Source: Granulicella mallensis (lineage in GTDB: Bacteria > Acidobacteriota > Terriglobia > Terriglobales > Acidobacteriaceae). Taken from it: a DNA stretch of 64,000 bases. This document shows positions 1-64,000 of the stretch, one piece after another. The stretch is taken from positions 124,001 through 188,000 of the forward strand of contig NZ_JACHIO010000012.1 of the NCBI RefSeq assembly GCF_014203225.1, written 5' to 3'. Position numbers and translations under genes: made by a program. How positions within the stretch are numbered: the first letter of the stretch is position 1; the number at the start of each line of letters is the position of its first letter. The notes below the pieces were generated by a model. It searched no databases, was not told the origin of the DNA, and worked only from the letters and a program-made list of their open reading frames with translations.

Positions 1-554
1 GCAGCTTTGTTCAGGATGGCAAACAGGCTCTCGGGAGCAACCGGAAGCGCCTGCCCAGCGGCTTCCACCGTGAAGGCGCTTCCTCTCCGCACAACTTTGA
101 TGCCGCCCTCTGTGACGACATGGCCATACTGGTCCGCAAGAATCGGCACCAGAACCTTGTCGCGCAGACGCTCTTCCGCCGAGTTCCAGTCGATGTCGAA
201 GAAGCTGGCATAGCGGCTGCTGGTGCCGTTTTCCAGCACATCCCACCAGTAGCGATTCTGTTCGCCAAGGCTCATGTGGTTCGGCACGATGTCCAGCACC
301 TGCCCCAGCCCCAGCTCTTTCAATCGTGCGCAGAAACGCTCGTGCGCCTCCGCGCCGCCAAGTTCCTCATTCACCTTGCGATGGTCGACCACATCGTAGC
401 CGTGCATACTTCCCGGCGCTGCCTGTAGATAGGGCGACGTGTAGACATGGGTAACACCAAGAGCCTTCAGATAATCGGCGATCGACGCAGCATCGTCGAA
501 CGTAAAGTTTTTATGCAGCTGCAGCCGATATGTCGACCCCGGAGTCTTCGCCAT
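1..554 (-). CDS. treY: Malto-oligosyltrehalose synthase TreY, N-terminal part (truncated by window edge)
   Basis: Reading from an ATG at 554 gives 184 uninterrupted codons that run off the window at base 1. TreY (GH13_26) converts the reducing end of alpha-1,4-glucan into a trehalose-type alpha,alpha-1,1 linkage, which TreZ then releases. The visible part carries the family opening STYRLQLHKNFTFDDA (about residues 7-22), then THVYTSPYLQAAPGSMHGYD (35-53) and LDIVPNHMSL (88-97), the first conserved GH13 region. The catalytic Asp and Glu lie outside the window. It is downstream of a GH15 gene on the same strand with a 254-base gap, and its partner treZ is not in view. It fits the GlgE and TreS genes a few kb away. 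Family assignment is firm; full length cannot be judged. Confidence 0.9.
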   Translation of the reverse strand, partial: MAKTPGSTYRLQLHKNFTFDDAASIADYLKALGVTHVYTSPYLQAAPGSMHGYDVVDHRKVNEELGGAEAHERFCARLKELGLGQVLDIVPNHMSLGEQNRYWWDVLENGTSSRYASFFDIDWNSAEERLRDKVLVPILADQYGHVVTEGGIKVVRRGSAFTVEAAGQALPVAPESLFAILNKA

Positions 555-808
555 AGGTTAGGTTTTGTCCCATCTGTGGTTATGTACGTTAGGGCGGTTT
601 CACGATTGCGGTCATCCCGCAACCTTGCGCCATGTGATTTCCCATGAGGAAACCCATGAGTCTCCTACACTTTTGCTCTACACATAGGATGAAACCGCTT
701 GAGCCCGCAGGAATGCCCCACACTCGTGAGCCACCTATAGTATCGATAGAGTCACTTCACGAGGTATGAGGTTGCATTGGGGCGATAATCAACTACTTCT
801 GGGTAACC

Positions 809-2653
809 TCAAGGGGTATAAGGAGTGGGTTTCCAGTGATCTGAAAGTGTAAAGGCTGTATGAACCAGCGCAATATGAGAGAGCGCCTGTGGAAAGTTGC
901 CCAGCATGCGTTTATTGACCGGATCGTACTCCTCACTCAATAAACCTACATCGTTACGCAGTGCCAGCAGCCTGTGAAATATCTCCCTGGCTTCCTCTCT
1001 GCGCCCCATAAGGTGCAAGCAACTTACCAGCCAAAAGCTGCACGCCAGGAAAGTACCTTCATCCCCTTTCAATCCATCGGGAGCCTCCGCCGGAATATAG
1101 CGTCGCACCAATCCGTCTTTCATGAGGTCTCTCTGGATCGCATCTACAGTACCGATGATGCGTGGATCGTCCATCGGCAGAAATCCGACAAGACCTAAAC
1201 GCAGGCACGACGCATCCAGCTCCTTTGAGCCATAGCTCTGCGTAAAGGCGTTTTGTTTCTTATCGAAGCCTTTCTCGCAGATCTCCTTGTGCAGCATGTC
1301 GCGGTTCTTACGCCAGCGTTTGACGTCACCCCGCCCATCGAAGCGCTCATGATTCTTGAGCGCGCGATCGAGCGCCACCCACGCCATGACCTTGCTGTGT
1401 ACAAAGTGTTTGCGTCCTCCACGCGTCTCCCAGATACCCTCATCCGGCTCCTCCCAGACATGGCATAAGTGATCGACGAGGGAAGCCTGTAGCGCGGAGG
1501 CCGGAACTCGGATATCTTCATCGGCGTCGGGCACACGATACAGTGCCGTCACGACCTCTCCAAAGACATCCAGTTGGAACTGCCCGGCCGCAGCGTTACC
1601 AAAACGTACCGGCGAGGAATCCTCATAGCCGCGTAGCCAGGTCGCATTCCATTCAACCAGGAGCCGTTCGCCACCGATGCCATAAAGACTCTGCACCTGG
1701 CCGGGGGCTCCGGCGATGGCACGCAGCAGCCATAGCCGCCACTGCACCGCCTCTTCCGTATAACCAGCGCTCATCAGCACCAGCAGCGTAAAGGACGTGT
1801 CGCGCAGCCAGCAGTAGCGGTAGTCCCAGTTACGCTCACCGCCAATCTTCTCCGGCAACCCCGAGGTCACTGCGGCAACGATACCGCCCGTCGGACGATA
1901 GGTCATCGCCTTCAGCGTCATCAGGCTTCGCGCCACAGCATCGCCATACTCGCCCTCGTACTTCGAGCGCGCCGTCCACTCACACCAATAGTCCTGCGTG
2001 TCGGCAAGAGCGTCTTCTGGAGTTACCGGCGTTGGCGCCTCTTCCGTCGAGTTCGCGTACGTCAGCACGAAGCAAGCACGATCCCCTTCCCGGAGCGTGA
2101 ACTCGCTGACGGTCTTCAGGCCTTCGCCCTCTAACTCGATAGCTACGCCACTCGTGCATATGCTGCGCAGCACCACCATGTGCGGCCCAGCGACGGCGCG
2201 CAGGTCCTGATCTTTTTTAGTGACCCAGGGAACAGTAAGACCATAGTCGAAGCGTATCGCGAGTTCCATGCGCATCTTCACTTTGCCGCGAACACCGGTC
2301 GCGATGCGGATCACGTCGGAGTGCTTGCCGCGCGGCGGCATGAAGTCGGTAAGAGTAACCTCGCCCTCTTTGGTAACAAACGTAGTCTCGACGATCATCG
2401 TGCCGGGAAGATAACGCCGGGTAGTCGACTGAATTTCAGCCTCGGGCCTCACTCTCCAATAGCCGTTATCTGCCGTTCCCAATAGAGCCGCAAAACAGGC
2501 GCCGGACGAAAAGGACGGCCAGCACAGCCAGTCGATCGAGCCCTCACGGCTAACCAGTGCCGCCGTCTCGCAATCTCCGATGAGAGCGTAGTCTTCAATG
2601 CGAGCCGCATGGAGCGGAGCTTGCTTTTCTTCTTTCCCGAACCACTTCGACAC
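809..2653 (-). CDS. Glycoside hydrolase family 15 protein (glucoamylase/trehalase-like)
   Basis: The 614-residue protein has the architecture of bacterial GH15 enzymes: an N-terminal beta-sandwich opening IEDYALIGDCETAALVS (residues 19-35) with SIDWLCWPSF, then an (alpha/alpha)6 barrel. The family signature ERNWDYRYCWLRD is at 273-285. The acidic segments DEGIWETRGG and GLLSEEYDP near the C-terminus are where the general acid and base are expected. There is no signal peptide, so it is probably cytosolic. Members hydrolyse either alpha-glucan ends to glucose or trehalose (mycobacterial GH15 trehalase), and sequence alone does not decide between them. Its position between treY and the divergent glgE supports a role in glucan or trehalose turnover. 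The start ATG at 2653 lies 212 bases from the glgE start, so the gap holds divergent promoters. Confidence 0.9.
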   Translation of the reverse strand: MSKWFGKEEKQAPLHAARIEDYALIGDCETAALVSREGSIDWLCWPSFSSGACFAALLGTADNGYWRVRPEAEIQSTTRRYLPGTMIVETTFVTKEGEVTLTDFMPPRGKHSDVIRIATGVRGKVKMRMELAIRFDYGLTVPWVTKKDQDLRAVAGPHMVVLRSICTSGVAIELEGEGLKTVSEFTLREGDRACFVLTYANSTEEAPTPVTPEDALADTQDYWCEWTARSKYEGEYGDAVARSLMTLKAMTYRPTGGIVAAVTSGLPEKIGGERNWDYRYCWLRDTSFTLLVLMSAGYTEEAVQWRLWLLRAIAGAPGQVQSLYGIGGERLLVEWNATWLRGYEDSSPVRFGNAAAGQFQLDVFGEVVTALYRVPDADEDIRVPASALQASLVDHLCHVWEEPDEGIWETRGGRKHFVHSKVMAWVALDRALKNHERFDGRGDVKRWRKNRDMLHKEICEKGFDKKQNAFTQSYGSKELDASCLRLGLVGFLPMDDPRIIGTVDAIQRDLMKDGLVRRYIPAEAPDGLKGDEGTFLACSFWLVSCLHLMGRREEAREIFHRLLALRNDVGLLSEEYDPVNKRMLGNFPQALSHIALVHTAFTLSDHWKPTPYTP

Positions 2654-2865
2654 AAGTTCCTCCGTGCTGGCTCAGCCCTATCACTATCCACGGCACAACC
2701 AGCTCTTACCCCAGCGCATCCCTTACCCTAGAGAAAGAACGGTGTAAGGTGGAGACGCTGGAAAGACATCTTCCACCGTTGGATGCGTCGTAGCCGGACA
2801 AGCGTTTCGCGTTGGCTGCAAACGATTGAATTTACATAAAGATTGACGCAGGAGAGACGTACAGC

Positions 2866-4887
2866 ATGAAACCGAGTGAAGGCCGCCGCCGCATTGTCAT
2901 CGAAGAGATTCAACCCCAGGTCGATGCAGGCCGCTATCCCGCAAAACGCGTCGTCGGAGACCTCGTCGAGGTCACGGCAGCGATCTTTGGCGATGGCCAC
3001 GATCATGTTGCAGCCCGCCTGCTCTATCGGCACTCCTCACAGCGCAAATGGAACTCCGTTCCCTTCAGCGAGCTTTCGAATGATCTGTGGACGGCAACCT
3101 TTCCCGTCGACAAGGTCGGCCCCTGGAACTTCACTGTCGAAGCCTGGGTCGACCACTTCGATACGTGGGTGCACGATCTCGGCAAACGGCTGGCAGCTCA
3201 ACCGGACCCGAAAGAGCCAACGCAGCAAACGACGCCGCAGGACATTCCACTGGCGCTTCGCATCGGAGCCAACCATCTGGATGCGGCCTCTTCGCGGGCC
3301 AAGGGAGGCGACGCGAAGGAACTGAAGCTTGCCGCCGGACAACTGCGAGCCCTCGCCGAGGCGAACCTGCCGTTCTACGAATCGCCCATCACCGCTGAAC
3401 TGGAAGCGCTTGTAGCGAAGTATCCCGACCTCTCGTTTGCTACGAAGTACCCGGTGGAGTTGCCGCTTTGGGTGGATCGCGAACGCGCGCGCTTTTCGAG
3501 CTGGTACGAGTTGTTTCCGCGCTCCGCCTCTTCGGTTGCGGGCCGGCATGGCACCCTGAAGGACGTCGAGGCCCGGCTTCCGGAGATCGCCGCGATGGGC
3601 TTCGACGTGGTCTATATGCCGCCGATTCATCCCATCGGTGTCGCGTTTCGCAAGGGGAAAAACAACTCCGTAACCGCTGAACCCGGTGAAGAGGGCAGTC
3701 CCTGGGCTATCGGTGCGGTGGAGGGTGGTCACACCGAGATTCATCCGAAGCTGGGCACACTGGCCGACTTCGACGACCTGGTAAAAGCAGCGCAGGAGCA
3801 AGGCATGGAGCTGGCACTGGACATCGCCTTCCAGTGCTCGCCCGATCACCCCTGGGTAAAACAGCATCCTGCTTGGTTCGTTCACCGTCCCGACGGCACG
3901 ATCCAATACGCCGAGAATCCCCCGAAGAAATATCAGGACATCTATCCGCTGAACTTCGAGTCGAGCGACTGGCGCGGCCTCTGGGATGCTCTCTTCGGCG
4001 TCTTCAAGTTCTGGGTCGACCGCGGTGTACGCGTCTTCCGCGTCGATAACCCCCACACCAAGGCGCTGCGGTTCTGGGAGTGGTGCATAGCCGAGGTCCA
4101 GGCCGTCGCCCCCGATGCTCTCTTCCTCGCCGAGGCCTTCACGCGTCCGCACGTCATGTACTCGCTGGCCAAGGGCGGCTTTACCCAGAGCTACACCTAC
4201 TTCACCTGGCGCACCGATAAGCCCGGCCTGCAAAGCTACTTCGAAGAGCTGATAAAGCCACCCGTCTCGGATTTCTTCCGCCCCAACGTCTGGCCGAATA
4301 CGCCTGACATCCTGCATGAGCAGCTCCAGACCGGCGGCCGGCCCATGTTCATGCAGCGCGTGATCCTGGCAGCCACACTGTCTGCCAACTACGGCATCTA
4401 CGGCCCGGCCTATGAACTGTGCGAGGGCCGTCCCGCCAAGCCGACAGCCGGAAAGACCGGATCGGAAGAGTATCTCGACAGCGAAAAGTACCAGATTCGC
4501 GAGTGGGATCGCTCATCGCCGCTGTCCATCGCTCCGCTCATCACGCAGCTCAACAAGATTCGTCACGAGAGCCTTGCGCTGCAGCGCAACGAGAGTCTGC
4601 ACTTCCACTCGTGCCCCAATCCAAATCTGCTCTGCTACTCGAAGTCGACTCCGGATTTTTCGGACACGATCCTCATCGCGGTCAATCTCGACCCGCTCCA
4701 TGAGCAGGCCGGGATCATCGACCTCGCGCTCGACAAGCTCGGTCTGCCCTGGCAGGGCAGCTTTGAGGTCGAAGACCTGCTCACCGGCGCGCGTTATCAA
4801 TGGCACGACCAATGGAACTACGTCGCGCTCAACCCCAGCGTGATGCCGGCGCATGTGTTCCGAATTGTGAGGCCGCAGAAGGCCTAA
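2866..4887 (+). CDS. glgE: Alpha-1,4-glucan:maltose-1-phosphate maltosyltransferase GlgE
   Basis: GlgE (GH13_3) transfers maltosyl units from alpha-maltose-1-phosphate onto alpha-1,4-glucan in the cytoplasm. The 673-residue length is normal. An N-terminal beta domain is followed by the GH13 barrel. Visible motifs are DVVYMPPIHPIG, the nucleophile in RVFRVDNPHTKAL (Asp394), the acid/base in FLAEAFTRP (Glu423) and WPNTPDILHEQL downstream. The Asp394 and Glu423 numbering matches what I recall for Streptomyces GlgE. The start ATG has AGGAGA about 11 bases upstream. It precedes the treS-maltokinase fusion by 157 bases, with a perfect inverted repeat in that gap. Its substrate would be supplied by that next gene, so the two form one pathway. 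Confidence 0.96.
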   Translation: MKPSEGRRRIVIEEIQPQVDAGRYPAKRVVGDLVEVTAAIFGDGHDHVAARLLYRHSSQRKWNSVPFSELSNDLWTATFPVDKVGPWNFTVEAWVDHFDTWVHDLGKRLAAQPDPKEPTQQTTPQDIPLALRIGANHLDAASSRAKGGDAKELKLAAGQLRALAEANLPFYESPITAELEALVAKYPDLSFATKYPVELPLWVDRERARFSSWYELFPRSASSVAGRHGTLKDVEARLPEIAAMGFDVVYMPPIHPIGVAFRKGKNNSVTAEPGEEGSPWAIGAVEGGHTEIHPKLGTLADFDDLVKAAQEQGMELALDIAFQCSPDHPWVKQHPAWFVHRPDGTIQYAENPPKKYQDIYPLNFESSDWRGLWDALFGVFKFWVDRGVRVFRVDNPHTKALRFWEWCIAEVQAVAPDALFLAEAFTRPHVMYSLAKGGFTQSYTYFTWRTDKPGLQSYFEELIKPPVSDFFRPNVWPNTPDILHEQLQTGGRPMFMQRVILAATLSANYGIYGPAYELCEGRPAKPTAGKTGSEEYLDSEKYQIREWDRSSPLSIAPLITQLNKIRHESLALQRNESLHFHSCPNPNLLCYSKSTPDFSDTILIAVNLDPLHEQAGIIDLALDKLGLPWQGSFEVEDLLTGARYQWHDQWNYVALNPSVMPAHVFRIVRPQKA

Positions 4888-4902
4888 GCCTTGCAGCTGC
4901 CT

Positions 4903-4974
4903 TTGTGGTTGCCTGTATTTCGTCGTCATCCTTCGCCTATGCTCAGGATGACGACGAAATACAGGCAACCACAA
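4903..4974. repeat. Perfect 30-bp inverted repeat between glgE and treS
   Basis: Bases 4903-4932 and 4945-4974 are exact reverse complements around a 12-base loop (4933-4944). The stem would be extremely stable in RNA. The inner part carries a CATCCT/AGGATG core flanking the loop, which resembles palindromic intergenic repeats I recall from acidobacterial genomes. No T-run follows, so a simple intrinsic terminator is not shown. It could still act as a processing or stabilising hairpin between the two cotranscribed genes, or be a mobile REP-like unit. Confidence 0.85.
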
Positions 4975-5044
4975 TAACCACCGCGAACCATCAAATCTGC
5001 ATCCAACCACCTCAGAAGCCCCGCACGAGAGAGGCATTTCACGA

Positions 5045-8392
<3,348 letters not shown>

Positions 8393-8424
8393 CCGTCTAC
8401 TGTTGCACTGTCTAGTGAACCCTC

Positions 8425-9651
8425 ATGTCCTCATTGCCCATCGCCGACATCTCGAATGAAAACCCGCTGGGAACAGCGGCACGCAGCGCTGCCTCGGTGC
8501 TCATCTGCCTTCCGTCACTAAGCGCTGAGGCGTTGCAGACGATGCACGAACGCATCGCCGCCGCTCTTCCCGGGCAATCCGTTCTGCTCGCTTCGCCCGA
8601 TGTTCTGCCGGAGAACACACCGGCCAGCGAGACCATTCAACTGGTCGAATATCCCGCATCGCTTCCCCATGCAGGTTGGGCCCTTACAGCGAGCGATTAT
8701 CTCGGCGCGGCCGATCTCGCACAAAAACACGGGGCATCGACGATCTTGGTGCTGGGTGCGGAGACCGTTTCGCTCTCGACCGGCGGCCTGCATGCCCTGG
8801 TCGCCTCCGTCCTGAGCCAGCGGGTCGACCTGGCGTTGCCGCGCTACCAGACAGGTCCGCACGATGCCCTCGTGAGTTCCGCGCTGCTCTATCCCCTGAC
8901 ACACGCGCTCTTCGGAGCGGGCACGCATCTGCCCCTGCCCCTCGACGTAGCCTTCTCTTCGCGTATGGCGGAACGTCTCGCCGCAGCCGCCCGCAGATTG
9001 GGAAGCGCCGCTCAGAGCACGCCGCTTCTCTGGCCAGTGGCGGAAGCTTCCGTCGCGGCATTCGTTGTTCGTGAGGTCGAAGCGGGTGAAAGGACGATGC
9101 CGCACCCCGGCGATGCCGATCTGAACTCGCTGCTTGCCGAGGTCGCAGGTTCGCTCTTTACCGACATCGAAGCCAAGGCTCCCTTCTGGCAGCGCAGCCG
9201 GGCTTCCATCTCTGCCCTTCCGACCGCCGAGCCCATCCCCCTGGGGGCAGAAACCGAAGAGCTTGCGGAAGTTCGCGCCATGGCGGAGAGCTTCCGCAGC
9301 GCCTATCTGAACCTGCAGGAGATCTGGTCGCTGGTGCTTCCGCCGCAGTCCTTGCTGGCGCTGAAGAAGCTGTCGCTCGCACCGGCGGAGAGCTTCCTGA
9401 TGCCGCCAGACCTGTGGGCGCGAGTCGTCTATGACTTTGTCCTCGCCTATCACCTGCGGACGATCAATCGCGGCCATCTGCTCGGCGCACTGACACCGCT
9501 CTACCTGGCATGGGTCACCTCGCATCTTCGCCGCGCAGCCGGCGATGCAACGCGCTCCGCCCTTCATGTCGAAGAGACGGCCGCTGCATTCGCCGCCGAA
9601 AAACCTTACGTCGTTGCCCGCTGGCGCTGGCCGGACCGTTTCAATCCTTAG
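8425..9651 (+). CDS. Glucosylglycerate/mannosylglycerate synthase-like protein lacking a DXD motif
   Basis: I compare this 408-residue protein with GT78/GT81-type glycosyltransferases from memory. The stretch VDLALPRYQ, then LVSSALLYPLTHALFGAG and LPLDVAFSSRMAERL, follows the order of the acceptor and product-side segments of mannosylglycerate/glucosylglycerate synthase-like enzymes. The C-terminus (FVLAYHLRTINRGHLLGALT, then WRWPDRFNP) also looks family-like. Where such enzymes carry a metal-binding DXD after a hydrophobic strand, this protein reads ILVLGAETVS, so the motif is absent. The nucleotide-sugar half is also shorter than usual. It starts 32 bases after the treS-maltokinase stop and is probably in that operon. 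It may be a catalytically dead or regulatory relative. The start ATG at 8425 has no strong SD, which suggests coupling to upstream translation. Confidence 0.6.
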   Translation: MSSLPIADISNENPLGTAARSAASVLICLPSLSAEALQTMHERIAAALPGQSVLLASPDVLPENTPASETIQLVEYPASLPHAGWALTASDYLGAADLAQKHGASTILVLGAETVSLSTGGLHALVASVLSQRVDLALPRYQTGPHDALVSSALLYPLTHALFGAGTHLPLPLDVAFSSRMAERLAAAARRLGSAAQSTPLLWPVAEASVAAFVVREVEAGERTMPHPGDADLNSLLAEVAGSLFTDIEAKAPFWQRSRASISALPTAEPIPLGAETEELAEVRAMAESFRSAYLNLQEIWSLVLPPQSLLALKKLSLAPAESFLMPPDLWARVVYDFVLAYHLRTINRGHLLGALTPLYLAWVTSHLRRAAGDATRSALHVEETAAAFAAEKPYVVARWRWPDRFNP

Positions 9652-9714
9652 CAATCGGCCGATACCCTCGGAATCACAGCATCCCGGCACCAACGAACTC
9701 AGGAGCCAATCATC

Positions 9715-10473
9715 ATGGGTCAGCAAATCAAATTCGCCCTTCTTCAGTCCACCCATCGCGTAGTGGTCGTGCTCGTCCGCTTTCTTCCCGGCTTGCTGGC
9801 CTTTCTGCTCGCTGTCTTCGTGCTGACAGCCATAGGCTTCCTGCTTGCCTCACTCGTACGACGACTGCTTACCGCAACTCGCTTCGACGAACGCATCGCC
9901 GCCAGCGAGAAGATCAGTTCGCCGGTCAACTTCTCTGATTGGGCACCTTCTAACTCGCCCACACTGCTGGTTGCGCGTGTGGTCTTCTGGCTCTGCATCC
10001 TTGCGGGTGTCGCCGTCGGTATCTCTGCCTTCGACGCGTCCTACTCCGCCGACGATCAGGTCTCGCTCTTCGTTCTTCCCTACCTGACACACCTCCTCGG
10101 CGCCATCCTGATCCTCTTCACCGGCAATCTGCTGGCGCGGTTTCTCGCGCGTTCCGTGCTCATTGGAGCCGTCAACGCACAACTGCAATATGCGCGTTTT
10201 CTTTCGTTTGGTGTGAAGTGGCTCGTTCTGGTGCTTACCGCAGCCATGGCGCTCGACCACCTGCACATCGGCGGCACGGTCGTTGAACTGGCCTTCGGGA
10301 TTCTCTTCGGCGGCATCGTCCTGACGCTTTCGCTGGCAATCGGACTCGGCTCGCGCGACCTGGTCAGCCGCTCCATCGAGAAGAGCATCGAAAAACCACT
10401 TCCCAGCCGTCCAGAGGCCTCGGCCGCGACCGAAATACGCGAGACCCCAGGCCCCAAGCTGCGCCACTTCTAA
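9715..10473 (+). CDS. Integral membrane protein with MscS-type conserved transmembrane helices
   Basis: The 252-residue protein has about five hydrophobic helices (near residues 17-50, 85-107, 120-145, 160-180 and 190-215). A charged C-terminal tail (ending PGPKLRHF) follows. The repeated pattern of a helix followed by GRxLA-like segments (here GNLLARFLARSVLIG) and LxLAIGLGSRDLV resembles the conserved TM helix domain found in mechanosensitive-channel-like proteins (PF05552). It lacks the soluble MscS beta domain, so channel activity is uncertain. AGGAG lies nine bases before ATG 9715. It sits at the end of the trehalose/GlgE block, so an osmotic role is tempting but only inferred. Confidence 0.65.
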   Translation: MGQQIKFALLQSTHRVVVVLVRFLPGLLAFLLAVFVLTAIGFLLASLVRRLLTATRFDERIAASEKISSPVNFSDWAPSNSPTLLVARVVFWLCILAGVAVGISAFDASYSADDQVSLFVLPYLTHLLGAILILFTGNLLARFLARSVLIGAVNAQLQYARFLSFGVKWLVLVLTAAMALDHLHIGGTVVELAFGILFGGIVLTLSLAIGLGSRDLVSRSIEKSIEKPLPSRPEASAATEIRETPGPKLRHF

Positions 10474-10492
10474 CAGGAGCCGCCGATATAAT

Positions 10493-10753
10493 GTGCTGAT
10501 GCAACAGCACGATATTTACGAGCGGCTCACCACAATCTTTCACGATCTCTTTGATGACGATTCCATCGAACTCAGCCCCGGCCTCACGGCTGCGGACGTT
10601 CCCGAGTGGGACTCGTTCAACCACATCAACCTGATCGTAGCCATCGAGTCGCGCTTCGGCATCAAGTTCCAGACCGCCGAGCTGGAATCGATGCACACGG
10701 TGGGCCACCTCGCCGACATCGTTCAGTCGAAGCTGGTCGCTCAGGGACGCTAA
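10493..10753 (+). CDS. Acyl carrier protein-like protein
   Basis: An 86-residue acidic helical protein with the phosphopantetheine-attachment context VPEWDSFNHINLIVAIES; the Ser in WDSF would be modified. Length and the downstream FGIKFQTAELESM pattern fit the ACP fold. The start is GTG at 10493 with AGGAG 13 bases upstream, or the third-codon ATG at 10499. It follows the membrane protein gene by 19 bases and has no adjacent ketosynthase, adenylation or acyltransferase gene, so the partner enzyme is unknown. DSF replaces the DSL typical of fatty-acid ACP, which suggests a specialised carrier. Confidence 0.8.
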   Translation: MLMQQHDIYERLTTIFHDLFDDDSIELSPGLTAADVPEWDSFNHINLIVAIESRFGIKFQTAELESMHTVGHLADIVQSKLVAQGR

Positions 10754-10851
10754 ACCCGTTCGATCTTGTGCTTCGCAGCCAAAACCACCTCGTAGCTCGT
10801 CACCTCATAGCTCGAAGCTGAACAAGACATCTGCCCCAGTCCGGACCCACG

Positions 10852-11412
10852 CTACGAGAGCGTATCTCGTACGCGTGCTAGATCCTCTTCCGTATCGATA
10901 TCGAGCTCAAGCTTTTCATTCGCCACCACTCGCGCAGTCCGCAGCAGCTCACGCGCACCCACATCGCCACTCAACTGCTGCAAGCCTTCGAAGCTCGACG
11001 CAGGAAAGTACGCTGGAATGCCAACTCTGCCTGCGTATCCTGAACCAGCGATGTTTGCAGGCTCCTCGCATAGAGCCCGCAGATGCTCAGGACTTATTGC
11101 GACCTGATCGCAGGTCATCAATACGGCGCCACTGACCTTCAGCATCTTCGCCACAACTACACCGCGGCGAATCGAGGACGCCATACCCTCTGCGGCACTT
11201 TCGTTGATCACGACAAGGCAGCCCAACTGTTGCAGCGAGTGACCGAAGTCGCCCTCAGGATTAATAACAGCGATCACCGGCGAAAGTCCGGCCTCCTGCG
11301 CCACACGCACGGCACGCTCCACCAGCGTTTCACCATCGAGCACAACTGTCTGCTTTGGCCTGCCCAGCCGGGTCGAAGAACCTGCTGCCAGAACAATACC
11401 CGCAATACTCAT
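10852..11412 (-). CDS. MocA/MobA-like molybdenum cofactor nucleotidyltransferase
   Basis: The 186-residue protein opens with MSIAGIVLAAGSSTRLGRPK, the nucleotide-binding signature of the MobA/MocA family (LAAGxSxRxGxxK), and ends with DIDTEEDLARV, also typical. MocA transfers CMP to molybdopterin to make the cytosine dinucleotide cofactor for xanthine-dehydrogenase-type enzymes. The open frame extends further upstream, but the start chosen at 11412 gives an ATGA overlap with the stop of the XdhC gene, indicating translational coupling. This pairing with XdhC supports molybdenum hydroxylase maturation rather than MobA. No hydroxylase subunit is in the window. Confidence 0.85.
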   Translation of the reverse strand: MSIAGIVLAAGSSTRLGRPKQTVVLDGETLVERAVRVAQEAGLSPVIAVINPEGDFGHSLQQLGCLVVINESAAEGMASSIRRGVVVAKMLKVSGAVLMTCDQVAISPEHLRALCEEPANIAGSGYAGRVGIPAYFPASSFEGLQQLSGDVGARELLRTARVVANEKLELDIDTEEDLARVRDTLS

Positions 11413-12470
11413 AGAGCACACTGCGTCTGTACGTAGCGCGACGCTCCTTCTTTGGCGATCAGCGCCATAACCGTTTCGGGGGCCATGCGCCGCGAGGCAC
11501 CAAGCTTCCCTTCGCGACAGGCTTGAATCTCCGCAACGATTGAAAGAGCAATCGCCTCCGCGCCATCGCCGCCAAGATCCAGCCCAACAGGAGCGAAGAT
11601 TCCCGCGCAGACACGTTCCAGCGTCCACCCCAACAGGACAGCCGCTTCGCTCACCAGCAGGGCGCTGCGATGCCGCGCTCCCAGCAATCCGAGATAGCGT
11701 GGGCTGTGGGGCAAGACAGCCGCAAGCCACGCTCGGTCCTGCTCATAACTATGCGTCATCACGGCAACGGCATCTCTTGAATCGATATGCAAATCGTCAG
11801 CAACTGGCAATACGAGCACACGCTCCGCTTCGGGAAAGCGCTCGGCCCGCGCCCATTGGGGACGCGCATCCACCACAATAACGCTCCACCCCAGCAGCGA
11901 TGCCATGCGCACAACCGGCCGAGCATCGTCGCCCGCCCCAAAGACAAAGAGCCGCTGTGGCGGCTCAAGCGTTTCGCAGAAGGTGTTGCCGGAATCGGAA
12001 TGACAGTCAGAACTGACACGTGAAGGAAAAGCAGTCTTCACGCTCTGGACGATACGGTACAGTGCCGTTCCAACGATCGGAAGCCCCGTTTCGACAAACA
12101 GCGTCTCGCCCCGCAGGGACGAACGCATGGCCTCCATCAGCCTCTCGAACTCGGGTGTCCCCGCTGGTTCGAGCAAGAGGTTCACCGTGCCACCGCACCC
12201 GAGACCGTAAGGAATCTCAGCCGTGTCATCGAACAAGGTCGAGTAGCGCTGAATCGTAGCGCCCTCGCGGACGAGCCATTTCGCCTTGCGAACGACCTCG
12301 GCCTCCAAACAGCCACCAGAGATAGAACCTGCATAATCGCCGTTCGCAGCCACCAATAGCCGTGCGCCTGTACGACGATAGCTCGAGCCTTCCACGCGCA
12401 CGAGCGTTACCAGGGCTTCGGCATCGCCCCGCTCCCAAAGCTCAACAATCTGGCGACGTTCGCGCATCAT
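11409..12470 (-). CDS. XdhC/CoxI family molybdenum hydroxylase maturation protein
   Basis: A 353-residue protein of the XdhC/CoxI family, which binds and sulfurates the molybdenum cofactor and delivers it to xanthine- or CO-dehydrogenase-like enzymes. The N-terminal XdhC_CoxI domain shows LVRVEGSSYRRTGARLLV and GSISGGCLEAEV, with YGLGCGGTVNLLLEP after it. The C-terminal Rossmann-like half has LFVFGAGDDARPVVRMA and GLLGARHRSALL. It overlaps the MocA-like gene by four bases and follows cysH by only 21 bases, so it may be read through from the sulfur operon. The sulfur link is plausible because XdhC acts in cofactor sulfuration, but this is inference. Confidence 0.88.
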   Translation of the reverse strand: MMRERRQIVELWERGDAEALVTLVRVEGSSYRRTGARLLVAANGDYAGSISGGCLEAEVVRKAKWLVREGATIQRYSTLFDDTAEIPYGLGCGGTVNLLLEPAGTPEFERLMEAMRSSLRGETLFVETGLPIVGTALYRIVQSVKTAFPSRVSSDCHSDSGNTFCETLEPPQRLFVFGAGDDARPVVRMASLLGWSVIVVDARPQWARAERFPEAERVLVLPVADDLHIDSRDAVAVMTHSYEQDRAWLAAVLPHSPRYLGLLGARHRSALLVSEAAVLLGWTLERVCAGIFAPVGLDLGGDGAEAIALSIVAEIQACREGKLGASRRMAPETVMALIAKEGASRYVQTQCAL

Positions 12471-12491
12471 GCGCAGAATACTCCTTTGCGC

Positions 12492-13181
12492 TTATTCTTT
12501 CTCGCTAAAGGTATGGATGCCGCATTCCAGCTTTTTGCCGCCCCAGCGTCCGCTGCGCGCATCCGCACCCGCTGCTGGAATGGCCGTGCAGGGCTCGCAG
12601 CCGATACTCGTATAGCCCTGGTCGTAGAGCGAGAGCCGTGGAATCCCGTGCTCCTGCGCGTAGGCCTCAACCCGTGCCCAGTCCCAGTCCGCCAGGATGC
12701 TGATCTTCTTCATCTGCTTGCCGGTCGGCAGCTTATGGTCTTCAATCTTCTTGAGCCCCGCGCGTGTCGGAGACTGCTCACGCCGCAGCCCTGTAAACCA
12801 CCAGGAGTACGGCTCCAGCGAGCGCATGAGCGGCTCGACCTTGCGAATCTGGCAGCACTTGGTGGGCTCCACAATATGCAGGAGGCCAAACTCTTTCTCA
12901 TGCTCGGCGAGCGTCGTGCGCGGCATCGCGTTAATGAGGTTCAAATCCCACTCCTGCGCCAGACGATCGCGATACTCGATCAGTGCGGGAAAGTGATATC
13001 CCGTCTCGAGAAAGATCACCGGCACATGCGGCAGCTGTTTGCGCAGCAGATGCAGCACGACCATGTCTTCGGTCTGGAAGCTGCTCGTCAGGCACACAGA
13101 TTCACCGTGCGACTCGCGCACGATCTCTGCGACCAGCTCTTCCGCCTGCAACGATTCGACATCGACTGACACCGTGCTCAT
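12492..13181 (-). CDS. cysH: Adenylyl-sulfate (APS) reductase, CysH family with Fe-S cysteines
   Basis: The 229-residue protein reduces activated sulfate to sulfite using thioredoxin. It has the CysH core (TSSFQTEDMV, FLETGYHFP). It also has the two cysteine pairs that bind a [4Fe-4S] cluster in APS-type reductases: CC at 109-110 and CEPC at 195-198. The catalytic Cys220 is in LECGIHTF near the C-terminus. The cluster cysteines indicate APS rather than PAPS as substrate, consistent with no functional APS kinase domain in CysN next door. It overlaps the cysN stop by four bases (ATGA). It is expressed from the cysD promoter region. Confidence 0.93.
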   Translation of the reverse strand: MSTVSVDVESLQAEELVAEIVRESHGESVCLTSSFQTEDMVVLHLLRKQLPHVPVIFLETGYHFPALIEYRDRLAQEWDLNLINAMPRTTLAEHEKEFGLLHIVEPTKCCQIRKVEPLMRSLEPYSWWFTGLRREQSPTRAGLKKIEDHKLPTGKQMKKISILADWDWARVEAYAQEHGIPRLSLYDQGYTSIGCEPCTAIPAAGADARSGRWGGKKLECGIHTFSEKE

Positions 13182-14821
13182 CGCTTCGCCTCCAGCCAGG
13201 TCCGCGCAGCCTCAAGGCCCTGCACGAAGTGGTCTTCAGTAGATGATTGAAGCGCGGCAACAGTTTCAGAGCTCAGAGCTGCGCGCGCGGAGATGGCTGT
13301 TACACCCGCAAGCTGCAGAGCACGAGTCACCGCTACCAGAGCACTCTCCGGAATCAGTGAATCGTCGACGATCACCGCCCGCTGACCGAGATGATGCAGT
13401 TCTTCACGGAACGAAATGGCCGCAGCTTCATCGCCCTGGAAGAAGAGGAAGGCCGGTTTGTGCTCGATGGCACTCTCGGAGTCATCTATCGACGCGTTAA
13501 TCATCGCCGCACCCACCGTTGCGTTGGTTACCGCGTCGATCAGGATCAACGATCCCGCGCCGCGGCTCTCGGCATAGGTATCAAAGAACAGCGGCAGGCT
13601 GGTCTCGAACTCCACCTCGGCGATGTCGTTCATCGCGAGCTTCGCAGCATCGCGATGCTCGGTCGTGTTCACGTCCACGCGATAGCGGATCGTCCGCACA
13701 GTGGCACGCACGGTGCGGGTCGTGTGTTTGGCCAGGTAGGTCTTGCCTACGACGAGCGGGTCTTCGCCCATCCACACCACCATCGCGCGGAACTGCGTGC
13801 TGATGAGCGGCGATGCCTGATCTTCTGCCACCAGCATCTCGCCGCGGCTGAGATCGATCTCGTCCTCAAGCTCAAGGGTTACGCTCTGCGGAAAGCTCGC
13901 GGACTTCAACTCGCCATCGTAGGTCACGATGCTCTTCACGCGCGTGGTGCGCCCGCTCGGCAACGCCTTCACCCGCAGACCGGGCTTCACCTCACCGCGT
14001 TCAACGCGGCCGGCAAACCCTCGAAAAGTCGCATCGGGCCGTACAACCAACTGCACGGGAAAACGCAGTGGTCCATGCTTGGCCTCAACCAGTTCCAGAG
14101 GCACGGTCTCCAGGTACTCCAGCAGCGTGGGACCGGTGTACCACGGCATGGCCGTCGAGGGCTCCACTACATTGTCGCCAGCCAACGCGCTCACGGGGAT
14201 GATCTCCACACTCGGCAGACCGAGCTGCGTCGTAAGTTTGCCGTACTCCTCGCGAATGCGCTGGAACAGCTCTTCGGAGTAACCGACGAGATCCATCTTG
14301 TTCACCGCCGCCACCACATGCGGAATCCGCAGCAGGCTGGCGATATACGTGTGGCGGCGCGACTGCGGCAGTAAGCCATCGGCCTTCGCAAAAGCGTTCG
14401 CATCGATGAGAACAATTGCTACGTCGGCGGTGGAAGCTCCAGTCGCCATATTGCGCGTGTACTGCTCGTGCCCGGGAGTATCGGCGATGATGAACTTCCG
14501 CTTCGAGGTCGAAAAGTAGCGATAGGCCACATCGATCGTGATGCCCTGCTCGCGCTCCGCCTTCAGACCATCAGTCAGCAGCGAGAGATCGACGACACCC
14601 GCACCCGCGCGGTTCACTCGGCTGGCACGGATCGAAGCGAGTTGGTCTTCATACACACTCTTGGTGTCGTGCAGCAGACGGCCAATGAGCGTGCTCTTGC
14701 CGTCGTCGACACTACCGGCGGTAGTAAAGCGCAGCATCTCCTGGTCGAGATGCGCATCGAGAAAAGCGCGGAAGGCCGTCTCGCGCACACTATCGTTCAA
14801 ACCCAATCCCTGTGTGCTCAT
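13178..14821 (-). CDS. cysN: Sulfate adenylyltransferase subunit 1 (CysN GTPase) with extra C-terminal domain
   Basis: CysN couples GTP hydrolysis to APS formation by CysD. The 547-residue protein has the P-loop GSVDDGKS (36-43), DTPGHEQYTRN and NKMDLVGY, followed by two elongation-factor-like beta-barrel domains ending near VTNATVGAAMI at about residue 450. About 100 further residues follow, which plain CysN lacks. They contain a Rossmann-like pattern (AFLFFQGD, then REELHHLGQRAVIVDD) placed where CysNC proteins have APS kinase, but no P-loop. I read this as a decayed APS kinase domain. The ATG starts directly after the cysD TAA, with GGAGGG inside the cysD end. Confidence 0.94.
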   Translation of the reverse strand: MSTQGLGLNDSVRETAFRAFLDAHLDQEMLRFTTAGSVDDGKSTLIGRLLHDTKSVYEDQLASIRASRVNRAGAGVVDLSLLTDGLKAEREQGITIDVAYRYFSTSKRKFIIADTPGHEQYTRNMATGASTADVAIVLIDANAFAKADGLLPQSRRHTYIASLLRIPHVVAAVNKMDLVGYSEELFQRIREEYGKLTTQLGLPSVEIIPVSALAGDNVVEPSTAMPWYTGPTLLEYLETVPLELVEAKHGPLRFPVQLVVRPDATFRGFAGRVERGEVKPGLRVKALPSGRTTRVKSIVTYDGELKSASFPQSVTLELEDEIDLSRGEMLVAEDQASPLISTQFRAMVVWMGEDPLVVGKTYLAKHTTRTVRATVRTIRYRVDVNTTEHRDAAKLAMNDIAEVEFETSLPLFFDTYAESRGAGSLILIDAVTNATVGAAMINASIDDSESAIEHKPAFLFFQGDEAAAISFREELHHLGQRAVIVDDSLIPESALVAVTRALQLAGVTAISARAALSSETVAALQSSTEDHFVQGLEAARTWLEAKR

Positions 14822-15766
14822 TTAGAAGTAGCCCTCCCGCTTCTTCAGCTCCATGGAGCCCTCTTCATCGTGATCGATCGCGCGGTTCTCGCGCTCGCTG
14901 CGGCGGAACGTAATCAGCTCCTCGATAATCTTCGGCAGCGTATCCGCATCGCTGCGAATCGCACCTGTGCAGGGCAGGCAGCCCAGCGAACGCATCCGCA
15001 CCTTCATCAGCTCAGGCTTCTCGCCGGGCAACAGCCGTACGCCATCATGTATCAGCGTGATCGAACCGCCACGCACAACCGCCAGACGCTCTTCCGCAAA
15101 GTACAGTGGGACGATAGGGATCTGCTCCGAGTAGAGGTAGAGCCAGATATCGAGCTCCGTCCAGTTTGATAGCGGAAATACGCGGATGCTCTCGCCCTTG
15201 CGCAGGCGCGAGTTGTAGAGGCTCCACAGCTCGGGCCGCTGGTTCTTGGGGTCCCACTGTCCTGCCCCGTCACGGAAGCTGTAAACACGCTCCTTCGCAC
15301 GGCTCTTCTCTTCATCGCGCCGCGCGCCGCCAAAGGCAGCGTCAAAGCCTCCCTCTTCCAGGGCATCCAGCAGAGACCGCGTCTTCAAAGCACCGCAGCA
15401 GTTCTGCGTGCCGAGCTTCCAGGGGCTGGCTCCATCGGCGATCGCCGCCTCGTTACGATGCACAATGAGATCGGCGCCGATCTCCTTCGTATAGGTGTCG
15501 CGAAATGAGATCATCTCCGGAAACTTGTAGCTGGTATCGATGTGCAGCAGCGGAAACGGAATCTTGCCCGGATAAAACGCCTTCTGCGCCAGCCGCAACA
15601 TCACGCTCGAGTCCTTGCCGATGGAGTACAGCATCACCGGCTTCGCGAACTCGGCCACAGCCTCGCGCAGAATATAGAGGCTCTCGGCTTCAAGCGCCTG
15701 CAGATGGTTCAGCCGCTCGCGCAGCACCTCCGAGACGTTTTCTTCTGGAGCAGTTTTGATTGGCAA
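14822..15766 (-). CDS. cysD: Sulfate adenylyltransferase subunit 2 CysD
   Basis: The 314-residue protein is an ATP-pyrophosphatase-fold enzyme that forms APS from sulfate and ATP together with CysN. It shows [13 protein letters not shown] (PP-loop), [32 protein letters not shown] and the C-terminal [10 protein letters not shown] followed by [11 protein letters not shown], all typical of CysD. The start is TTG at 15766, five bases after a strong AGGAGG. The 140 bases between the leader ORF and this start contain several possible hairpins. First gene of cysD-cysN-cysH. Confidence 0.95.
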
Positions 15767-15770
15767 GGAA

Positions 15771-15904
15771 TCCTCCTGGTTCGGCGCATTTGCACCCGCG
15801 CCTCCGGCTGACCTGCCGGCAATGGATAAATCTGGAATTTGATGGGGGTAAAGGTACCAACTACAGGCTGTAAAAGAGAAGGACAGCCAGGTTGCGGAAA
15901 GGTG
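15771..15904 (-). promoter_or_regulatory. Candidate attenuation region between Cys-rich leader and cysD
   Basis: On the minus strand, GGCTGT occurs twice: inside the leader ORF (forward 15911-15916, encoding Gly-Cys) and again at forward 15883-15888. Both can pair with a single ACAGCC at forward 15866-15871. The leader also contains an ACAGC that can pair with its own GGCTGT. These are mutually exclusive stems of the kind used in ribosome-mediated attenuation. Two further short hairpins lie just before the AGGAGG of cysD. No clean T-run terminator is seen, so control could be at termination or at ribosome access. RNA structure was judged by eye only. Confidence 0.5.
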
Positions 15905-15946
15905 TCAACAACAGCCAAAGAGCTGTGGACAGCGACAACCGCACAT
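15905..15946 (-). CDS. Cysteine-rich leader peptide upstream of cysDNH
   Basis: The 13-residue reading frame encodes MCGCRCPQLFGCC followed by TGA. Five of thirteen codons are cysteine (TGC, TGT), the last two directly before the stop. It ends 138 bases before cysD on the same strand. AAGGAG is 14 bases upstream of the ATG; a GTG five codons earlier in the same frame would give an 18-residue peptide with six cysteines. A different frame from ATG 15957 overlaps it and is not Cys-rich. Placement before sulfate assimilation genes suggests that ribosome stalling at Cys codons senses cysteine supply. Polycysteine upstream ORFs are known to me from mycobacterial sulfur genes. Translation here is inferred. 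Confidence 0.65.
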   Translation of the reverse strand: MCGCRCPQLFGCC

Positions 15947-15981
15947 ACAGGTAACATTCACTCCTTCTATTCTACGCGGGC

Positions 15982-16009
15982 CGTATAGCTTCAGCAATCT
16001 CCGGCTCAA
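15982..16009 (-). promoter_or_regulatory. Candidate sigma70-type promoter for the cys operon leader
   Basis: Reading the minus strand, TTGAGC (forward 16004-16009) and TATACG (forward 15982-15987) are separated by 16 bases, about 35 bases before the leader ATG. Each matches four of six consensus positions. An alternative -10 (TAGAAT, forward about 15968-15973) would remove most of the leader SD. Only a tentative call. Confidence 0.3.
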
Positions 16010-16187
16010 CGTTCAGAAGATGCCCTGGAACAGTTTTGGACAGCTTCTCAGGTCGCAACATCGAGGCAAGACCCTTATTTTCTGCTAGACTAGATCAGTC
16101 GGTCGGCAAGTGGCAGGTTCCAGAGGTTTTAGGAACTGAGCGTCTTGCTCCCCATCACAAGCCGGCAAGACAACACCACCAGAGGTT

Positions 16188-16264
<77 letters not shown>

Positions 16265-16337
16265 TTTATAGAATCAATGAGTTATGCGGTTTCCCCAATG
16301 GCCTGAATTCCAAGCCGGGGGTCAATCGCCGCAAGCA

Positions 16338-16655
16338 TCAGGCCGTCCGGCTCATCGCGCGGGACACTTGCATGGGCGTCCACTCGCCACCCCGCCGCGT
16401 CACAATGCCACGCTCATTTAGACCCTCGGCGATTGCCTTGAGGCTGACAGGGTCAGCCAGTTGAATATCTTCGATCACAGGCAGAACGTCGTGCGCCCAC
16501 TCATCGGCTTTTTGCGACCGTATCGCTGTCCCGGCTTTGCGCCCCTCAGCCGCGATACCGACACAGGCTTTCGCAGATACGCGGCGTCCGCCTAGCACCG
16601 TGCCGCGAGCCTTCGCAGCCTCAAGAGCCGCTTTTGTGCGTTGGGAGCTCAATTC
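16338..16655 (-). pseudogene. Serine recombinase remnant (C-terminal part)
   Basis: The minus-strand frame contains LSSQRTKAALEAAKARG followed by a [20 protein letters not shown] segment. These match the linker helix and DNA-binding tail of resolvase/invertase-type serine recombinases. The catalytic N-terminal domain, with its active serine, is absent: upstream of about 16655 the frame has no recombinase similarity. The longer open frame to 16754 is therefore probably not a gene. Its place beside tRNA-Pro suggests the relic of an integrated element. Confidence 0.7.
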
Positions 16656-16839
16656 GGGCTTTAGCGCGAGTCTGCCAGGAAGCGGAGCAGGAGGTCGCTC
16701 AACTCCTCGGGCGCCTCCAGGAAACGCCTCGGTCTGCATGGAGCTACAACGCACATTTCAGATACTACCGATGCAATGGCGAGTGCGAATATCCAGCAAG
16801 AAAACGGATAGAGGCAGACGAAGTGTTTTCGACTGCATG

Positions 16840-17949
16840 TTAAGACGTGAATACGACCTGACGGGCCTTGACGAAGCGAGCGGCCAGCTTCCGGGGCCAG
16901 TTGGGGTCCATGCATGGCCGTTCGATGAAAACAAAGTAGGCCGTACAGAAGAAAAAGATGCAGATCCCAAGGGGGACAACCTGGAGGAGAAAGCTTATCG
17001 GGATGCTGGACGGAACAATCAGACGGCGGGTGACCTTGAAGGCCATCGTGATGACGAGTATGTGCATGAGGTAGAAGGAGTAGCACATACCGCCAGTGAG
17101 AGCGACCCATCGGGTCTGGAAGAAACGCCGGGTGATGGGGCCATTGAACGCAGAAAGATAGGCTGGGAGCATGAGAAGGGGGAGGGAAAACGAGATGTAC
17201 CGGTTCGGAATCGCAAAGATTGCAATCCAGGCGACAAAACCGACGATATCCCACCACGGCTTGATGGTCGATGAGGTGCGAGTGGCGCGGAGATCGGCCA
17301 CCAGAAATCCCACGAGAAAGAACTGCAATTGACCAGGCAGGCTGGTGGCAGCGATGCCAGGCAAGAGACGTTGGAGAGTGGCGCTGGCCAACAAGATCGC
17401 GAGGAGAATGCCCCGGCGCTTTGCCGTGGATGAGATCGCGTAGAGATATCCAAAGAGGGGAGCAAGAAGATAGAACTGGACCTCCACTTCAAGGCTCCAA
17501 GTGACAAAGTTAAGCTGCATCAGGTGGGTGAAGTTGTGCACGTAAAAGATGTGGGCCAACAGAGGCTCGATCAACATGTGCAGAGGATGATGCACGTGCA
17601 ATGCAGTGGTGTAGATGAGGAGGGAGAGAATGTATGGCGGCTCGAGTCGCGTCAGCCGACGGCGATAGAAACGCCTGACGGAGACTGCCTCGCCGTGGAG
17701 CAGATGATGGCGAAGGAAGGGTTGAGCCAGAATGAATCCGCTGATGGCAAAGAACAGAGGCACTCCGCGGCCCCCACGATACATAACTTCATTGAAGAGT
17801 TTGTGAGAATCAGGGGAGAGCACCCATCTGCCCTGGATGACCGTCTCGCCGAGGATATGGGTAAACAGCGTGGAGACGATAGCGATGAAACGCAGGCTGT
17901 CGACCTCCGGAATCCAGTTGCCATGTGTCGTGATCCGGCGGAGTTGCAT
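16840..17949 (-). CDS. Acyltransferase family 3 membrane protein
   Basis: The 369-residue protein has about ten transmembrane helices and the acyltransferase-3 (OafA/NodX-like) hallmarks. These are EVDSLRFIAIVSTLFTH near the N-terminus (the conserved His in helix 1), RGGRGVPLFFAISGFILAQP, FYRRRLTRLEPPY and a middle NFVTWSLEVEVQFYLLAPL. Such enzymes transfer acetyl or other acyl groups to surface polysaccharides or lipids at the inner membrane; the substrate is unknown. The ATG at 17949 has AGGA close upstream. The IS200-like end begins 25 bases upstream of the start, so the original promoter may be disrupted. Confidence 0.88.
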   Translation of the reverse strand: MQLRRITTHGNWIPEVDSLRFIAIVSTLFTHILGETVIQGRWVLSPDSHKLFNEVMYRGGRGVPLFFAISGFILAQPFLRHHLLHGEAVSVRRFYRRRLTRLEPPYILSLLIYTTALHVHHPLHMLIEPLLAHIFYVHNFTHLMQLNFVTWSLEVEVQFYLLAPLFGYLYAISSTAKRRGILLAILLASATLQRLLPGIAATSLPGQLQFFLVGFLVADLRATRTSSTIKPWWDIVGFVAWIAIFAIPNRYISFSLPLLMLPAYLSAFNGPITRRFFQTRWVALTGGMCYSFYLMHILVITMAFKVTRRLIVPSSIPISFLLQVVPLGICIFFFCTAYFVFIERPCMDPNWPRKLAARFVKARQVVFTS

Positions 17950-17973
17950 TCAATCCTAATCCGAACGGGAGTT

Positions 17974-18268
17974 CCCCGGCTCAGCCGGGGAGGCAGTAGA
18001 AGTTTGACATTTTCGTGAGTCACCCAGAGACTCCGAGTCGTGAGCCGCCAAGCACACTTCAAGGAGAAACTGGATGGACGACTTCGAGAGCTTGAGCCAC
18101 TCGAAGTGGGAGTGCAAGTACCACGTTGTATTTATACCGAAGTCCCGCCGGAAGGTGTTGTACGGCAGTCTTCGGAAGCATTTGGGCGAGGTGTTCCGGA
18201 AGCTTGCCGAGCAGAAGAAGTGCAGGATCGAAGACGGGCATCTGCTGTGCATCAGATTGGCGACGTAG
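17974..18268 (+). mobile_element. Truncated IS200/IS605-type element (left end plus tnpA fragment)
   Basis: A perfect hairpin (CCCCGGCT, C, AGCCGGGG; 17974-17990) lies 84 bases before the tnpA start, where the left-end hairpin of IS200 elements is expected. The tnpA similarity stops near 18242, and no right-end hairpin is apparent. The element is thus a 5-prime fragment. It sits in the upstream region of the acyltransferase gene. Confidence 0.7.
18074..18268 (+). pseudogene. IS200-type transposase TnpA fragment
   Basis: The 64-codon frame begins MDDFESLSHSKWECKYHVVF and continues IPKSRRKVLYGSLRKHLGEV, then KLAEQKKCRIEDGHL. This is the N-terminus of Y1 (HUH) transposases of the IS200 family. 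Family proteins continue with a PDHVHML-type HUH motif and a catalytic tyrosine. Here the text changes to LCIRLAT and stops, so the catalytic part is missing. AAGGAG precedes the ATG by nine bases. Confidence 0.8.
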
Positions 18269-18463
18269 CCAAAGGGAACGTCGCAGTTGAGAACATAGTC
18301 GAAGGCGGCGTCAATGTGGCCGTGTTCGAGCATGATGTTGAGGAGCCTCTCGGATTGGTAGTCGCTCGGAAAGGGGTATGGCAACGATTCGGCACAAAAT
18401 GGGCCATTTTGCTGAATACAACGGTTCGCTGCAGCCGTCGGATAAGCCGGAACCCACTTGGCA

Positions 18464-18852
18464 TTACATGGAACGGACAACCAGCATCGGTATATCCCGT
18501 TGCTCTGGTATTAACGCGAGTCCCAAATGCTCTCTCAGCATGTCGAAGAACTCATCGCGTGCGCGATCTTCCCTGACCACATTGAAGTCATAACGACCGT
18601 GAGGTAGGTCTCATCGACGACCTTGCGATCCAGCCCTTTTTCCAGCTCTTTGCAGAAATCTGCGATGGTGCCGCTGGATACCGAAGTGCTTCCCAGGGTA
18701 ATACCGCCTGATGCTCTCTGCTGTTCTATGGAGTTTTTTATGTTCTCCGGCGTCGGCTGCTGTCCCTTGCGCAAAGCAAAGACCGCACTGGAAGAGCCAA
18801 TACTGCCTCCCAGGGAATTCTCCGCAGGCCGGATACTACGAGGCTGTTCCAT
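18464..18852 (-). pseudogene. TIGR03435-like protein remnant with frameshift
   Basis: On the minus strand, one frame gives TLGSTSVSSGTIADFCKELE, then LDRKVVDETYLT. A second frame continues GRYDFNVVREDRARDEFFDM and ends LVVRSM-stop at 18464. Together they match the C-terminal half of TIGR03435 soil-associated proteins, which have a PVVDKTGLxGRYDF-type segment followed by a LxEQLGLxLE-type end. The join near 18597 requires a frameshift, and the N-terminal half is missing. Function of the family is unknown. Confidence 0.6.
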
Positions 18853-18919
18853 GGGATGAGCCGATTATTGAAGACATCTTTGAAATCTCCCCTGGCATAG
18901 AAATGATCAGCTAAGCCCT

Positions 18920-21250
18920 CTAGGGTTCAATATCCAGATCGATATGCTCGATGGTGCCGGTGAACGGGAAGGGACTCTCGTAGTCTCCAACGGGCGATGC
19001 GGTATCCTCGCCGATATCGAACGTATCTTCGAACGAGAACGCCATTTTAACCGTTTCAGGCAGCCTGCCTGCTGCCACGGGCTTATCGTTCACTAACAAC
19101 GTAATGTTCGCGCCTTTGCCCGAGCCAAGCCCGTCATAGGCGAACTCCAATGTCACTTTAGCTCGACCCGGCTGAAGAGGTTGAGGTGAGGACAACGTGG
19201 TCACGCGGCGTTTAAAGTAGTTGTACGTGTACGTCGGTCTCCCATCCTTTAGGAAGAGACTGAAGCCCCCGTTCTTTGAACCGTCTGCCATAAGGACACC
19301 GTTCGCACCGTCGCGGGGAATATCCAGATAGGCCGTAATTCTATGAGAATGATTCTCATAAGCGGGCGTAAGTGAAAGATACAGGTGTCCTGTGTCCGTA
19401 AAATACGTGAAATGTCTGCCTTCCGGCCGAGGCTGCCTGCCTCCGAACCTCGGATCCAGAGGATAGACATTGTTCCTCTTTGCCTCGGCGTCAAAGATCG
19501 TCGCAAGTTCAGCAACCTTTTCGGGATATTGCAAGGCGACATTGTTTGCTTCGGAGTAGTCCTGACTCAGGTGATAGAGCTCCCATGGCCGGGAATTCGG
19601 GTCTGGAGGAGGCTGATTCGTGTACACCCACGGGAGCAAGCCGCTCGTGGACGCCGCCATCCACCCGTCGTTATAGATCGCTCGATTTCCCAGCATTTCG
19701 AAGTATTGTGTTGTGCGCAGACCGGGTGCTGACGCAGAGGCAAACGTAGGTAACATGCTGATACCATCCATCCGTTGTTGCCTGACGCCATTCACCTCAA
19801 CGGGGATTGGAACATGTGCTGCATCCAGAATCGTTGGAGTTACATCGGTAAGGTCTTCAAACTGGTCGCGTATTCCGCCGTGATCGTGAATTCCCTTCGG
19901 CCAGGACACGACCAGAGGGTCGCGAGTACCGCCAAGATGTGAGCCTATTCGTTTTCCCCACTGAAACGGGGTATTCCCAGCCCACGCCCAGCCGACAGGA
20001 TAATGTGGCGTCGTTGTTGGACCGCCAAGTTGGTCCAACAGTTTCAATACGTCATCGGTGGATTCGGGGACGCCATTGATCGCAGCCATCCCATTGGCCG
20101 TTCCATTCAGGCCACCTTCCAAACTGGCGCCATTGTCACCGGCGATAAAGAAGATCAGCGTATTGTCGAATTGGCCTGTGTCACGAATGGCCTGAATCAC
20201 GCGCCCGACCTCATGATCGGTCTGCGCCATGAAGCCGGCAAACACCTCCATCAAGCGGGCGGCAACCTTTTTCTGATCGGGGGTAAGCGAGTCCCATGCG
20301 GGAATTTCCTTCGGGCGCGGTGTCAGCTTCGCGTCAGCAGGAATTACCCCCAATGCCTTCTGACGTTCAAAGACAAGCTCACGATATCGATCCCACCCCA
20401 TATCGAACTTGCCTCGGAACATGTCGATCCACATCTTCGGAGCCTGTAGCGGCGCATGCGTTGCCCCGGGCGCGAAGTATACGAAGAACGGCTTGTCCGG
20501 CGCTAACGACTTCTCAGACTTGATCCAGCGGATCGCATGATTAGCAAGGTCTTCGTTCAGCGTGAAATCAGCTTTTCTGCCCGGCGGTGGAATCATCTCC
20601 ACGGGCTGAGTGCCGGACGTAAGCTCTGGAAACCACTGATCTGTTTCGCCGTTCAGGAAACCGTAAAACTCGTCAAACCCTTGCCGTGTGGGCCAATGAT
20701 CGAACGGCCCCGAAGGCGTGTCCTCATTCTCAGGGATCAGATGCCACTTCCCGAAAGCCGCAGTAGCATAGCCGTTCATCTGTAGCACTTGAGGCAGAAG
20801 AGCGGCACTCTTCGGTATAGCTCCCGTGTATCCGGGGAAGTCGGTTGCAAGGTTTGTAATTGTGCCCATTCCCACAGCGTGGTGATTCCGGCCGGTCAGT
20901 AAGGCGGCCCTGCTGGGCGAGCAAAGTGCAGTGACGTGAAAACGATCATAGCGGAGGCCCGACGAGGCAAGCGAGTCCAGGGTCGGCGTCGGAATGAGCC
21001 CGCCGAAAGTACCGCATTGCCCATAACCCGCGTCATCCATTAGCACTAGCAGAACATTGGGCGCACCCTCTGGTGGTCGGATGGTCGACAGAGCTACACC
21101 GGTAGAATTTGCGAGGCTACTCCCGATTTTCCCTCTGAAGGGCGCTGGCTGAATCGGCAGAACTGATCGGTCTGGTGCCTGAGCATCAAGCGCCTGAGAC
21201 ATACCGCTCGCCGCCAATGCACAGAGCAGCAATGTGGATTTGTATTTCAA
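18920..21250 (-). CDS. Secreted arylsulfatase (formylglycine sulfatase)
   Basis: The 776-residue enzyme hydrolyses sulfate esters. The signature CSPSRAALLTGR starts at Cys110, the residue converted to formylglycine. Earlier, NVLLVLMDDAGYGQCG supplies metal-binding Asp residues. Later motifs are FGKWHL, FFVYFAPGATHAPLQAP and FIAGDNGAS, as in large type I arylsulfatases. A hydrophobic leader (STLLLCALAASGMSQALDAQA) indicates export. I chose the TTG at 21250 because AGGAGG lies nine bases upstream; an in-frame ATG at 21289 lies upstream of that SD. No dedicated formylglycine-generating enzyme is nearby (the FGE-like domain at 47.5 kb belongs to EgtB). Divergent from the multicopper oxidase gene. 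Confidence 0.94.
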   Translation of the reverse strand: MKYKSTLLLCALAASGMSQALDAQAPDRSVLPIQPAPFRGKIGSSLANSTGVALSTIRPPEGAPNVLLVLMDDAGYGQCGTFGGLIPTPTLDSLASSGLRYDRFHVTALCSPSRAALLTGRNHHAVGMGTITNLATDFPGYTGAIPKSAALLPQVLQMNGYATAAFGKWHLIPENEDTPSGPFDHWPTRQGFDEFYGFLNGETDQWFPELTSGTQPVEMIPPPGRKADFTLNEDLANHAIRWIKSEKSLAPDKPFFVYFAPGATHAPLQAPKMWIDMFRGKFDMGWDRYRELVFERQKALGVIPADAKLTPRPKEIPAWDSLTPDQKKVAARLMEVFAGFMAQTDHEVGRVIQAIRDTGQFDNTLIFFIAGDNGASLEGGLNGTANGMAAINGVPESTDDVLKLLDQLGGPTTTPHYPVGWAWAGNTPFQWGKRIGSHLGGTRDPLVVSWPKGIHDHGGIRDQFEDLTDVTPTILDAAHVPIPVEVNGVRQQRMDGISMLPTFASASAPGLRTTQYFEMLGNRAIYNDGWMAASTSGLLPWVYTNQPPPDPNSRPWELYHLSQDYSEANNVALQYPEKVAELATIFDAEAKRNNVYPLDPRFGGRQPRPEGRHFTYFTDTGHLYLSLTPAYENHSHRITAYLDIPRDGANGVLMADGSKNGGFSLFLKDGRPTYTYNYFKRRVTTLSSPQPLQPGRAKVTLEFAYDGLGSGKGANITLLVNDKPVAAGRLPETVKMAFSFEDTFDIGEDTASPVGDYESPFPFTGTIEHIDLDIEP

Positions 21251-21503
21251 CGATATATGCCTCCTGAGGATGTCTACACCAAGTATCACTCATCGCACTT
21301 CAAGCAAATCATCACAAATACGCTCACTTTACTTCCTCCCATTCTGGACGAATGCTAAATCGCCGATGCACGAAGCCATTCACGTATTCGTAATAGATGA
21401 TGGATATATTTCTTTGGAAGTCTTATGCTTCAGGGGCAATTCGAAGAACACGCCTAATGCAAATTCCACCATCCATCACTGACATCGGCTTGGGCTCCAA
21501 GCC

Positions 21504-23210
21504 ATGTTGAGCAGGCGACGACTTCTTCGTAGCAGCTTCTACACTGCAGCAGGGCTCACCCTCAAGAAGGGTGTTCCGGCTCTCGGTCAGGCCATGGCCT
21601 CACCCCCTCCGGTTCGAAGCGCCGTCAAATTGACTCGCTATATTGATCCGCTGCCCCTTCCGCCCGTCATCCGCCCTACCGGGGATGTTGACGAACTGAT
21701 CGAGATAGAAATGCGACAGTTCCAGCAGAAGGTGCATCGGGATCTTCCCCCTACGCTCCTCTGGGGCTACAACGGGTCATGGCCGGGACCGACTATCGAA
21801 GCACAAAGCGCGCATCCTCTCAGCATTAAATGGATCAGCAAACTACCTACAAGGCATCTCCTCCCTATCGATCACTCGATTCACGGTGCGGAATCCTCTC
21901 TGCCTGCGGTCCGAAACGTTGCCCATCTCCACGGCGCCTGCGTTCTTCCAGACGACGACGGTTACCCCGAGGCGTGGTTCACTGCAAAGGGTGAGCACGG
22001 CCCCAAATTCAATCCCCGGCCGTCGTCTTATCCAAACTGCCAGCCCTCAACGACGCTTTGGTATCACGATCATTGCCTCGGCCTCACCCGGTTGAACGTA
22101 TACGCCGGTCTGGCTGGCTTCTATCTCATCCGCGACGAGGCAGAGAAGGCCCTTAACCTTCCTCAAGGTGAGTTTGAGATTCCACTCATGCTGCAGGACC
22201 GCCTCTTCCATCACGACGGTTCTCTCTACTACCCCACCGTCGTCAACGGTCCCAAAGAACATCCTGTCTGGGTCCAGGAATTCTATGGTGACTACAATTG
22301 CGTCAACGGCATGGTAACGCCGTTCCTCAACGTCGAGCCAAGAAGATATCGCTTCCGCATCCTTAACGCCGCTAACTCTCGTTTCTACCATCTCCGTCTT
22401 TTCAATTCAGACCCAACAGGTAAGATCCAGAACGAATCCTTCGATGTGCCAGCGTTCCATCAGATTGGATCCGACGGCGGTTTACTTCCTGTTCCCTTAG
22501 AGTTGCGTTACCTGTTGTTGGGGCCGGCGGAGCGTTTTGATATCGTTGTCGATTTTTCCGGCTTCGAAGGCAAATCTTTCGCTCTTGTTAATGATGCTCC
22601 TGCTCCGTATACGATGGGCGGCCAGTATCTTGCCGAAGATGTCATGCTGTTCAAGGTAACCAAGCCCCTCACAGGTAAGGACACTAGCTCCCTGCCAGAG
22701 ACGTTAGTCCCGTTCGTGCCCCTCAACCCGACCTACGCCACGCGCGAACGTCTTCTTCTCGTATCGGAGAAGGAACGGCCGTCCGACGGCTATGTGATCA
22801 TCGGTCTCCTGGGCAATGCACGCTGGCACGAGCCCATCACCGAAGACCCGAAGGCCGGCAGCACCGAGATCTGGTCTTTCGTCAACATCACAGGCGATGT
22901 TCATCCGCTGCACGTTCATCTCGTGCAATTCCAGGTCTTGAATCGTCAGTCCTTCGATGTGCCAACCTACCAGCAGACCGGCAAGCTGGTCTTCACCGGC
23001 AAACCCATGCCTCCCGAAAGTAACGAGCGTCCCGCAAGCAAGGACACCATTAAGTCCTACCCCGGCTACGTCACCCGCGTCATCATGCGCTTCGATCTAC
23101 CGCCGGGTGCAGCCGTTACACCTGGCCAGGAACTTCTATACGTATGGCACTGTCATATCCTCGAGCACGAGGATAACGAGATGATGAGACCGTACAAAGT
23201 TATCGCCTAG
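21504..23210 (+). CDS. Multicopper oxidase, CotA/bilirubin-oxidase type, Tat-exported
   Basis: The 568-residue enzyme has three cupredoxin domains with copper ligands in HLHG (141-144), WYHDH (186-190), HPLHVHL and a C-terminal HCHILEHEDNEMM. The last holds the type 1 site Cys and an axial Met. The C-terminal pattern and the long substrate loops resemble CotA laccase and bilirubin oxidases rather than CueO. The N-terminus MLSRRRLLRSSFYTAAGL is a twin-arginine-like signal, so the folded copper protein is probably exported. Likely reaction: four-electron reduction of oxygen with oxidation of phenols or metal ions. No good SD precedes the ATG at 21504. Confidence 0.93.
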   Translation: MLSRRRLLRSSFYTAAGLTLKKGVPALGQAMASPPPVRSAVKLTRYIDPLPLPPVIRPTGDVDELIEIEMRQFQQKVHRDLPPTLLWGYNGSWPGPTIEAQSAHPLSIKWISKLPTRHLLPIDHSIHGAESSLPAVRNVAHLHGACVLPDDDGYPEAWFTAKGEHGPKFNPRPSSYPNCQPSTTLWYHDHCLGLTRLNVYAGLAGFYLIRDEAEKALNLPQGEFEIPLMLQDRLFHHDGSLYYPTVVNGPKEHPVWVQEFYGDYNCVNGMVTPFLNVEPRRYRFRILNAANSRFYHLRLFNSDPTGKIQNESFDVPAFHQIGSDGGLLPVPLELRYLLLGPAERFDIVVDFSGFEGKSFALVNDAPAPYTMGGQYLAEDVMLFKVTKPLTGKDTSSLPETLVPFVPLNPTYATRERLLLVSEKERPSDGYVIIGLLGNARWHEPITEDPKAGSTEIWSFVNITGDVHPLHVHLVQFQVLNRQSFDVPTYQQTGKLVFTGKPMPPESNERPASKDTIKSYPGYVTRVIMRFDLPPGAAVTPGQELLYVWHCHILEHEDNEMMRPYKVIA

Positions 23211-23440
23211 CTCGCATCGAACAACTCGAATTTAATTCGCATAAGATGCGAATGATTTATATTGCGTTGCCGCTTCTTTCATTATTTTTTTTGCGACGGA
23301 ATATAGCGAATTTCGTAAGCGTAATTCTTGATCAATTCATCTTTGCATGACAATTTCACGATCCCAAACCTCTACTTTTGTCTGGCTGAGGGTTATTGCC
23401 CAACGGTCCAAACCGTTCCTCAGTTTCTGGAGGTTGCATC

Positions 23441-25417
23441 TTGAAATCGAGCCGTAAAGCTACTGTCCATAATGGAACATTGAAGTGTGGCGCAATGATG
23501 TTGATCGCGCTGCAAGTGTTCGCGGGACTTCAACAATCCGTGTACGCCCAAACTGCTGCTCCTGACACCACCACTCCGATCAAGCACGTCATCGTCATCA
23601 TCGGAGAAAACCGCAGCTTCGATCACGTCTACGCGACCTACACCCCAAAGGAAGGTGAGACCATCACCAACCTTCTCTCCAAGAAGATCGTCAAGGCGAA
23701 CGGCAAGCCTGGCGTCAACTACGCCCTCTCCGCACAGTTCTCTGCAGTCGATAGCACCACCGCCGGCATCGGAGCTTACGCCATCAGTCCCCAGTCCAAG
23801 AGCATCTTTGGCATTCTTCCTCCCGCTCTGGCCGGTGGTCCGGAAGCGCCTACTGTAGCTGGCCCCGCTCCCTTTACGACTCTGAAGGTTGCTAAACTTG
23901 TGGATCAGGGTCTTGCCCCTGCCTACAACCAGTTCCTCATTACGGGTGCAACCGGTATCCCTAGCGGTCAGATAGATACCCGCATCACCGATGCAACCTC
24001 CTTGCGCGAAGGTGTCTTCCAGATCAGTGGCCCGAAGATGCCATACGACGCCTACACCGCAAGCCCCGTCCACCGCTTCTTCCAGATGTGGCAGCAAACC
24101 GACTGCAGCATCGACTTCACCACGGAAGAGAACGCCAGCGGCTGCTTGAACGACCTCTTCCCCTGGGTTGAGACCACGGTCGGTACCGGCAGTAACGGCG
24201 CAGCCCAGCCTAGCAACTTCAACAACACCAGCACCGGCGAAGGCTCCGCATCCATGGGCTTCTACAACATGGCGCAGGGTGACGCCCCCTACCTCAAGCA
24301 ACTCGCCGACGACTACACCATCAGCGATAACTTCCACCAGTCGGTCATGGGTGGAACCGGAGCTAACCACATCATGTTTGGCTTCGGCGACTCGATCTTC
24401 TTCACCAACGCCAATGGAGTTGCTGTACAACCTCCGATGACGAACCAGATCGAGAACCCCAACCCGCAGGTCAACACCAATAACTTCTATGACCAGGACG
24501 GCTACAGTGGCGGCAGCTACGTCAACTGCGGCGATATCAGCCAGCCTGGCGTCCCGGCTGTTACTAACTACCTTCAGTCCCTCAAGCACCCCATCAGCCC
24601 CAACTGCGTCAAAGGCAACTACTATCTCGTCAACAACTACAACCCCGGCTTCAACGGTGATGGTAGTTCCACAACCGCCCTGTCGCCCTTCACCATTCCT
24701 CCCACCAGCCAGAAGAGCATCGGTGACGACCTCGTTGCCCACAACGTGCCCTTCAAGTACTTCGGCGAAGACTGGGATCTCTATGTAACCGACCCCACTG
24801 AGTCGAACACCTCCGACGAATATTGCAACATCTGCAACCCCTTCCAGTACCAGACCCAGTTCATGGGCACCCAGGCTACTCGCGAGCAGTTCATCGCGGA
24901 CACGACCGAGCTCTACGAAGACATCGATACGGGCAACCTGCCGGCAGTCTCCATCGTCAAGCCCAGCGGCTTCAACGATGGTCACCCGGCATCCTCCAAA
25001 CTCGATCTCTTTGAAGGCTTCACCAAGAAAATCGTCGATGCGGTCAAAGCCAACCCGGCTCTCTGGGCTGACACTGCCATCTTCATCACCTGGGATGAGG
25101 GCGGCGGATACTATGATTCGGGTTACATTCAGCCGGTTGACTTCTTCGGCGATGGCACTCGCATCCCCCTGATCGTCGTCTCGAAGTACTCCAAAGGCGG
25201 CCACGTATCGCACGAGTATGGCGATCACGTTTCTCTCCTCAAGTTCATCGAAAAGAACTGGAGTCTCCCAACTGTCTCCACTCGTAGCCGCGATAATCTG
25301 CCGAATCCGGTCCAGAAGGAAGCCAATCCCTACGTCCCGACCAACAGCCCGGCTATCGGCGACCTGACGGATGACTTTAAATTCCCCTCCAAAAATTCCC
25401 CTCCAACTAATAACTAA
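23441..25417 (+). CDS. Secreted phosphoesterase (phospholipase C/acid phosphatase family, PF04185)
   Basis: From TTG 23441 the product is 658 residues. GGAGG seven bases upstream decides this start over the in-frame ATG at 23396. A basic N-terminus and a hydrophobic stretch ending VYAQT form a signal peptide. IKHVIVIIGENRSFDHVYAT is the metal-binding opening of the phosphoesterase family, and ITWDEGGGYYDS and GDHVSLLKFIEKNW are the conserved C-terminal segments. The middle is rich in Asn, Gly, Thr and Ser, as in many large secreted acidobacterial relatives. The true substrate (phospholipid or organic phosphate) cannot be read from sequence. A strong terminator follows at 25434. Confidence 0.9.
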   Translation: MKSSRKATVHNGTLKCGAMMLIALQVFAGLQQSVYAQTAAPDTTTPIKHVIVIIGENRSFDHVYATYTPKEGETITNLLSKKIVKANGKPGVNYALSAQFSAVDSTTAGIGAYAISPQSKSIFGILPPALAGGPEAPTVAGPAPFTTLKVAKLVDQGLAPAYNQFLITGATGIPSGQIDTRITDATSLREGVFQISGPKMPYDAYTASPVHRFFQMWQQTDCSIDFTTEENASGCLNDLFPWVETTVGTGSNGAAQPSNFNNTSTGEGSASMGFYNMAQGDAPYLKQLADDYTISDNFHQSVMGGTGANHIMFGFGDSIFFTNANGVAVQPPMTNQIENPNPQVNTNNFYDQDGYSGGSYVNCGDISQPGVPAVTNYLQSLKHPISPNCVKGNYYLVNNYNPGFNGDGSSTTALSPFTIPPTSQKSIGDDLVAHNVPFKYFGEDWDLYVTDPTESNTSDEYCNICNPFQYQTQFMGTQATREQFIADTTELYEDIDTGNLPAVSIVKPSGFNDGHPASSKLDLFEGFTKKIVDAVKANPALWADTAIFITWDEGGGYYDSGYIQPVDFFGDGTRIPLIVVSKYSKGGHVSHEYGDHVSLLKFIEKNWSLPTVSTRSRDNLPNPVQKEANPYVPTNSPAIGDLTDDFKFPSKNSPPTNN

Positions 25418-25433
25418 TGCAATTAGCTTCACC

Positions 25434-25477
25434 GCTTCGACGGCCGGTCTACACTGGCCGTCGAAGCAGATTTTCTT
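25434..25477 (+). terminator. Intrinsic terminator after the phosphoesterase gene
   Basis: Arms 25434-25445 and 25456-25467 are perfect 12-bp reverse complements around a 10-base loop, followed by AGATTTTCTT. This separates the phosphoesterase gene from the propeller gene at 25499. Confidence 0.8.
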
Positions 25478-25498
25478 GAGAAGGAATTCAAAGTAAAA

Positions 25499-26581
25499 AT
25501 GAACAATCTGTGCATCCGGAAATTGGCCTCAAAGACCTTTGCTTTTCGATTCTTCATGCTGGCAATGGGAGTCCTCTTCTTACCCCACTGCCTCCAGGCC
25601 TCCGGCCCAACGGTCCTGCCGCAGTTTCACGTGAAGAGCCAGTGGAATCTGGGTGGCGAAGGAGGATGGGGATTTCTCGTTCTTGACGCTCCCGCACATC
25701 GTCTTTACATTCCCCGCACCAATCTCGTGATGGTCGTCGACAGCGAGACAGGCAAGTTGATTGGCGAAGTCGAAGACATGAAGAATATTCGTGATATCGC
25801 TCTCGACGATTCCGGTAGATACGGTTATGTCACCGACCTCACCGACGGAAGCGAGGGCTTTGTCCGCGTCTTCGATCGCTCCAGCCTCAAACTCGTGACC
25901 TCAGTGAGCACAGGAGCAGTGCCCGCCGCCATTATCTTCGACCCGGTCTCTAAATCTGTCTTCGCCTTCAACTCGCACGGCCACAGCGTAACCGTCATCG
26001 ACGCCGCAACCAACCAGGTTGTCGCAACCATTCCTCTCTCCGGCCGCCCGAGCTCAGCTATCACAGATGGAAAGGGTTCCATCTTCGTAGCACTGCCCGC
26101 GCGGGGCGAAATCACTCGCATCGATGCAGTGACGCGAAGCGTTGCAGCTAACTGGCAGCTTGCGCCCTGCACTGGGCCTAACAGTCTCGCTATCGACGCG
26201 GCCCACCATCAACTCTTCACGACCTGCGAAAACCATAATCTAGTCGCCGTCGATGCGGGGACAGGCCATGTTACAACCATCGGTCAGGTTTCGCCGGGAG
26301 CCGGGGATATTGACTTCTCTCCGAAACAAAACCTGGTCTTCGTAGCCGATATCGACGGAACACTTTCCATCTTCCGCCGTGAATCTCCGACTCGATATGC
26401 CAAGGTGCAACAGGTAAAAACTCAGACGGGCGCTAGAACGATGATCGCAAGCCATCAAGATTCGAAAGCCTATCTTGTGACCTCAAAATATGGACAAAAC
26501 TCCACAGTAGTTTCCGAAGAGCTTCAATATCGTCCAACTCCTGTTCCAGGAACTTTCTCTGTGATTGTTGTTCAACGCTGA
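25499..26581 (+). CDS. Secreted YncE/YVTN-type beta-propeller protein
   Basis: The 360-residue protein has a signal peptide (FFMLAMGVLFLPHCLQASG) and then about six propeller blades. The repeating pattern is AxxRLYIPRTNLVMVVDSET, SGRYGYVTD and SKSVFAFNSHGHSVTVIDAA, then NQVVATIPLSGRPSSA. These belong to the YncE/YVTN repeat class found in periplasmic or outer-surface binding proteins. No enzymatic motif is apparent. AGAAGGAA lies before the ATG at 25499. Role unknown; it follows the phosphoesterase gene on the same strand but behind a terminator. Confidence 0.82.
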   Translation: MNNLCIRKLASKTFAFRFFMLAMGVLFLPHCLQASGPTVLPQFHVKSQWNLGGEGGWGFLVLDAPAHRLYIPRTNLVMVVDSETGKLIGEVEDMKNIRDIALDDSGRYGYVTDLTDGSEGFVRVFDRSSLKLVTSVSTGAVPAAIIFDPVSKSVFAFNSHGHSVTVIDAATNQVVATIPLSGRPSSAITDGKGSIFVALPARGEITRIDAVTRSVAANWQLAPCTGPNSLAIDAAHHQLFTTCENHNLVAVDAGTGHVTTIGQVSPGAGDIDFSPKQNLVFVADIDGTLSIFRRESPTRYAKVQQVKTQTGARTMIASHQDSKAYLVTSKYGQNSTVVSEELQYRPTPVPGTFSVIVVQR

Positions 26582-26648
26582 AATGCTTTTGTCGAGTTCG
26601 GCGGGAAGGCTACATGGGGTCAACCCAACATTGACACTGGTAGCGAAA

Positions 26649-27206
26649 TCAAGCTGCTTGGAATTGCAAAGCGGCGAAGTGTGAGCAGCCTGTGCTTGCG
26701 ACGGGTGTTCCATTCGTCCAGGATGCGATCCGCACTATGTTAATGGCGGCTGCGGTGAGGACGTGCTGAAGATGGGTCTTCGCAAGTCCTCGATAGCGGG
26801 CATTTCGCAAGCCGCTACGCCGACTTGCCTGAGCGTGGGTGCTTTCGACGCCCGCACGTAATGCATAGGCTTTGCGGAACTCCTCAGTTGTCTGTTGCGT
26901 TCGCATCGTCTGTAGCGCTTCATGATGTTCGCGGCTTTGCAGACCGACGATACGTGGCTCCAGCTTTGATCGCGTGCATTGAGGCCGAGAGGGGCAGGGC
27001 GTGCAGTCGCGTCGGGCAAAGCGGGCCTCGAAGACCACCCCATTTGACGGATATGTGTTTGGCAACCAAGAGATGCTTTGTTTGCCAGAAGGACAGGTAA
27101 CCGTCTTGCGTTCCCAGTCGACAGCGAAAGCACTCTTGTCGAATCCGGTTTTCTCTCGAACTTGCCAACCTGGGCCTGTGCCACAGGACTGTAGCTTAGA
27201 TCGCAA
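26649..27206 (-). pseudogene. IS1182-family transposase remnant (C-terminal part)
   Basis: The 185-codon frame shows FDKSAFAVDWERKTVTCPSG, RRDCTPCPSRPQCTRS with paired cysteines, and RAGVESTHAQASRRSGLRNA followed by RYRGLAKTHLQHVLTAAAIN. This is the conserved C-terminal third of IS1182-type DDE transposases, including the E of the DDE triad. The N-terminal two thirds are missing: similarity ends near 27200, right beside a 17-bp inverted repeat arm. Not functional. Confidence 0.8.
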
Positions 27207-27209
27207 TAT

Positions 27210-27421
27210 GGCGTAAATCTTTGAGCAGTCTATGGCGCTTAAGAGGTCAGCCGCTGCAACGGGAGTTCAGGATTTCATTGCGGATTCCGATGCGGTCGTG
27301 CTCATTGTCGAGTAACTGACTCATTCTAAGTGGTACGCGGCAATTGAGCCTTTTTCGGCGACGGCTCAGCTCGCAGTCTTGGGATGTTCATTACGCCATT
27401 TATCGCTCAAAGATTTACGCC
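27210..27421. repeat. 212-bp segment bounded by 17-bp perfect inverted repeats
   Basis: Bases 27210-27226 and 27405-27421 are exact reverse complements, 178 bases apart. The left arm starts where the IS1182 transposase remnant is cut off. The layout fits a small non-autonomous element or an inverted duplication made during IS decay. No coding content. Confidence 0.6.
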
Positions 27422-27942
27422 AAATAATTCTCAAAGCAACATGCTTCATGGCCGATGAAGATGGAACAGCTTTTAGAGGGTGCTGCGATCTTCGGACTGA
27501 ATGGTGTGCCACAAAGGAGCGGTTTGGGTCTCTTGAAAAGCCCAATGATTTATTAGGTTTGAGTGCCTCGAATCGTGCGGGCACAAACGACCGTTTGTGG
27601 CACAGCGTGCGAAATTCGCGCCCCGCTCATTAGGGCGCACAGCTGCGAAGCGGCAAGACTGTAGAGCATCATTGAGCACTTCCGATCAGCGAAGGCCCGA
27701 TAAGCCAGCAATTCAGGCATAGTGTGACAATCCAACACGAATCCTTACCGTGGGGCAATTTCTCCCGGATTGTCAGCAATACAGAAGTAACTGCCTCGCC
27801 TTGGCTAGCCAACTACTCAATAGGTAAAAAATGCCTCAATCTCAACCAAGCCCTATCTCTCTGTTCAAGGCGTGCCGATCATACATCCTCGCTTGCCTAT
27901 TGCAATTTTTCAGACTTATTTTTTGTTAGAAGTAAATCGCCC

Positions 27943-27970
27943 TTGACAGTACTCCTTGGCATGCTATGGT
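27943..27970 (+). promoter_or_regulatory. Sigma70 promoter with extended -10 for the GH71 gene
   Basis: A perfect TTGACA (27943-27948), 16 bases of spacer and TATGGT (27965-27970) preceded by TG at the extended -10 position. It points toward the GH71 start 54 bases downstream of the -10 box. Confidence 0.65.
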
Positions 27971-28023
27971 GGCTGGTGCCAGTGTCCCGCGCATATTTGG
28001 ATTGAACCTGGAGGTTACCCGCC

Positions 28024-29607
28024 GTGCCCTCGCCTAAACAAACGCTTCGAATCTCACGCATGGACATCCTTTTGCCGCTTCTGGTGCTCACACTCTTCTC
28101 TCTTCTGGCCCCGCAGAAGATCATGGGGCAGAAAAAAGTCTTCGCTCACTACCTGTTAACGAATCAGGACTACCAAGGCAATACGGATACGACAGGCCAG
28201 CTGAAAGTTCAGGCGTACGAAAAAGAGATCCAGCAGGCGCAGGCCGCCGGCATTGACGGCTTTGCCCTCGATGTTGGAAGTTGGCTGAGCGAAGGTGTCT
28301 CCTCGGAATATTACATTGCGTATGCCTCGCAGATGTTTGAGGCAGCTTACGAACTCCATACCGGATTCAAACTGTTTTTCTCCGACGATTTTTGCTGCGG
28401 CAACACGGTCAGCGACGCGGAAGACATGATGCGGCGTTTCGCCAACGACCCCATCTTTTCGACTGTCTACTATCAGTACAACGGTGCTTTTGTGCTGAGC
28501 ACGTTTTCCGGTGAAACACAGATCGGGACCTCCGGCTTTCAGCAAATCCGCTCCGACCTGGCCAACGGGACCAAACCATCCATGCAGTCGGTTTCTTCCA
28601 CATGGCCGACGATTGAGGTGGGTGGAGCTCCGAGCAACGCCGACTTACAGATCTTCCTGGTTCCGGCGTTCTTTAACGGATGGGGCGGAGATATCCCAAC
28701 CCTTTCAGAGGTTCAATCCGGTTTCAATTCGTGGAGCTCTACTATCAACGGATCGCTCTACTGGGGAATCGCAGGCGTTCCAGGGTCGGGTGGAACGATC
28801 GACCAGATTCCCAGCAGCGAAGACTATGCCACCGTTGTTCAGGATAATGGAGGCAAGGTCTATATGGCGCCGATCGCCCTGCAGTTCTGGGGCGCGAACG
28901 CAGCCAGCTCCTATAAATACTACGAATACAGCGGATATAGCGGCATGCGGAAGATGTGGATGGACGCCATCAACGTCTCTCATCCCGACTGGGTCGAGAT
29001 CATCACATGGAACGACTTCGTGGAAGGCACTTATGTAAGTCCCATCGACGACCCTAATAAATACGAGTACGCAAACTATCTCACCGGGAGCGGACTGCCG
29101 ACCGGAGTGTTACGTTACTTCCACACCCATGCCGGAGCCACGGCTCTACTGCCGTACTTCATCCAATGGTATAAAACAGGGGTTCAGCCCGCGATCACCA
29201 ACGATTCGATTTATTGGGCGTATCGAACACAATCGGTGAACGATAAGGCATCCAACAACACTCCCACCATCTCCGCAAGCACCGATAACGGCCCCATTGC
29301 CGACGAGATCTATGTCACCGCCAACCTGGCGCAGCCGGGAACACTCGTCGTTACATCGGGCAGCAAAGTAACCGCCTTCACTCTTGCCGCGGGCAGCACC
29401 GACGTGAAGGCGCCCTTCGTGGATGGCAACACACCAACCTTCACCTTCCGTCCCACCTCAACCGGTACCGTCGAACTGAGCGGAACCGGCACGGACCCGA
29501 TTGGCCTCGCGACCTATGCAATAGCTTCTTGGGCCGGATCTTCGAGCACGTCGACCGCCGCGAACGATTACTACTATTCGACGGGATCGGTGGCTGGCAA
29601 ACCTTGA
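28024..29607 (+). CDS. Secreted GH71 glycoside hydrolase (alpha-1,3-glucanase type), frameshifted near the C-terminus
   Basis: From GTG 28024 (GGAGG nine bases upstream) the product is 527 residues. A signal segment (LLPLLVLTLFSLLAPQKIMG) is followed by the GH71 opening KKVFAHYLLTNQD, then GIDGFALDVGSW and FKLFFSDDFCC. The C-terminal WVEIITWNDFVEGTYVSP also fits mutanase-type GH71 enzymes, which cut alpha-1,3-glucan of fungal or bacterial origin. After about residue 400 there is a beta-sandwich-like tail. The frame ends at GSVAGKP, but the -1 frame continues GIGGWQTLTTVPATVTLPAG to a stop at 29687. A one-base loss in the GGG run near 29583-29585 would explain this. It could be a sequencing error or a real truncation that removes the last strands. 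Confidence 0.85.
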   Translation: MPSPKQTLRISRMDILLPLLVLTLFSLLAPQKIMGQKKVFAHYLLTNQDYQGNTDTTGQLKVQAYEKEIQQAQAAGIDGFALDVGSWLSEGVSSEYYIAYASQMFEAAYELHTGFKLFFSDDFCCGNTVSDAEDMMRRFANDPIFSTVYYQYNGAFVLSTFSGETQIGTSGFQQIRSDLANGTKPSMQSVSSTWPTIEVGGAPSNADLQIFLVPAFFNGWGGDIPTLSEVQSGFNSWSSTINGSLYWGIAGVPGSGGTIDQIPSSEDYATVVQDNGGKVYMAPIALQFWGANAASSYKYYEYSGYSGMRKMWMDAINVSHPDWVEIITWNDFVEGTYVSPIDDPNKYEYANYLTGSGLPTGVLRYFHTHAGATALLPYFIQWYKTGVQPAITNDSIYWAYRTQSVNDKASNNTPTISASTDNGPIADEIYVTANLAQPGTLVVTSGSKVTAFTLAAGSTDVKAPFVDGNTPTFTFRPTSTGTVELSGTGTDPIGLATYAIASWAGSSSTSTAANDYYYSTGSVAGKP

Positions 29608-29687
29608 CGACCGTGCCAGCCACCGTCACACTCCCCGCAGGCCAGCAGGTTTTAACGATCAACCAGGATAACGCCGTTCCGTGCTAA

Positions 29688-30132
29688 CCTCCCTCATCTC
29701 ACAGAGGGTTCGGCCCCATGCTCACCTATAGTTCCGAATCCATGGGCTTCTCGTTCTCATGCCCCGGCTGTGGCAAAGCCATCTGCACCTTCCCCCGATC
29801 ACGAGTGGCGCATTTCCGAGCACTATTCACTAAGGCGACAGAACTGCTCGTCGGTAAGGTCGAGATAGGTCGATCCCTTCCCGGCTTCCGTCACCCTCCT
29901 CAGCGGGCCTGCTCGAGTCTGTTACGAATGTACGGTCCGCAGAATCGATATGATTTTTTGCAAATTTAGGGAACCATAGAAAAACTCCCTTCGTATGAGT
30001 CTATGTAAGCAGAGATGAGATCGCTAAGCGGCAAACAACGCCAAGCGACCAACCTAATAACCTACTACTGAAAAGTTGAATGCTTTTACACAAGCGGTCG
30101 CTGCCCCCGTGCGCGACAAAGGAGACCTACCT
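29688..30132. other. Intergenic stretch before the tandem small-protein genes
   Basis: No supported gene. An 83-codon plus frame (29718-29969) has a CPGCGK motif but no SD, no family resemblance I know and an uninterpretable C-terminus. The last 100 bases must contain the promoter for the small-protein genes, but no convincing -35/-10 pair was found. Confidence 0.5.
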
Positions 30133-30234
30133 ATGTACTTCGCTATCGCTACAACCGTCCTTGTCCTCACCGTGTTCGTTCCGTCCTTCATCGGACTTCG
30201 CTCAAGCAGCAATGCCAACTGGCACTCGCTGTAA
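30133..30234 (+). CDS. Small single-pass membrane protein, copy 1 (33 aa)
   Basis: ATG 30133 is eight bases after AAAGGAG. The product is a hydrophobic segment (residues 4-22: AIATTVLVLTVFVPSFIGL) followed by a short polar tail RSSSNANWHSL. It aligns without gaps to the next small gene, with about 20 of 33 residues identical. Shared motifs are MYFA at the start, VPSxIGLR at the membrane boundary and SNANWH in the tail. Differences between the copies fall often in third codon positions, which supports translation. I do not recognise the family. Single-pass peptides of this size often regulate larger membrane complexes. Confidence 0.7.
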   Translation: MYFAIATTVLVLTVFVPSFIGLRSSSNANWHSL

Positions 30235-30290
30235 TCGCAAACGGAACACAACACCCAACTCCAACCATTCACCGAATAAGGAGACTCACC

Positions 30291-30395
30291 ATGTATTTCG
30301 CTACTGAAGTTGCCGTTTTTGCTCTTATCGTTCTCGTTCCTTCGCTCATCGGCCTGCGCGACCGCTCCAACGCAAACTGGCACAACAACAACTAA
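30291..30395 (+). CDS. Small single-pass membrane protein, copy 2 (34 aa)
   Basis: ATG 30291 is seven bases after AAGGAG. The product MYFATEVAVFALIVLVPSLI continues into GLRDRSNANWHNNN. It is the tandem paralogue of the 33-aa gene 56 bases upstream and shares its start MYFA, the VPSxIGLR boundary and the SNANWH tail. A Glu at position 6 within the start of the hydrophobic segment distinguishes it. It is probably cotranscribed with copy 1. Family not recognised. Confidence 0.7.
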   Translation: MYFATEVAVFALIVLVPSLIGLRDRSNANWHNNN

Positions 30396-31083
30396 ACAAA
30401 CCAGGTCACGTAACTCTAGCTTGCGCAGATGGGCCGCCCCAGTGGTGGCCCTTGGTGTGTTCGGCCTCCTCGAGTTCTGGCCCAGTCATCTGTTGAACGT
30501 CTCCTGAAACGCAGGCTCGAACGAGGGAGTTACGAAACTCTTGCGGCACTAATCCACATCAGAAGCGCGTTCAGAAGGAGCAGCCGTTCAAGCCGTCTGC
30601 TTTATGCGCATTTCACCAATTCAGGGCTTGACTGGACAGGTCAGCTTTGCAGATCGGTTGGGCCAACATATCAGCCAGAGATTGGCTGGGAAACCGGCCA
30701 TCTCTCTCGCCAAGTAGCACAGCCGGAACCATTCCGCGGATCACACAGGGCATTCCATAAATTGGGCCTGCCTGATGTAATACGGGGTTTTCGGCAACTA
30801 CGGTCGGAGTGAAGGTCTAAAGGGACCCCAAAGGGAGCCAAGGGCTGATTCTGAACCCTGGAAAGTTCGAAAATCGTCCACCAGGGCCGACCATTTACAC
30901 ACCAAAGAATCAACTAGTTAAAGCCATGGGCATTTTCGCCCCAGACCCAATTCGGGTCCATTTGGCATGATGTACTCATGCCCCAGCGCGTATAGTTTCG
31001 CCATCGGAAGACGGCCATAGGCATGTTCTCTCTTCTCGACTAATCGCGGCTACCCCTAAAAGCGCGAAAGCATGGCGGCATCA
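30396..31083. other. Intergenic stretch without a supported gene
   Basis: About 0.7 kb. A GC-rich imperfect stem (GGGCCGCC with GGTGGCCC, about 30431-30451) just after the small-protein genes may terminate them. Open frames on both strands (plus 30429-30812, minus 30671-30913) carry no motif I recognise. The sequence may be decayed coding DNA. Confidence 0.5.
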
Positions 31084-31998
31084 TTACTCTTCGCCAAGAA
31101 ACGCATTTACCACCCGCACATACTTCTCCGGTTCTTCATAGCTTGGCAGATGCCCGCTCTCTTCGAAGACTTCAAACTTCGCTCCGGGGATCGCCTTATA
31201 GATGCGCCACGCCGTCAGCGGCGCCACGTTCATGTCATAGCGCCCCGTGATGACCAATGCCGGAACAGAGAACTTCGGTAGCGCCGGCATCAAGTCCAGG
31301 TCTTCCGTTGCAGCCTGCACCGCCTGGCCCGTCGCAGGCGAGTTGCCCAAGTCCTTCGCGTGGCTCATGTAGTAGTCCAGCTTCTCGCGGCTGTAGAAGA
31401 TCATGCCGAAGTGGTCGCGCAGCCCCTGCTGCGCCTTCTCCTCGTCGTTTGCGGTGGAGGCCCTCATACTCGCCTCCTGCGCCTCCAGTTTGTCCGGAAA
31501 CACCTGCGGAAACAGGTGTACGATGCTCTTCCAACCCACTGTGCCGTCGGAGATGATCAACTTATGTACGTGCTCCGGGTGAGCCGCCGTGTAGGCCGTC
31601 ACCAGAAAGCCTCCATACGAGTCGCCACACAGATCGATCTTGTCCAGGTGCAGTGCCGCGCGTACGGCATCAAGGTCTGCCACCTGTGCGTCCATTCCCA
31701 TCGCCGCATCTGCGTGCTTCAGAGGAGACCTGCCCGTCCCGCGCTGGTCATAGAACACCACCTGCCGATGCCTCGCAATTTGCAGCCATACATCGTTCTG
31801 CACCATGTAGATGTGCGAAAGCCCTGGACCACCGTTCACCGCAAACACCGGCGTTGCCTTGCTCGGCTGGCCATAGACCCAGTACGCGAGATTGACATCG
31901 GCACCCCCAACGTAACCTGTGGGCGGAATCAACGGCATCGGTGTTTGCGCCGCCACCGGCGCAGATAGAGCAAGCAATGCAAGCAGCATCTTCATCAC
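31084..31998 (-). CDS. Secreted alpha/beta-hydrolase, proline iminopeptidase-like
   Basis: The 304-residue protein begins with a signal peptide (LLALLALSAPVAAQT). It then shows NGGPGLSH (oxyanion region), VVFYDQRGTGRSP and the nucleophile elbow GDSYGG, the arrangement of the S33 proline iminopeptidase family. The C-terminal ALVITGRYDMNVAP (acid) and EESGHLPSYEEPEKY (His) complete the triad. Export suggests use of extracellular peptides or esters; substrate unknown. The start could be the first ATG at 31998 or the next codon. Confidence 0.87.
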   Translation of the reverse strand: MMKMLLALLALSAPVAAQTPMPLIPPTGYVGGADVNLAYWVYGQPSKATPVFAVNGGPGLSHIYMVQNDVWLQIARHRQVVFYDQRGTGRSPLKHADAAMGMDAQVADLDAVRAALHLDKIDLCGDSYGGFLVTAYTAAHPEHVHKLIISDGTVGWKSIVHLFPQVFPDKLEAQEASMRASTANDEEKAQQGLRDHFGMIFYSREKLDYYMSHAKDLGNSPATGQAVQAATEDLDLMPALPKFSVPALVITGRYDMNVAPLTAWRIYKAIPGAKFEVFEESGHLPSYEEPEKYVRVVNAFLGEE

Positions 31999-32123
31999 AG
32001 ACCTTCCTCAGATCCTTGAATTTGTCTAATGCAACTTTACGACAAATCTCTGCAGCGCCCGAAATGAACGCGCAGCTCAACGGTATCCTTCCTCCCAACC
32101 GCTTGGTCGACTTGGAGAAAGAA

Positions 32124-33114
32124 TCAATGCAAGCGTGAAACGTCAACGACGACCTTGCCGATCGTCCCTGCCGCTACCAGGTCGAAAGCTGCCGCCGTCC
32201 GCTCGGGCGTGAAGACCTCACTTGCGAGCATGGGGATTAGCTTTCCGGCATCGGCTAATGCGGCCGCGTTTCTTAGAATCTGGCCGTGCTGTTCTTGCCC
32301 TCTGCCAGTCAGAAGCGGAAGTAATGTGAACACTCCCGAGTAGCTGGCGGCGCGAAAGGATAATGGCGCAAGGGAGTGGCCTCCCCCAGCCGAGACAGCT
32401 GACAACATGCCCTGTGTAGGTCTTGGCCGCATGGAAGGACGCATCGAGCGTGGAACCACCGACCGTATCGTAGACGATGTCGAACCCGGCGCCATTTGTG
32501 TATTTCTGGACGTACTGCTCAACGGAGTTAGAACGATAGTCGATGGGCGTCGCCCCAAGCCGGACGACAACGTCCTGCTTCTCTGGAGACACGGTTGCAA
32601 ATACCTCAGATCCTTGAGCCCTCGCGAGTTGCACGACGATATGTCCCACCCCACCCGCCCCAGCATGCACGAGCACGGTTTGGCCTGCATGAACTTTGGC
32701 GCGGTCGATCAGTCCTTCCCACGCAGTGATCGTGACGAGCGGAAGCGCGGAAGCTTGATGCATGCTCAGCATCCTGGGCTTGTGGGCGAGCAGAACTGCG
32801 GGTACGGAGATATACTCCGCCAAGGTCCCCTGATGGCCACCTACACCACCGACCATGCCAAAGACTTCGTCTCCAACCGAATAATCCAGGACACCTTTGC
32901 CCACGCGCTCCACCACCCCTGCCATGTCAAGTCCGAGAACGGCCGGGAGAGGCTGTTTAGCGTGAGCGGCCGCTCCGGCGCGGATCTTTGTGTCGAGGGG
33001 ATTGATGCATGACGCCTGAATCCTGACCAGCACATGGCCAGGCTCCGGCTCTGGTGTGGGGACAGAATGAACTTCGAAGTCCCCGCCCGGTTGACTCACC
33101 ACAAGTGCCTTCAT
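32124..33114 (-). pseudogene. Zinc-independent MDR alcohol dehydrogenase/quinone reductase with a frameshift
   Basis: From ATG 33114, behind AAAGGAG, the frame reads as an NADPH:quinone-reductase-like MDR protein. Motifs are MKALVVSQPGGDFEV, NPLDTKIRAG, GLDMAGVVERVG, VLVHAGAGGVGHIVVQLA (nucleotide site) and FDIVYDTVGG. After HVVSCLGWG the frame turns to unrelated basic sequence, while another frame continues HSLAPLSFRAASYSG and ends GTIGKVVVDVSRLH at 32124, the proper family C-terminus. One extra base in the C5 run at 32383-32387 (G5 on the coding strand) accounts for it. Restored length would be about 330 residues, normal for the family. Real mutation and sequencing error cannot be told apart here. 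Confidence 0.8.
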
Positions 33115-34023
33115 GAGTTCTCCTTTACCTGGATCGAGGTTCTCGGAACCAGGTTCAACAAGCTCTCAGCCGAGGCTACTACAGCTTCTTCTCCTGACCG
33201 AGGCGACCAGCCCAGGATTAAGTCGCTGGTGTTTTACGGTCATCACTTCAACAAGCACGCTCGCCTCTTGGAGAGCATTGCGAATAAGCAACCAGCTAGC
33301 TCGAAAATATTGTGCATGCACAACGGATTCTCATCGAACACGCTAAATAGACCTAGCTTCGTACCTACACTCGCATCTGAGAAGCGCCTAGCTGTATGCC
33401 TTGTTAGTTATCTGCCATTTCCTATTTCCCAGGTATGGGGAGGCAACCGAAATTCAATCTTCGATCAGCGCCCCCCAGGGTAATCGGAGTTATGCACCGA
33501 GACTCCGACCCCTAGCAAGTTATGCCACCTTGGGCACAGGCCTCTTCAACAAAGAGTGCGTGGCGCAAAAAATGTGGCGGCCAATGGAGTGTCTGCGAAA
33601 CAACGCTTGCAGGAAAATTCGTTGAATTTTTTTAAATCTCTTGACCAAAAGCCACATGAATAGCAAAGTAGAATTCTCACCAAATTACTTGCGGGCCATT
33701 CAACCAATCTAGAGACAGAGGGCTGGCATGGCGGGTAACGCGCGGGATATCAATCCGTCAGCAACGCTGCGGAAAATATCGACGCCTATCCAACAGCACA
33801 ACATGCCGGCTGGACCTATATCGATTGCGCAAACGATTCGGAGATCTCGCTGCGACTTTCAGCGCAGCTTCCGGTGGGAACCGCGCTCTCGACGACAGTC
33901 GTATCTCCAGATGGAAAAACTATTGTCTCAGAAGGCTGGCACACGATCTCGGCCACGGGTTCCGGTCTGGCGGCAAGCGGCACAGGCTATCAATTTGTAG
34001 TTAATTACAGGGGGGACATCACG
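33115..34023. other. Intergenic stretch with an in-frame coding relic before the propeller gene
   Basis: About 0.9 kb. The first 550 bases show no gene. From about 33670 to 34023 the frame of the downstream gene stays open without a start codon until 33874. It encodes a protein-like stretch (GWTYIDCANDSEISLRLSAQ, then SEGWHTISATGSGLAASGTG), probably the tail of a lost upstream gene whose stop has disappeared. Confidence 0.5.
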
Positions 34024-35964
34024 TTGAGAATTTCTCTGATCTCAAAGATTTTTCGCATAGCAGCCGGAACGATCGGTCTGCTCTCTTTTCTTCCTCTCAC
34101 GGCCCAAACCATGGTGCCCTGGGTTACCCGCTCGGCGGACAACTCCAGGAGCGGCTGGAACTCGCACGAGACGATACTGACGCAGGCGTCCATTGGCACC
34201 AAAGGCATCGTGAGAAGCACAATTATCCCACTGGTCGGAGACGCTCGCGGCATGGAAGCGCAGCCGCTCATCCTGCCGCAGGTGACAACTCCACGAGGGG
34301 TACGGGATGTCATGGTGCTGCCGTCGATGGCCAACGTTGTGCGCGGAGTGGATGCGCATGACGGATCGGGCATCTGGCAGGTCCAGCTGGGAACCCCGAT
34401 CGACGGGACCAGGGCTATTGATGGCTGGGGCATCAACCAACACTGGGGCTGCGTGTCGACAGGGGCCATCGACCCGGAACTGAAGCGTCTCTATCAGGTT
34501 TGCTGGGTGGTGCCGAATGCCCAGGGGACTCCCATGCCGGCTGCTCCCGCCAGTAGTGATCCGAAGGCAGCGCGATACTTTATGTTTGTTCTCAATGTGG
34601 GCGACGGCAGCATGGTCACCCCGCCGGTCATGATCCAGGGATCCAGCAATGGGCAGGACTTCAACGGTTTTCCCCGGAAGCAGAGATCCTCTCTCGTCGA
34701 AACCAATGTCGCAGGCGTCAAGACAGTGCTTGGCTGTTCAGGCACCATCGATGAGACAGACCCTGGCGCCGCCGGCTATTGCTTCGCCTTCGATGTTGCC
34801 AGCAATACCCAGACGGCGATCTTCGCGACCACTGCCGGAGAGGGTGCCGGCATTTGGATGGCCGGACAAGGCGCAGCGGCAGACGCGCAGGGCAATCTGT
34901 ACGTGATTACCGGTAACGGAGATTTCGACGGCGCGACCCAGTGGGGAGAGTCATTCCTCAAGCTGAAGTACACACCCCCTTCAGGGAACACCAAAGCCAG
35001 TATTGCGGTTGTGGACCATTGGACTCCTTGGACCGATATGGGCCGAAGTGGCGGCCAGGCGCCTCCCGCTGGCAAGCTCGCCGGAATGAATGCCGCGACC
35101 GAGGCGATGAGCAAGCCTGTGGGCAGCGGGATGAACATGTCGCTCAAGAATGCCAGAGTGGAAACCTCCATGAGCGCGGAGGGCAAGCTGAGCGTCCGCG
35201 TCTATCCCGATATGGCCCAGGGCGCCTGGGCGGACGAAGACTGGGGCTCCGCCGGTCCGGCCTGCATCTTTCCCCTTGGCGTATGTGTCGCCAGTGGTAA
35301 GGATGGAATTGCCTTTCCCATCAAGACGACGAACATGGGAGGAACGACCGTTGCCGATCTGAAGAATTCCCCGGCCAACTGCGCGAAGCTCGCCGGCGCT
35401 CCAGTGTGGCTGACGGTTGATCCGGGACCAGTCGATCCATGTCCCACAGATCCGACGGTCCTGAACTTCTTTCCCTGGGGAGACACGGCGCACATGCACA
35501 TGACGCCGGTCCAGTATTTCGATCCTGTCTTGAATTCATGGACGATCTTCGCCTGGGGCGAGAACAACCAACTCCACAAATGGAAGGTGAGTGACACAGG
35601 AACGTTGTCCTATCTCGCCCAGAGCAATGAGTTTGCCAGCTCAGAGGTTCGCACAACCGTTCAACACGGTGGCATGCCCGGAGGCTTCTGCAGCGGATCC
35701 AGCAATGGGGCCGACCCGAACACGGCTATCCTGGCCTGCACGATTCCCTACCGCGACGCCAACAAGGCCGTAACGAACGGGCGCTTACTGGTATACGACC
35801 CGGTCCACGTTGCTGCCGATGGCTCGTTGAAAGTCCTATGGGATTCGCAGGCCGAAGGCATTGCATTCCTGTTCAACAAGTTTGACCCGCCGGTGATCGA
35901 CGGCGGCCACATCTACGTACCGAATTACAACGGCGGCGTCGATGTATACCAATTGACACGATAA
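34024..35964 (+). CDS. Secreted beta-propeller (PQQ-like repeat) protein
   Basis: From TTG 34024 the product is 646 residues, with a signal peptide (ISKIFRIAAGTIGLLSFLPL, then TAQT). The open frame extends 50 codons further upstream, but the signal peptide and a purine-rich AGGGGGG eight bases upstream favour this TTG. Blades are suggested by VRGVDAHDGSGIWQVQLGT, GCVSTGAIDPELKRLYQVC, AAADAQGNLYVITGNGDF and DGGHIYVPNYNGGVDVYQL. Six or more Trp-, Gly- and Asp-rich repeats resemble PQQ-like/BamB propellers, but no PQQ-dehydrogenase Cys-Cys or Ca-site motif is obvious, so enzymatic activity is unproven. A strong hairpin at 35984 follows. Confidence 0.75.
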   Translation: MRISLISKIFRIAAGTIGLLSFLPLTAQTMVPWVTRSADNSRSGWNSHETILTQASIGTKGIVRSTIIPLVGDARGMEAQPLILPQVTTPRGVRDVMVLPSMANVVRGVDAHDGSGIWQVQLGTPIDGTRAIDGWGINQHWGCVSTGAIDPELKRLYQVCWVVPNAQGTPMPAAPASSDPKAARYFMFVLNVGDGSMVTPPVMIQGSSNGQDFNGFPRKQRSSLVETNVAGVKTVLGCSGTIDETDPGAAGYCFAFDVASNTQTAIFATTAGEGAGIWMAGQGAAADAQGNLYVITGNGDFDGATQWGESFLKLKYTPPSGNTKASIAVVDHWTPWTDMGRSGGQAPPAGKLAGMNAATEAMSKPVGSGMNMSLKNARVETSMSAEGKLSVRVYPDMAQGAWADEDWGSAGPACIFPLGVCVASGKDGIAFPIKTTNMGGTTVADLKNSPANCAKLAGAPVWLTVDPGPVDPCPTDPTVLNFFPWGDTAHMHMTPVQYFDPVLNSWTIFAWGENNQLHKWKVSDTGTLSYLAQSNEFASSEVRTTVQHGGMPGGFCSGSSNGADPNTAILACTIPYRDANKAVTNGRLLVYDPVHVAADGSLKVLWDSQAEGIAFLFNKFDPPVIDGGHIYVPNYNGGVDVYQLTR

Positions 35965-35983
35965 CGACCACTGGTGATCGGGC

Positions 35984-36021
35984 CGAACTCAACTCTCGCT
36001 TGAAGGCGAGAGTTGAGTTCG
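35984..36021 (+). terminator. Hairpin terminator after the propeller gene
   Basis: Perfect 16-bp arms 35984-35999 and 36006-36021 with a six-base loop, 20 bases after the stop. There is only a weak T-content downstream, so termination strength is uncertain. Confidence 0.6.
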
Positions 36022-36570
36022 GTTCGCATTAGTATAATGGCTCCCGCCTCAGGAGAGGCCTTTGCACTAGGTAATGTCTGACGAATCGGAGATAGCGGCT
36101 TTTGCTTTTGTCTTTGCTTCTGAGATAGGTCCGGGCTTTAGCCCGGACATTCAAGACAGCCGATAAATGGGGCTTCAGCCCCTGGGATAGGCTCTCCCCT
36201 CCACAGGCAGAGATACCAAGGGAAAGGAAGACTTGTCCCAGGGGCTGAAGCCCCATTCGTATTGGTCCCGTATTGCACGGACTAAAGCCCGGGCCTATCT
36301 CCACCTCCTCTTTCGGGACCAGAGGACGGAGATAGTTACCCATGAACGATCTTCATGATGCTTATGAAGCAACCATTATGAAGATCGAATACTCCGTCAA
36401 GAAACAGAGGAACTTCCCTAATATGCCATTTACTTAATTCCCGGACTGAAACCCTGCCCATGCCGGCTACGAGGCCAAAGCAAGCGTTCTCATCTCCGCT
36501 GTAGCTGCGCGATCATCCACCCACATAGCCCCGTTCCAAATGGCCGGGCAACACAAGCAGGAGAATCATC
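36022..36570. other. Intergenic stretch upstream of the patatin gene
   Basis: About 0.55 kb holding the nested inverted-repeat element at 36123-36300. A shorter dyad (CGATCTTCAT, then ATGAAGATCG, about 36346-36385) follows. A 31-codon ATG frame at 36342-36437 has GGAG 10 bases upstream but a composition I cannot interpret. No other gene is supported. Confidence 0.5.
36123..36300. repeat. Nested inverted-repeat (MITE-like) element
   Basis: The outer arms 36123-36141 and 36282-36300 match in 18 of 19 positions. The inner arms 36169-36187 and 36236-36254 are perfect 19-bp reverse complements. Each arm contains its own small palindrome of the type GGGCTTTAGCCC or GGGGCTTCAGCCCC. Hairpins of this wording are, to my recollection, common between genes in acidobacteria. 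No coding capacity. Confidence 0.75.
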
Positions 36571-37545
36571 ATGAGCAGTTTTACGATTCTGTCGTTCGTC
36601 GGCGGGGGCATCCGCGGACTAGCCTCCGCTACGTTGTTGAATGCGCTTTTTGAGAAACACTCCAATGTCGTCTCAGGCGCCAGCATGCTGGCTGGAACCT
36701 CCACCGGCGGTACCATCATCGCCGCTCTGGTGAATGGGGTGAGCCCGCAGGAGATCGTCACCACCTATAGGACCACGGACCGTGAGTTCTATATCAAATA
36801 CTACAGCGGCGGCGATCCTACCAAGCCAGCCTATCCCGTCGAGCTCTTTGCTGCGGGGATGTACGCAAAGTACGGACTCAAGAAACTCAGTGACATCAAT
36901 CAGAAACTTCTCTTCACGACCTTCGACGTCGGCCAGAAGGGCACGCCCTGGCAACCGCTTCTCCTTAACAACTTTCCCCAATCGACTACCTCCGACACCA
37001 AACTCGCGGATGCGGTCGTTGCCACATCGGCCATGCCTGGCATGTTTGGCTCCCATCAGTTCGGCAACTATCAAGGCACGATAGATGGTGCCTTCGTTAA
37101 CCACGACCCCACCCTCGCGGCGATCGCCCTGGCCATTCACTCGGGTGTCAATCCAAGTGATATCGTTGCTATCTGCTTCGGTACAGGTCTCATGGCAAAT
37201 AGTCTTGGAAGCGCAACGAAGACCTGGGGCTTCCAGCAATGGCAAACAGGCGACCCCGACAACCCTTACAACGTTCCGCCTCTCCTCATCAACGGAACAC
37301 CATCGCCAATCCTGAACGCCTCTCTCAACGGAACGTCCACCTGTCTCATCCCCGACCTCGCTCGCATGATGCTGCCTGGTCGCTATGCCTATCTCAACCC
37401 CACCCTCCCCAACTACATTCCCGAGAATGAGACCGACAATCTGGTGCTCGATGAACTGGAAGGACTGGCGAAAGCTGTCACCCTTACCCCCGAATTCGAT
37501 ACCGCAGAAAGACTCGTAAAAGACCACTGGTCCCTGGCCATCTAA
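36571..37545 (+). CDS. Patatin-like phospholipase
   Basis: The 324-residue protein has the patatin oxyanion motif GGGIRG (11-16), the nucleophile elbow GTSTG with Ser44 and the catalytic-dyad Asp172 in DGA. It would hydrolyse acyl lipids. There is no signal peptide or transmembrane helix, so it may act in the cytosol or at the membrane face. AGGAG lies before the ATG at 36571. The gene is monocistronic: an upstream repeat region and a downstream terminator flank it. Confidence 0.92.
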   Translation: MSSFTILSFVGGGIRGLASATLLNALFEKHSNVVSGASMLAGTSTGGTIIAALVNGVSPQEIVTTYRTTDREFYIKYYSGGDPTKPAYPVELFAAGMYAKYGLKKLSDINQKLLFTTFDVGQKGTPWQPLLLNNFPQSTTSDTKLADAVVATSAMPGMFGSHQFGNYQGTIDGAFVNHDPTLAAIALAIHSGVNPSDIVAICFGTGLMANSLGSATKTWGFQQWQTGDPDNPYNVPPLLINGTPSPILNASLNGTSTCLIPDLARMMLPGRYAYLNPTLPNYIPENETDNLVLDELEGLAKAVTLTPEFDTAERLVKDHWSLAI

Positions 37546-37562
37546 CCCTTCCCTGCTCCCGC

Positions 37563-37594
37563 GAGAGATGCGAGTGGCCCCACTCGCATCTCTC
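37563..37594 (+). terminator. Hairpin terminator after the patatin gene
   Basis: Perfect 15-bp arms 37563-37577 and 37580-37594 with a two-base apex, 17 bases after the stop. An AC-rich rather than T-rich tail follows. Confidence 0.65.
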
Positions 37595-37689
37595 ACAAAT
37601 ACAGAGTCACAACTACTTTTCTTACAGCTGCAACTGGTACTTGGCCGAACCGCCTATGGAAAACCACTTAGGTGAACGCTTCACCGCGA

Positions 37690-38964
37690 TTAGAGATAAC
37701 TGAGCCATTTGTTTTCGGGATAAGTTCTCTTATAGTTCGCGTAACGCTTCATAGGCCAATATAGCGATGCGACGATGCCAATCCAGATGAGATAAATAAT
37801 AGGCAAGCTAAAGCCGTAACCTTGCGGCGTCCCAAGTGCCACGCTGCCGTATGGAAGCGGTGTCGTGAAGCGATGCCAGTCATGGCCGGTAAGAGCACAC
37901 GTAATAATCGTGAGGAGATGGATCAAGCCCACGTGCAGTACGTAGTAGGCGAGAGGAACACGTCCATAGACTTCCGCGGTGCTCCGCAGCCAGGGCGCGC
38001 GGCCGGAAGAGATCAACGATTCGAACCAGGCTAAGAGCAGGAGGGAGAGTCCCATCGTGATGCAGATATATTGCAGCGAGGGTGGGTACTTTTCTACGTT
38101 GAGGAAGGTCGTAATGGCAGGCGCTATGCCGTGCTGGCTGGTCCACGTATTGGGATCGCCGTATCCGTGGAAAGCTCGGAGTATCGAAAAGAGTGCAACG
38201 AACCCCGCGCCCAGCCCGGCTGACCAGCGAATGCGCTGCGCAGTTGGCGATATCCATAAGCGGCCAAAGCAGAAGCCCAGGGCCATCAGTCCATTCCAGG
38301 GAACGATAGGGTACAAAATATACAGGATCGGTCTGCCGTGAAAATTCACGAAGCCCGACTCGTGTCCGATCATCCAAAGACCGGACCAATGCCCCAGGGA
38401 AGCCGCATGGATGCCATCCAGAGCGTTATGCCCCGCAACGAAGATCACTCCTATCGCAGCGACCACGGGAATGGGTAACCAGACCAATCCGGACAGAAAG
38501 ACCATCGACACGCCAATCGCCCAGATCACCTGCAGAATGCTGACTCCAGGCATCCCGATCCAGACAAAATAGACGACTGTCAGTTCAAGAAAGATCAACC
38601 AGCAACCGCGTATGGCGAGAAAACGCGAAACTGCGCCTTTGCTTTGTCCCCGTGCGAGTTGCATGTACGCTCCCACTCCAGCGAGAAAGACGAATGTAGG
38701 CGCACAGAGGTGAGTAATCCAGCGGGTAAAGAAATAAGGCAGGCTCAGATGGGAAGGGTCCATCAGGTCGATGTTCTGATTCGTGAAGAAGTCCCTTGTG
38801 TGATCGAGCGCCATGAGAATCATGACCACACCACGGAGCACATCAAGCGAGGGGATACGTGAATTGCTCTTCACGCGATCTGAAGTGGATGTTCCGTTCA
38901 AGCCCTCGTATTTGTCTTGAGGTCGACGAGCGTCAGTGACTTCGTTGCGGGAGTCATGGGCCAT
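37690..38964 (-). CDS. DUF1624 / heparan-acetyltransferase-like membrane protein
   Basis: From ATG 38964 the product is 424 residues with about ten transmembrane helices. The start of the DUF1624 domain (RIPSLDVLRGVVMILMALDH, with TRDFF after it) has the Arg/Asp/His arrangement typical of YeiB/HGSNAT-like acyltransferases. The PYFFTRWITHLCAPTFVFLA and LRSTAEVYGRVPLAYYVLHV segments are also typical. The open frame extends to 39111, but the extra 49 residues lack family resemblance. Substrate unknown; such proteins are thought to acylate or transport small molecules across the membrane. Confidence 0.8.
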   Translation of the reverse strand: MAHDSRNEVTDARRPQDKYEGLNGTSTSDRVKSNSRIPSLDVLRGVVMILMALDHTRDFFTNQNIDLMDPSHLSLPYFFTRWITHLCAPTFVFLAGVGAYMQLARGQSKGAVSRFLAIRGCWLIFLELTVVYFVWIGMPGVSILQVIWAIGVSMVFLSGLVWLPIPVVAAIGVIFVAGHNALDGIHAASLGHWSGLWMIGHESGFVNFHGRPILYILYPIVPWNGLMALGFCFGRLWISPTAQRIRWSAGLGAGFVALFSILRAFHGYGDPNTWTSQHGIAPAITTFLNVEKYPPSLQYICITMGLSLLLLAWFESLISSGRAPWLRSTAEVYGRVPLAYYVLHVGLIHLLTIITCALTGHDWHRFTTPLPYGSVALGTPQGYGFSLPIIYLIWIGIVASLYWPMKRYANYKRTYPENKWLSYL

Positions 38965-39178
38965 CTGTTCGTGCTTAAGTTCCTTCGCCGACAGTTTTAG
39001 ATCAGATTGGCGCTGAGTGAAGCCGCCAATGGCAAACTCCGTGCGGAGAAATCGTAGCAATGGATGAACCTCGTCGAGTGGGAGCTGCCTATGGGGGTGC
39101 AGGAAACGCAAAGAACCCCATAGGCATTACAACCCGCTAACTCACGAAATATTCCCGGAGAATGAACGATTCAGGCGC

Positions 39179-39293
39179 TAGAGCAAATCTCCTGTAGGTG
39201 TATAGCGAAGCCACGACCTTTATGGCCGTTTTTCCCCAGAAAAACGGTACTGCACGCCCGATTCAACTTCCCAGTAACAGGAGATTTGCTCTA
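39179..39293. repeat. 115-bp element with 17-bp terminal inverted repeats and internal hairpin
   Basis: Arms 39179-39195 and 39277-39293 are exact reverse complements. Inside, CCGTTTTT and AAAAACGG pair around a six-base loop (about 39226-39247). The right arm overlaps the end of the flanking oxidoreductase gene and provides its TAG stop (39291-39293 on the minus strand). This is compatible with a small mobile element or bidirectional terminator that has settled at the gene end. Confidence 0.7.
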
Positions 39294-40688
39294 AGATGCA
39301 GCGGAAGAAAACAGAGCGATCAATCCCTCTGGAATCGTAGGATGTGCGAGGATAGCCTCTCGTAGCAAGGTGTAGGGCATCCCTCCCAGCATGGCAATCT
39401 GCACGCAACCCATAATCTCGCCTGCTCCCACACCGAACGCCGCAAATCCGAGGATGCGGTCGCTGTCTCGCTCCACCAGGCACTTGAGGAATCCACGCGT
39501 TTCCATAAGGCTGCGCGCCCGCAGCACATGCGTCATCGGGACCTTGAAGAGACGGTAGGCGATCCCCCTGGCCCGGGCCTCCTTCTCGTTCATTCCAATG
39601 CGTGCGAATTCAGGGTCTGTAAAGAGACAGAAGGGTACCTGTCTCCCCGTAGTCACGTGGTTCCCGCCGAGCAGGTTGTCGCGAACAACGCGGAAGTCAT
39701 CCTCGCTGATGTGGGTGAACTGCGGGCTGCCCGCGACCTCACCCACCGCCCACACTCCGGGCGCAGTCGTCTCCAGGCGCTCGTTTACTTTGATGTAGCC
39801 GCGCTCTGTCAGTTCCACTCCAACGAGGTCCAGCCCGATGTCTTTCGTGTTTGGCACACGTCCAGCCGCTACCAGAAGATGCGTTCCCTCCAGCAACTTC
39901 TCCGTACCATTCTGCGAGAGAGTGACACGGACTGACTTTCCTGAGACTCCAGCGATGCTCTTCAACTTGGCATTCAAAACCAGTTTGATGCCTTCGTCTT
40001 CGAGGAGGCTCTGCAATCCCTCCGTGGTGTCTTCATCCTCGCCATGAATCACACGCTCGTTGCGGTCTACGACCGTGACCTGGCTGCCGAACCGGCGCAT
40101 CGCCTGTGCGAACTCCAGCCCTACGTACCCGGCTCCGAGAATGATCAGGTGCTCGGGCACGACATCGAGCTCCAGAGCCTCAACATGGGTCAGCGGCTGT
40201 GCCACTGCCATCCCGGGAATGTTCTCGATAGCCGCGTGCGTCCCTGTTCCGATCACAATATTCTTGCCGGTCAGCAATCGCTTCGTTCCATCCGCCAGAG
40301 TTGCTTCCAGTATCCTGGGTTCCACAAATCTGCCGGATGCCATGATCAGCTCCGCGCCACTCTGCTTGTAGAGAGCGAGATGCGTGTCTACCAATCCCTG
40401 GACCATCCTGCGCTTGCGATCTCTAACCGCCGGCATATTGACACGAAAGTTATCAACGCTGACGCCAAACTCGTCGCTGCGCCGAACGTTGTGCGCGATC
40501 TGCGCCGTATGAATCACATTCTTACTGGGAAGGCATGCGATGTTCGGGCAGGCTCCTCCAACATACTTGCGCTCGACCACAGCGACGCGCTGGCCTTGCC
40601 CCGCAAAGGTCCAGGCCAGCAATTTCGCGCCTGCACCGCTACCAAGGATCAGAAGATCGTAAACTTCGGGTTGTGCTTGAAGATCCAT
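39291..40688 (-). CDS. FAD-dependent pyridine nucleotide-disulfide oxidoreductase (MerA/RclA-like)
   Basis: From ATG 40688 (GGAG ten bases upstream) the product is 465 residues. It has the FAD site DLLILGSGAGAKLLA, a redox-active disulfide CPNIAC (Cys47, Cys52) in GGACPNIACLPSK, and the NAD(P)H site LIILGAGYVGLEFA. Further segments are GVWAVGEVAGSPQFTHISED, VPFCLFTDPEFARIG and a C-terminal AHPTIPEGL dimerisation segment. It belongs to the lipoamide dehydrogenase/mercuric reductase class. It lacks an N-terminal HMA domain and a C-terminal CC pair, so mercury reduction is unlikely. The adjacent DUF417 gene recalls the E. coli rclA-rclC pair for reactive chlorine resistance. The exact substrate is open. 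Confidence 0.85.
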   Translation of the reverse strand: MDLQAQPEVYDLLILGSGAGAKLLAWTFAGQGQRVAVVERKYVGGACPNIACLPSKNVIHTAQIAHNVRRSDEFGVSVDNFRVNMPAVRDRKRRMVQGLVDTHLALYKQSGAELIMASGRFVEPRILEATLADGTKRLLTGKNIVIGTGTHAAIENIPGMAVAQPLTHVEALELDVVPEHLIILGAGYVGLEFAQAMRRFGSQVTVVDRNERVIHGEDEDTTEGLQSLLEDEGIKLVLNAKLKSIAGVSGKSVRVTLSQNGTEKLLEGTHLLVAAGRVPNTKDIGLDLVGVELTERGYIKVNERLETTAPGVWAVGEVAGSPQFTHISEDDFRVVRDNLLGGNHVTTGRQVPFCLFTDPEFARIGMNEKEARARGIAYRLFKVPMTHVLRARSLMETRGFLKCLVERDSDRILGFAAFGVGAGEIMGCVQIAMLGGMPYTLLREAILAHPTIPEGLIALFSSAAS

Positions 40689-40823
40689 AGGTGATGTTCT
40701 CCGTTGTAGAGGATGCGTGTGAGGATCTCGGCCTCTTTGCATGCTTGTGCCATCAACGCCCTGTTGTCATCCCGAGCGCTCCAAACGGAGAGGAGCGTTG
40801 CAACGCTTCGTCCCGCTTCGCGA

Positions 40824-41387
40824 TTAGCTTTTATTCTCGGAGAGGATAGCCCTTTTGCCGAAATAGGTGACGAGGTAGAACGCTACCCCAAGGGAGATGA
40901 TGTCCTTGAAAAGAAACAAGCCCGTGAGACTCATATACCGTAGCCCTTTAACCACAATCGTTGCGCCCGGAGTAGTAATGATCATCGTACTGGTGATGAA
41001 GAACATGACGCATGCGATGAGCCCACCCACGATACCGGCTTTAGGTTTCAAATAGCCTACGATCATCAAGGTGGCAGCGATCCATTCGGTAAGGCCAATT
41101 AAATCAGAGCCGACATAAGGACCGAATACTTTAAAGTGCCAACTGATCAGCGGGCTATTTGAAACCAGCGGAATAATGCCTTCGGCACCGGGAGCCGTCA
41201 TCTTGAAAGACCCCGCCCAAAGGAGCATCACGATCATGCCGATACTGGAAATCAGGAAAGGGATATTACGATCACTTACCCAGGCAGCTACCTTGGTTAG
41301 GATGCTTTTGGCTTCCATTGAGGAGCCAGCAGAAACCAGGTCTTGATTCTCCGCGTTCATTGATTGTCCAGACGAGACCCGATCCAT
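40824..41387 (-). CDS. DUF417 (YkgB/RclC-like) inner-membrane protein
   Basis: The 187-residue protein has four transmembrane helices and the DUF417 hallmarks LLWAGSFKMTAPGAEGI, SPLISWHFKVFG and GLTEWIAATLMIVGYLKP. In E. coli the family member YkgB is RclC, part of the reactive-chlorine response. AAGGAG is eight bases before the ATG at 41387. It lies 135 bases upstream of the disulfide oxidoreductase on the same strand, supporting a shared oxidative-stress role. An ECF sigma gene lies 220 bases further upstream. Confidence 0.85.
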   Translation of the reverse strand: MDRVSSGQSMNAENQDLVSAGSSMEAKSILTKVAAWVSDRNIPFLISSIGMIVMLLWAGSFKMTAPGAEGIIPLVSNSPLISWHFKVFGPYVGSDLIGLTEWIAATLMIVGYLKPKAGIVGGLIACVMFFITSTMIITTPGATIVVKGLRYMSLTGLFLFKDIISLGVAFYLVTYFGKRAILSENKS

Positions 41388-41607
41388 AAGTACTTCTCCT
41401 TACTGTGGTTGATGTAACTGCATATAAGCGATGACGTAACGAAAGTTAACTGTTTGGCTGCAATCGAAAGACCAAACTCAGCGCATCCCCTTTTCAACCA
41501 GGTTATCGAGCTAAGTGATTCCTGCTCTGCAAAATCGATTGCAGCGTCATGATCAATCGCCGTCTCCAACTGACGAAGCCACGACGGATCTTCGACAGTG
41601 ACGGACT

Positions 41608-42264
41608 TTAGCTGCTTGATTCGTCGCAGTGCGTGAATACCTTCTTGAACCTCATCTCCTTAGAGGTGACGTTGATTGCCTTCAATTGTGGCGTCAGCAA
41701 GCTCTGCAGCATGATTCGAGCCCGGTGGGACATGATATTCACCAGCGAGGCATCCATCTCCAGAATCTGTGCCGTGTCATTTAGATCGAGTTCCTCTACA
41801 TCGCGCAGGAGAAACACTCGCTGGTAAATGTCAGGAAGCCTCCCAAAGCCATGCTGCAGCAGGCTTCTGATCTCCTCGTGCTCGACCACGTCAGAAAGAA
41901 CTTCTTTCCAGTCGCTCAAAAGTGCCGGAGACATAAGCCACTCTTCGCTCTCAGGTTCTAGTAGAGAAGCGGTCTGGATGATCGCCTGTTGCTGCAATCG
42001 GCTCTTTGCCTCATTGATCGCGATATGGATAAACCACGTCCTGAGTTTTCTATCGCCCCGGAAGGAGCCTAGATTCTGAAAGGCCCTAACGAACGTTTCC
42101 TGCGCTACGTCCTCAGCATCCTTATCGTTCTTCATGTAGGAAAGCGAAATCAGGTAGACGCTCCGCTCATAAGGGAGAATTAACTGATGATAAAGCTGGG
42201 TATTTCCAGCCAAAATAACATCAATCAACTCCGACTCTCCTCCGCTTTGGACCATGGGGATCAT
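41608..42264 (-). CDS. ECF-type RNA polymerase sigma factor
   Basis: The 218-residue protein has sigma region 2 (LISLSYMKNDKDAEDVAQET, then FVRAFQNLGSFRGDRKLRTW) and region 4 (RLPDIYQRVFLLRDVEELDL, then NDTAQILEMDASLVNIMSHR), the standard ECF layout. About 20 residues follow region 4. No anti-sigma factor with transmembrane or zinc motifs is adjacent; the 70-codon frame downstream (41357-41569) has no SD and no such motif. Likely targets include the neighbouring DUF417/oxidoreductase pair or the hydrolase run, but no shared promoter motif was established. Confidence 0.9.
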   Translation of the reverse strand: MIPMVQSGGESELIDVILAGNTQLYHQLILPYERSVYLISLSYMKNDKDAEDVAQETFVRAFQNLGSFRGDRKLRTWFIHIAINEAKSRLQQQAIIQTASLLEPESEEWLMSPALLSDWKEVLSDVVEHEEIRSLLQHGFGRLPDIYQRVFLLRDVEELDLNDTAQILEMDASLVNIMSHRARIMLQSLLTPQLKAINVTSKEMRFKKVFTHCDESSS

Positions 42265-42334
42265 TCTTTTGAAGCTGTTTCCAGCGATGTCTTAACCAAA
42301 CGAGCCCGGCTGCTGTTGAGTCCTTCCAGGGCAG

Positions 42335-42952
42335 TCATACCGTTTTCAGAGAGATCGAGTCCGTGCTCTCACCTGGGGGCACTGGAGGTTCCGGCACCAG
42401 ATAAAGCAGGACAGCGCAACACACCAGTGCGAAGCTGCATCGCGGAAACTCGAACCATACGAGCATCGCAGTGAGAAAGAGTCCGAGCGCAACGAGTGAG
42501 CGTATCCAGGCAAGCCTGCGAGTGCGAGGCGAAATCTCCTCAACTACTGCCCGGGTCAGGGCATGGTGCTCGAACTGAAGATAAGCCAACTCCACCAGAA
42601 CAAATACCGCTGCATAAAGGAAGACAGGAACCGCAGCTATACGTGTGCTCGCAACCCATGCCGTTGCAAACGGCACCAGCGATACTGTGAACAAGTGCGC
42701 GAAATTAATCCAAATCAACCGCGGCGTCGACTCATCGGTAAAACGCAGCAGGTGATGGTGATTCGTCCAAACGATGGCGATGAACAGGTAACTTACCAGG
42801 TAGCTCAGCGCAGTCGGCCACAATGGCAGAAGGCATGCGAAGGTGGGGTGCTCTGGCGGCCTCAGGTCCAGAACCATGATCGTGATGATGACCGCAAACA
42901 CCCCGTCTGAAAAGGTAGCCAGTCGTTCAATGTTCGCTTTTCGCGGAGACAT
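42335..42952 (-). CDS. TMEM175-family (DUF1211) membrane protein, putative potassium channel
   Basis: From ATG 42952 (GGGAG five bases upstream) the product is 205 residues. It has the TMEM175 signature RLATFSDGVFAVIITIMVLD in helix 1 and the WTNHHHLLRF segment after helix 3. About six helices follow the bacterial TMEM175 pattern; such proteins form tetrameric potassium channels in characterised cases. It ends 70 bases before the sigma factor gene and begins 66 bases after the SDR gene end, all on the minus strand, so cotranscription is possible. Confidence 0.88.
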   Translation of the reverse strand: MSPRKANIERLATFSDGVFAVIITIMVLDLRPPEHPTFACLLPLWPTALSYLVSYLFIAIVWTNHHHLLRFTDESTPRLIWINFAHLFTVSLVPFATAWVASTRIAAVPVFLYAAVFVLVELAYLQFEHHALTRAVVEEISPRTRRLAWIRSLVALGLFLTAMLVWFEFPRCSFALVCCAVLLYLVPEPPVPPGESTDSISLKTV

Positions 42953-43018
42953 AGGTTCTCCCGTCATGCTGGTTTAGCAAATAGCATTCGCGAACCAAAG
43001 CTGTACTGGGCTCCTGAT

Positions 43019-43792
43019 TCAGATGCCTTTGACTTCGCCGCCATCCATTCGTATAGAAGATCCCGTCATCCACTTCGCCGCCGGCGATACCAGATACGCC
43101 ATCAGATCAGCGATCTCCTCTGGCTTGCCGAAACGGCTGATACCGGCTTCCTCTGGAAACTTCTTCAGCGCCTCTTCCACGGTGAGGTTGTGCGCGGGAG
43201 CCCATTTCGCGAAGAACGATTGCCTGCGTCCGGTCATCACAGCACCTGGAACCACGCTGTTGACCTGCACTCCATCCTTGATCCCCTGCTCTGCAAACGC
43301 TTTTGCGAGGGCAATGATTGCAGCGTTGATCGCGGCGACCGCGGCGAACCCAGGCTTTGGGTCGAGAGCGGCGCTGCCGGAGATCAGGACGACAGATCCA
43401 CCTGAGGCTTTCAACGCATCCCAGGCTCGTACCGTCAGGCGGCGTGCGCCGTGCAGCTTGAGTTCCAATCCGTCATTCCACTGCGCATCCGTCATCTCAA
43501 ACAGATCAATCTGGGGAACAGCTCCCGCAATATTCACCAGGGCGTCGATCCTGCCAAAGCGTTCCAATGTTCCCTTAACGACCGTCTCTACTGCCTGCGG
43601 GTCTCGCAGGTCGAGCGCATAGATAAGCGACTCGGCGCCTGCGGCGCTGACATCGGCCGCAGCCTTTTGCAGTTCATCCTGATTTCTGGCGACGAGCACT
43701 ACGGCTGAAAAATCACGCGCCAAACGCACTGCGGTAGCGCGGCCAATTCCCTGGCTTGCACCGGTAACAACAGCAACAGAGTTGGGCTTCAT
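43019..43792 (-). CDS. Short-chain dehydrogenase/reductase-like protein lacking the catalytic Tyr and Lys
   Basis: From ATG 43792 (GAAAGG five bases upstream) the product is 257 residues with a classical SDR fold. TGASQGIGRATA (10-21) is the cofactor loop, NIAGA (87-91) the core motif, ISGS carries Ser138 and PGAVMTG follows. Where SDR enzymes have YxxxK, this protein reads VAAIN (Val152, Asn156); I checked the codons. The cofactor-binding half is intact, so it may bind NAD(P) without acting as a usual dehydrogenase, or use another mechanism. It lies in a minus-strand run with two hydrolases. Confidence 0.85.
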   Translation of the reverse strand: MKPNSVAVVTGASQGIGRATAVRLARDFSAVVLVARNQDELQKAAADVSAAGAESLIYALDLRDPQAVETVVKGTLERFGRIDALVNIAGAVPQIDLFEMTDAQWNDGLELKLHGARRLTVRAWDALKASGGSVVLISGSAALDPKPGFAAVAAINAAIIALAKAFAEQGIKDGVQVNSVVPGAVMTGRRQSFFAKWAPAHNLTVEEALKKFPEEAGISRFGKPEEIADLMAYLVSPAAKWMTGSSIRMDGGEVKGI

Positions 43793-43881
43793 AAGCACCT
43801 TTCTTCGTCGACACGAGTGTCGTTGAGCACGTTCCATGTTTCTAACGAAGAGGAGGTGCGCCCCTCCTCTTCATTAGCGAT

Positions 43882-44583
43882 TTACGAGGCGAGCGCTCCA
43901 CGCGCAGCTTCCAGAATCACCTCGACCACAAGGTACGGAGCTGTGAGCATGGGAGAGTGATCCACTTTATGCGACCAGATCTTGGCATTCATACGATTTG
44001 CCATGTACCGCTGAGTCTCAGGAAGAATCATGCGGTCTTCTTCCGCAATCAGGAACCACGAGGGCTTCGTCTTCCATGCGGGTGCAGGAACTTTCTCCTG
44101 AATGCACTTCACAGAGATAGGCCTCTGTACTGCAGACGCAATCGTCGTTTGATCCGCAGATGCGTTGTGTGCCACGGCGTTGCTGAAGCCTTCTTCCGGC
44201 ATCCAGATAAAGCCATGCTCATCGGGTGCGAGTTGCGGAGCTTTGGAATGTGGAGCAGCGCGATAAAACACATCCGCGACCGTCTCCCCCTCATCAGGCG
44301 CCAGGGCCGCCACATACACGAGCGACTTGACTCGATCGTCAGACGGGCCAGCGATCACAGCCCCTCCATACGCGTGACCAACCAGAACAACAGGTCCCGT
44401 GGTTCTCTCGATTGCGCGCTGGAGGGCAGCGATGTCATCCGTGAGCGATGTAAGTGGAATCGTTGCGCATGTGACCTTCAGACCCTGTCGCTTCAGGGGC
44501 AGAATGACGTTCTGCCAGCAGGACCCGTCAGCCCATGCCCCATGAACGAGTACAACCGTTACATTTTCAGAAAAAGAATTCAT
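43882..44583 (-). CDS. Alpha/beta-hydrolase (EstC-like) with Ala at the nucleophile position
   Basis: The 233-residue protein starts VTVVLVHGAWADGSCW, the typical opening of this esterase group. The nucleophile elbow reads GHAYGG with Ala71 where Ser is expected (codon GCG). The C-terminal histidine context DHSPMLTAP and acidic EEDRMI are present. Lack of Ser predicts no ordinary esterase activity. It begins 20 bases after the stop of the upstream epoxide-hydrolase-like gene, so the two are cotranscribed. Confidence 0.82.
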   Translation of the reverse strand: MNSFSENVTVVLVHGAWADGSCWQNVILPLKRQGLKVTCATIPLTSLTDDIAALQRAIERTTGPVVLVGHAYGGAVIAGPSDDRVKSLVYVAALAPDEGETVADVFYRAAPHSKAPQLAPDEHGFIWMPEEGFSNAVAHNASADQTTIASAVQRPISVKCIQEKVPAPAWKTKPSWFLIAEEDRMILPETQRYMANRMNAKIWSHKVDHSPMLTAPYLVVEVILEAARGALAS

Positions 44584-44603
44584 CGTGATTCCCTGCCGCC
44601 TTT

Positions 44604-45485
44604 CTATCGCGAGATGCCGTTCGACCCCAGAAACTCTTTGATCGCAGCGGCAATTTCGACGGAGTGTGTCTCTGTAGCAAAATGCCCTGTATCCAGAAAC
44701 TGGACCTTCGCGTTCGGCAGATCCTTGCGGAAGGCCTCGGCCCCTGCCGGAATGAAGAAGGGATCGTTCTTGCCCCAGATTGCCAGCAGCGGCGGCTTCG
44801 ACTTCCGAAGATACTCTTGGAATTTGGGATAAAGCTTCACGTTCGACGCGTAGTCAAGGAACAGATCGAGCTGAATATCCGTATTCCCCGGTCTTTCCAG
44901 CAAAGCAGCGTCCAAAGTGTAAGACTCGGGCGGCACGCTCTCGGGATTTGCGACACCGTGCGTGTACTGCCAGCGAGTTCCATCAAAATTCAAGATGTTC
45001 TTCCGGATCACTTCCCGGTTCTCTGCTGTCGGCGTAGCCCAATACGTTCTGATCGGCCCCCAGGCATCGCCCAATCCTTCTTCGTAGGCGTTACCGTTCT
45101 GCGAGACGATCGCGGTAATTCGCTCGGGGCGGCTCATGGCCAGACGGAGGCCTGTAGGCGCTCCATAGTCGAAGATGTAGATCGCGTAGCGAGTGAGGCC
45201 AAGCGCGTCCGTGAAGGCCTGCACCGTACCGGCCAGCGCGTCGAATGAGTATGTGTAGTTTCGCTTTTCGGGTACTTCCGTAAACCCAAATCCAGGCAGA
45301 TCCGGCGCGATCACCCTGTAGCTGTCCGCAAGACGAGAGATGAGATCGCGGAACATGAAGGATGATGTCGGAAACCCATGCAGCAAGAGCAACACAGGCG
45401 CGGCTGCATCGCCGGCTTCACGGTAGAAGACTTGGATTCCGTCCGCTTCAACTTTATGCACGGATGTCACAGGGACTTGACTCAT
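44604..45485 (-). CDS. Alpha/beta-hydrolase with Asp nucleophile (epoxide hydrolase/haloalkane dehalogenase-like)
   Basis: From ATG 45485 (AGGAG eight bases upstream) the product is 293 residues. HGFPTSSFMFRDL carries the oxyanion region. The nucleophile region YIFDYGAPTGLRLA places Asp where esterases have Ser, as in epoxide hydrolases and haloalkane dehalogenases. IWGKNDPFFIPAGAEAF supplies the acid segment and LDTGHFATETH the catalytic His. Substrate unknown. First gene of the minus-strand hydrolase/SDR run; a 39-bp palindrome lies 64 bases upstream of its start. Confidence 0.86.
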   Translation of the reverse strand: MSQVPVTSVHKVEADGIQVFYREAGDAAAPVLLLLHGFPTSSFMFRDLISRLADSYRVIAPDLPGFGFTEVPEKRNYTYSFDALAGTVQAFTDALGLTRYAIYIFDYGAPTGLRLAMSRPERITAIVSQNGNAYEEGLGDAWGPIRTYWATPTAENREVIRKNILNFDGTRWQYTHGVANPESVPPESYTLDAALLERPGNTDIQLDLFLDYASNVKLYPKFQEYLRKSKPPLLAIWGKNDPFFIPAGAEAFRKDLPNAKVQFLDTGHFATETHSVEIAAAIKEFLGSNGISR

Positions 45486-45548
45486 AAGATCTCTCCTCAC
45501 TACTGCTGGTCATCGTTAACACCACGAGCCGCACCCTATTACGATGCA

Positions 45549-45587
45549 AGCAAACAGCCAATCTCAAATTGAGATTGGCTGTTTGCT
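45549..45587. promoter_or_regulatory. 39-bp near-perfect palindrome between aldolase and hydrolase genes
   Basis: Arms 45549-45567 and 45569-45587 are exact 19-bp reverse complements around a single central base. It follows the aldolase stop on the minus strand and precedes the hydrolase start. No T-run follows on either side, so it could be an operator or a cruciform as well as a terminator. Confidence 0.6.
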
Positions 45588-45731
45588 AAGTCGTTTGAGT
45601 ACAGCAAGATCCCCCTATACAAACGCCGAGGGGTCCTGCCTCAAACTGACGAACTCGCGACGGACTTCCAACACTGACGAGATTCGGTCGTGACGTCGTC
45701 ACAGTACCTGATCTGCCGCAGATTCCGGCGG

Positions 45732-46601
45732 CTACTGCACTTGATTGAATAGCCGCAACCGGGCAAGAACAACCTGCTTAACAGCTTCTTCCGCTACCGG
45801 TAAGAGCTTGTAGGGAACAACCTCTCGCGGCTGCTTCGCAAAAGCGTCTTCCAGGCCGTGCCGCCACGCAACGCGCAGTTCGGTGTTGATGTGAATGATA
45901 TTGATCCCGGCCTTGATCGCTTCCTGCAGGTCACGATCCTCCGTACCGGAGCCACCATGCAAGGTCAGGAAGCTTCCGGAGGCACGCTTGATCTCGCGTA
46001 TCCGGGGAATGTCGAGGTGCTTCTTCACATCTCCCTTCAACATGCTCTGCAACATGCCGTGCGCGTTCCCGACCGCAGGAGCGAGGATATCGACTCCGGT
46101 GCTTTCGACATACTGCCTGGCTTCTTCTGGTGTCGTAAGCTCGCTCGAGAGATCAGCCATGGATTCATGAATCTCAGATCCTGTTCCAATGTTTCCAATC
46201 TCTCCCTCTATCAGGATCATCGGATTGATTGACTTCAACGCCTCCACCGCCTGCTTTGTCTGTTTGATATTTTCCTCAAACGGCAGTGCGGACAGGTCGA
46301 ACACAATGGAATCAAATCCGGCTTTGGCTGCTGCGATGGCGCTGTCCAGGGAATGCGTATGGTCGGCATTGAGGAAGATCGGGGCACCCTGTTCCTCACG
46401 AAGGCTCTTCACCAGGGCCGCGACTTGAGCGACCCCCACAAAGGCTCGCTCGCCTTCCGATAAACCGACGACTACCGGAACCTTTAGTTCCTGCGCAGCC
46501 GAAAATACAGCCTTCAGCAAAACCCAATCGGAGATGTTGAAGTGTCCAATGGCCGTCCCATTGCTTTGCGCTGCTGCTAACGATGTTCTTAGGTTGTCCA
46601 T
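45732..46601 (-). CDS. Class II fructose/tagatose-bisphosphate aldolase family protein
   Basis: The 289-residue protein is a zinc-dependent class II aldolase: GHFNISDW near the N-terminus, NADHTHS with Asp80 and His81 (catalytic and zinc), GEIGNIGTGSE, VGNAHGML with a zinc His, LTLHGGSGTED and INIIHINTELR. The short length and lack of the usual extended C-terminus suggest a GatY/KbaY-type or ketose-bisphosphate aldolase; the substrate is not certain. A 355-base region upstream lacks other genes. Possible terminator palindrome downstream at 45549. Confidence 0.88.
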   Translation of the reverse strand: MDNLRTSLAAAQSNGTAIGHFNISDWVLLKAVFSAAQELKVPVVVGLSEGERAFVGVAQVAALVKSLREEQGAPIFLNADHTHSLDSAIAAAKAGFDSIVFDLSALPFEENIKQTKQAVEALKSINPMILIEGEIGNIGTGSEIHESMADLSSELTTPEEARQYVESTGVDILAPAVGNAHGMLQSMLKGDVKKHLDIPRIREIKRASGSFLTLHGGSGTEDRDLQEAIKAGINIIHINTELRVAWRHGLEDAFAKQPREVVPYKLLPVAEEAVKQVVLARLRLFNQVQ

Positions 46602-46956
46602 GATTCCTCCACTGATTTATTAGCTATTGAATGATCCACTCAGACGAAGCAAGTCTTGAGGTATCCCGCATGAGTAGATAGAAAAGCAATCGACGGGCCA
46701 TCGAGAAGACCTGTAATGAGAAGAAGAACTCTCTGCTATAAGCCTCTTCCTGCTAGTGATTAGATCACGCAGTCAGGCGGGCAGAGTTAAGGCTCTGGGT
46801 GACGAACAGATGACTAGAGCCCGACACTGACGGGATTCGGACGTAGCGACCGTCGCAGAATACTATTTTGCCTTCCTATATTTATTCACGGCCCAGATAG
46901 CGCATCCACAATTTCGCCGCAGAACCGCGCAAAACATCTAAGTAGCATATCTGTCC
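46602..46956. other. Intergenic stretch upstream of the aldolase gene
   Basis: About 0.35 kb with no open frame of interest. It holds one copy of a short repeated motif (ACACTGACGGGATTCGG, 46824-46840) followed by a small dyad GCGACCGTCGC. It must contain the aldolase promoter and the end of the receiver gene transcript. Confidence 0.5.
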
Positions 46957-47364
46957 TCAAGTGCAAGGATCAGGCGCCTGATTTGGATCCAGAACTTTCG
47001 CTATCGTTTCGAGCAGGTGTCCGATAGGCATGCCCTTGTCGATGCACCTCACAAATAGAACGCGCTCTTCATGTGAAAGTGTATTCACGCCTCCTGAGAG
47101 CAATACAATTGGAAACCTTGCACCCAATGCCCGCATGCGCAGAAAGAGCTCTCGTCCATTTAATCCCGGCATCTGAAAGTCCAGAATCGCGAGATCGAAC
47201 CTGGAGAGGTCGCAGCGAAGAGCCGCAAGCGGACAATGATAGAGAACAACGGAGTAACCGTGTTCTTTGAGCTTCTCTCCGCGCATGGTGGCACCTAGAA
47301 TCTCATCATCCACGCACAGAATGTGATACCTGCGTAATTCGGGAGCCTCATCTCTCAAAACCAC
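46957..47364 (-). CDS. Single-domain response regulator (CheY-like receiver)
   Basis: The 135-residue protein consists of a receiver domain only: HILCVDDE (acidic pocket), phospho-acceptor Asp62 in AILDFQMPG, VLLSGGV (the Ser switch position) and CIDKGMPIGHLL with the conserved Lys. No output domain and no histidine kinase are adjacent. It would act by protein-protein interaction or as a phosphate sink. Such stand-alone receivers are common in acidobacteria, as far as I recall. Confidence 0.88.
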   Translation of the reverse strand: MVLRDEAPELRRYHILCVDDEILGATMRGEKLKEHGYSVVLYHCPLAALRCDLSRFDLAILDFQMPGLNGRELFLRMRALGARFPIVLLSGGVNTLSHEERVLFVRCIDKGMPIGHLLETIAKVLDPNQAPDPCT

Positions 47365-47516
47365 ACATGCTCCTTAAACATCCAGGGGGCGAGTGATCGA
47401 GGCCTCGTAATTAGACCACGCTGAACTTCGATGATAAGTTCTGAGTGCTTACCGTTAGCCGATGCGCACTCCAGATCGAGTACTTGAGTGTACTTAGTCA
47501 TTGCGAATGAAGACCT

Positions 47517-48779
47517 TCAAATTGCCAGACGTATGCCCGTGAACTGCCAGCGGGTCGCCGGATGAAAGAAATTGCGATAGGTTGCACGCACATGATCCGC
47601 GGGGGTGACGCACGACCCTCCCCGCAAGATCATCTGGTTAGACATAAACTTGCCGTTGTATTCTCCGAGTGCACCAGGAAGGGGTTTATACCCCGGATAG
47701 CCCATGTAGGGGCTGGCTGTCCATTCCCAGCAGTCTCCGAATAGTTGCTCCATGCCGGTGCCAGTCGCCACAGCAGGATGCAGCCTTCCGGTATCCAGCA
47801 GATTTCCATGCCGGCGTTCCCTGCTCGCAATCGATTCCCACTCTGCCTCTGTTGGAAGCCGGCAGGCACGCCAACGCGCAAAGGCGTCTGCCTCGAAGAA
47901 GCTAACGTGACAGACGGGAGTATCAAGCAACTCCGCAAGGCCATGCCATCCCTTGAGCGTGAAGACGCGCCAACCTGCCGCATCGCCGGCGTCTCGCTCC
48001 CAATAGAGCGGTGCTTTCCAGGCCCCTCGCGCTACAGCTTCCCACCCCTCAGACAGCCAGAGCGAAGGGCGCGTATAAGCCTCATCAGCCATGAACTCTA
48101 AATACTCACGGCAGGTTACCTTACGGTTCGCAATCAGGAATGGGGCCAGGTAAACCTTATGGCACGGAGTCTCGTTGTCAAAACAAAAGTCCAGAGGCTC
48201 GGCAACGTTCAGCGTATACCCGATCTCGGTAATCCCACCCTCAAAATCAAGCCATCTGAGTTGAGGACTCGGCTGAGGAGCTTCTTTCGGCAGCGCCGCA
48301 GATCCGTAGGAGAGACGTAGGGGATTCGAAAAAAAGGCATGCTTGATATCCGTCAGGGCAAGTTCCTGATGCTGTTGTTCGTGATTCAGCCCCAGCATGA
48401 TCCGCCTTGATACTTCTGGGTCGATGGAACACGCAAACAATCTCTCCATCTCCTGATCGACATGGGCACGGAAAGCCAGAACCTCATCGAGCGACGGCCG
48501 AGAAAACGAGGCTCGCAACTTCTTCTCGGGAATCTCTTCACCAAGCGCGAGGTAATAACTATTGAAGAGGCGATGAAACTCTTCGCGAAAGGGCCTGTAG
48601 TCGCAGAGATACGGCCGTAAAACAAAGGTCTCGAAGAACCAGGTGGTATGCGCCTGGTGCCATTTGACCGGACTGGCCTCCGGACACGACTGCACCATTT
48701 GATCCTCCGCGGACAAAGGAGCAACGAGAGAGCGCGTCATCGATCGCACAGCTTGATATTTTGACTGGAGAGTAGACAT
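47517..48779 (-). CDS. egtB: Ergothioneine biosynthesis protein EgtB (hercynine oxygenase family)
   Basis: The 420-residue protein has the EgtB two-domain layout. An N-terminal DinB-like helical bundle supplies iron-ligand histidines (KWHQAHTTWFFE at 39-50 and GLNHEQQHQEL). A C-terminal FGE-sulfatase domain follows (CHKVYLAPFLIANRKVTCRE, PVCHVSFFEADAFARW, LPTEAEWES, and RGGSCVTPADHVRATYRNFF near the end). EgtB oxidatively couples hercynine to a thiol donor using iron and oxygen. The methyltransferase EgtD, usually adjacent, is not in the window. It may therefore be supplied elsewhere, or the enzyme may serve a related sulfoxide synthesis. It is not a sulfatase activator despite the shared fold. 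Confidence 0.9.
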   Translation of the reverse strand: MSTLQSKYQAVRSMTRSLVAPLSAEDQMVQSCPEASPVKWHQAHTTWFFETFVLRPYLCDYRPFREEFHRLFNSYYLALGEEIPEKKLRASFSRPSLDEVLAFRAHVDQEMERLFACSIDPEVSRRIMLGLNHEQQHQELALTDIKHAFFSNPLRLSYGSAALPKEAPQPSPQLRWLDFEGGITEIGYTLNVAEPLDFCFDNETPCHKVYLAPFLIANRKVTCREYLEFMADEAYTRPSLWLSEGWEAVARGAWKAPLYWERDAGDAAGWRVFTLKGWHGLAELLDTPVCHVSFFEADAFARWRACRLPTEAEWESIASRERRHGNLLDTGRLHPAVATGTGMEQLFGDCWEWTASPYMGYPGYKPLPGALGEYNGKFMSNQMILRGGSCVTPADHVRATYRNFFHPATRWQFTGIRLAI

Positions 48780-49066
48780 GAGGGGTAATCATCCGCTGAG
48801 GCTCTGATTGCAGACGGCATGTCCGCCACAAACTGGACAGTACATTCCGAATGTCGACACAGCTTCTGTGCTGCAAGCAACGTGCCAAAAAAAATGGAAC
48901 TCTATCGTCCAGCGAAACCGAGGTATAAGTTATGTATTTGCAATGCTATATCGTCACCAACGACGTGAAGCACACGGGTCATCCCTGACGAAATCAGGAC
49001 TGATTTTCGCCACTGACGGGTTTCCGTCGCAAGACTTGGCACGTGATGCAGCCTAAGAGAAGTCGA

Positions 49067-51223
49067 TCACTTCGAGCGTAGAGGACTCCCAACACTCTTC
49101 TGTTCAGCGGACATGGCACGACTTATCCCGAGTTTCTGCATTTTAGAAACCAGGGTTGTTCGCTTCATGCCCAATCGTTCCGCAGCGCCCTTTGGGCCAC
49201 CGACAACCCCATCGCTGGCATCCAGCGCCCGGAGGATATGATCCCGCTCCAGATCCTCGAGACCTGTCAACGGTGGGTTCGATCCTTTATGAGTACTGAA
49301 CGGTTCTAACTCCGAAATGGGAGCTCGCAAAACCGTATGGGGCGAGAGAATCATTGCCCGCTCGATAAAATTCTGCAACTCGCGAACGTTACCAGGCCAG
49401 CGATACCGTACCAGGGCATCCATCGTTTCGGAAGGAATCTCCTCGATTCTCTTGTCCATTCGGCGCGCATAGAATTCCACAAAATGCTGGACCAGGTTCG
49501 GAATATCTTCCGTTCGCTGTCGCAAGGCTGGAATATGAATCGGAAATACTTTTAACCGATAGTAAAGATCCTCGCGAAACGTGCCCTGCTTGACCATGGC
49601 GGGAAGATCGCGGTGTGTCGCTGCTATGAGACGGACGTCGACTTTATGAGTGTGATTGCTGCCGAGCCGCTCAAACTCCCGTTCCTGCAGGACTCGTAAC
49701 AACTTCGCTTGAAGTTCCAAGGGAATGTCGCCGACCTCATCCAGGAAGAGGGTGCCTTTATTCGCAAGCTCAAAGCGCCCGGTCTTCTGCGCAATCGCTC
49801 CGGTGAACGCTCCTTTTTCATGCCCGAATAACTCGCTTTCGAGAAGTCCAAGTGGGATTGCAGCGCAGTTCAACTTAACAAAGGACCGGCTCCGGCGGCC
49901 GCTCAAATTATGGATCGCGCGCGCGACCAGCTCTTTGCCGGTTCCTGTCTCGCCCATGATCAGCACGCTTGAATCCGTCGGCGCCACGATGGATACCAGG
50001 TCCAGCGCGGTCTTCAACGCAGGGCTATCTCCGACAATCTCTCCAAACTGGGCGCGAATCTCTTCTTCAAGATAAAGCCTATGTTTCGCCTCTTTGTCTC
50101 GATCCCTTATCGCTTTCTCATAATCCAACGCGTTCTCGACAGCTATGGCCACCTGGCCCGCGACCTGTTCAAGAAAGGTAATTTCCACCTGGTCGAAGGC
50201 TCTCTCTGAGCGGTTTAGAGCACTCAACACCCCAATCACACCATTCTTCGTGAGCAATGGAATGCTGCATCCCGACACCAGGCCTTCGTCCATCAAGCTC
50301 TGATAGATCCGTTGAGCTGCGCTGTTACCGGAACGTTCAGCATCGGAGCGAACGGACTCCAGGTTGTCAAAGTATTGAGTCTTGCCGGTCCGCACGACCT
50401 TGCTACAGAAGGAACCATCGTTAGGGATGATAGCCCCGTCACGCAGAGAGCCTCGCGCGCCAGGGTTGTACAGTGGAGTTACGCGCAATCCCCCGTTATC
50501 GCTATCGGGTAGAAGCAAAGCACAAAAATCACACCGGGTTACTCGCAACAAATCCGTAGACAACACCTCCACCAAACGACGCATGTCTAACTTCGATGCC
50601 ATGCTGTTAGTAATCTCCAGAAGCAGATGCAACCGGTTCCGTTCAAGCCGCAATTGCTCTTCATTCAGGTGGCGCTCAATCGCAATTCCAGCAATGTGGC
50701 TGGCGTTTTCGATCAACTTCAGATCAGCTTCGTCAGGGCTGCGTACTTCCCGATAATGAATGGCGAACGTTCCAAGGGTTTGCCCCTCGCTGGTAAATAA
50801 CGGCAGCGACCAGACCGCACGAATTCCGAACGGCAGAAGCCGATGCCGATAATGATCCCAGACAGGATCTTCGAGGATATCGCTCACATAGACTGGCTGC
50901 TTTCGGTAAACGGCGGTGCCGCAGGACCCGCCCTGGGGGCCAATCAACATGGACCCTGTCCCCTCGATAAATCCGGGAAGACCTGGCGCCGCGGCGCAAT
51001 GAAGATGTCTTCCATCATCGTCCGGAAGCCAGATCGTGCACAATGTGCCGTCCCCGCGAGATTCGACCAATTGAGCGATGATCGTGAGCACCTCGGGCAG
51101 CGGAGATCCGGCAAGAATCAACTTTAAAATGTTGAGTACAGATTCACTGGAAAAAAGACCCATTTCGCCGAGTTCATCCTTTGCGTTCAATGCCGGCCGG
51201 GAGGATTGTGTCGTTGACTCCAT
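49067..51223 (-). CDS. Sigma54-dependent transcriptional activator with two GAF domains
   Basis: The 718-residue protein has two GAF-type sensor domains (about residues 30-185 and 195-370) and a linker. The AAA+ sigma54-interaction domain shows GETGTGKELVARAIH (Walker A), ESELFGHEKGAFTGA (with the GAFTGA loop), GTLFLDEVGDIP (Walker B) and RYRWPGNVRELQNF. A Fis-type helix-turn-helix (AAERLGMKRTTLVSKMQKLG) is at the C-terminus. The layout is FhlA-like, so it senses small molecules through GAF rather than phosphorylation. Targets are unknown; I found no clear -24/-12 element in the adjoining gaps. It is transcribed away from the aquaporin gene across a 436-base gap. Confidence 0.94.
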   Translation of the reverse strand: MESTTQSSRPALNAKDELGEMGLFSSESVLNILKLILAGSPLPEVLTIIAQLVESRGDGTLCTIWLPDDDGRHLHCAAAPGLPGFIEGTGSMLIGPQGGSCGTAVYRKQPVYVSDILEDPVWDHYRHRLLPFGIRAVWSLPLFTSEGQTLGTFAIHYREVRSPDEADLKLIENASHIAGIAIERHLNEEQLRLERNRLHLLLEITNSMASKLDMRRLVEVLSTDLLRVTRCDFCALLLPDSDNGGLRVTPLYNPGARGSLRDGAIIPNDGSFCSKVVRTGKTQYFDNLESVRSDAERSGNSAAQRIYQSLMDEGLVSGCSIPLLTKNGVIGVLSALNRSERAFDQVEITFLEQVAGQVAIAVENALDYEKAIRDRDKEAKHRLYLEEEIRAQFGEIVGDSPALKTALDLVSIVAPTDSSVLIMGETGTGKELVARAIHNLSGRRSRSFVKLNCAAIPLGLLESELFGHEKGAFTGAIAQKTGRFELANKGTLFLDEVGDIPLELQAKLLRVLQEREFERLGSNHTHKVDVRLIAATHRDLPAMVKQGTFREDLYYRLKVFPIHIPALRQRTEDIPNLVQHFVEFYARRMDKRIEEIPSETMDALVRYRWPGNVRELQNFIERAMILSPHTVLRAPISELEPFSTHKGSNPPLTGLEDLERDHILRALDASDGVVGGPKGAAERLGMKRTTLVSKMQKLGISRAMSAEQKSVGSPLRSK

Positions 51224-51659
51224 TAGCTCTCCTTTCTCAACGCCACTCCGGAGCAGAAGAATGTCCCACTTGTGCGGAGGGTTTGATATTTCTATATAGT
51301 GTCAGATTGCACGATGAAACTCGTCAACACTCGCTTCGTCAGTGATGCTTCGTGCGGGCAATCCCCAGCATACGCTGCGATCCCCGGAACAACCACTCGA
51401 CCGGCTGAGCCATAGACCATCTCCGCGACGAGGGTCGCGACCAATCTTCGCCAGTGTTGGCTATCCGTCACGTCTTCGTCACTCCGACCGCCGGCTCTCC
51501 GTGCCTCTTACAGAAGGAATCCCCGTCAGTTTAGAGCGTTTTCCCCATCGTCCCTCCTGAGTAAAGGCGTTTTGTTTTTGGCATTCCAGATGCACGACCT
51601 ACCTCATCTCGCCATGGAGCATGAGAGCAGCCATCCCATGCAGGGTGACTGGAAAACAA
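51224..51659. other. Intergenic stretch between the sigma54 activator and the aquaporin gene
   Basis: About 0.44 kb. It holds an inverted copy of the short motif seen at 45671, 46824 and 49010 (here 51516-51530). No gene is supported. Divergent promoters are expected but none was identified with confidence. Confidence 0.5.
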
Positions 51660-52574
51660 ATGGCTAAAGACATAACCGGCGCGGAAATGGAGGACTACCC
51701 GCAAATACTCCGCCGGGGTGACACATTGAATGCAGCCGACAGCCTGCGCTTGCACTGGCCCGAATACCTGATGGAAGCTACCGGGCTAGCCTTATATATG
51801 TTCTTTGTCTGCATATTTGCAGCTCTGCTACAACATCCTGCTTCTCCGGTTCGACATATGATTGCCAGTCCTGTCTTACGTCGAGCCCTCATGGGATTGG
51901 GCGTAGGAACGATGCTGGCTGCGATTATCATGACGCCGTGGGGCAAGCAGTCCGGTGGTCATTTCAATCCAGCCATCACCTTTACCTTTTATCGGCTGGG
52001 GAAGGTGAAGTTCTGGGATGCACTGTTTTACGCCATGGCACAGTTCTTTGGCGCGATGAGTGGTGTCTCAATCGCCGCCTACGTATTGAGAAGTATCGTG
52101 CAGAACGATACGATCCACTATGCAGTAACAGCGCCGGGCGTCTACGGAAGTCTGGTCGCATTTATTGCCGAACTGGTGATCTCGTTTACGCTGATGAGCA
52201 CGATCCTGTTCGTATCCAATCACAAATCACTGGCACAATTTACACCCTATTTTGTGGGGGTACTGTACGCAACGTACATAACCTTCGAAACACCGTTGTC
52301 AGGGATGAGCATGAACCCCGCGCGAACGTTTGGGTCCGCATCCTATATCAGCTACTGGCACGCGCTTTGGATCTACTTCATCGCCCCTACACTAGGAATG
52401 TTGGCCGGAGCCAAGCTCTTCTTACTAGCTCGCGGGGGAGCCGCTCCCTGCTGTGCAAAGCTACATCACGCCAATAACAAACGCTGTATCTTCATCTGCG
52501 GATATGAAACAGCGAAGATCAGGAGTAACTCCATGCAATCCCGCAACTCATTGTCTCCGGAAAGTCGGCTATAA
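51660..52574 (+). CDS. Aquaporin/MIP-family channel with Cys/His-rich tail
   Basis: From ATG 51660 the product is 304 residues; a start at 51621 would add 13. Six helices and two half-helix NPA boxes are present: SGGHFNPAITF and GMSMNPARTFGSA. Both NPA motifs are intact, so a water or small-solute channel is expected. The C-terminal tail carries CCAKLHHANNKRCIFICGYE, a Cys/His pattern that could bind a metal, followed by a basic end. It lies divergent from the sigma54 activator and converges on the AidA-like operon. Confidence 0.88.
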   Translation: MAKDITGAEMEDYPQILRRGDTLNAADSLRLHWPEYLMEATGLALYMFFVCIFAALLQHPASPVRHMIASPVLRRALMGLGVGTMLAAIIMTPWGKQSGGHFNPAITFTFYRLGKVKFWDALFYAMAQFFGAMSGVSIAAYVLRSIVQNDTIHYAVTAPGVYGSLVAFIAELVISFTLMSTILFVSNHKSLAQFTPYFVGVLYATYITFETPLSGMSMNPARTFGSASYISYWHALWIYFIAPTLGMLAGAKLFLLARGGAAPCCAKLHHANNKRCIFICGYETAKIRSNSMQSRNSLSPESRL

Positions 52575-52811
52575 GATCTATTCCCTACAACACTGTCAGA
52601 CCGCACTCTCCGTTGGGATACAGACCACTCACCACAAACCTGACTGCCGTAAGCAGACAAGGGGCATGGAGAAATGGAAACCGCTATGCGTTTTCCACCT
52701 CTGCACGCCCCTTGACGGCGGCTCTCTCGAATTACAAAAGATCAAGCGATACTAACAATCAAAGCTGACACATAGCCCTGTTCAGGATGCTATAGATCCA
52801 GGCGATAACAG

Positions 52812-53417
52812 CTAGTCTTTATGAGGATGCTGGGGCACAAAATCGTACGGCAGTACACGCAGCGATGGCTCTGAGAGCTGGAAATAATGTTTCATTCCGC
52901 CACCGTCGGCGTCGAGTTCGTAAACCAACCGATACTTGTAAATTCCCGGCTCCAGGTCTGGACGAACCATTCCCGCCCAATAGTAATAAGAGGGCGTGTA
53001 AGGGCTACGGATCTCGTCAGGACCTCCGTAGATCTTCAGGTCAGAACAGACCTGCGTTCCCAGGACCTCTTCGCCACCTTCGTCCAGAAAGACGATGTTG
53101 ACGATACGGGCCATCGGCGGCCAGGTTTTATCCTGGCGCTGGTCCATATCCAAACAATAGATAAGCCAGTTCAGCACTTGTCCTTGCTTGCAGATGGTCT
53201 GCAGTTGGGGCGTTCCCTTGCCCTTACTGTGGGGGCTATTGTCCATCAGGAACGCACGCCCGTCGATCGACTTCGACGCAACAGTATTAGCGACATCAAG
53301 GGTTGTAACAACATTGAGCTGGGTCGAATTGAATTGACCAGGCAGTGGGTTATCCAAATTTTTATCATTCGGCGCCATGACTGGTTTCTCCTGTATCTGT
53401 TCCGCTGTAGTGGTCAT
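52812..53417 (-). CDS. AidA/PixA-like protein 4 (divergent inclusion-body family), last gene of operon
   Basis: A 201-residue protein without signal peptide. The core segment shows VVTTLDVANTV, a RAFLMDNSP strand, a GKGTPQLQTICKQGQVLNWL segment and, near the C-terminus, YYYWAGMVRPDLEPGIYKYR. The same order of strands occurs in the three genes upstream and resembles the AidA/PixA inclusion-body protein fold (a VD strand, a short loop with Asn/Asp, a G-x-G-T turn and a following W). An acidic, Gly-rich tail follows. Its ATG abuts the stop of the preceding gene (TAAATG). Function unknown. Confidence 0.6.
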   Translation of the reverse strand: MTTTAEQIQEKPVMAPNDKNLDNPLPGQFNSTQLNVVTTLDVANTVASKSIDGRAFLMDNSPHSKGKGTPQLQTICKQGQVLNWLIYCLDMDQRQDKTWPPMARIVNIVFLDEGGEEVLGTQVCSDLKIYGGPDEIRSPYTPSYYYWAGMVRPDLEPGIYKYRLVYELDADGGGMKHYFQLSEPSLRVLPYDFVPQHPHKD

Positions 53418-53813
53418 TTAGGCGTTTCCTTTAATGAGTCTCGATCCGTGGTCACAGGTCATGCTGAACGAGTGAGAACCTACATTGAGAGTGATGGAAT
53501 AAGGCAGATCATCCACGGCCTCTTTCACAGTTCCGAGCCAATAGACGATTGCGGTGCCGTCATAGGTGTAGCGCTTTACTTCACAGATATCCTGGGGAAC
53601 ATTGATCGCTGTAATGTCCGCATAGGCTTCGCATTCCATCGGTGTAACCGTCCAAAGGATCTGGTCACCCTTTTTAACTGCTGTTGCCAGTTTGTGAGTT
53701 CCCTGATTCAGGGAGCCTCCGCGGCGGTTGTCATCGTACAGGTAGCAATTCCCTGCAAGCGTGTTATCGTCGAGTGCGCCGACAACATCAATGATGGATT
53801 TCACGTTGATCAT
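53418..53813 (-). CDS. AidA/PixA-like protein 3 (131 aa, minimal copy)
   Basis: The smallest of four related genes. The N-terminus reads INVKSIIDVVGALDDN, then GNCYLYDDNRRGGSLNQGTH and KLATAVKKGDQILWTV. The C-terminal half has a TAIVYWLGTV strand and YSITLNVGSHSFSM. The D-V-x-x-A, YLYDD, G-S-x-x-x-G-T-H and I-x-W pattern is shared with the 168-aa member two genes upstream. Cytosolic by sequence. Function unknown; similarity to AidA/PixA is by pattern only. Confidence 0.65.
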   Translation of the reverse strand: MINVKSIIDVVGALDDNTLAGNCYLYDDNRRGGSLNQGTHKLATAVKKGDQILWTVTPMECEAYADITAINVPQDICEVKRYTYDGTAIVYWLGTVKEAVDDLPYSITLNVGSHSFSMTCDHGSRLIKGNA

Positions 53814-53838
53814 ATTTAGTCTCCTTTGTTGCCATCAC

Positions 53839-54630
53839 TTATGCTGCTGTTAGTTGCGGTACGAGCGGAAGTACACCAGGTCCATACCCAGTGAAGCCAT
53901 TGGCGATAGTGCCGGCCGTGACGTTGATCTTTGCATTTACGACAAAAGTTTCAGGCTTCCACACCACAGGCTCGCCTTTCTTACCGACGGGGCGATGGAC
54001 AAGCAAGTGGATCTGGTAGACATGAAGACCGGTCTTATGCGTATCCACGGTCGCACTCCAATACCAGCCTTCTGTGATGGCATCCGGAGACCCGTATTGA
54101 GCCGGGTAGAGCACTCCGTTGTCCACAGCAGGACCGGTGATGTCGGAGATCAATGGCGACAAATCCCCTGCGCTGACGGTGGTTTCTCCCTTCGAGACTC
54201 CAGCAGGATGCGCAAAAGCCATGGGGACCTCGTGATGACGTCCATCCTTACGCTCGAAGGTCGCGCACTCTTGCTGGTTCGCAATCTTCTCGTGACGGGC
54301 GACGATCTTCGCTACATTTGCAGGGGATGCCGTTTTAAGCTCGGCGAGGAGCTCATGAAATCTCGCAGCGCCATGATCTTTTCTCGCCGCAACCCGCAAC
54401 ACTGGATTCGGTGCGGCGGCGATTCCGTAGGGCAGCCAATTCATGACGGCTTCGCCGGCTATGGACCCATCAGGATTAAGAGCACCAACAATATTCGTTG
54501 TTAGATCCGTGGTTCCCTCACCAATAGATCCAAGTTTTTTCGTGTTGTCTAAGAGATAGACATTGTTCTCGACCCGGCGCTCTTCCAGCAGGGCGTCGAC
54601 ATCCACCAACAAGATGATTCCGTTTTGCAT
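53839..54630 (-). CDS. AidA/PixA-like protein 2 (263 aa, with insertion)
   Basis: The N-terminal core reads GIILLVDVDALLEER, NNVYLLDNTKKLGSIGEGTT and DLTTNIVGALNPDGS. It is followed by a long insert of about 110 residues containing DHGAARFHELLAELK and a QQECATFERKDGRHHEVP stretch. The fold then resumes with TEGWYWSATVDTHKTGLHVY and QIHLLVHRP. The insert distinguishes it from its paralogues. No signal peptide. Good SD (AAGAGGAA) before ATG 54630. Function unknown. Confidence 0.65.
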   Translation of the reverse strand: MQNGIILLVDVDALLEERRVENNVYLLDNTKKLGSIGEGTTDLTTNIVGALNPDGSIAGEAVMNWLPYGIAAAPNPVLRVAARKDHGAARFHELLAELKTASPANVAKIVARHEKIANQQECATFERKDGRHHEVPMAFAHPAGVSKGETTVSAGDLSPLISDITGPAVDNGVLYPAQYGSPDAITEGWYWSATVDTHKTGLHVYQIHLLVHRPVGKKGEPVVWKPETFVVNAKINVTAGTIANGFTGYGPGVLPLVPQLTAA

Positions 54631-54669
54631 AGATTCCTCTTTTAGGGTTCGTTGTGCTAGTAGCGGATA

Positions 54670-55176
54670 TTAGAGGACGCTGTCCGTCCTAACGGGGGCA
54701 GGAGCATACATCGTGGGAAAAGCGAGTTGTGGACCAGCGACGCTGATCATTTTTCCCGTTGTGCCGAATTGCAGATGAAGCGTATAGGGGTGCCCATAAT
54801 TCGGAAGCATGCAGAGCGGTGCATAGCCCGTCCAGGTGCAGAGCCAGGGGGTCTCGCTACCTACGAGGCCTTGGCCTGCCTGAGCTCCATTTGACGAATT
54901 GGTTGTTGCGGTAGAACCTGCCTGCGGGGTCGCAGCGGCTCCGGTCTCCTGAGGGCCGAAGGTAATGCCACCGAGCCACACCGGTGTCTGGACATCCACT
55001 GGATACAGGTTCCACTGGATCAGTTGACCGGGATAGACTGCGGAAATTGCTTTATGGGTGCCTTTGCCAACGCTACCTGAAGGGCTGTCGTCATAGATAA
55101 AAACTGTTTTCTCGACAGGACTTCCGGTCATCATCGCAATGACATCGACGAATATCTGAATATTAAGCTTACTCAC
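54670..55176 (-). CDS. AidA/PixA-like protein 1 (168 aa)
   Basis: The N-terminus reads LNIQIFVDVIAMMTGS, EKTVFIYDDSPSGSVGKGTH and KAISAVYPGQLIQWNLYPVD, the clearest copy of the shared pattern. A low-complexity Ala/Gly/Thr/Ser/Asn segment (about residues 80-105) interrupts the domain. A C-terminal strand pair with HPYTLHLQFG follows. First of the four paralogues, 44 bases downstream of the PaaK-like gene. AAAGGAAA lies before the ATG at 55176. Function unknown. Confidence 0.65.
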   Translation of the reverse strand: MSKLNIQIFVDVIAMMTGSPVEKTVFIYDDSPSGSVGKGTHKAISAVYPGQLIQWNLYPVDVQTPVWLGGITFGPQETGAAATPQAGSTATTNSSNGAQAGQGLVGSETPWLCTWTGYAPLCMLPNYGHPYTLHLQFGTTGKMISVAGPQLAFPTMYAPAPVRTDSVL

Positions 55177-55220
55177 TGGGCATTTCCTTTCGCTGAAATC
55201 GTTTATGTGAATGGAACAAT

Positions 55221-56792
55221 TTAGAGCCCGGATCCATCGTTGCCTGATACCACATCAACCAACAAAGGAACCTTACCGACCTCTGTCCGCACCAGATCTG
55301 GAGAGGAAGGAGCGATCAGCCGCAAGCCGAAGTTATATCCGGTGCGTCGTAACGACGCGTCGTTGGCTTCCAGGCTGTTGAATACGGAGAGAGAGCGGAT
55401 CAGGCCATTGATCATGACCGGCGATGCACCTGCCGGACCAAGTCGCTGAGCCACTACCGGAAGCAGCTCAAGATAGGCGGGGGTAGCCACCAATAAGTGC
55501 AGCTCCTTCCGTTCCCGGTAGTTGATGAATTGAACCTCTGCCGCTACTTCATCAATATCGAGGATTCCCTGTTTTTGGAACTCCTGTGCGATGTTTTCGA
55601 ACGCCTGCTTGACGTTGTACTGGGTATCGCCAATATGCATAAAATCGCCACTGCGTCCGACAAACTCGAACTGCGCCGTATTGAGCAAGGGTGTCGCGAG
55701 GTAGGGCCGGCGAATAACCCGGTCACCTATCTTGTAACGGAAGACCGGAGCCTCATTCGCGTGCAAACGTGTGACAACCAGCTCCCCTTCTTCCCCCTCC
55801 GCGACCCATCGGCCATCGGCATCGACAACCTCGATGAAGTGCAGTCCGGGCACCGCCGAAAGTAGATTGGAGTCCTCGCTAAGTTGCAACCCGATCGCTT
55901 CCGCCTGCGTAGCGGCAAAGTAGCTGAGAATAGCGATGTTGGGATAAGCGGTCTTCAAGTCGTCGCGGATCTTCTTCCGCAAGACACCACTGCCATAGAG
56001 CGCCACCCGGAAGCTATCACGCTCTTCAATGTCCAGGCCCTCCGCAAAGCTGGCAAGCAGGGCGATGCTCTGGGTGATGCCCATGATGGCTTTGGTGCCC
56101 GGATAGGACATCATGAGTCGATAGACTTCCGGACTCATGGGGCCCGCCCCGATGTAGTTCACGCCAGGGATCTTCTGCAGGACCCCTCCCACCATCGTTC
56201 CGCTGCTCCACATCTGGTAGTCGGCCAGTGTCGTCGCAACCCATCGCGGCCCACTCTCGCCCAGATGCCGAAGCATCATATGGCGGCCGATAAACTCTCC
56301 AGAAAGCTCGTAGGTGCTCTGTAACTCCTTCAGGGAGTACACCGTCTCAGACGGCTTGCCGGAACTAGTCCCACCGCTGGCTACAACCTCGAAGCCGCCG
56401 CGCTCGATAGGCACGACCATACCGGCCCGGTCCCCTGTAAAGAAATCACGGAAGGTCTCTTTATCAGTGAGCGGAATGGCTTGAAAGTCTTCGAAGCTGT
56501 GGATGCCTCCCGACAGACCGGCCGCGTCCATCCGTTCGCGCCATAAGGGATTGAGTCGCGCGATATTCACTAACTGGCGCAGGCGGCGCAACACAATCGT
56601 GTGTTGTATCTCGATCGGAAGACAATCGTAGGAGACTTGAGTGCGCTGCTCTATGTCTCGCAGCGCAGACAGAAATTGAGGAAGAGCCAGAACTGCTTCA
56701 ATGGAATCCGGGGTTAGCTGATCGTCGGAGATAACCGAATTTGCAAGCTGCTCGTGTGCAGTATCGATTGGAGAGAGAGTAGCTTCGGTCAT
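55221..56792 (-). CDS. PaaK-like adenylate-forming enzyme
   Basis: The 523-residue protein belongs to the phenylacetate-CoA-ligase-like branch of adenylate-forming enzymes. Motifs are SGGTSSGKPSET (phosphate loop), VALYGSGVLRKKIRDDLK, SYFAATQAEAIGLQ, FRYKIGDRV (ATP-ribose Asp) and a C-terminal RTEVGKVPLLV in which the Lys is placed like the catalytic A10 lysine. It should activate a carboxylic acid as acyl-AMP and pass it to CoA or another acceptor. Its ATG overlaps the TAA of the upstream decarboxylase (TAATG), so translation is coupled. No carrier protein is encoded next to it. Substrate unknown. Confidence 0.85.
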   Translation of the reverse strand: MTEATLSPIDTAHEQLANSVISDDQLTPDSIEAVLALPQFLSALRDIEQRTQVSYDCLPIEIQHTIVLRRLRQLVNIARLNPLWRERMDAAGLSGGIHSFEDFQAIPLTDKETFRDFFTGDRAGMVVPIERGGFEVVASGGTSSGKPSETVYSLKELQSTYELSGEFIGRHMMLRHLGESGPRWVATTLADYQMWSSGTMVGGVLQKIPGVNYIGAGPMSPEVYRLMMSYPGTKAIMGITQSIALLASFAEGLDIEERDSFRVALYGSGVLRKKIRDDLKTAYPNIAILSYFAATQAEAIGLQLSEDSNLLSAVPGLHFIEVVDADGRWVAEGEEGELVVTRLHANEAPVFRYKIGDRVIRRPYLATPLLNTAQFEFVGRSGDFMHIGDTQYNVKQAFENIAQEFQKQGILDIDEVAAEVQFINYRERKELHLLVATPAYLELLPVVAQRLGPAGASPVMINGLIRSLSVFNSLEANDASLRRTGYNFGLRLIAPSSPDLVRTEVGKVPLLVDVVSGNDGSGL

Positions 56793-58339
56793 TATTGAGC
56801 CACCATCGTTCCGTCGAGGGCCTGTACGTCCCAGGACTTCATAATTTCTGCGGCCTTGCTCCGTATTTCAAATATCAAAGCAGCTATGTGGTCCATCTCT
56901 ATTTCATGGTTCATCATGACAATGCGAAGCACGTTTCTACCCTCGATCTCTACTTTGGAAATAAAAAATCGCCCACCATCGCGAATAGCATCGCGCAGAG
57001 TAAGTTGCAGTTCACTTATCTGGGCGGAGTCGAATCCCTTGGGCCTGTATTCAAAGCACAAGATATTTGCCTCCGGTTCGTGGACAGTTGCAAAATCCGG
57101 CAGGGACGAGAGATAGCTATAGGCATCCCAGGTGAGATCTACCAAATACTCCAGCTTTTGTGCGATAACTTGTGGCCCGAACATAGCCCAGATCAACCAT
57201 AGGTTGAGAATCGCCGGACGCTTCGTGCATTCAAAGTTCTTCGCACCACTCTCAAATCGCGTCATGGAATTCTCGTGATGATCAAAGACGTAGCTGGCCT
57301 CTTGCGAAAAGGCGCCGCGTGCCTTCGACCGGTCACGATAGAACAAGAGCGTGCAGAGGGCTGGGACAAACAAGGTCTTGTGCGCATCAATGCAGAAGGA
57401 GTCTGCTCGTTCGATTCCACGCAGCCTGGGTCTGAGTCGCTCCGATAGCAGAAAAGCGCCACAGTGTGCCGCATCTACGTGGAGCCATATGCCATGTTCT
57501 TCTGCAAAATCAGCCAGTTCTTCGAGGGGATCGATGGCCCCAACGGGTGTAGTACCCGCCGAGATAACCAGGCAGAAAATGTCTTTGCCTTCCGCAAGCG
57601 CTTCCTTGAGGATAGGGACCGCTCTACGAACACAGATCTGGCGGCGATCGTTGAGTGGCAGACGGATGATATTGTCCTGGCCAATTCCAATGATTCCAGG
57701 GACCCGGCATACGCTGTAGTGGATGTCATCACTTACTGCGATAGCAGGAGTACCGTTTCGCCGCGTAACACCGGTCTTCCAACTGGCATACAGGCGGTCG
57801 TTCCGTGCAGCGAGAACCGCCGTAAGGTTTGCCAGAGAACCACCTGACGTCGTGATCATGTCGCAGGTATCGGGATCCCATCCGATGCGACGGGCAAACT
57901 CTTCCGCGATGATCTTATCGGCGACATTGGCAAGCTGCCCGGCCTCATAAAACGAAGCAGGCTGTGGCGAAATGGCCGTGATCATATCGAAGACCGCAGC
58001 TACAGGGAAGACAGAAGAAAACTGCCGTGCCATATAGCCGGTAGATCCGACCTTAATGCTGGTTCGGAAGTACAGGTCGATAATCTTGGAGAATCGCTCA
58101 GGATCGAAGGGAGCGTCAGATCCGCTATGAGCGGTCATGAGTCCACGCGCTTCAGACATCAAGTCTTCAGGCTGTTCGAGCGTAACGCCTTCTATTTTTT
58201 TCCGGCGCAGCAACTCGCTGATCTTTTCAATCGCAACTTGAGCGGAGAGATCGAACGTGGATGGTGAGAAGGCGCACCGGAAATTTTCGGCGCAAGAATT
58301 CTGCCCATTAAGAATGGGCTCTTCCTTTTGGAACAACAT
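56792..58339 (-). CDS. Pyridoxal-phosphate-dependent group II decarboxylase
   Basis: The 515-residue protein has the fold-type I decarboxylase signature: TSGGSLANLTAVLAARN (163-180), HVDAAHCGA (287-295) and the PLP Schiff-base Lys321 in CIDAHKTLFVP. This places it with glutamate, tyrosine or aromatic amino acid decarboxylases and cysteine-sulfinate decarboxylase-like proteins; the substrate cannot be fixed. AAGGAG is seven bases before ATG 58339. It heads a six-gene minus-strand operon with a PaaK-like enzyme and four AidA-like proteins. The 544-base AT-rich upstream gap marks it as the operon start. Confidence 0.9.
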   Translation of the reverse strand: MLFQKEEPILNGQNSCAENFRCAFSPSTFDLSAQVAIEKISELLRRKKIEGVTLEQPEDLMSEARGLMTAHSGSDAPFDPERFSKIIDLYFRTSIKVGSTGYMARQFSSVFPVAAVFDMITAISPQPASFYEAGQLANVADKIIAEEFARRIGWDPDTCDMITTSGGSLANLTAVLAARNDRLYASWKTGVTRRNGTPAIAVSDDIHYSVCRVPGIIGIGQDNIIRLPLNDRRQICVRRAVPILKEALAEGKDIFCLVISAGTTPVGAIDPLEELADFAEEHGIWLHVDAAHCGAFLLSERLRPRLRGIERADSFCIDAHKTLFVPALCTLLFYRDRSKARGAFSQEASYVFDHHENSMTRFESGAKNFECTKRPAILNLWLIWAMFGPQVIAQKLEYLVDLTWDAYSYLSSLPDFATVHEPEANILCFEYRPKGFDSAQISELQLTLRDAIRDGGRFFISKVEIEGRNVLRIVMMNHEIEMDHIAALIFEIRSKAAEIMKSWDVQALDGTMVAQ

Positions 58340-58883
58340 CGTACATCTCCTTACCTGACGTAACAGTGCTCAGCGGTTGCGATTTACGACCAACGGGAGA
58401 CCCAACTCGTACTACTTACATCAATTGCTGTGATCAGGTTGACTCACCACAGGCAATAGCTGATGAAGGAATGATTAAAAAGCTACAACAGAATCGTTAA
58501 AATGATCAATCCTCACCACGAAGTTTCAATCGGTAAATTGACTGGGGAAAATTTCATTTAATAACTTTTTCGCCCCTGATGTCGGGAGTTCTTTCTACTT
58601 GCAAATATCGGTTTGCCCTATCGCTGCGGATGAGCTCGCACTGAAACAAAAGAAACCAGCTCTTCTGCATGGTCGACACAAAGTTTCATTCCTGAAGCAT
58701 TTTTTTTGAAAATTAAAAACGTCATTAATTTTTTAAACACAGTATTTTAAATATTCCGAAAGGTGTAGTTACCGCGCATTGCCCAGTAGATCACGAAAAT
58801 TACCACGTAGAGGGCGATATATTCTCTACGTGGTAATTTTTAGAAAAAATAATTAAATATATTCGTGTATTTCGCGGCTGTTA
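58340..58883. other. AT-rich intergenic region upstream of the decarboxylase operon
   Basis: About 0.54 kb, markedly more AT-rich than its surroundings, especially 58490-58570 and 58680-58860. No gene was found. It must carry the promoter and regulatory sites of the six-gene operon. I looked for a sigma54 -24/-12 pair on the minus strand and found none convincing. A terminator-like stem lies at 58796-58840. AT-richness suggests transferred or silenced DNA. Confidence 0.6.
58796..58840. terminator. Bidirectional hairpin terminator after ogt
   Basis: Arms 58796-58812 and 58824-58840 are perfect 17-bp reverse complements with an 11-base loop, ending in ATTTT on both strands. It is placed 43 bases downstream of the ogt stop. 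Confidence 0.75.
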
Positions 58884-59447
58884 CTAACCGAACAAAGTTG
58901 GCTGAGCTACTCGGTCAACGTGCGACTCAGACAGGGATCTTTTGGCTGCTATCCCACGTGCAGGTCTAGCGTTGCCTTCCAAGTCCAGCAAGCGCGCTTT
59001 CCTATCAAGGCCGCCTGCGAACCCTGTTAGTTTGCCGGATGATCCAATCACACGATGGCATGGAACAATGATAGAGATCGGATTTCTGCCATTGGCGGCG
59101 CCAACTGCTCGTGTTGCTTTAGGATTCCCTAACTGTTTCGCAAGTTGGCCGTAACTCCGCGTCTCGCCGAAGGGTATAGCCAGAAGAGCTTCCCAGACAT
59201 TCTTCTGGAACCGAGTGCCTCTCATATCAAGCGGAAGCGAAAATGACTTTCGTTTTCCCCTAAAGTATTCACCCAACTGGCTCTCTGTTTCGAGAAGGAT
59301 AGGATGTTTCTCATCCTCCGCAAGTTTTCCCAAACGTACTCGGCGCGGATTGTTGTTCTCCCAAAGAATGGCAACGAGTCCTTTATCGCTCGCTACAAGC
59401 TTTAACTTTCCGACGAGAGAATCGATGATTTTGTAGACCATAGTCAT
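58884..59447 (-). CDS. ogt: Methylated-DNA--protein-cysteine S-methyltransferase
   Basis: The 187-residue protein removes alkyl groups from O6-alkylguanine. The active-site PCHRV is preceded by RAVGAANGRNPISIIV and followed by GKLTGFAGGLDRKA(R)LL, all conserved. The helix-turn-helix region FQKNVWEALLAIPFGETRSY, then GQLAKQLG, is intact. About 25 basic residues after the domain are unusual but not disabling. Not fused to Ada. Monocistronic, with a terminator stem downstream. Confidence 0.95.
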   Translation of the reverse strand: MTMVYKIIDSLVGKLKLVASDKGLVAILWENNNPRRVRLGKLAEDEKHPILLETESQLGEYFRGKRKSFSLPLDMRGTRFQKNVWEALLAIPFGETRSYGQLAKQLGNPKATRAVGAANGRNPISIIVPCHRVIGSSGKLTGFAGGLDRKARLLDLEGNARPARGIAAKRSLSESHVDRVAQPTLFG

Positions 59448-59572
59448 TGCCTTTTTCTATGATGACGCGAAGGCCAACAAGATGCATCTCACTCTACAGA
59501 GAGTAATGCAGAGGGCTTCAAGAGTAAGCTTGTGCTTGTGAAGCACCAACCGCAAAATATAAGACGAGGTCA

Positions 59573-59893
59573 ATGATGAACAATGATCCTTCACAGAAAT
59601 TAATGGGCCGGTTCAAGATCGAGCGCGAGGGCCAGATCTCCTACCTTGCCTATGAGATCGACGGCCATAAATCAATATCGCTTTTGCATACCAAAGTGGC
59701 TCCTGCACTTCGAAGTCGCGGTATCGCCACAGAGCTTGCCCAAATGGCGTTTGAATATGCAAAGGAGAACCACTTGAAGGTCGAAATCATTTGTCCGTTT
59801 GTCTATCACTTTCTCAATAAACATCCTGAGTACAAACCGCTTGTCCGAACCTCCTCTGCCTACAATCCTGCGGCTTCAACCAACTCCCGGTAA
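59573..59893 (+). CDS. GNAT-like N-acetyltransferase (YjdJ/PF14542 type)
   Basis: The 106-residue protein is a minimal GNAT domain: ISYLAYEIDGHKSISLLHTK, VAPALRSRGIATELAQMAFEYAK with the RxxGxA acetyl-CoA loop, and IICPFVYHFLNKHPEYKPLV. It matches the small Acetyltransf_CG family, whose substrates are poorly known. Its 3-prime end overlaps the convergent mug gene by 34 bases. Start at the first or second of two consecutive ATG codons (59573, 59576). Confidence 0.88.
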   Translation: MMNNDPSQKLMGRFKIEREGQISYLAYEIDGHKSISLLHTKVAPALRSRGIATELAQMAFEYAKENHLKVEIICPFVYHFLNKHPEYKPLVRTSSAYNPAASTNSR

Positions 59894-60486
59894 GCAGTGA
59901 CCAAATTTTCAAGAGTGAAGGCACGGTTAAGTCCGCTGGGGTTCGGTAGCACCCATACCTTGGCACCGCCAAAACGCATAGACTGCTGCCCCCACGGAAG
60001 CTCCCGCTGATTAAAGATCGCCGAACACGCTGGCTTTCCCAGAAAGGCAATGTAACGTGGACCATACTGCCGGATCTTCCGCTCCAGTTCAGGACGCGCG
60101 TCAATAAAATCACTTTTCCTCAGATCGTTGGCACAGACCGTGGGCCTTTCTACAGCGGAAGTGAGCCCACAGCGATAGTCAAGCAACGAACAGGCATGTT
60201 CAGGCAGTATTTGTTTCGGCGTGAATCCCGAAAGATGAAGAACACACCAGAAGCGATTGCTGCGGCCAGCGAAATGGTATCCAAGTACAGCCGAACGCAG
60301 ACCGGGATTGATTCCGCAGAAGACTACGCTCAAACCATTTGCGAGGATATCAGGGAGACCCTGAATGGGATTTTCAGCTGGCATGGTTTGACGATTCATC
60401 ACACTTGTACCTTGCCGTAAGGATGCGGCGGCTAATCTATTCTCAGCGCTCCTGGGCATGAAGATGTCCTTTTCCGGCATCTCCAT
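59860..60486 (-). CDS. mug: G/U mismatch-specific uracil-DNA glycosylase (Mug-like)
   Basis: The 208-residue protein has the Mug/TDG motifs GINPGLRSA (catalytic Asn region), GYHFAGRSNRFW and VLPNPSGLN. The order matches E. coli Mug, which removes uracil or ethenocytosine mispaired with guanine. The first 40 residues are variable, and the start could be a later Met. The gene converges with the GNAT gene and lies in a DNA-repair neighbourhood (ogt, ATL). Confidence 0.9.
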   Translation of the reverse strand: MEMPEKDIFMPRSAENRLAAASLRQGTSVMNRQTMPAENPIQGLPDILANGLSVVFCGINPGLRSAVLGYHFAGRSNRFWCVLHLSGFTPKQILPEHACSLLDYRCGLTSAVERPTVCANDLRKSDFIDARPELERKIRQYGPRYIAFLGKPACSAIFNQRELPWGQQSMRFGGAKVWVLPNPSGLNRAFTLENLVTAYRELVEAAGL

Positions 60487-60498
60487 GATGCTGCAGTT

Positions 60499-61332
60499 TT
60501 AGACAAAGCGGCCAAACATCTCGTTGAGTTGTCGATTAAGAGACCCGCCTGCCAATCCATTGAAGGAGCCGTCCCTCAACTGTTTCGCCGCCGCTAATGT
60601 CGCGCCCCATGAAATCTGCGCGAGAGCGCCACCCACGCTGATCCTTCGCACGCCGAGATCGGCATACTCCGCAAGGGTAGTACCTGGTCCTACCACCAGA
60701 ATATTGACCGGCTTAGGTGCCACTGCTTTCACGAGCGCGATGACGTCCTCCTTCGTGCTCAGGGCCGGCATGCCCAGACCCGGCGCATAGAGGCAATCGG
60801 CGCCAGCATCGGCCAGCGCAACCAGCTTATCGATCGCAACGGAGACAGATCCCCCAATCAACAGTCCCTCCGTGCGGCCCACTAACAGTACGTCTTCACC
60901 TGTTTTATCGATGGCGGCACGTGCGGCACGAATCCGTTCCACGGCGAGAGACGTTTCGTAGAGCTTATTTACATCGCCAACGACCCGGTCCTCAATAGAC
61001 AATCCCGCCACACCGCTTTTTACCGCGAGTGTGACATTCGCCGCTACATCCTGGAGATCGGCAGCAAAACCGGATTCGAAATCGGCGTTCACCGGCAAAT
61101 CGACAGCGCCGCTGACGGCAGTCAGATGTTGCAAAACATCGCCAAGTGTCACCGCGTAGTCTGGTCTACCTATGGTCCATGCAAACCCTGTGCTGGTGGT
61201 AGCCAGAGCGGCAAACCCCAGGTCCTGGAATATCCTGGCACTTCCTATATCCCAGGGGTTCGGAAGAACAAAGCAGCCCTGTTGATGAAGAGCACGAAAT
61301 GCAGCGCGTTTTTCAACGAGAGTTCTAGACAT
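60499..61332 (-). CDS. Isocitrate lyase/PEP mutase superfamily enzyme
   Basis: From ATG 61332 (AGGAGG six bases upstream) the product is 277 residues. It has the superfamily motifs GCFVLPNPWDIGSARIFQDL, LPVNADFESGF (metal Asp), GLSIEDRV and LLVGRTEG. The active-site loop lacks the KKCGH motif of true isocitrate lyase, placing it with PEP mutase, oxaloacetate decarboxylase or C-C lyases that act on 2-substituted 3-carbon acids. Substrate unknown. The longer open frame to 61407 adds residues with no family match. Confidence 0.87.
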   Translation of the reverse strand: MSRTLVEKRAAFRALHQQGCFVLPNPWDIGSARIFQDLGFAALATTSTGFAWTIGRPDYAVTLGDVLQHLTAVSGAVDLPVNADFESGFAADLQDVAANVTLAVKSGVAGLSIEDRVVGDVNKLYETSLAVERIRAARAAIDKTGEDVLLVGRTEGLLIGGSVSVAIDKLVALADAGADCLYAPGLGMPALSTKEDVIALVKAVAPKPVNILVVGPGTTLAEYADLGVRRISVGGALAQISWGATLAAAKQLRDGSFNGLAGGSLNRQLNEMFGRFV

Positions 61333-61440
61333 CAAAGACCTCCTGGTTACAAAAGGTAAATCCTGTTTCAGGATTTGACAGCCCTGATAGCTGTCGGTGG
61401 ACCACAATGTCTCAAGACCTGAAGATAGGGCTGTCTCTTT

Positions 61441-61821
61441 TTACTCCCATGGTTTTAAAAAGTGCTCGTACTTCTCCATGTCGACATGCTTGCCAGAAAA
61501 CTTGATACCTTCCATCTGCAGGCGCAGTCGTTGCTCAGCCGTACCCTCACCGCGCACCTTGATCTCTCCGCCCACACCTACCACACGATGCCAAGGTAAA
61601 GCGTCTGGGTCTATCCGCAGCAACCGCGCCACCGCGCGATGGTAGAGAGGATATCCTGCCGCAGCCGCGACCTTTCCATAGGTACTCACTTTGCCTTTGG
61701 GAATAGAACGGATGACGCGACGGAACGCGGCATCGCGATCGTCGTTCGGCCTCATCCCGGACTTGATGAGTTGCCTCTTCAGCTTGTTCCTATCGACAGG
61801 TTCGATTCCAAATGTCGGCAT
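61441..61821 (-). CDS. Alkyltransferase-like protein (ATL)
   Basis: From ATG 61821 the product is 126 residues with an MGMT-type DNA-binding core (SIPKGKVSTYGKVAAAAGYP, RAVARLLR). The motif PWHRVVG has Trp in place of the catalytic Cys. ATL proteins bind O6-alkylguanine without repairing it and recruit nucleotide excision repair. It ends about 2 kb upstream of ogt. Eight bases separate its start from the DoxX stop. Confidence 0.9.
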   Translation of the reverse strand: MPTFGIEPVDRNKLKRQLIKSGMRPNDDRDAAFRRVIRSIPKGKVSTYGKVAAAAGYPLYHRAVARLLRIDPDALPWHRVVGVGGEIKVRGEGTAEQRLRLQMEGIKFSGKHVDMEKYEHFLKPWE

Positions 61822-61829
61822 GGAAACGA

Positions 61830-62348
61830 TTATTCTACTTTCAAGCGCCTCTTGACGAGACCATCTATCGATAACGGTCCTGAACCACCCAGGACGAGTG
61901 TCGCGAGGCAAGCGAGATAGAGCAAGTCGCACTCATAACCCGGCGGCCCGAACTGAGCGCCAGCAGCAGTCACAGCCTTAATCTTGATGGAGCTAAAACC
62001 GTAGGGCAGATGCACCGTAAAAACAGCTACCAGTAGAACCACGGCCATCGGTAAGCTGGCGAGCGGCACAAATGCGCCCAGAAGAACAGCCAGGCCGCCG
62101 AACAATTCGATCAGAATCGTGAGCCAGGCCATAAGATGTGGACTCGGCACACCAAGAGCATGCAGAATCACGGCAAAGGCTTCAGGGCCTTTGGTCAACT
62201 TTGCGTAACCGTGCTGCATAAAACCGTAGCCAACGATCAGTCGTATGGGAATGGGTGCCCAGCGGTTGAGAGGATATCGATAGAGCGAGTCAAAGTAGCC
62301 AAAGAGTGACGCTTTATCACGGTTTGATGTTTCACTCTGATTGTTCAT
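61830..62348 (-). CDS. DoxX family membrane protein
   Basis: The 172-residue protein has four transmembrane helices and the DoxX pattern PIRLIVGYGFMQHGYAKLTK, followed by the helix LIELFGGLAVLLGAFVPLAS. DoxX-like proteins are linked to thiosulfate/quinone redox and oxidative stress, but the individual function is unknown. Upstream of ATL on the same strand and probably cotranscribed. Confidence 0.85.
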   Translation of the reverse strand: MNNQSETSNRDKASLFGYFDSLYRYPLNRWAPIPIRLIVGYGFMQHGYAKLTKGPEAFAVILHALGVPSPHLMAWLTILIELFGGLAVLLGAFVPLASLPMAVVLLVAVFTVHLPYGFSSIKIKAVTAAGAQFGPPGYECDLLYLACLATLVLGGSGPLSIDGLVKRRLKVE

Positions 62349-62581
62349 GCTGGATCAACTCTCCTGTTAAAGGGCGCGATGCCGCAGACATTCTGAAAGG
62401 AAACACACACCAACGCATACTGTTAGAGTCTCCTGGGCGCGATAGGTTACGTTCGAACATCAAACCACGGTTCCCCCCGGAGACGGACACCTCTTCGTTC
62501 CACATGTCATGGCAGCGCGACAGCCGTTGCTCCATCGGAATAAGATGAAACACGCAATTTGCAGGTAAAGGGGATGAATAG

Positions 62582-63784
62582 ATGAGTGCAGGCAGTGGAA
62601 TGGACCGGCGGTCGTTCTTGCAGACAATAGGCTCGGTGGGACTCATGGGAGCCTTGCCGGAATCGGCCTTCGCAGCGCATACCGGAAGTGGACATATCGT
62701 GCATGAGATCGCACAGCCATCGCAGGAGACGGAGGCGAAACCCAGCCACACCATTCGCTTCGCCGTATGCGGCATGAGCCACGACCACATCTACGGAATG
62801 ATCGGCGCCATCCAACGCGGCGGTGGTGTCATGGTGGCGGCCTATGGCTCAGAACCGGATAAGATTGCCACGTTCCGCAAGCGCTTCCCCGACGTCAAAG
62901 TCGCCTCTTCGGAAGAGGAGATCCTGAACGATCAGTCGATCCAGTTGGTTATGAGCTCGAAGATCGCCAGCGAGCGTGCCGCCCTTGGCATCAAAGTAAT
63001 GAAGCACGGCAAGGATTACCTGAGCGACAAACCCGGCATCACGACACTGGAGCAGCTTGCCGAAGTTCGGAAGACCATCGCCGAAACCAAGCGCATCTAC
63101 GGCATCATGTACAGCGAGCTGCTGGAGGTGAAAGCAGCGGTCAAGGCTGGAGAATTGGTCCAGGCAGGAGCGATCGGCCGCGTCATCCAGACCATCAACA
63201 TTGCGCCGCACCAGATCATGCAGAAGGTCGGCGACAACGGCGGCGGAGCACCCCGCCCCGACTGGTTCTGGAACCCCGATCAGTACGGCGGCATTCTCTG
63301 CGATATCGGCTCGCACCAGGTGGATCAATTTCTCTACTACACAGGATCGACGAAGGCTGAAATCGTCGAGTCGCAGATCGCCAATATCGCGCACCCGGAG
63401 CACCCGCGCTTCCAGGACTTCGGAGACATGGTTCTGCGCGGCAATAAGGGGTTCGGCTACGTTCGGCTGGACTGGTTCACGCCCGACGCGCTCGGAACCT
63501 GGGGTGACGGAAGACTCTTCATCCTCGGCACGCAAGGGTATATCGAGGTGCGTAAGTACACCGACGTCGCCGTCAAACCCCAGGGCAACAACCTCTTTAT
63601 CGTGGACGGAAAGCAATCGCGCTACATCGACTGCAACAACATCGATCTGCCCTTCGGCCCCCAGTTTGTCGCGGATATCGTCAACCGCACGCACACGGCG
63701 CAGGACCAGGAACAGGCTCTCTTAGCCGCAGAATTGGTCATCACCGCGCAGAAGAACGCCAAGTTCGTACATATGAACGCCTAA
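62582..63784 (+). CDS. Tat-exported Gfo/Idh/MocA family oxidoreductase
   Basis: The 400-residue protein begins with a twin-arginine signal (MDRRSFLQTIGSVGLMGALP from residue 7). It then shows a dinucleotide-fold core and the Gfo/Idh/MocA segments FRKRFPDVKVASSEEEIL, GKDYLSDKPGITTLEQ (the EKP-like motif reads DKP) and GGAPRPDWFWNPDQYGGIL, then DIGSHQVDQFLYY. NAD(P) is carried folded through Tat in glucose-fructose oxidoreductase-like relatives. The sugar or inositol substrate is unknown. A terminator hairpin follows. Confidence 0.9.
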   Translation: MSAGSGMDRRSFLQTIGSVGLMGALPESAFAAHTGSGHIVHEIAQPSQETEAKPSHTIRFAVCGMSHDHIYGMIGAIQRGGGVMVAAYGSEPDKIATFRKRFPDVKVASSEEEILNDQSIQLVMSSKIASERAALGIKVMKHGKDYLSDKPGITTLEQLAEVRKTIAETKRIYGIMYSELLEVKAAVKAGELVQAGAIGRVIQTINIAPHQIMQKVGDNGGGAPRPDWFWNPDQYGGILCDIGSHQVDQFLYYTGSTKAEIVESQIANIAHPEHPRFQDFGDMVLRGNKGFGYVRLDWFTPDALGTWGDGRLFILGTQGYIEVRKYTDVAVKPQGNNLFIVDGKQSRYIDCNNIDLPFGPQFVADIVNRTHTAQDQEQALLAAELVITAQKNAKFVHMNA

Positions 63785-63801
63785 GACGAGATCACAAAGA
63801 G

Positions 63802-63842
63802 AGGCCGGAAGCGTAGACCATGCGCTATCCGGCCTTCTTCCT
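63802..63842 (+). terminator. Hairpin terminator after the Gfo/Idh/MocA gene
   Basis: AGGCCGGA at 63802 and TCCGGCCT ending at 63835 pair, extended by AGCG/CGCT with one bulged base. TCTTCCTTTCC follows. Confidence 0.75.
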
Positions 63843-63959
63843 TTCCATCAATCTCAAGCGCGCGACATCTTTCCTTTCTGTACAACCGCTTGACAAGCGC
63901 AACCCGGCCTAGATATACCGCAGGAGACGGCTTTATCCTGGCCGAGCGATTTCATACCC

Positions 63960-64000
63960 ATGCCACCCACCTTTTCTTCTCCTTCTCGCCGCCAGTTTTT
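63960..64000 (+). CDS. Start of a putative Tat-exported protein (truncated by window edge)
   Basis: Thirteen codons from ATG 63960 (MPPTFSSPSRRQF) run off the window. The SRRQF start of a twin-arginine signal and the GGAG at about 63922-63925 (too distant for SD) make a second exported oxidoreductase plausible. Nothing else can be said. Confidence 0.45.
   Translation, partial: MPPTFSSPSRRQF

Follow-up and report, generated by a model that had tools for sequence, protein, structure and literature searches.

Leaderless ORFs with runs of Cys codons are located before cysteine operons in mycobacteria (Shell 2015, PMC4633059). Canestrari et al. 2020 showed, according to PMC9031893, that these leaders are attenuators responding to cysteine (PMC13236596 also cites that work). 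Cys leader peptides without terminators have been predicted in Actinobacteria (Seliverstov 2005, PMC1262725). For Acidobacteria, annotation of amino-acid attenuation was essentially lacking, with a known function for almost no predicted attenuator (PMC2965389), and no report of cysteine attenuation in Acidobacteriota was found in the literature searched.

The window, which is the whole stretch of 64,000 nucleotides of Granulicella mallensis DNA that was analysed, carries a cysDNH operon on its minus strand. A short ORF rich in codons for the end product (Cys, six of 18 codons) lies between the promoter and the first gene, and this element very probably serves as the cysteine sensor of an attenuator operated by the translating ribosome. 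The preliminary description had likened it to the Cys-rich upstream ORFs of mycobacteria, and the analogy is supported: the acidobacterial leaders are likewise predicted to be leaderless, have Cys-codon runs heading sulfur or cysteine operons, and are proposed to stall ribosomes at low cysteine. They differ in belonging to another phylum, in preceding cysD and the sulfite reductase gene, and in having highly diverged peptides. In addition, many acidobacterial leaders have intrinsic terminators, whereas the mycobacterial ones lack them (PMC1262725) and are described as translational attenuators. The actinobacterial leaders of Seliverstov resemble the window leader in their Cys codons near the stop codon, their position upstream of cys operons, and the lack of an obvious terminator; they are restricted to Actinobacteria (PMC1262725), and sequence similarity to the acidobacterial leaders is not expected. 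The features of the locus are as follows.

12492..13181, minus strand: cysH, APS/PAPS reductase, an ORF with a Pfam PAPS_reduct match
13178..14821, minus strand: cysN, sulfate adenylyltransferase large subunit, an ORF with a Pfam GTP_EFTU match
14822..15766, minus strand: cysD, sulfate adenylyltransferase small subunit, with a TTG start and the SD sequence AGGAGG (TIGR02039, 438.7 bits)
15767..15904, minus strand: spacer of 138 nt from the leader stop codon to cysD, rut-like, with C 26 and G 10 in its first 78 nt and without a U-run terminator
15804..15819, minus strand: hairpin P3, CCGGC-AGGUCA-GCCGG, with the same arms and a variable loop in the sister species L027
15866..15888, minus strand: hairpin P2, GGCUGU-CCUUCUCUUUU-ACAGCC, with one compensatory pair change in L027 (GGUUGC/GCAGCC)
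15905..15946, minus strand: the 13-codon frame MCGCRCPQLFGCC of the preliminary description, internal to the leader ORF
15905..15961, minus strand: leader ORF from GTG to TGA, MNVTCMCGCRCPQLFGCC, predicted to be leaderless, 18 codons with 6 Cys codons that are conserved in relatives
15969..15974, minus strand: −10 element TAGAAT, with 7 nt between its end and the in-frame GTG (15961)
15992..15997, minus strand: −35 element TTGCTG, 17 nt upstream of the −10 element, a layout common to L029, L027, and most relatives

Downstream of cysH, XdhC-like and nucleotidyltransferase-like ORFs run in the same direction (10852–12470, minus strand) and may belong to the cysDNH transcript.

The frame MCGCRCPQLFGCC does extend from the minus-strand ATG at 15946 to the TGA at 15905, with 138 nt between its stop codon and the TTG of cysD at 15766, as had been described. 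The choice of ATG 15946 as the start codon is probably wrong, as the sigma-70-type promoter upstream of the leader (TTGCTG, 17 nt, TAGAAT, 7 nt) points to the in-frame GTG at 15961, 15 nt upstream. With this start the leader has 18 codons and six Cys codons, rather than 13 and five, and it ends in contiguous Cys codons (TGT TGT TGA). The spacing of the −10 element suggests that transcription starts at or beside GTG 15961, so that MNVTCMCGCRCPQLFGCC is probably leaderless, a design that was missed as a result of the misplaced start codon. The corresponding leaders are MKVTCMCGCRCPQLFGCC in L029 (G002) and MEVMCIAGCCCPRPFGCC in L027. When 120 leaders were scored for the pattern TTGnnn-N16–18-[TCG]AnnnT ending 4–12 nt before the start codon, such a promoter was present in 91 (2.6% in shuffles), and an SD-like sequence preceded the start of just two. 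By promoter prediction, the leaderless design thus appears general among acidobacterial cysD leaders. Leaderless initiation is plausible in this phylum, because leaderless genes were estimated at 9.7–19.4% in three acidobacterial genomes (PMC3160421).

Judged from the window sequence alone, the leader is only mildly unusual and carries little weight: when the intergenic region was shuffled by dinucleotide, 25 of 2000 shuffles yielded an ORF with at least six Cys codons including Cys-Cys. Its conservation indicates that the Cys leader ORF is not a product of chance. The cysD upstream regions compared came from named public genomes and from relatives at the level of genus, family, order, and class; they were searched for an ATG-initiated ORF of 6–45 aa with Cys-Cys and at least three Cys codons. 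Such an ORF is present on the sense strand in 111 of the 159 non-redundant acidobacterial regions (70%), compared with 3/159 on the antisense strand (1.9%) and 3.3% in shuffles; the ATG-only rule makes this an undercount, as L140, L205, and L219 have leaders with a GTG start. The preliminary description had made its reading depend on conservation of the Cys codons in relatives, and they are conserved. Only two of 46 cysD regions from other phyla (4%) contain such an ORF, and because the leader thus does not exceed chance in these 46 regions, convergence is likelier than common descent. By this comparison, the acidobacterial leaders would work like the mycobacterial ones and are probably not descended from them.

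Within the same genus as the window, a Cys leader is located upstream of cysD in 23 of 24 loci, and the lone exception (L022) still shows TGTTGTTG runs there. In the same family, 12 of 106 loci have no leader even on inspection; in at least some of these, cysD lies closely behind another gene or within an operon. The peptides diverge strongly between genera (e.g., MHRTPACLTCCSCCCQACSCGCACCR, MRISCQLRCCCPFNVEQACRLTR, MVRASKSRSCCCLSNIFDGCTC, MVVFVNRACCCCRMLPCPCPRCCR), with Cys being what stays. Several same-genus loci (L008, L010, L012, L013, L014, L017, L019, L023, and L024) have leaders in which the Cys run has been lost and just one or two Cys codons are left, and these keep the motif R-[IV]-[AT]-R-C-[PS], which is similar to the RIAACC motif of sulfite reductase leaders. 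No Rfam match besides tRNA was found at gathering score in eight leader loci, with the window region searched to E 5.

Upstream of the window leader, a tRNA-Pro(CGG) gene (16188–16264) adjoins an ORF (16338–16754) that resembles the terminal part of a serine recombinase; an element may once have integrated at the tRNA and left this remnant. Pseudo-ORFs antisense to tRNA (GFEPTTPCSRSRC...) are located upstream of cysD in L034, L175, L180, L181, L186, and L216, which suggests that a tRNA gene stands beside the cysD leader in another genus also; a tRNA was found upstream of cysD in L180. At G009:C4:164979-165854, the cysD match falls into four pieces in different frames, which points to either a pseudogene or errors in the assembly.

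A second leaderless Cys leader, MSFSRIATCCLCPGTGASMLVAR, is located in the same genome before the sulfite reductase gene (sir; L266, contig C9, minus strand, position 2598). As found by a promoter-plus-leader detector, MSFSRIATCCLCPGTGASMLVAR starts at ATG, 7 nt after a −10 element. Behind it, immediately ahead of the sulfite reductase start, GCCCACGAAAAGTTTCGTGGGC and a U-run together form a strong intrinsic terminator. The stem of this terminator is kept across ten species, with 93% of cells paired (28–47% when slid) and double changes at two pairs. Cys leaders precede the sulfite reductase gene likewise in many relatives, and the cysK upstream regions (L221–L250) contain no convincing leader.

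Some cysD leaders of relatives likewise have intrinsic terminators. Four segments can be recognised in the large clade whose leaders read ...CCCLSNIFDGC. Region 1 (CCUGUCGAA) comes right behind the Cys run and pairs with region 2 (UUCGACGGGUG), located where the leader ends. Region 2 also has complementarity to region 3 (CACCCG), and region 3 in turn pairs with region 4 (CGGGUG), ahead of a U-rich stretch. The layout so modelled is the classical 1:2, 2:3, 3:4 arrangement. Relatives were folded with the ribosome at the stop codon or at the Cys run, in 44 loci with a candidate hairpin. When the ribosome is moved to the Cys run, terminator probability decreases from 0.88 to 0.30 in L134, from 0.88 to 0.10 in L157, from 0.76 to 0.03 in L178, and from 0.98 to 0.36 in L015. 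The decrease exceeds 0.3 in 13 of the 44 loci, and its mean is 0.14, compared with 0.05 for shuffled spacers (p 0.025). For about two thirds of the loci with terminators, the model predicts no switch, and some of the terminators scored there are weak. Given these weak candidate hairpins and the many loci in which the probability does not fall, support is moderate for the folding model reproducing a ribosome-controlled switch in a subset of relatives' loci. The g9-clade cysD leaders and the sir leaders share with the trp, his, and leu attenuators a leader ORF containing regulatory codons, a hairpin that follows these codons, a predicted antiterminator, and an intrinsic terminator. The acidobacterial leaders differ in that Cys is the regulatory amino acid, initiation is predicted to be leaderless without an SD sequence, and the window's own leader has no terminator.

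Two alternatives would deprive the Cys codons of a sensing role. Bacterial Cys-rich small proteins exist, and the many Cys residues of the leader could suit a functional product, such as a metal-binding peptide. However, leader length varies from 11 to 45 aa, the sequence outside Cys is not conserved, and no match was found in NCBIfam for eight, or in Pfam for six, of the longer relatives' leaders. Codon choice likewise speaks against a small protein: Cys accounts for 21% of leader codons (0.7% in the window's genes), and TGT makes up 74% of these Cys codons, compared with 16% in the window's genes, where it is the rarer Cys codon. With the fixed position before cysD and sir, this makes a small protein improbable. 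Even less credible is the idea that the TGTTGTTG repeat, a string that recurs in many leaders, is bound by some factor as an RNA or DNA motif, the reading frame being incidental. In 69 loci whose start was set by the strict promoter only, TGYTGY occurs 144 times in frame 0, four times in frame 1, and twice in frame 2, which indicates that the constraint acts on codons rather than on an RNA or DNA motif; moreover, the Cys codons are scattered, with TGT and TGC mixed. The genome-wide pattern TGYTGYTGYTG gave no information because of coding repeats. The codon sensor is the reading retained, and conservation, phasing, and TGT enrichment together uphold the part of the earlier interpretation that placed regulatory Cys codons upstream of cysDNH.

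The other part, a specific alternative-hairpin switch, fares differently. It proposed a trp-type arrangement in which GGCUGU in the leader and GGCUGU downstream compete for ACAGCC, setting cysDNH expression. Both copies (GGCTGT at 15916–15911 and 15888–15883) and ACAGCC (15871–15866) are present at the positions that had been given, L027 retains P2 with a single compensatory pair (covariation at P2 and P3 being limited by a window clade of three distinct sequences only), and a ribosome stalled at codons 7–11 moves part of the L001 and L029 ensemble to the leader pairing (0.01–0.72). At all other ribosome positions P2 has a probability of about 0.98 in the short L001 transcript. In L027, however, no shift occurs (0.04 or less) and P2 forms at every ribosome position. 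Neither hairpin has a U-run behind it or masks the SD sequence, the triple of a hexamer present twice plus its complement occurs in 7.5% of leader-transcript shuffles, and the window leader folds no better than shuffles (z −0.5); such a switch is thus unlikely. Ribosome-dependent SD masking was also considered and dropped, as the accessibility of the cysD SD sequence is flat over ribosome positions in the window leader and in class B leaders, a same-genus group with only one or two Cys codons left. A terminator scan found no intrinsic terminator between the window leader and cysD. Because the spacer is C-rich and rho is present in the window's genome, Rho-dependent control is the leading, albeit unproven, candidate for the output of the window leader, and we regard it as a tentative possibility for the window clade. 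The leader ribosome would control access of Rho to the C-rich, G-poor spacer, similarly to E. coli tnaC, in which a ribosome in a leader ORF also adjoins such a region; tnaC is an arrest peptide responding to tryptophan, whereas sensing here would be codon starvation, and the role of Rho here is only predicted. By C minus G, the first 78 nt of the spacer fall within the highest 1.5% of windows, and they contain a YC ladder (9% background); C exceeds G after the leader, compared with upstream, in 87% of loci, and the same idea was put forward for mycobacterial cys leaders (PMC1262725). However, C-richness may reflect just an unstructured spacer, and an early stall would expose the spacer instead of covering it; the sign of the effect would then be reversed, unless the ribosome stalls mainly at codons 17–18.

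The mechanism that we propose for the codon sensor is as follows. Transcription would begin at the leader start codon or within a base or two, and this position of the start site suggests that the leaderless mRNA is taken up by a 70S ribosome, which translates MNVTCMCGCRCPQLFGCC. Under a shortage of charged tRNA-Cys, this ribosome would stall at the Cys codons and cysDNH expression would continue; when cysteine is plentiful, it would reach the stop codon and downstream expression would be cut. For many relatives, and for sulfite reductase in the window's own genome, the output would be an intrinsic terminator; for the window cysD leader, the likeliest output is termination by Rho within the C-rich spacer, or else a translational control. 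Direct support comes from the leader ORF and its conservation, the Cys-codon phasing, the position of the promoter, and the terminators in relatives; from these we infer leader translation, stalling, the response to cysteine, and the output step in the window. The Cys leader sensor is convincingly conserved and codon-based, and control by cysteine is a strong inference from the sequence comparisons.

On balance, we lean toward a broader view in which a cysteine regulon of Acidobacteriota, comprising at least cysDNH and sulfite reductase, is lineage-wide under leaderless Cys-codon leaders that arose independently of those of mycobacteria. In this view the sensor is retained, and the output alternates, even among members of a single genus, between intrinsic terminators and designs that lack a terminator and perhaps depend on Rho. 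Cysteine attenuation was previously known from actinobacteria only, and the case in Acidobacteriota is new in the literature searched. The leader of the cultured strain Granulicella mallensis MP5ACTX8 is nearly identical to that of the window, which makes the proposal directly testable. The acidobacterial Cys leaders link leaderless initiation to attenuation and offer natural replicates, with a sensor that stays constant and an output that changes. A Cys sensor that is leaderless, codon-phased, and widespread among abundant soil bacteria would mean that the same solution has apparently arisen independently.
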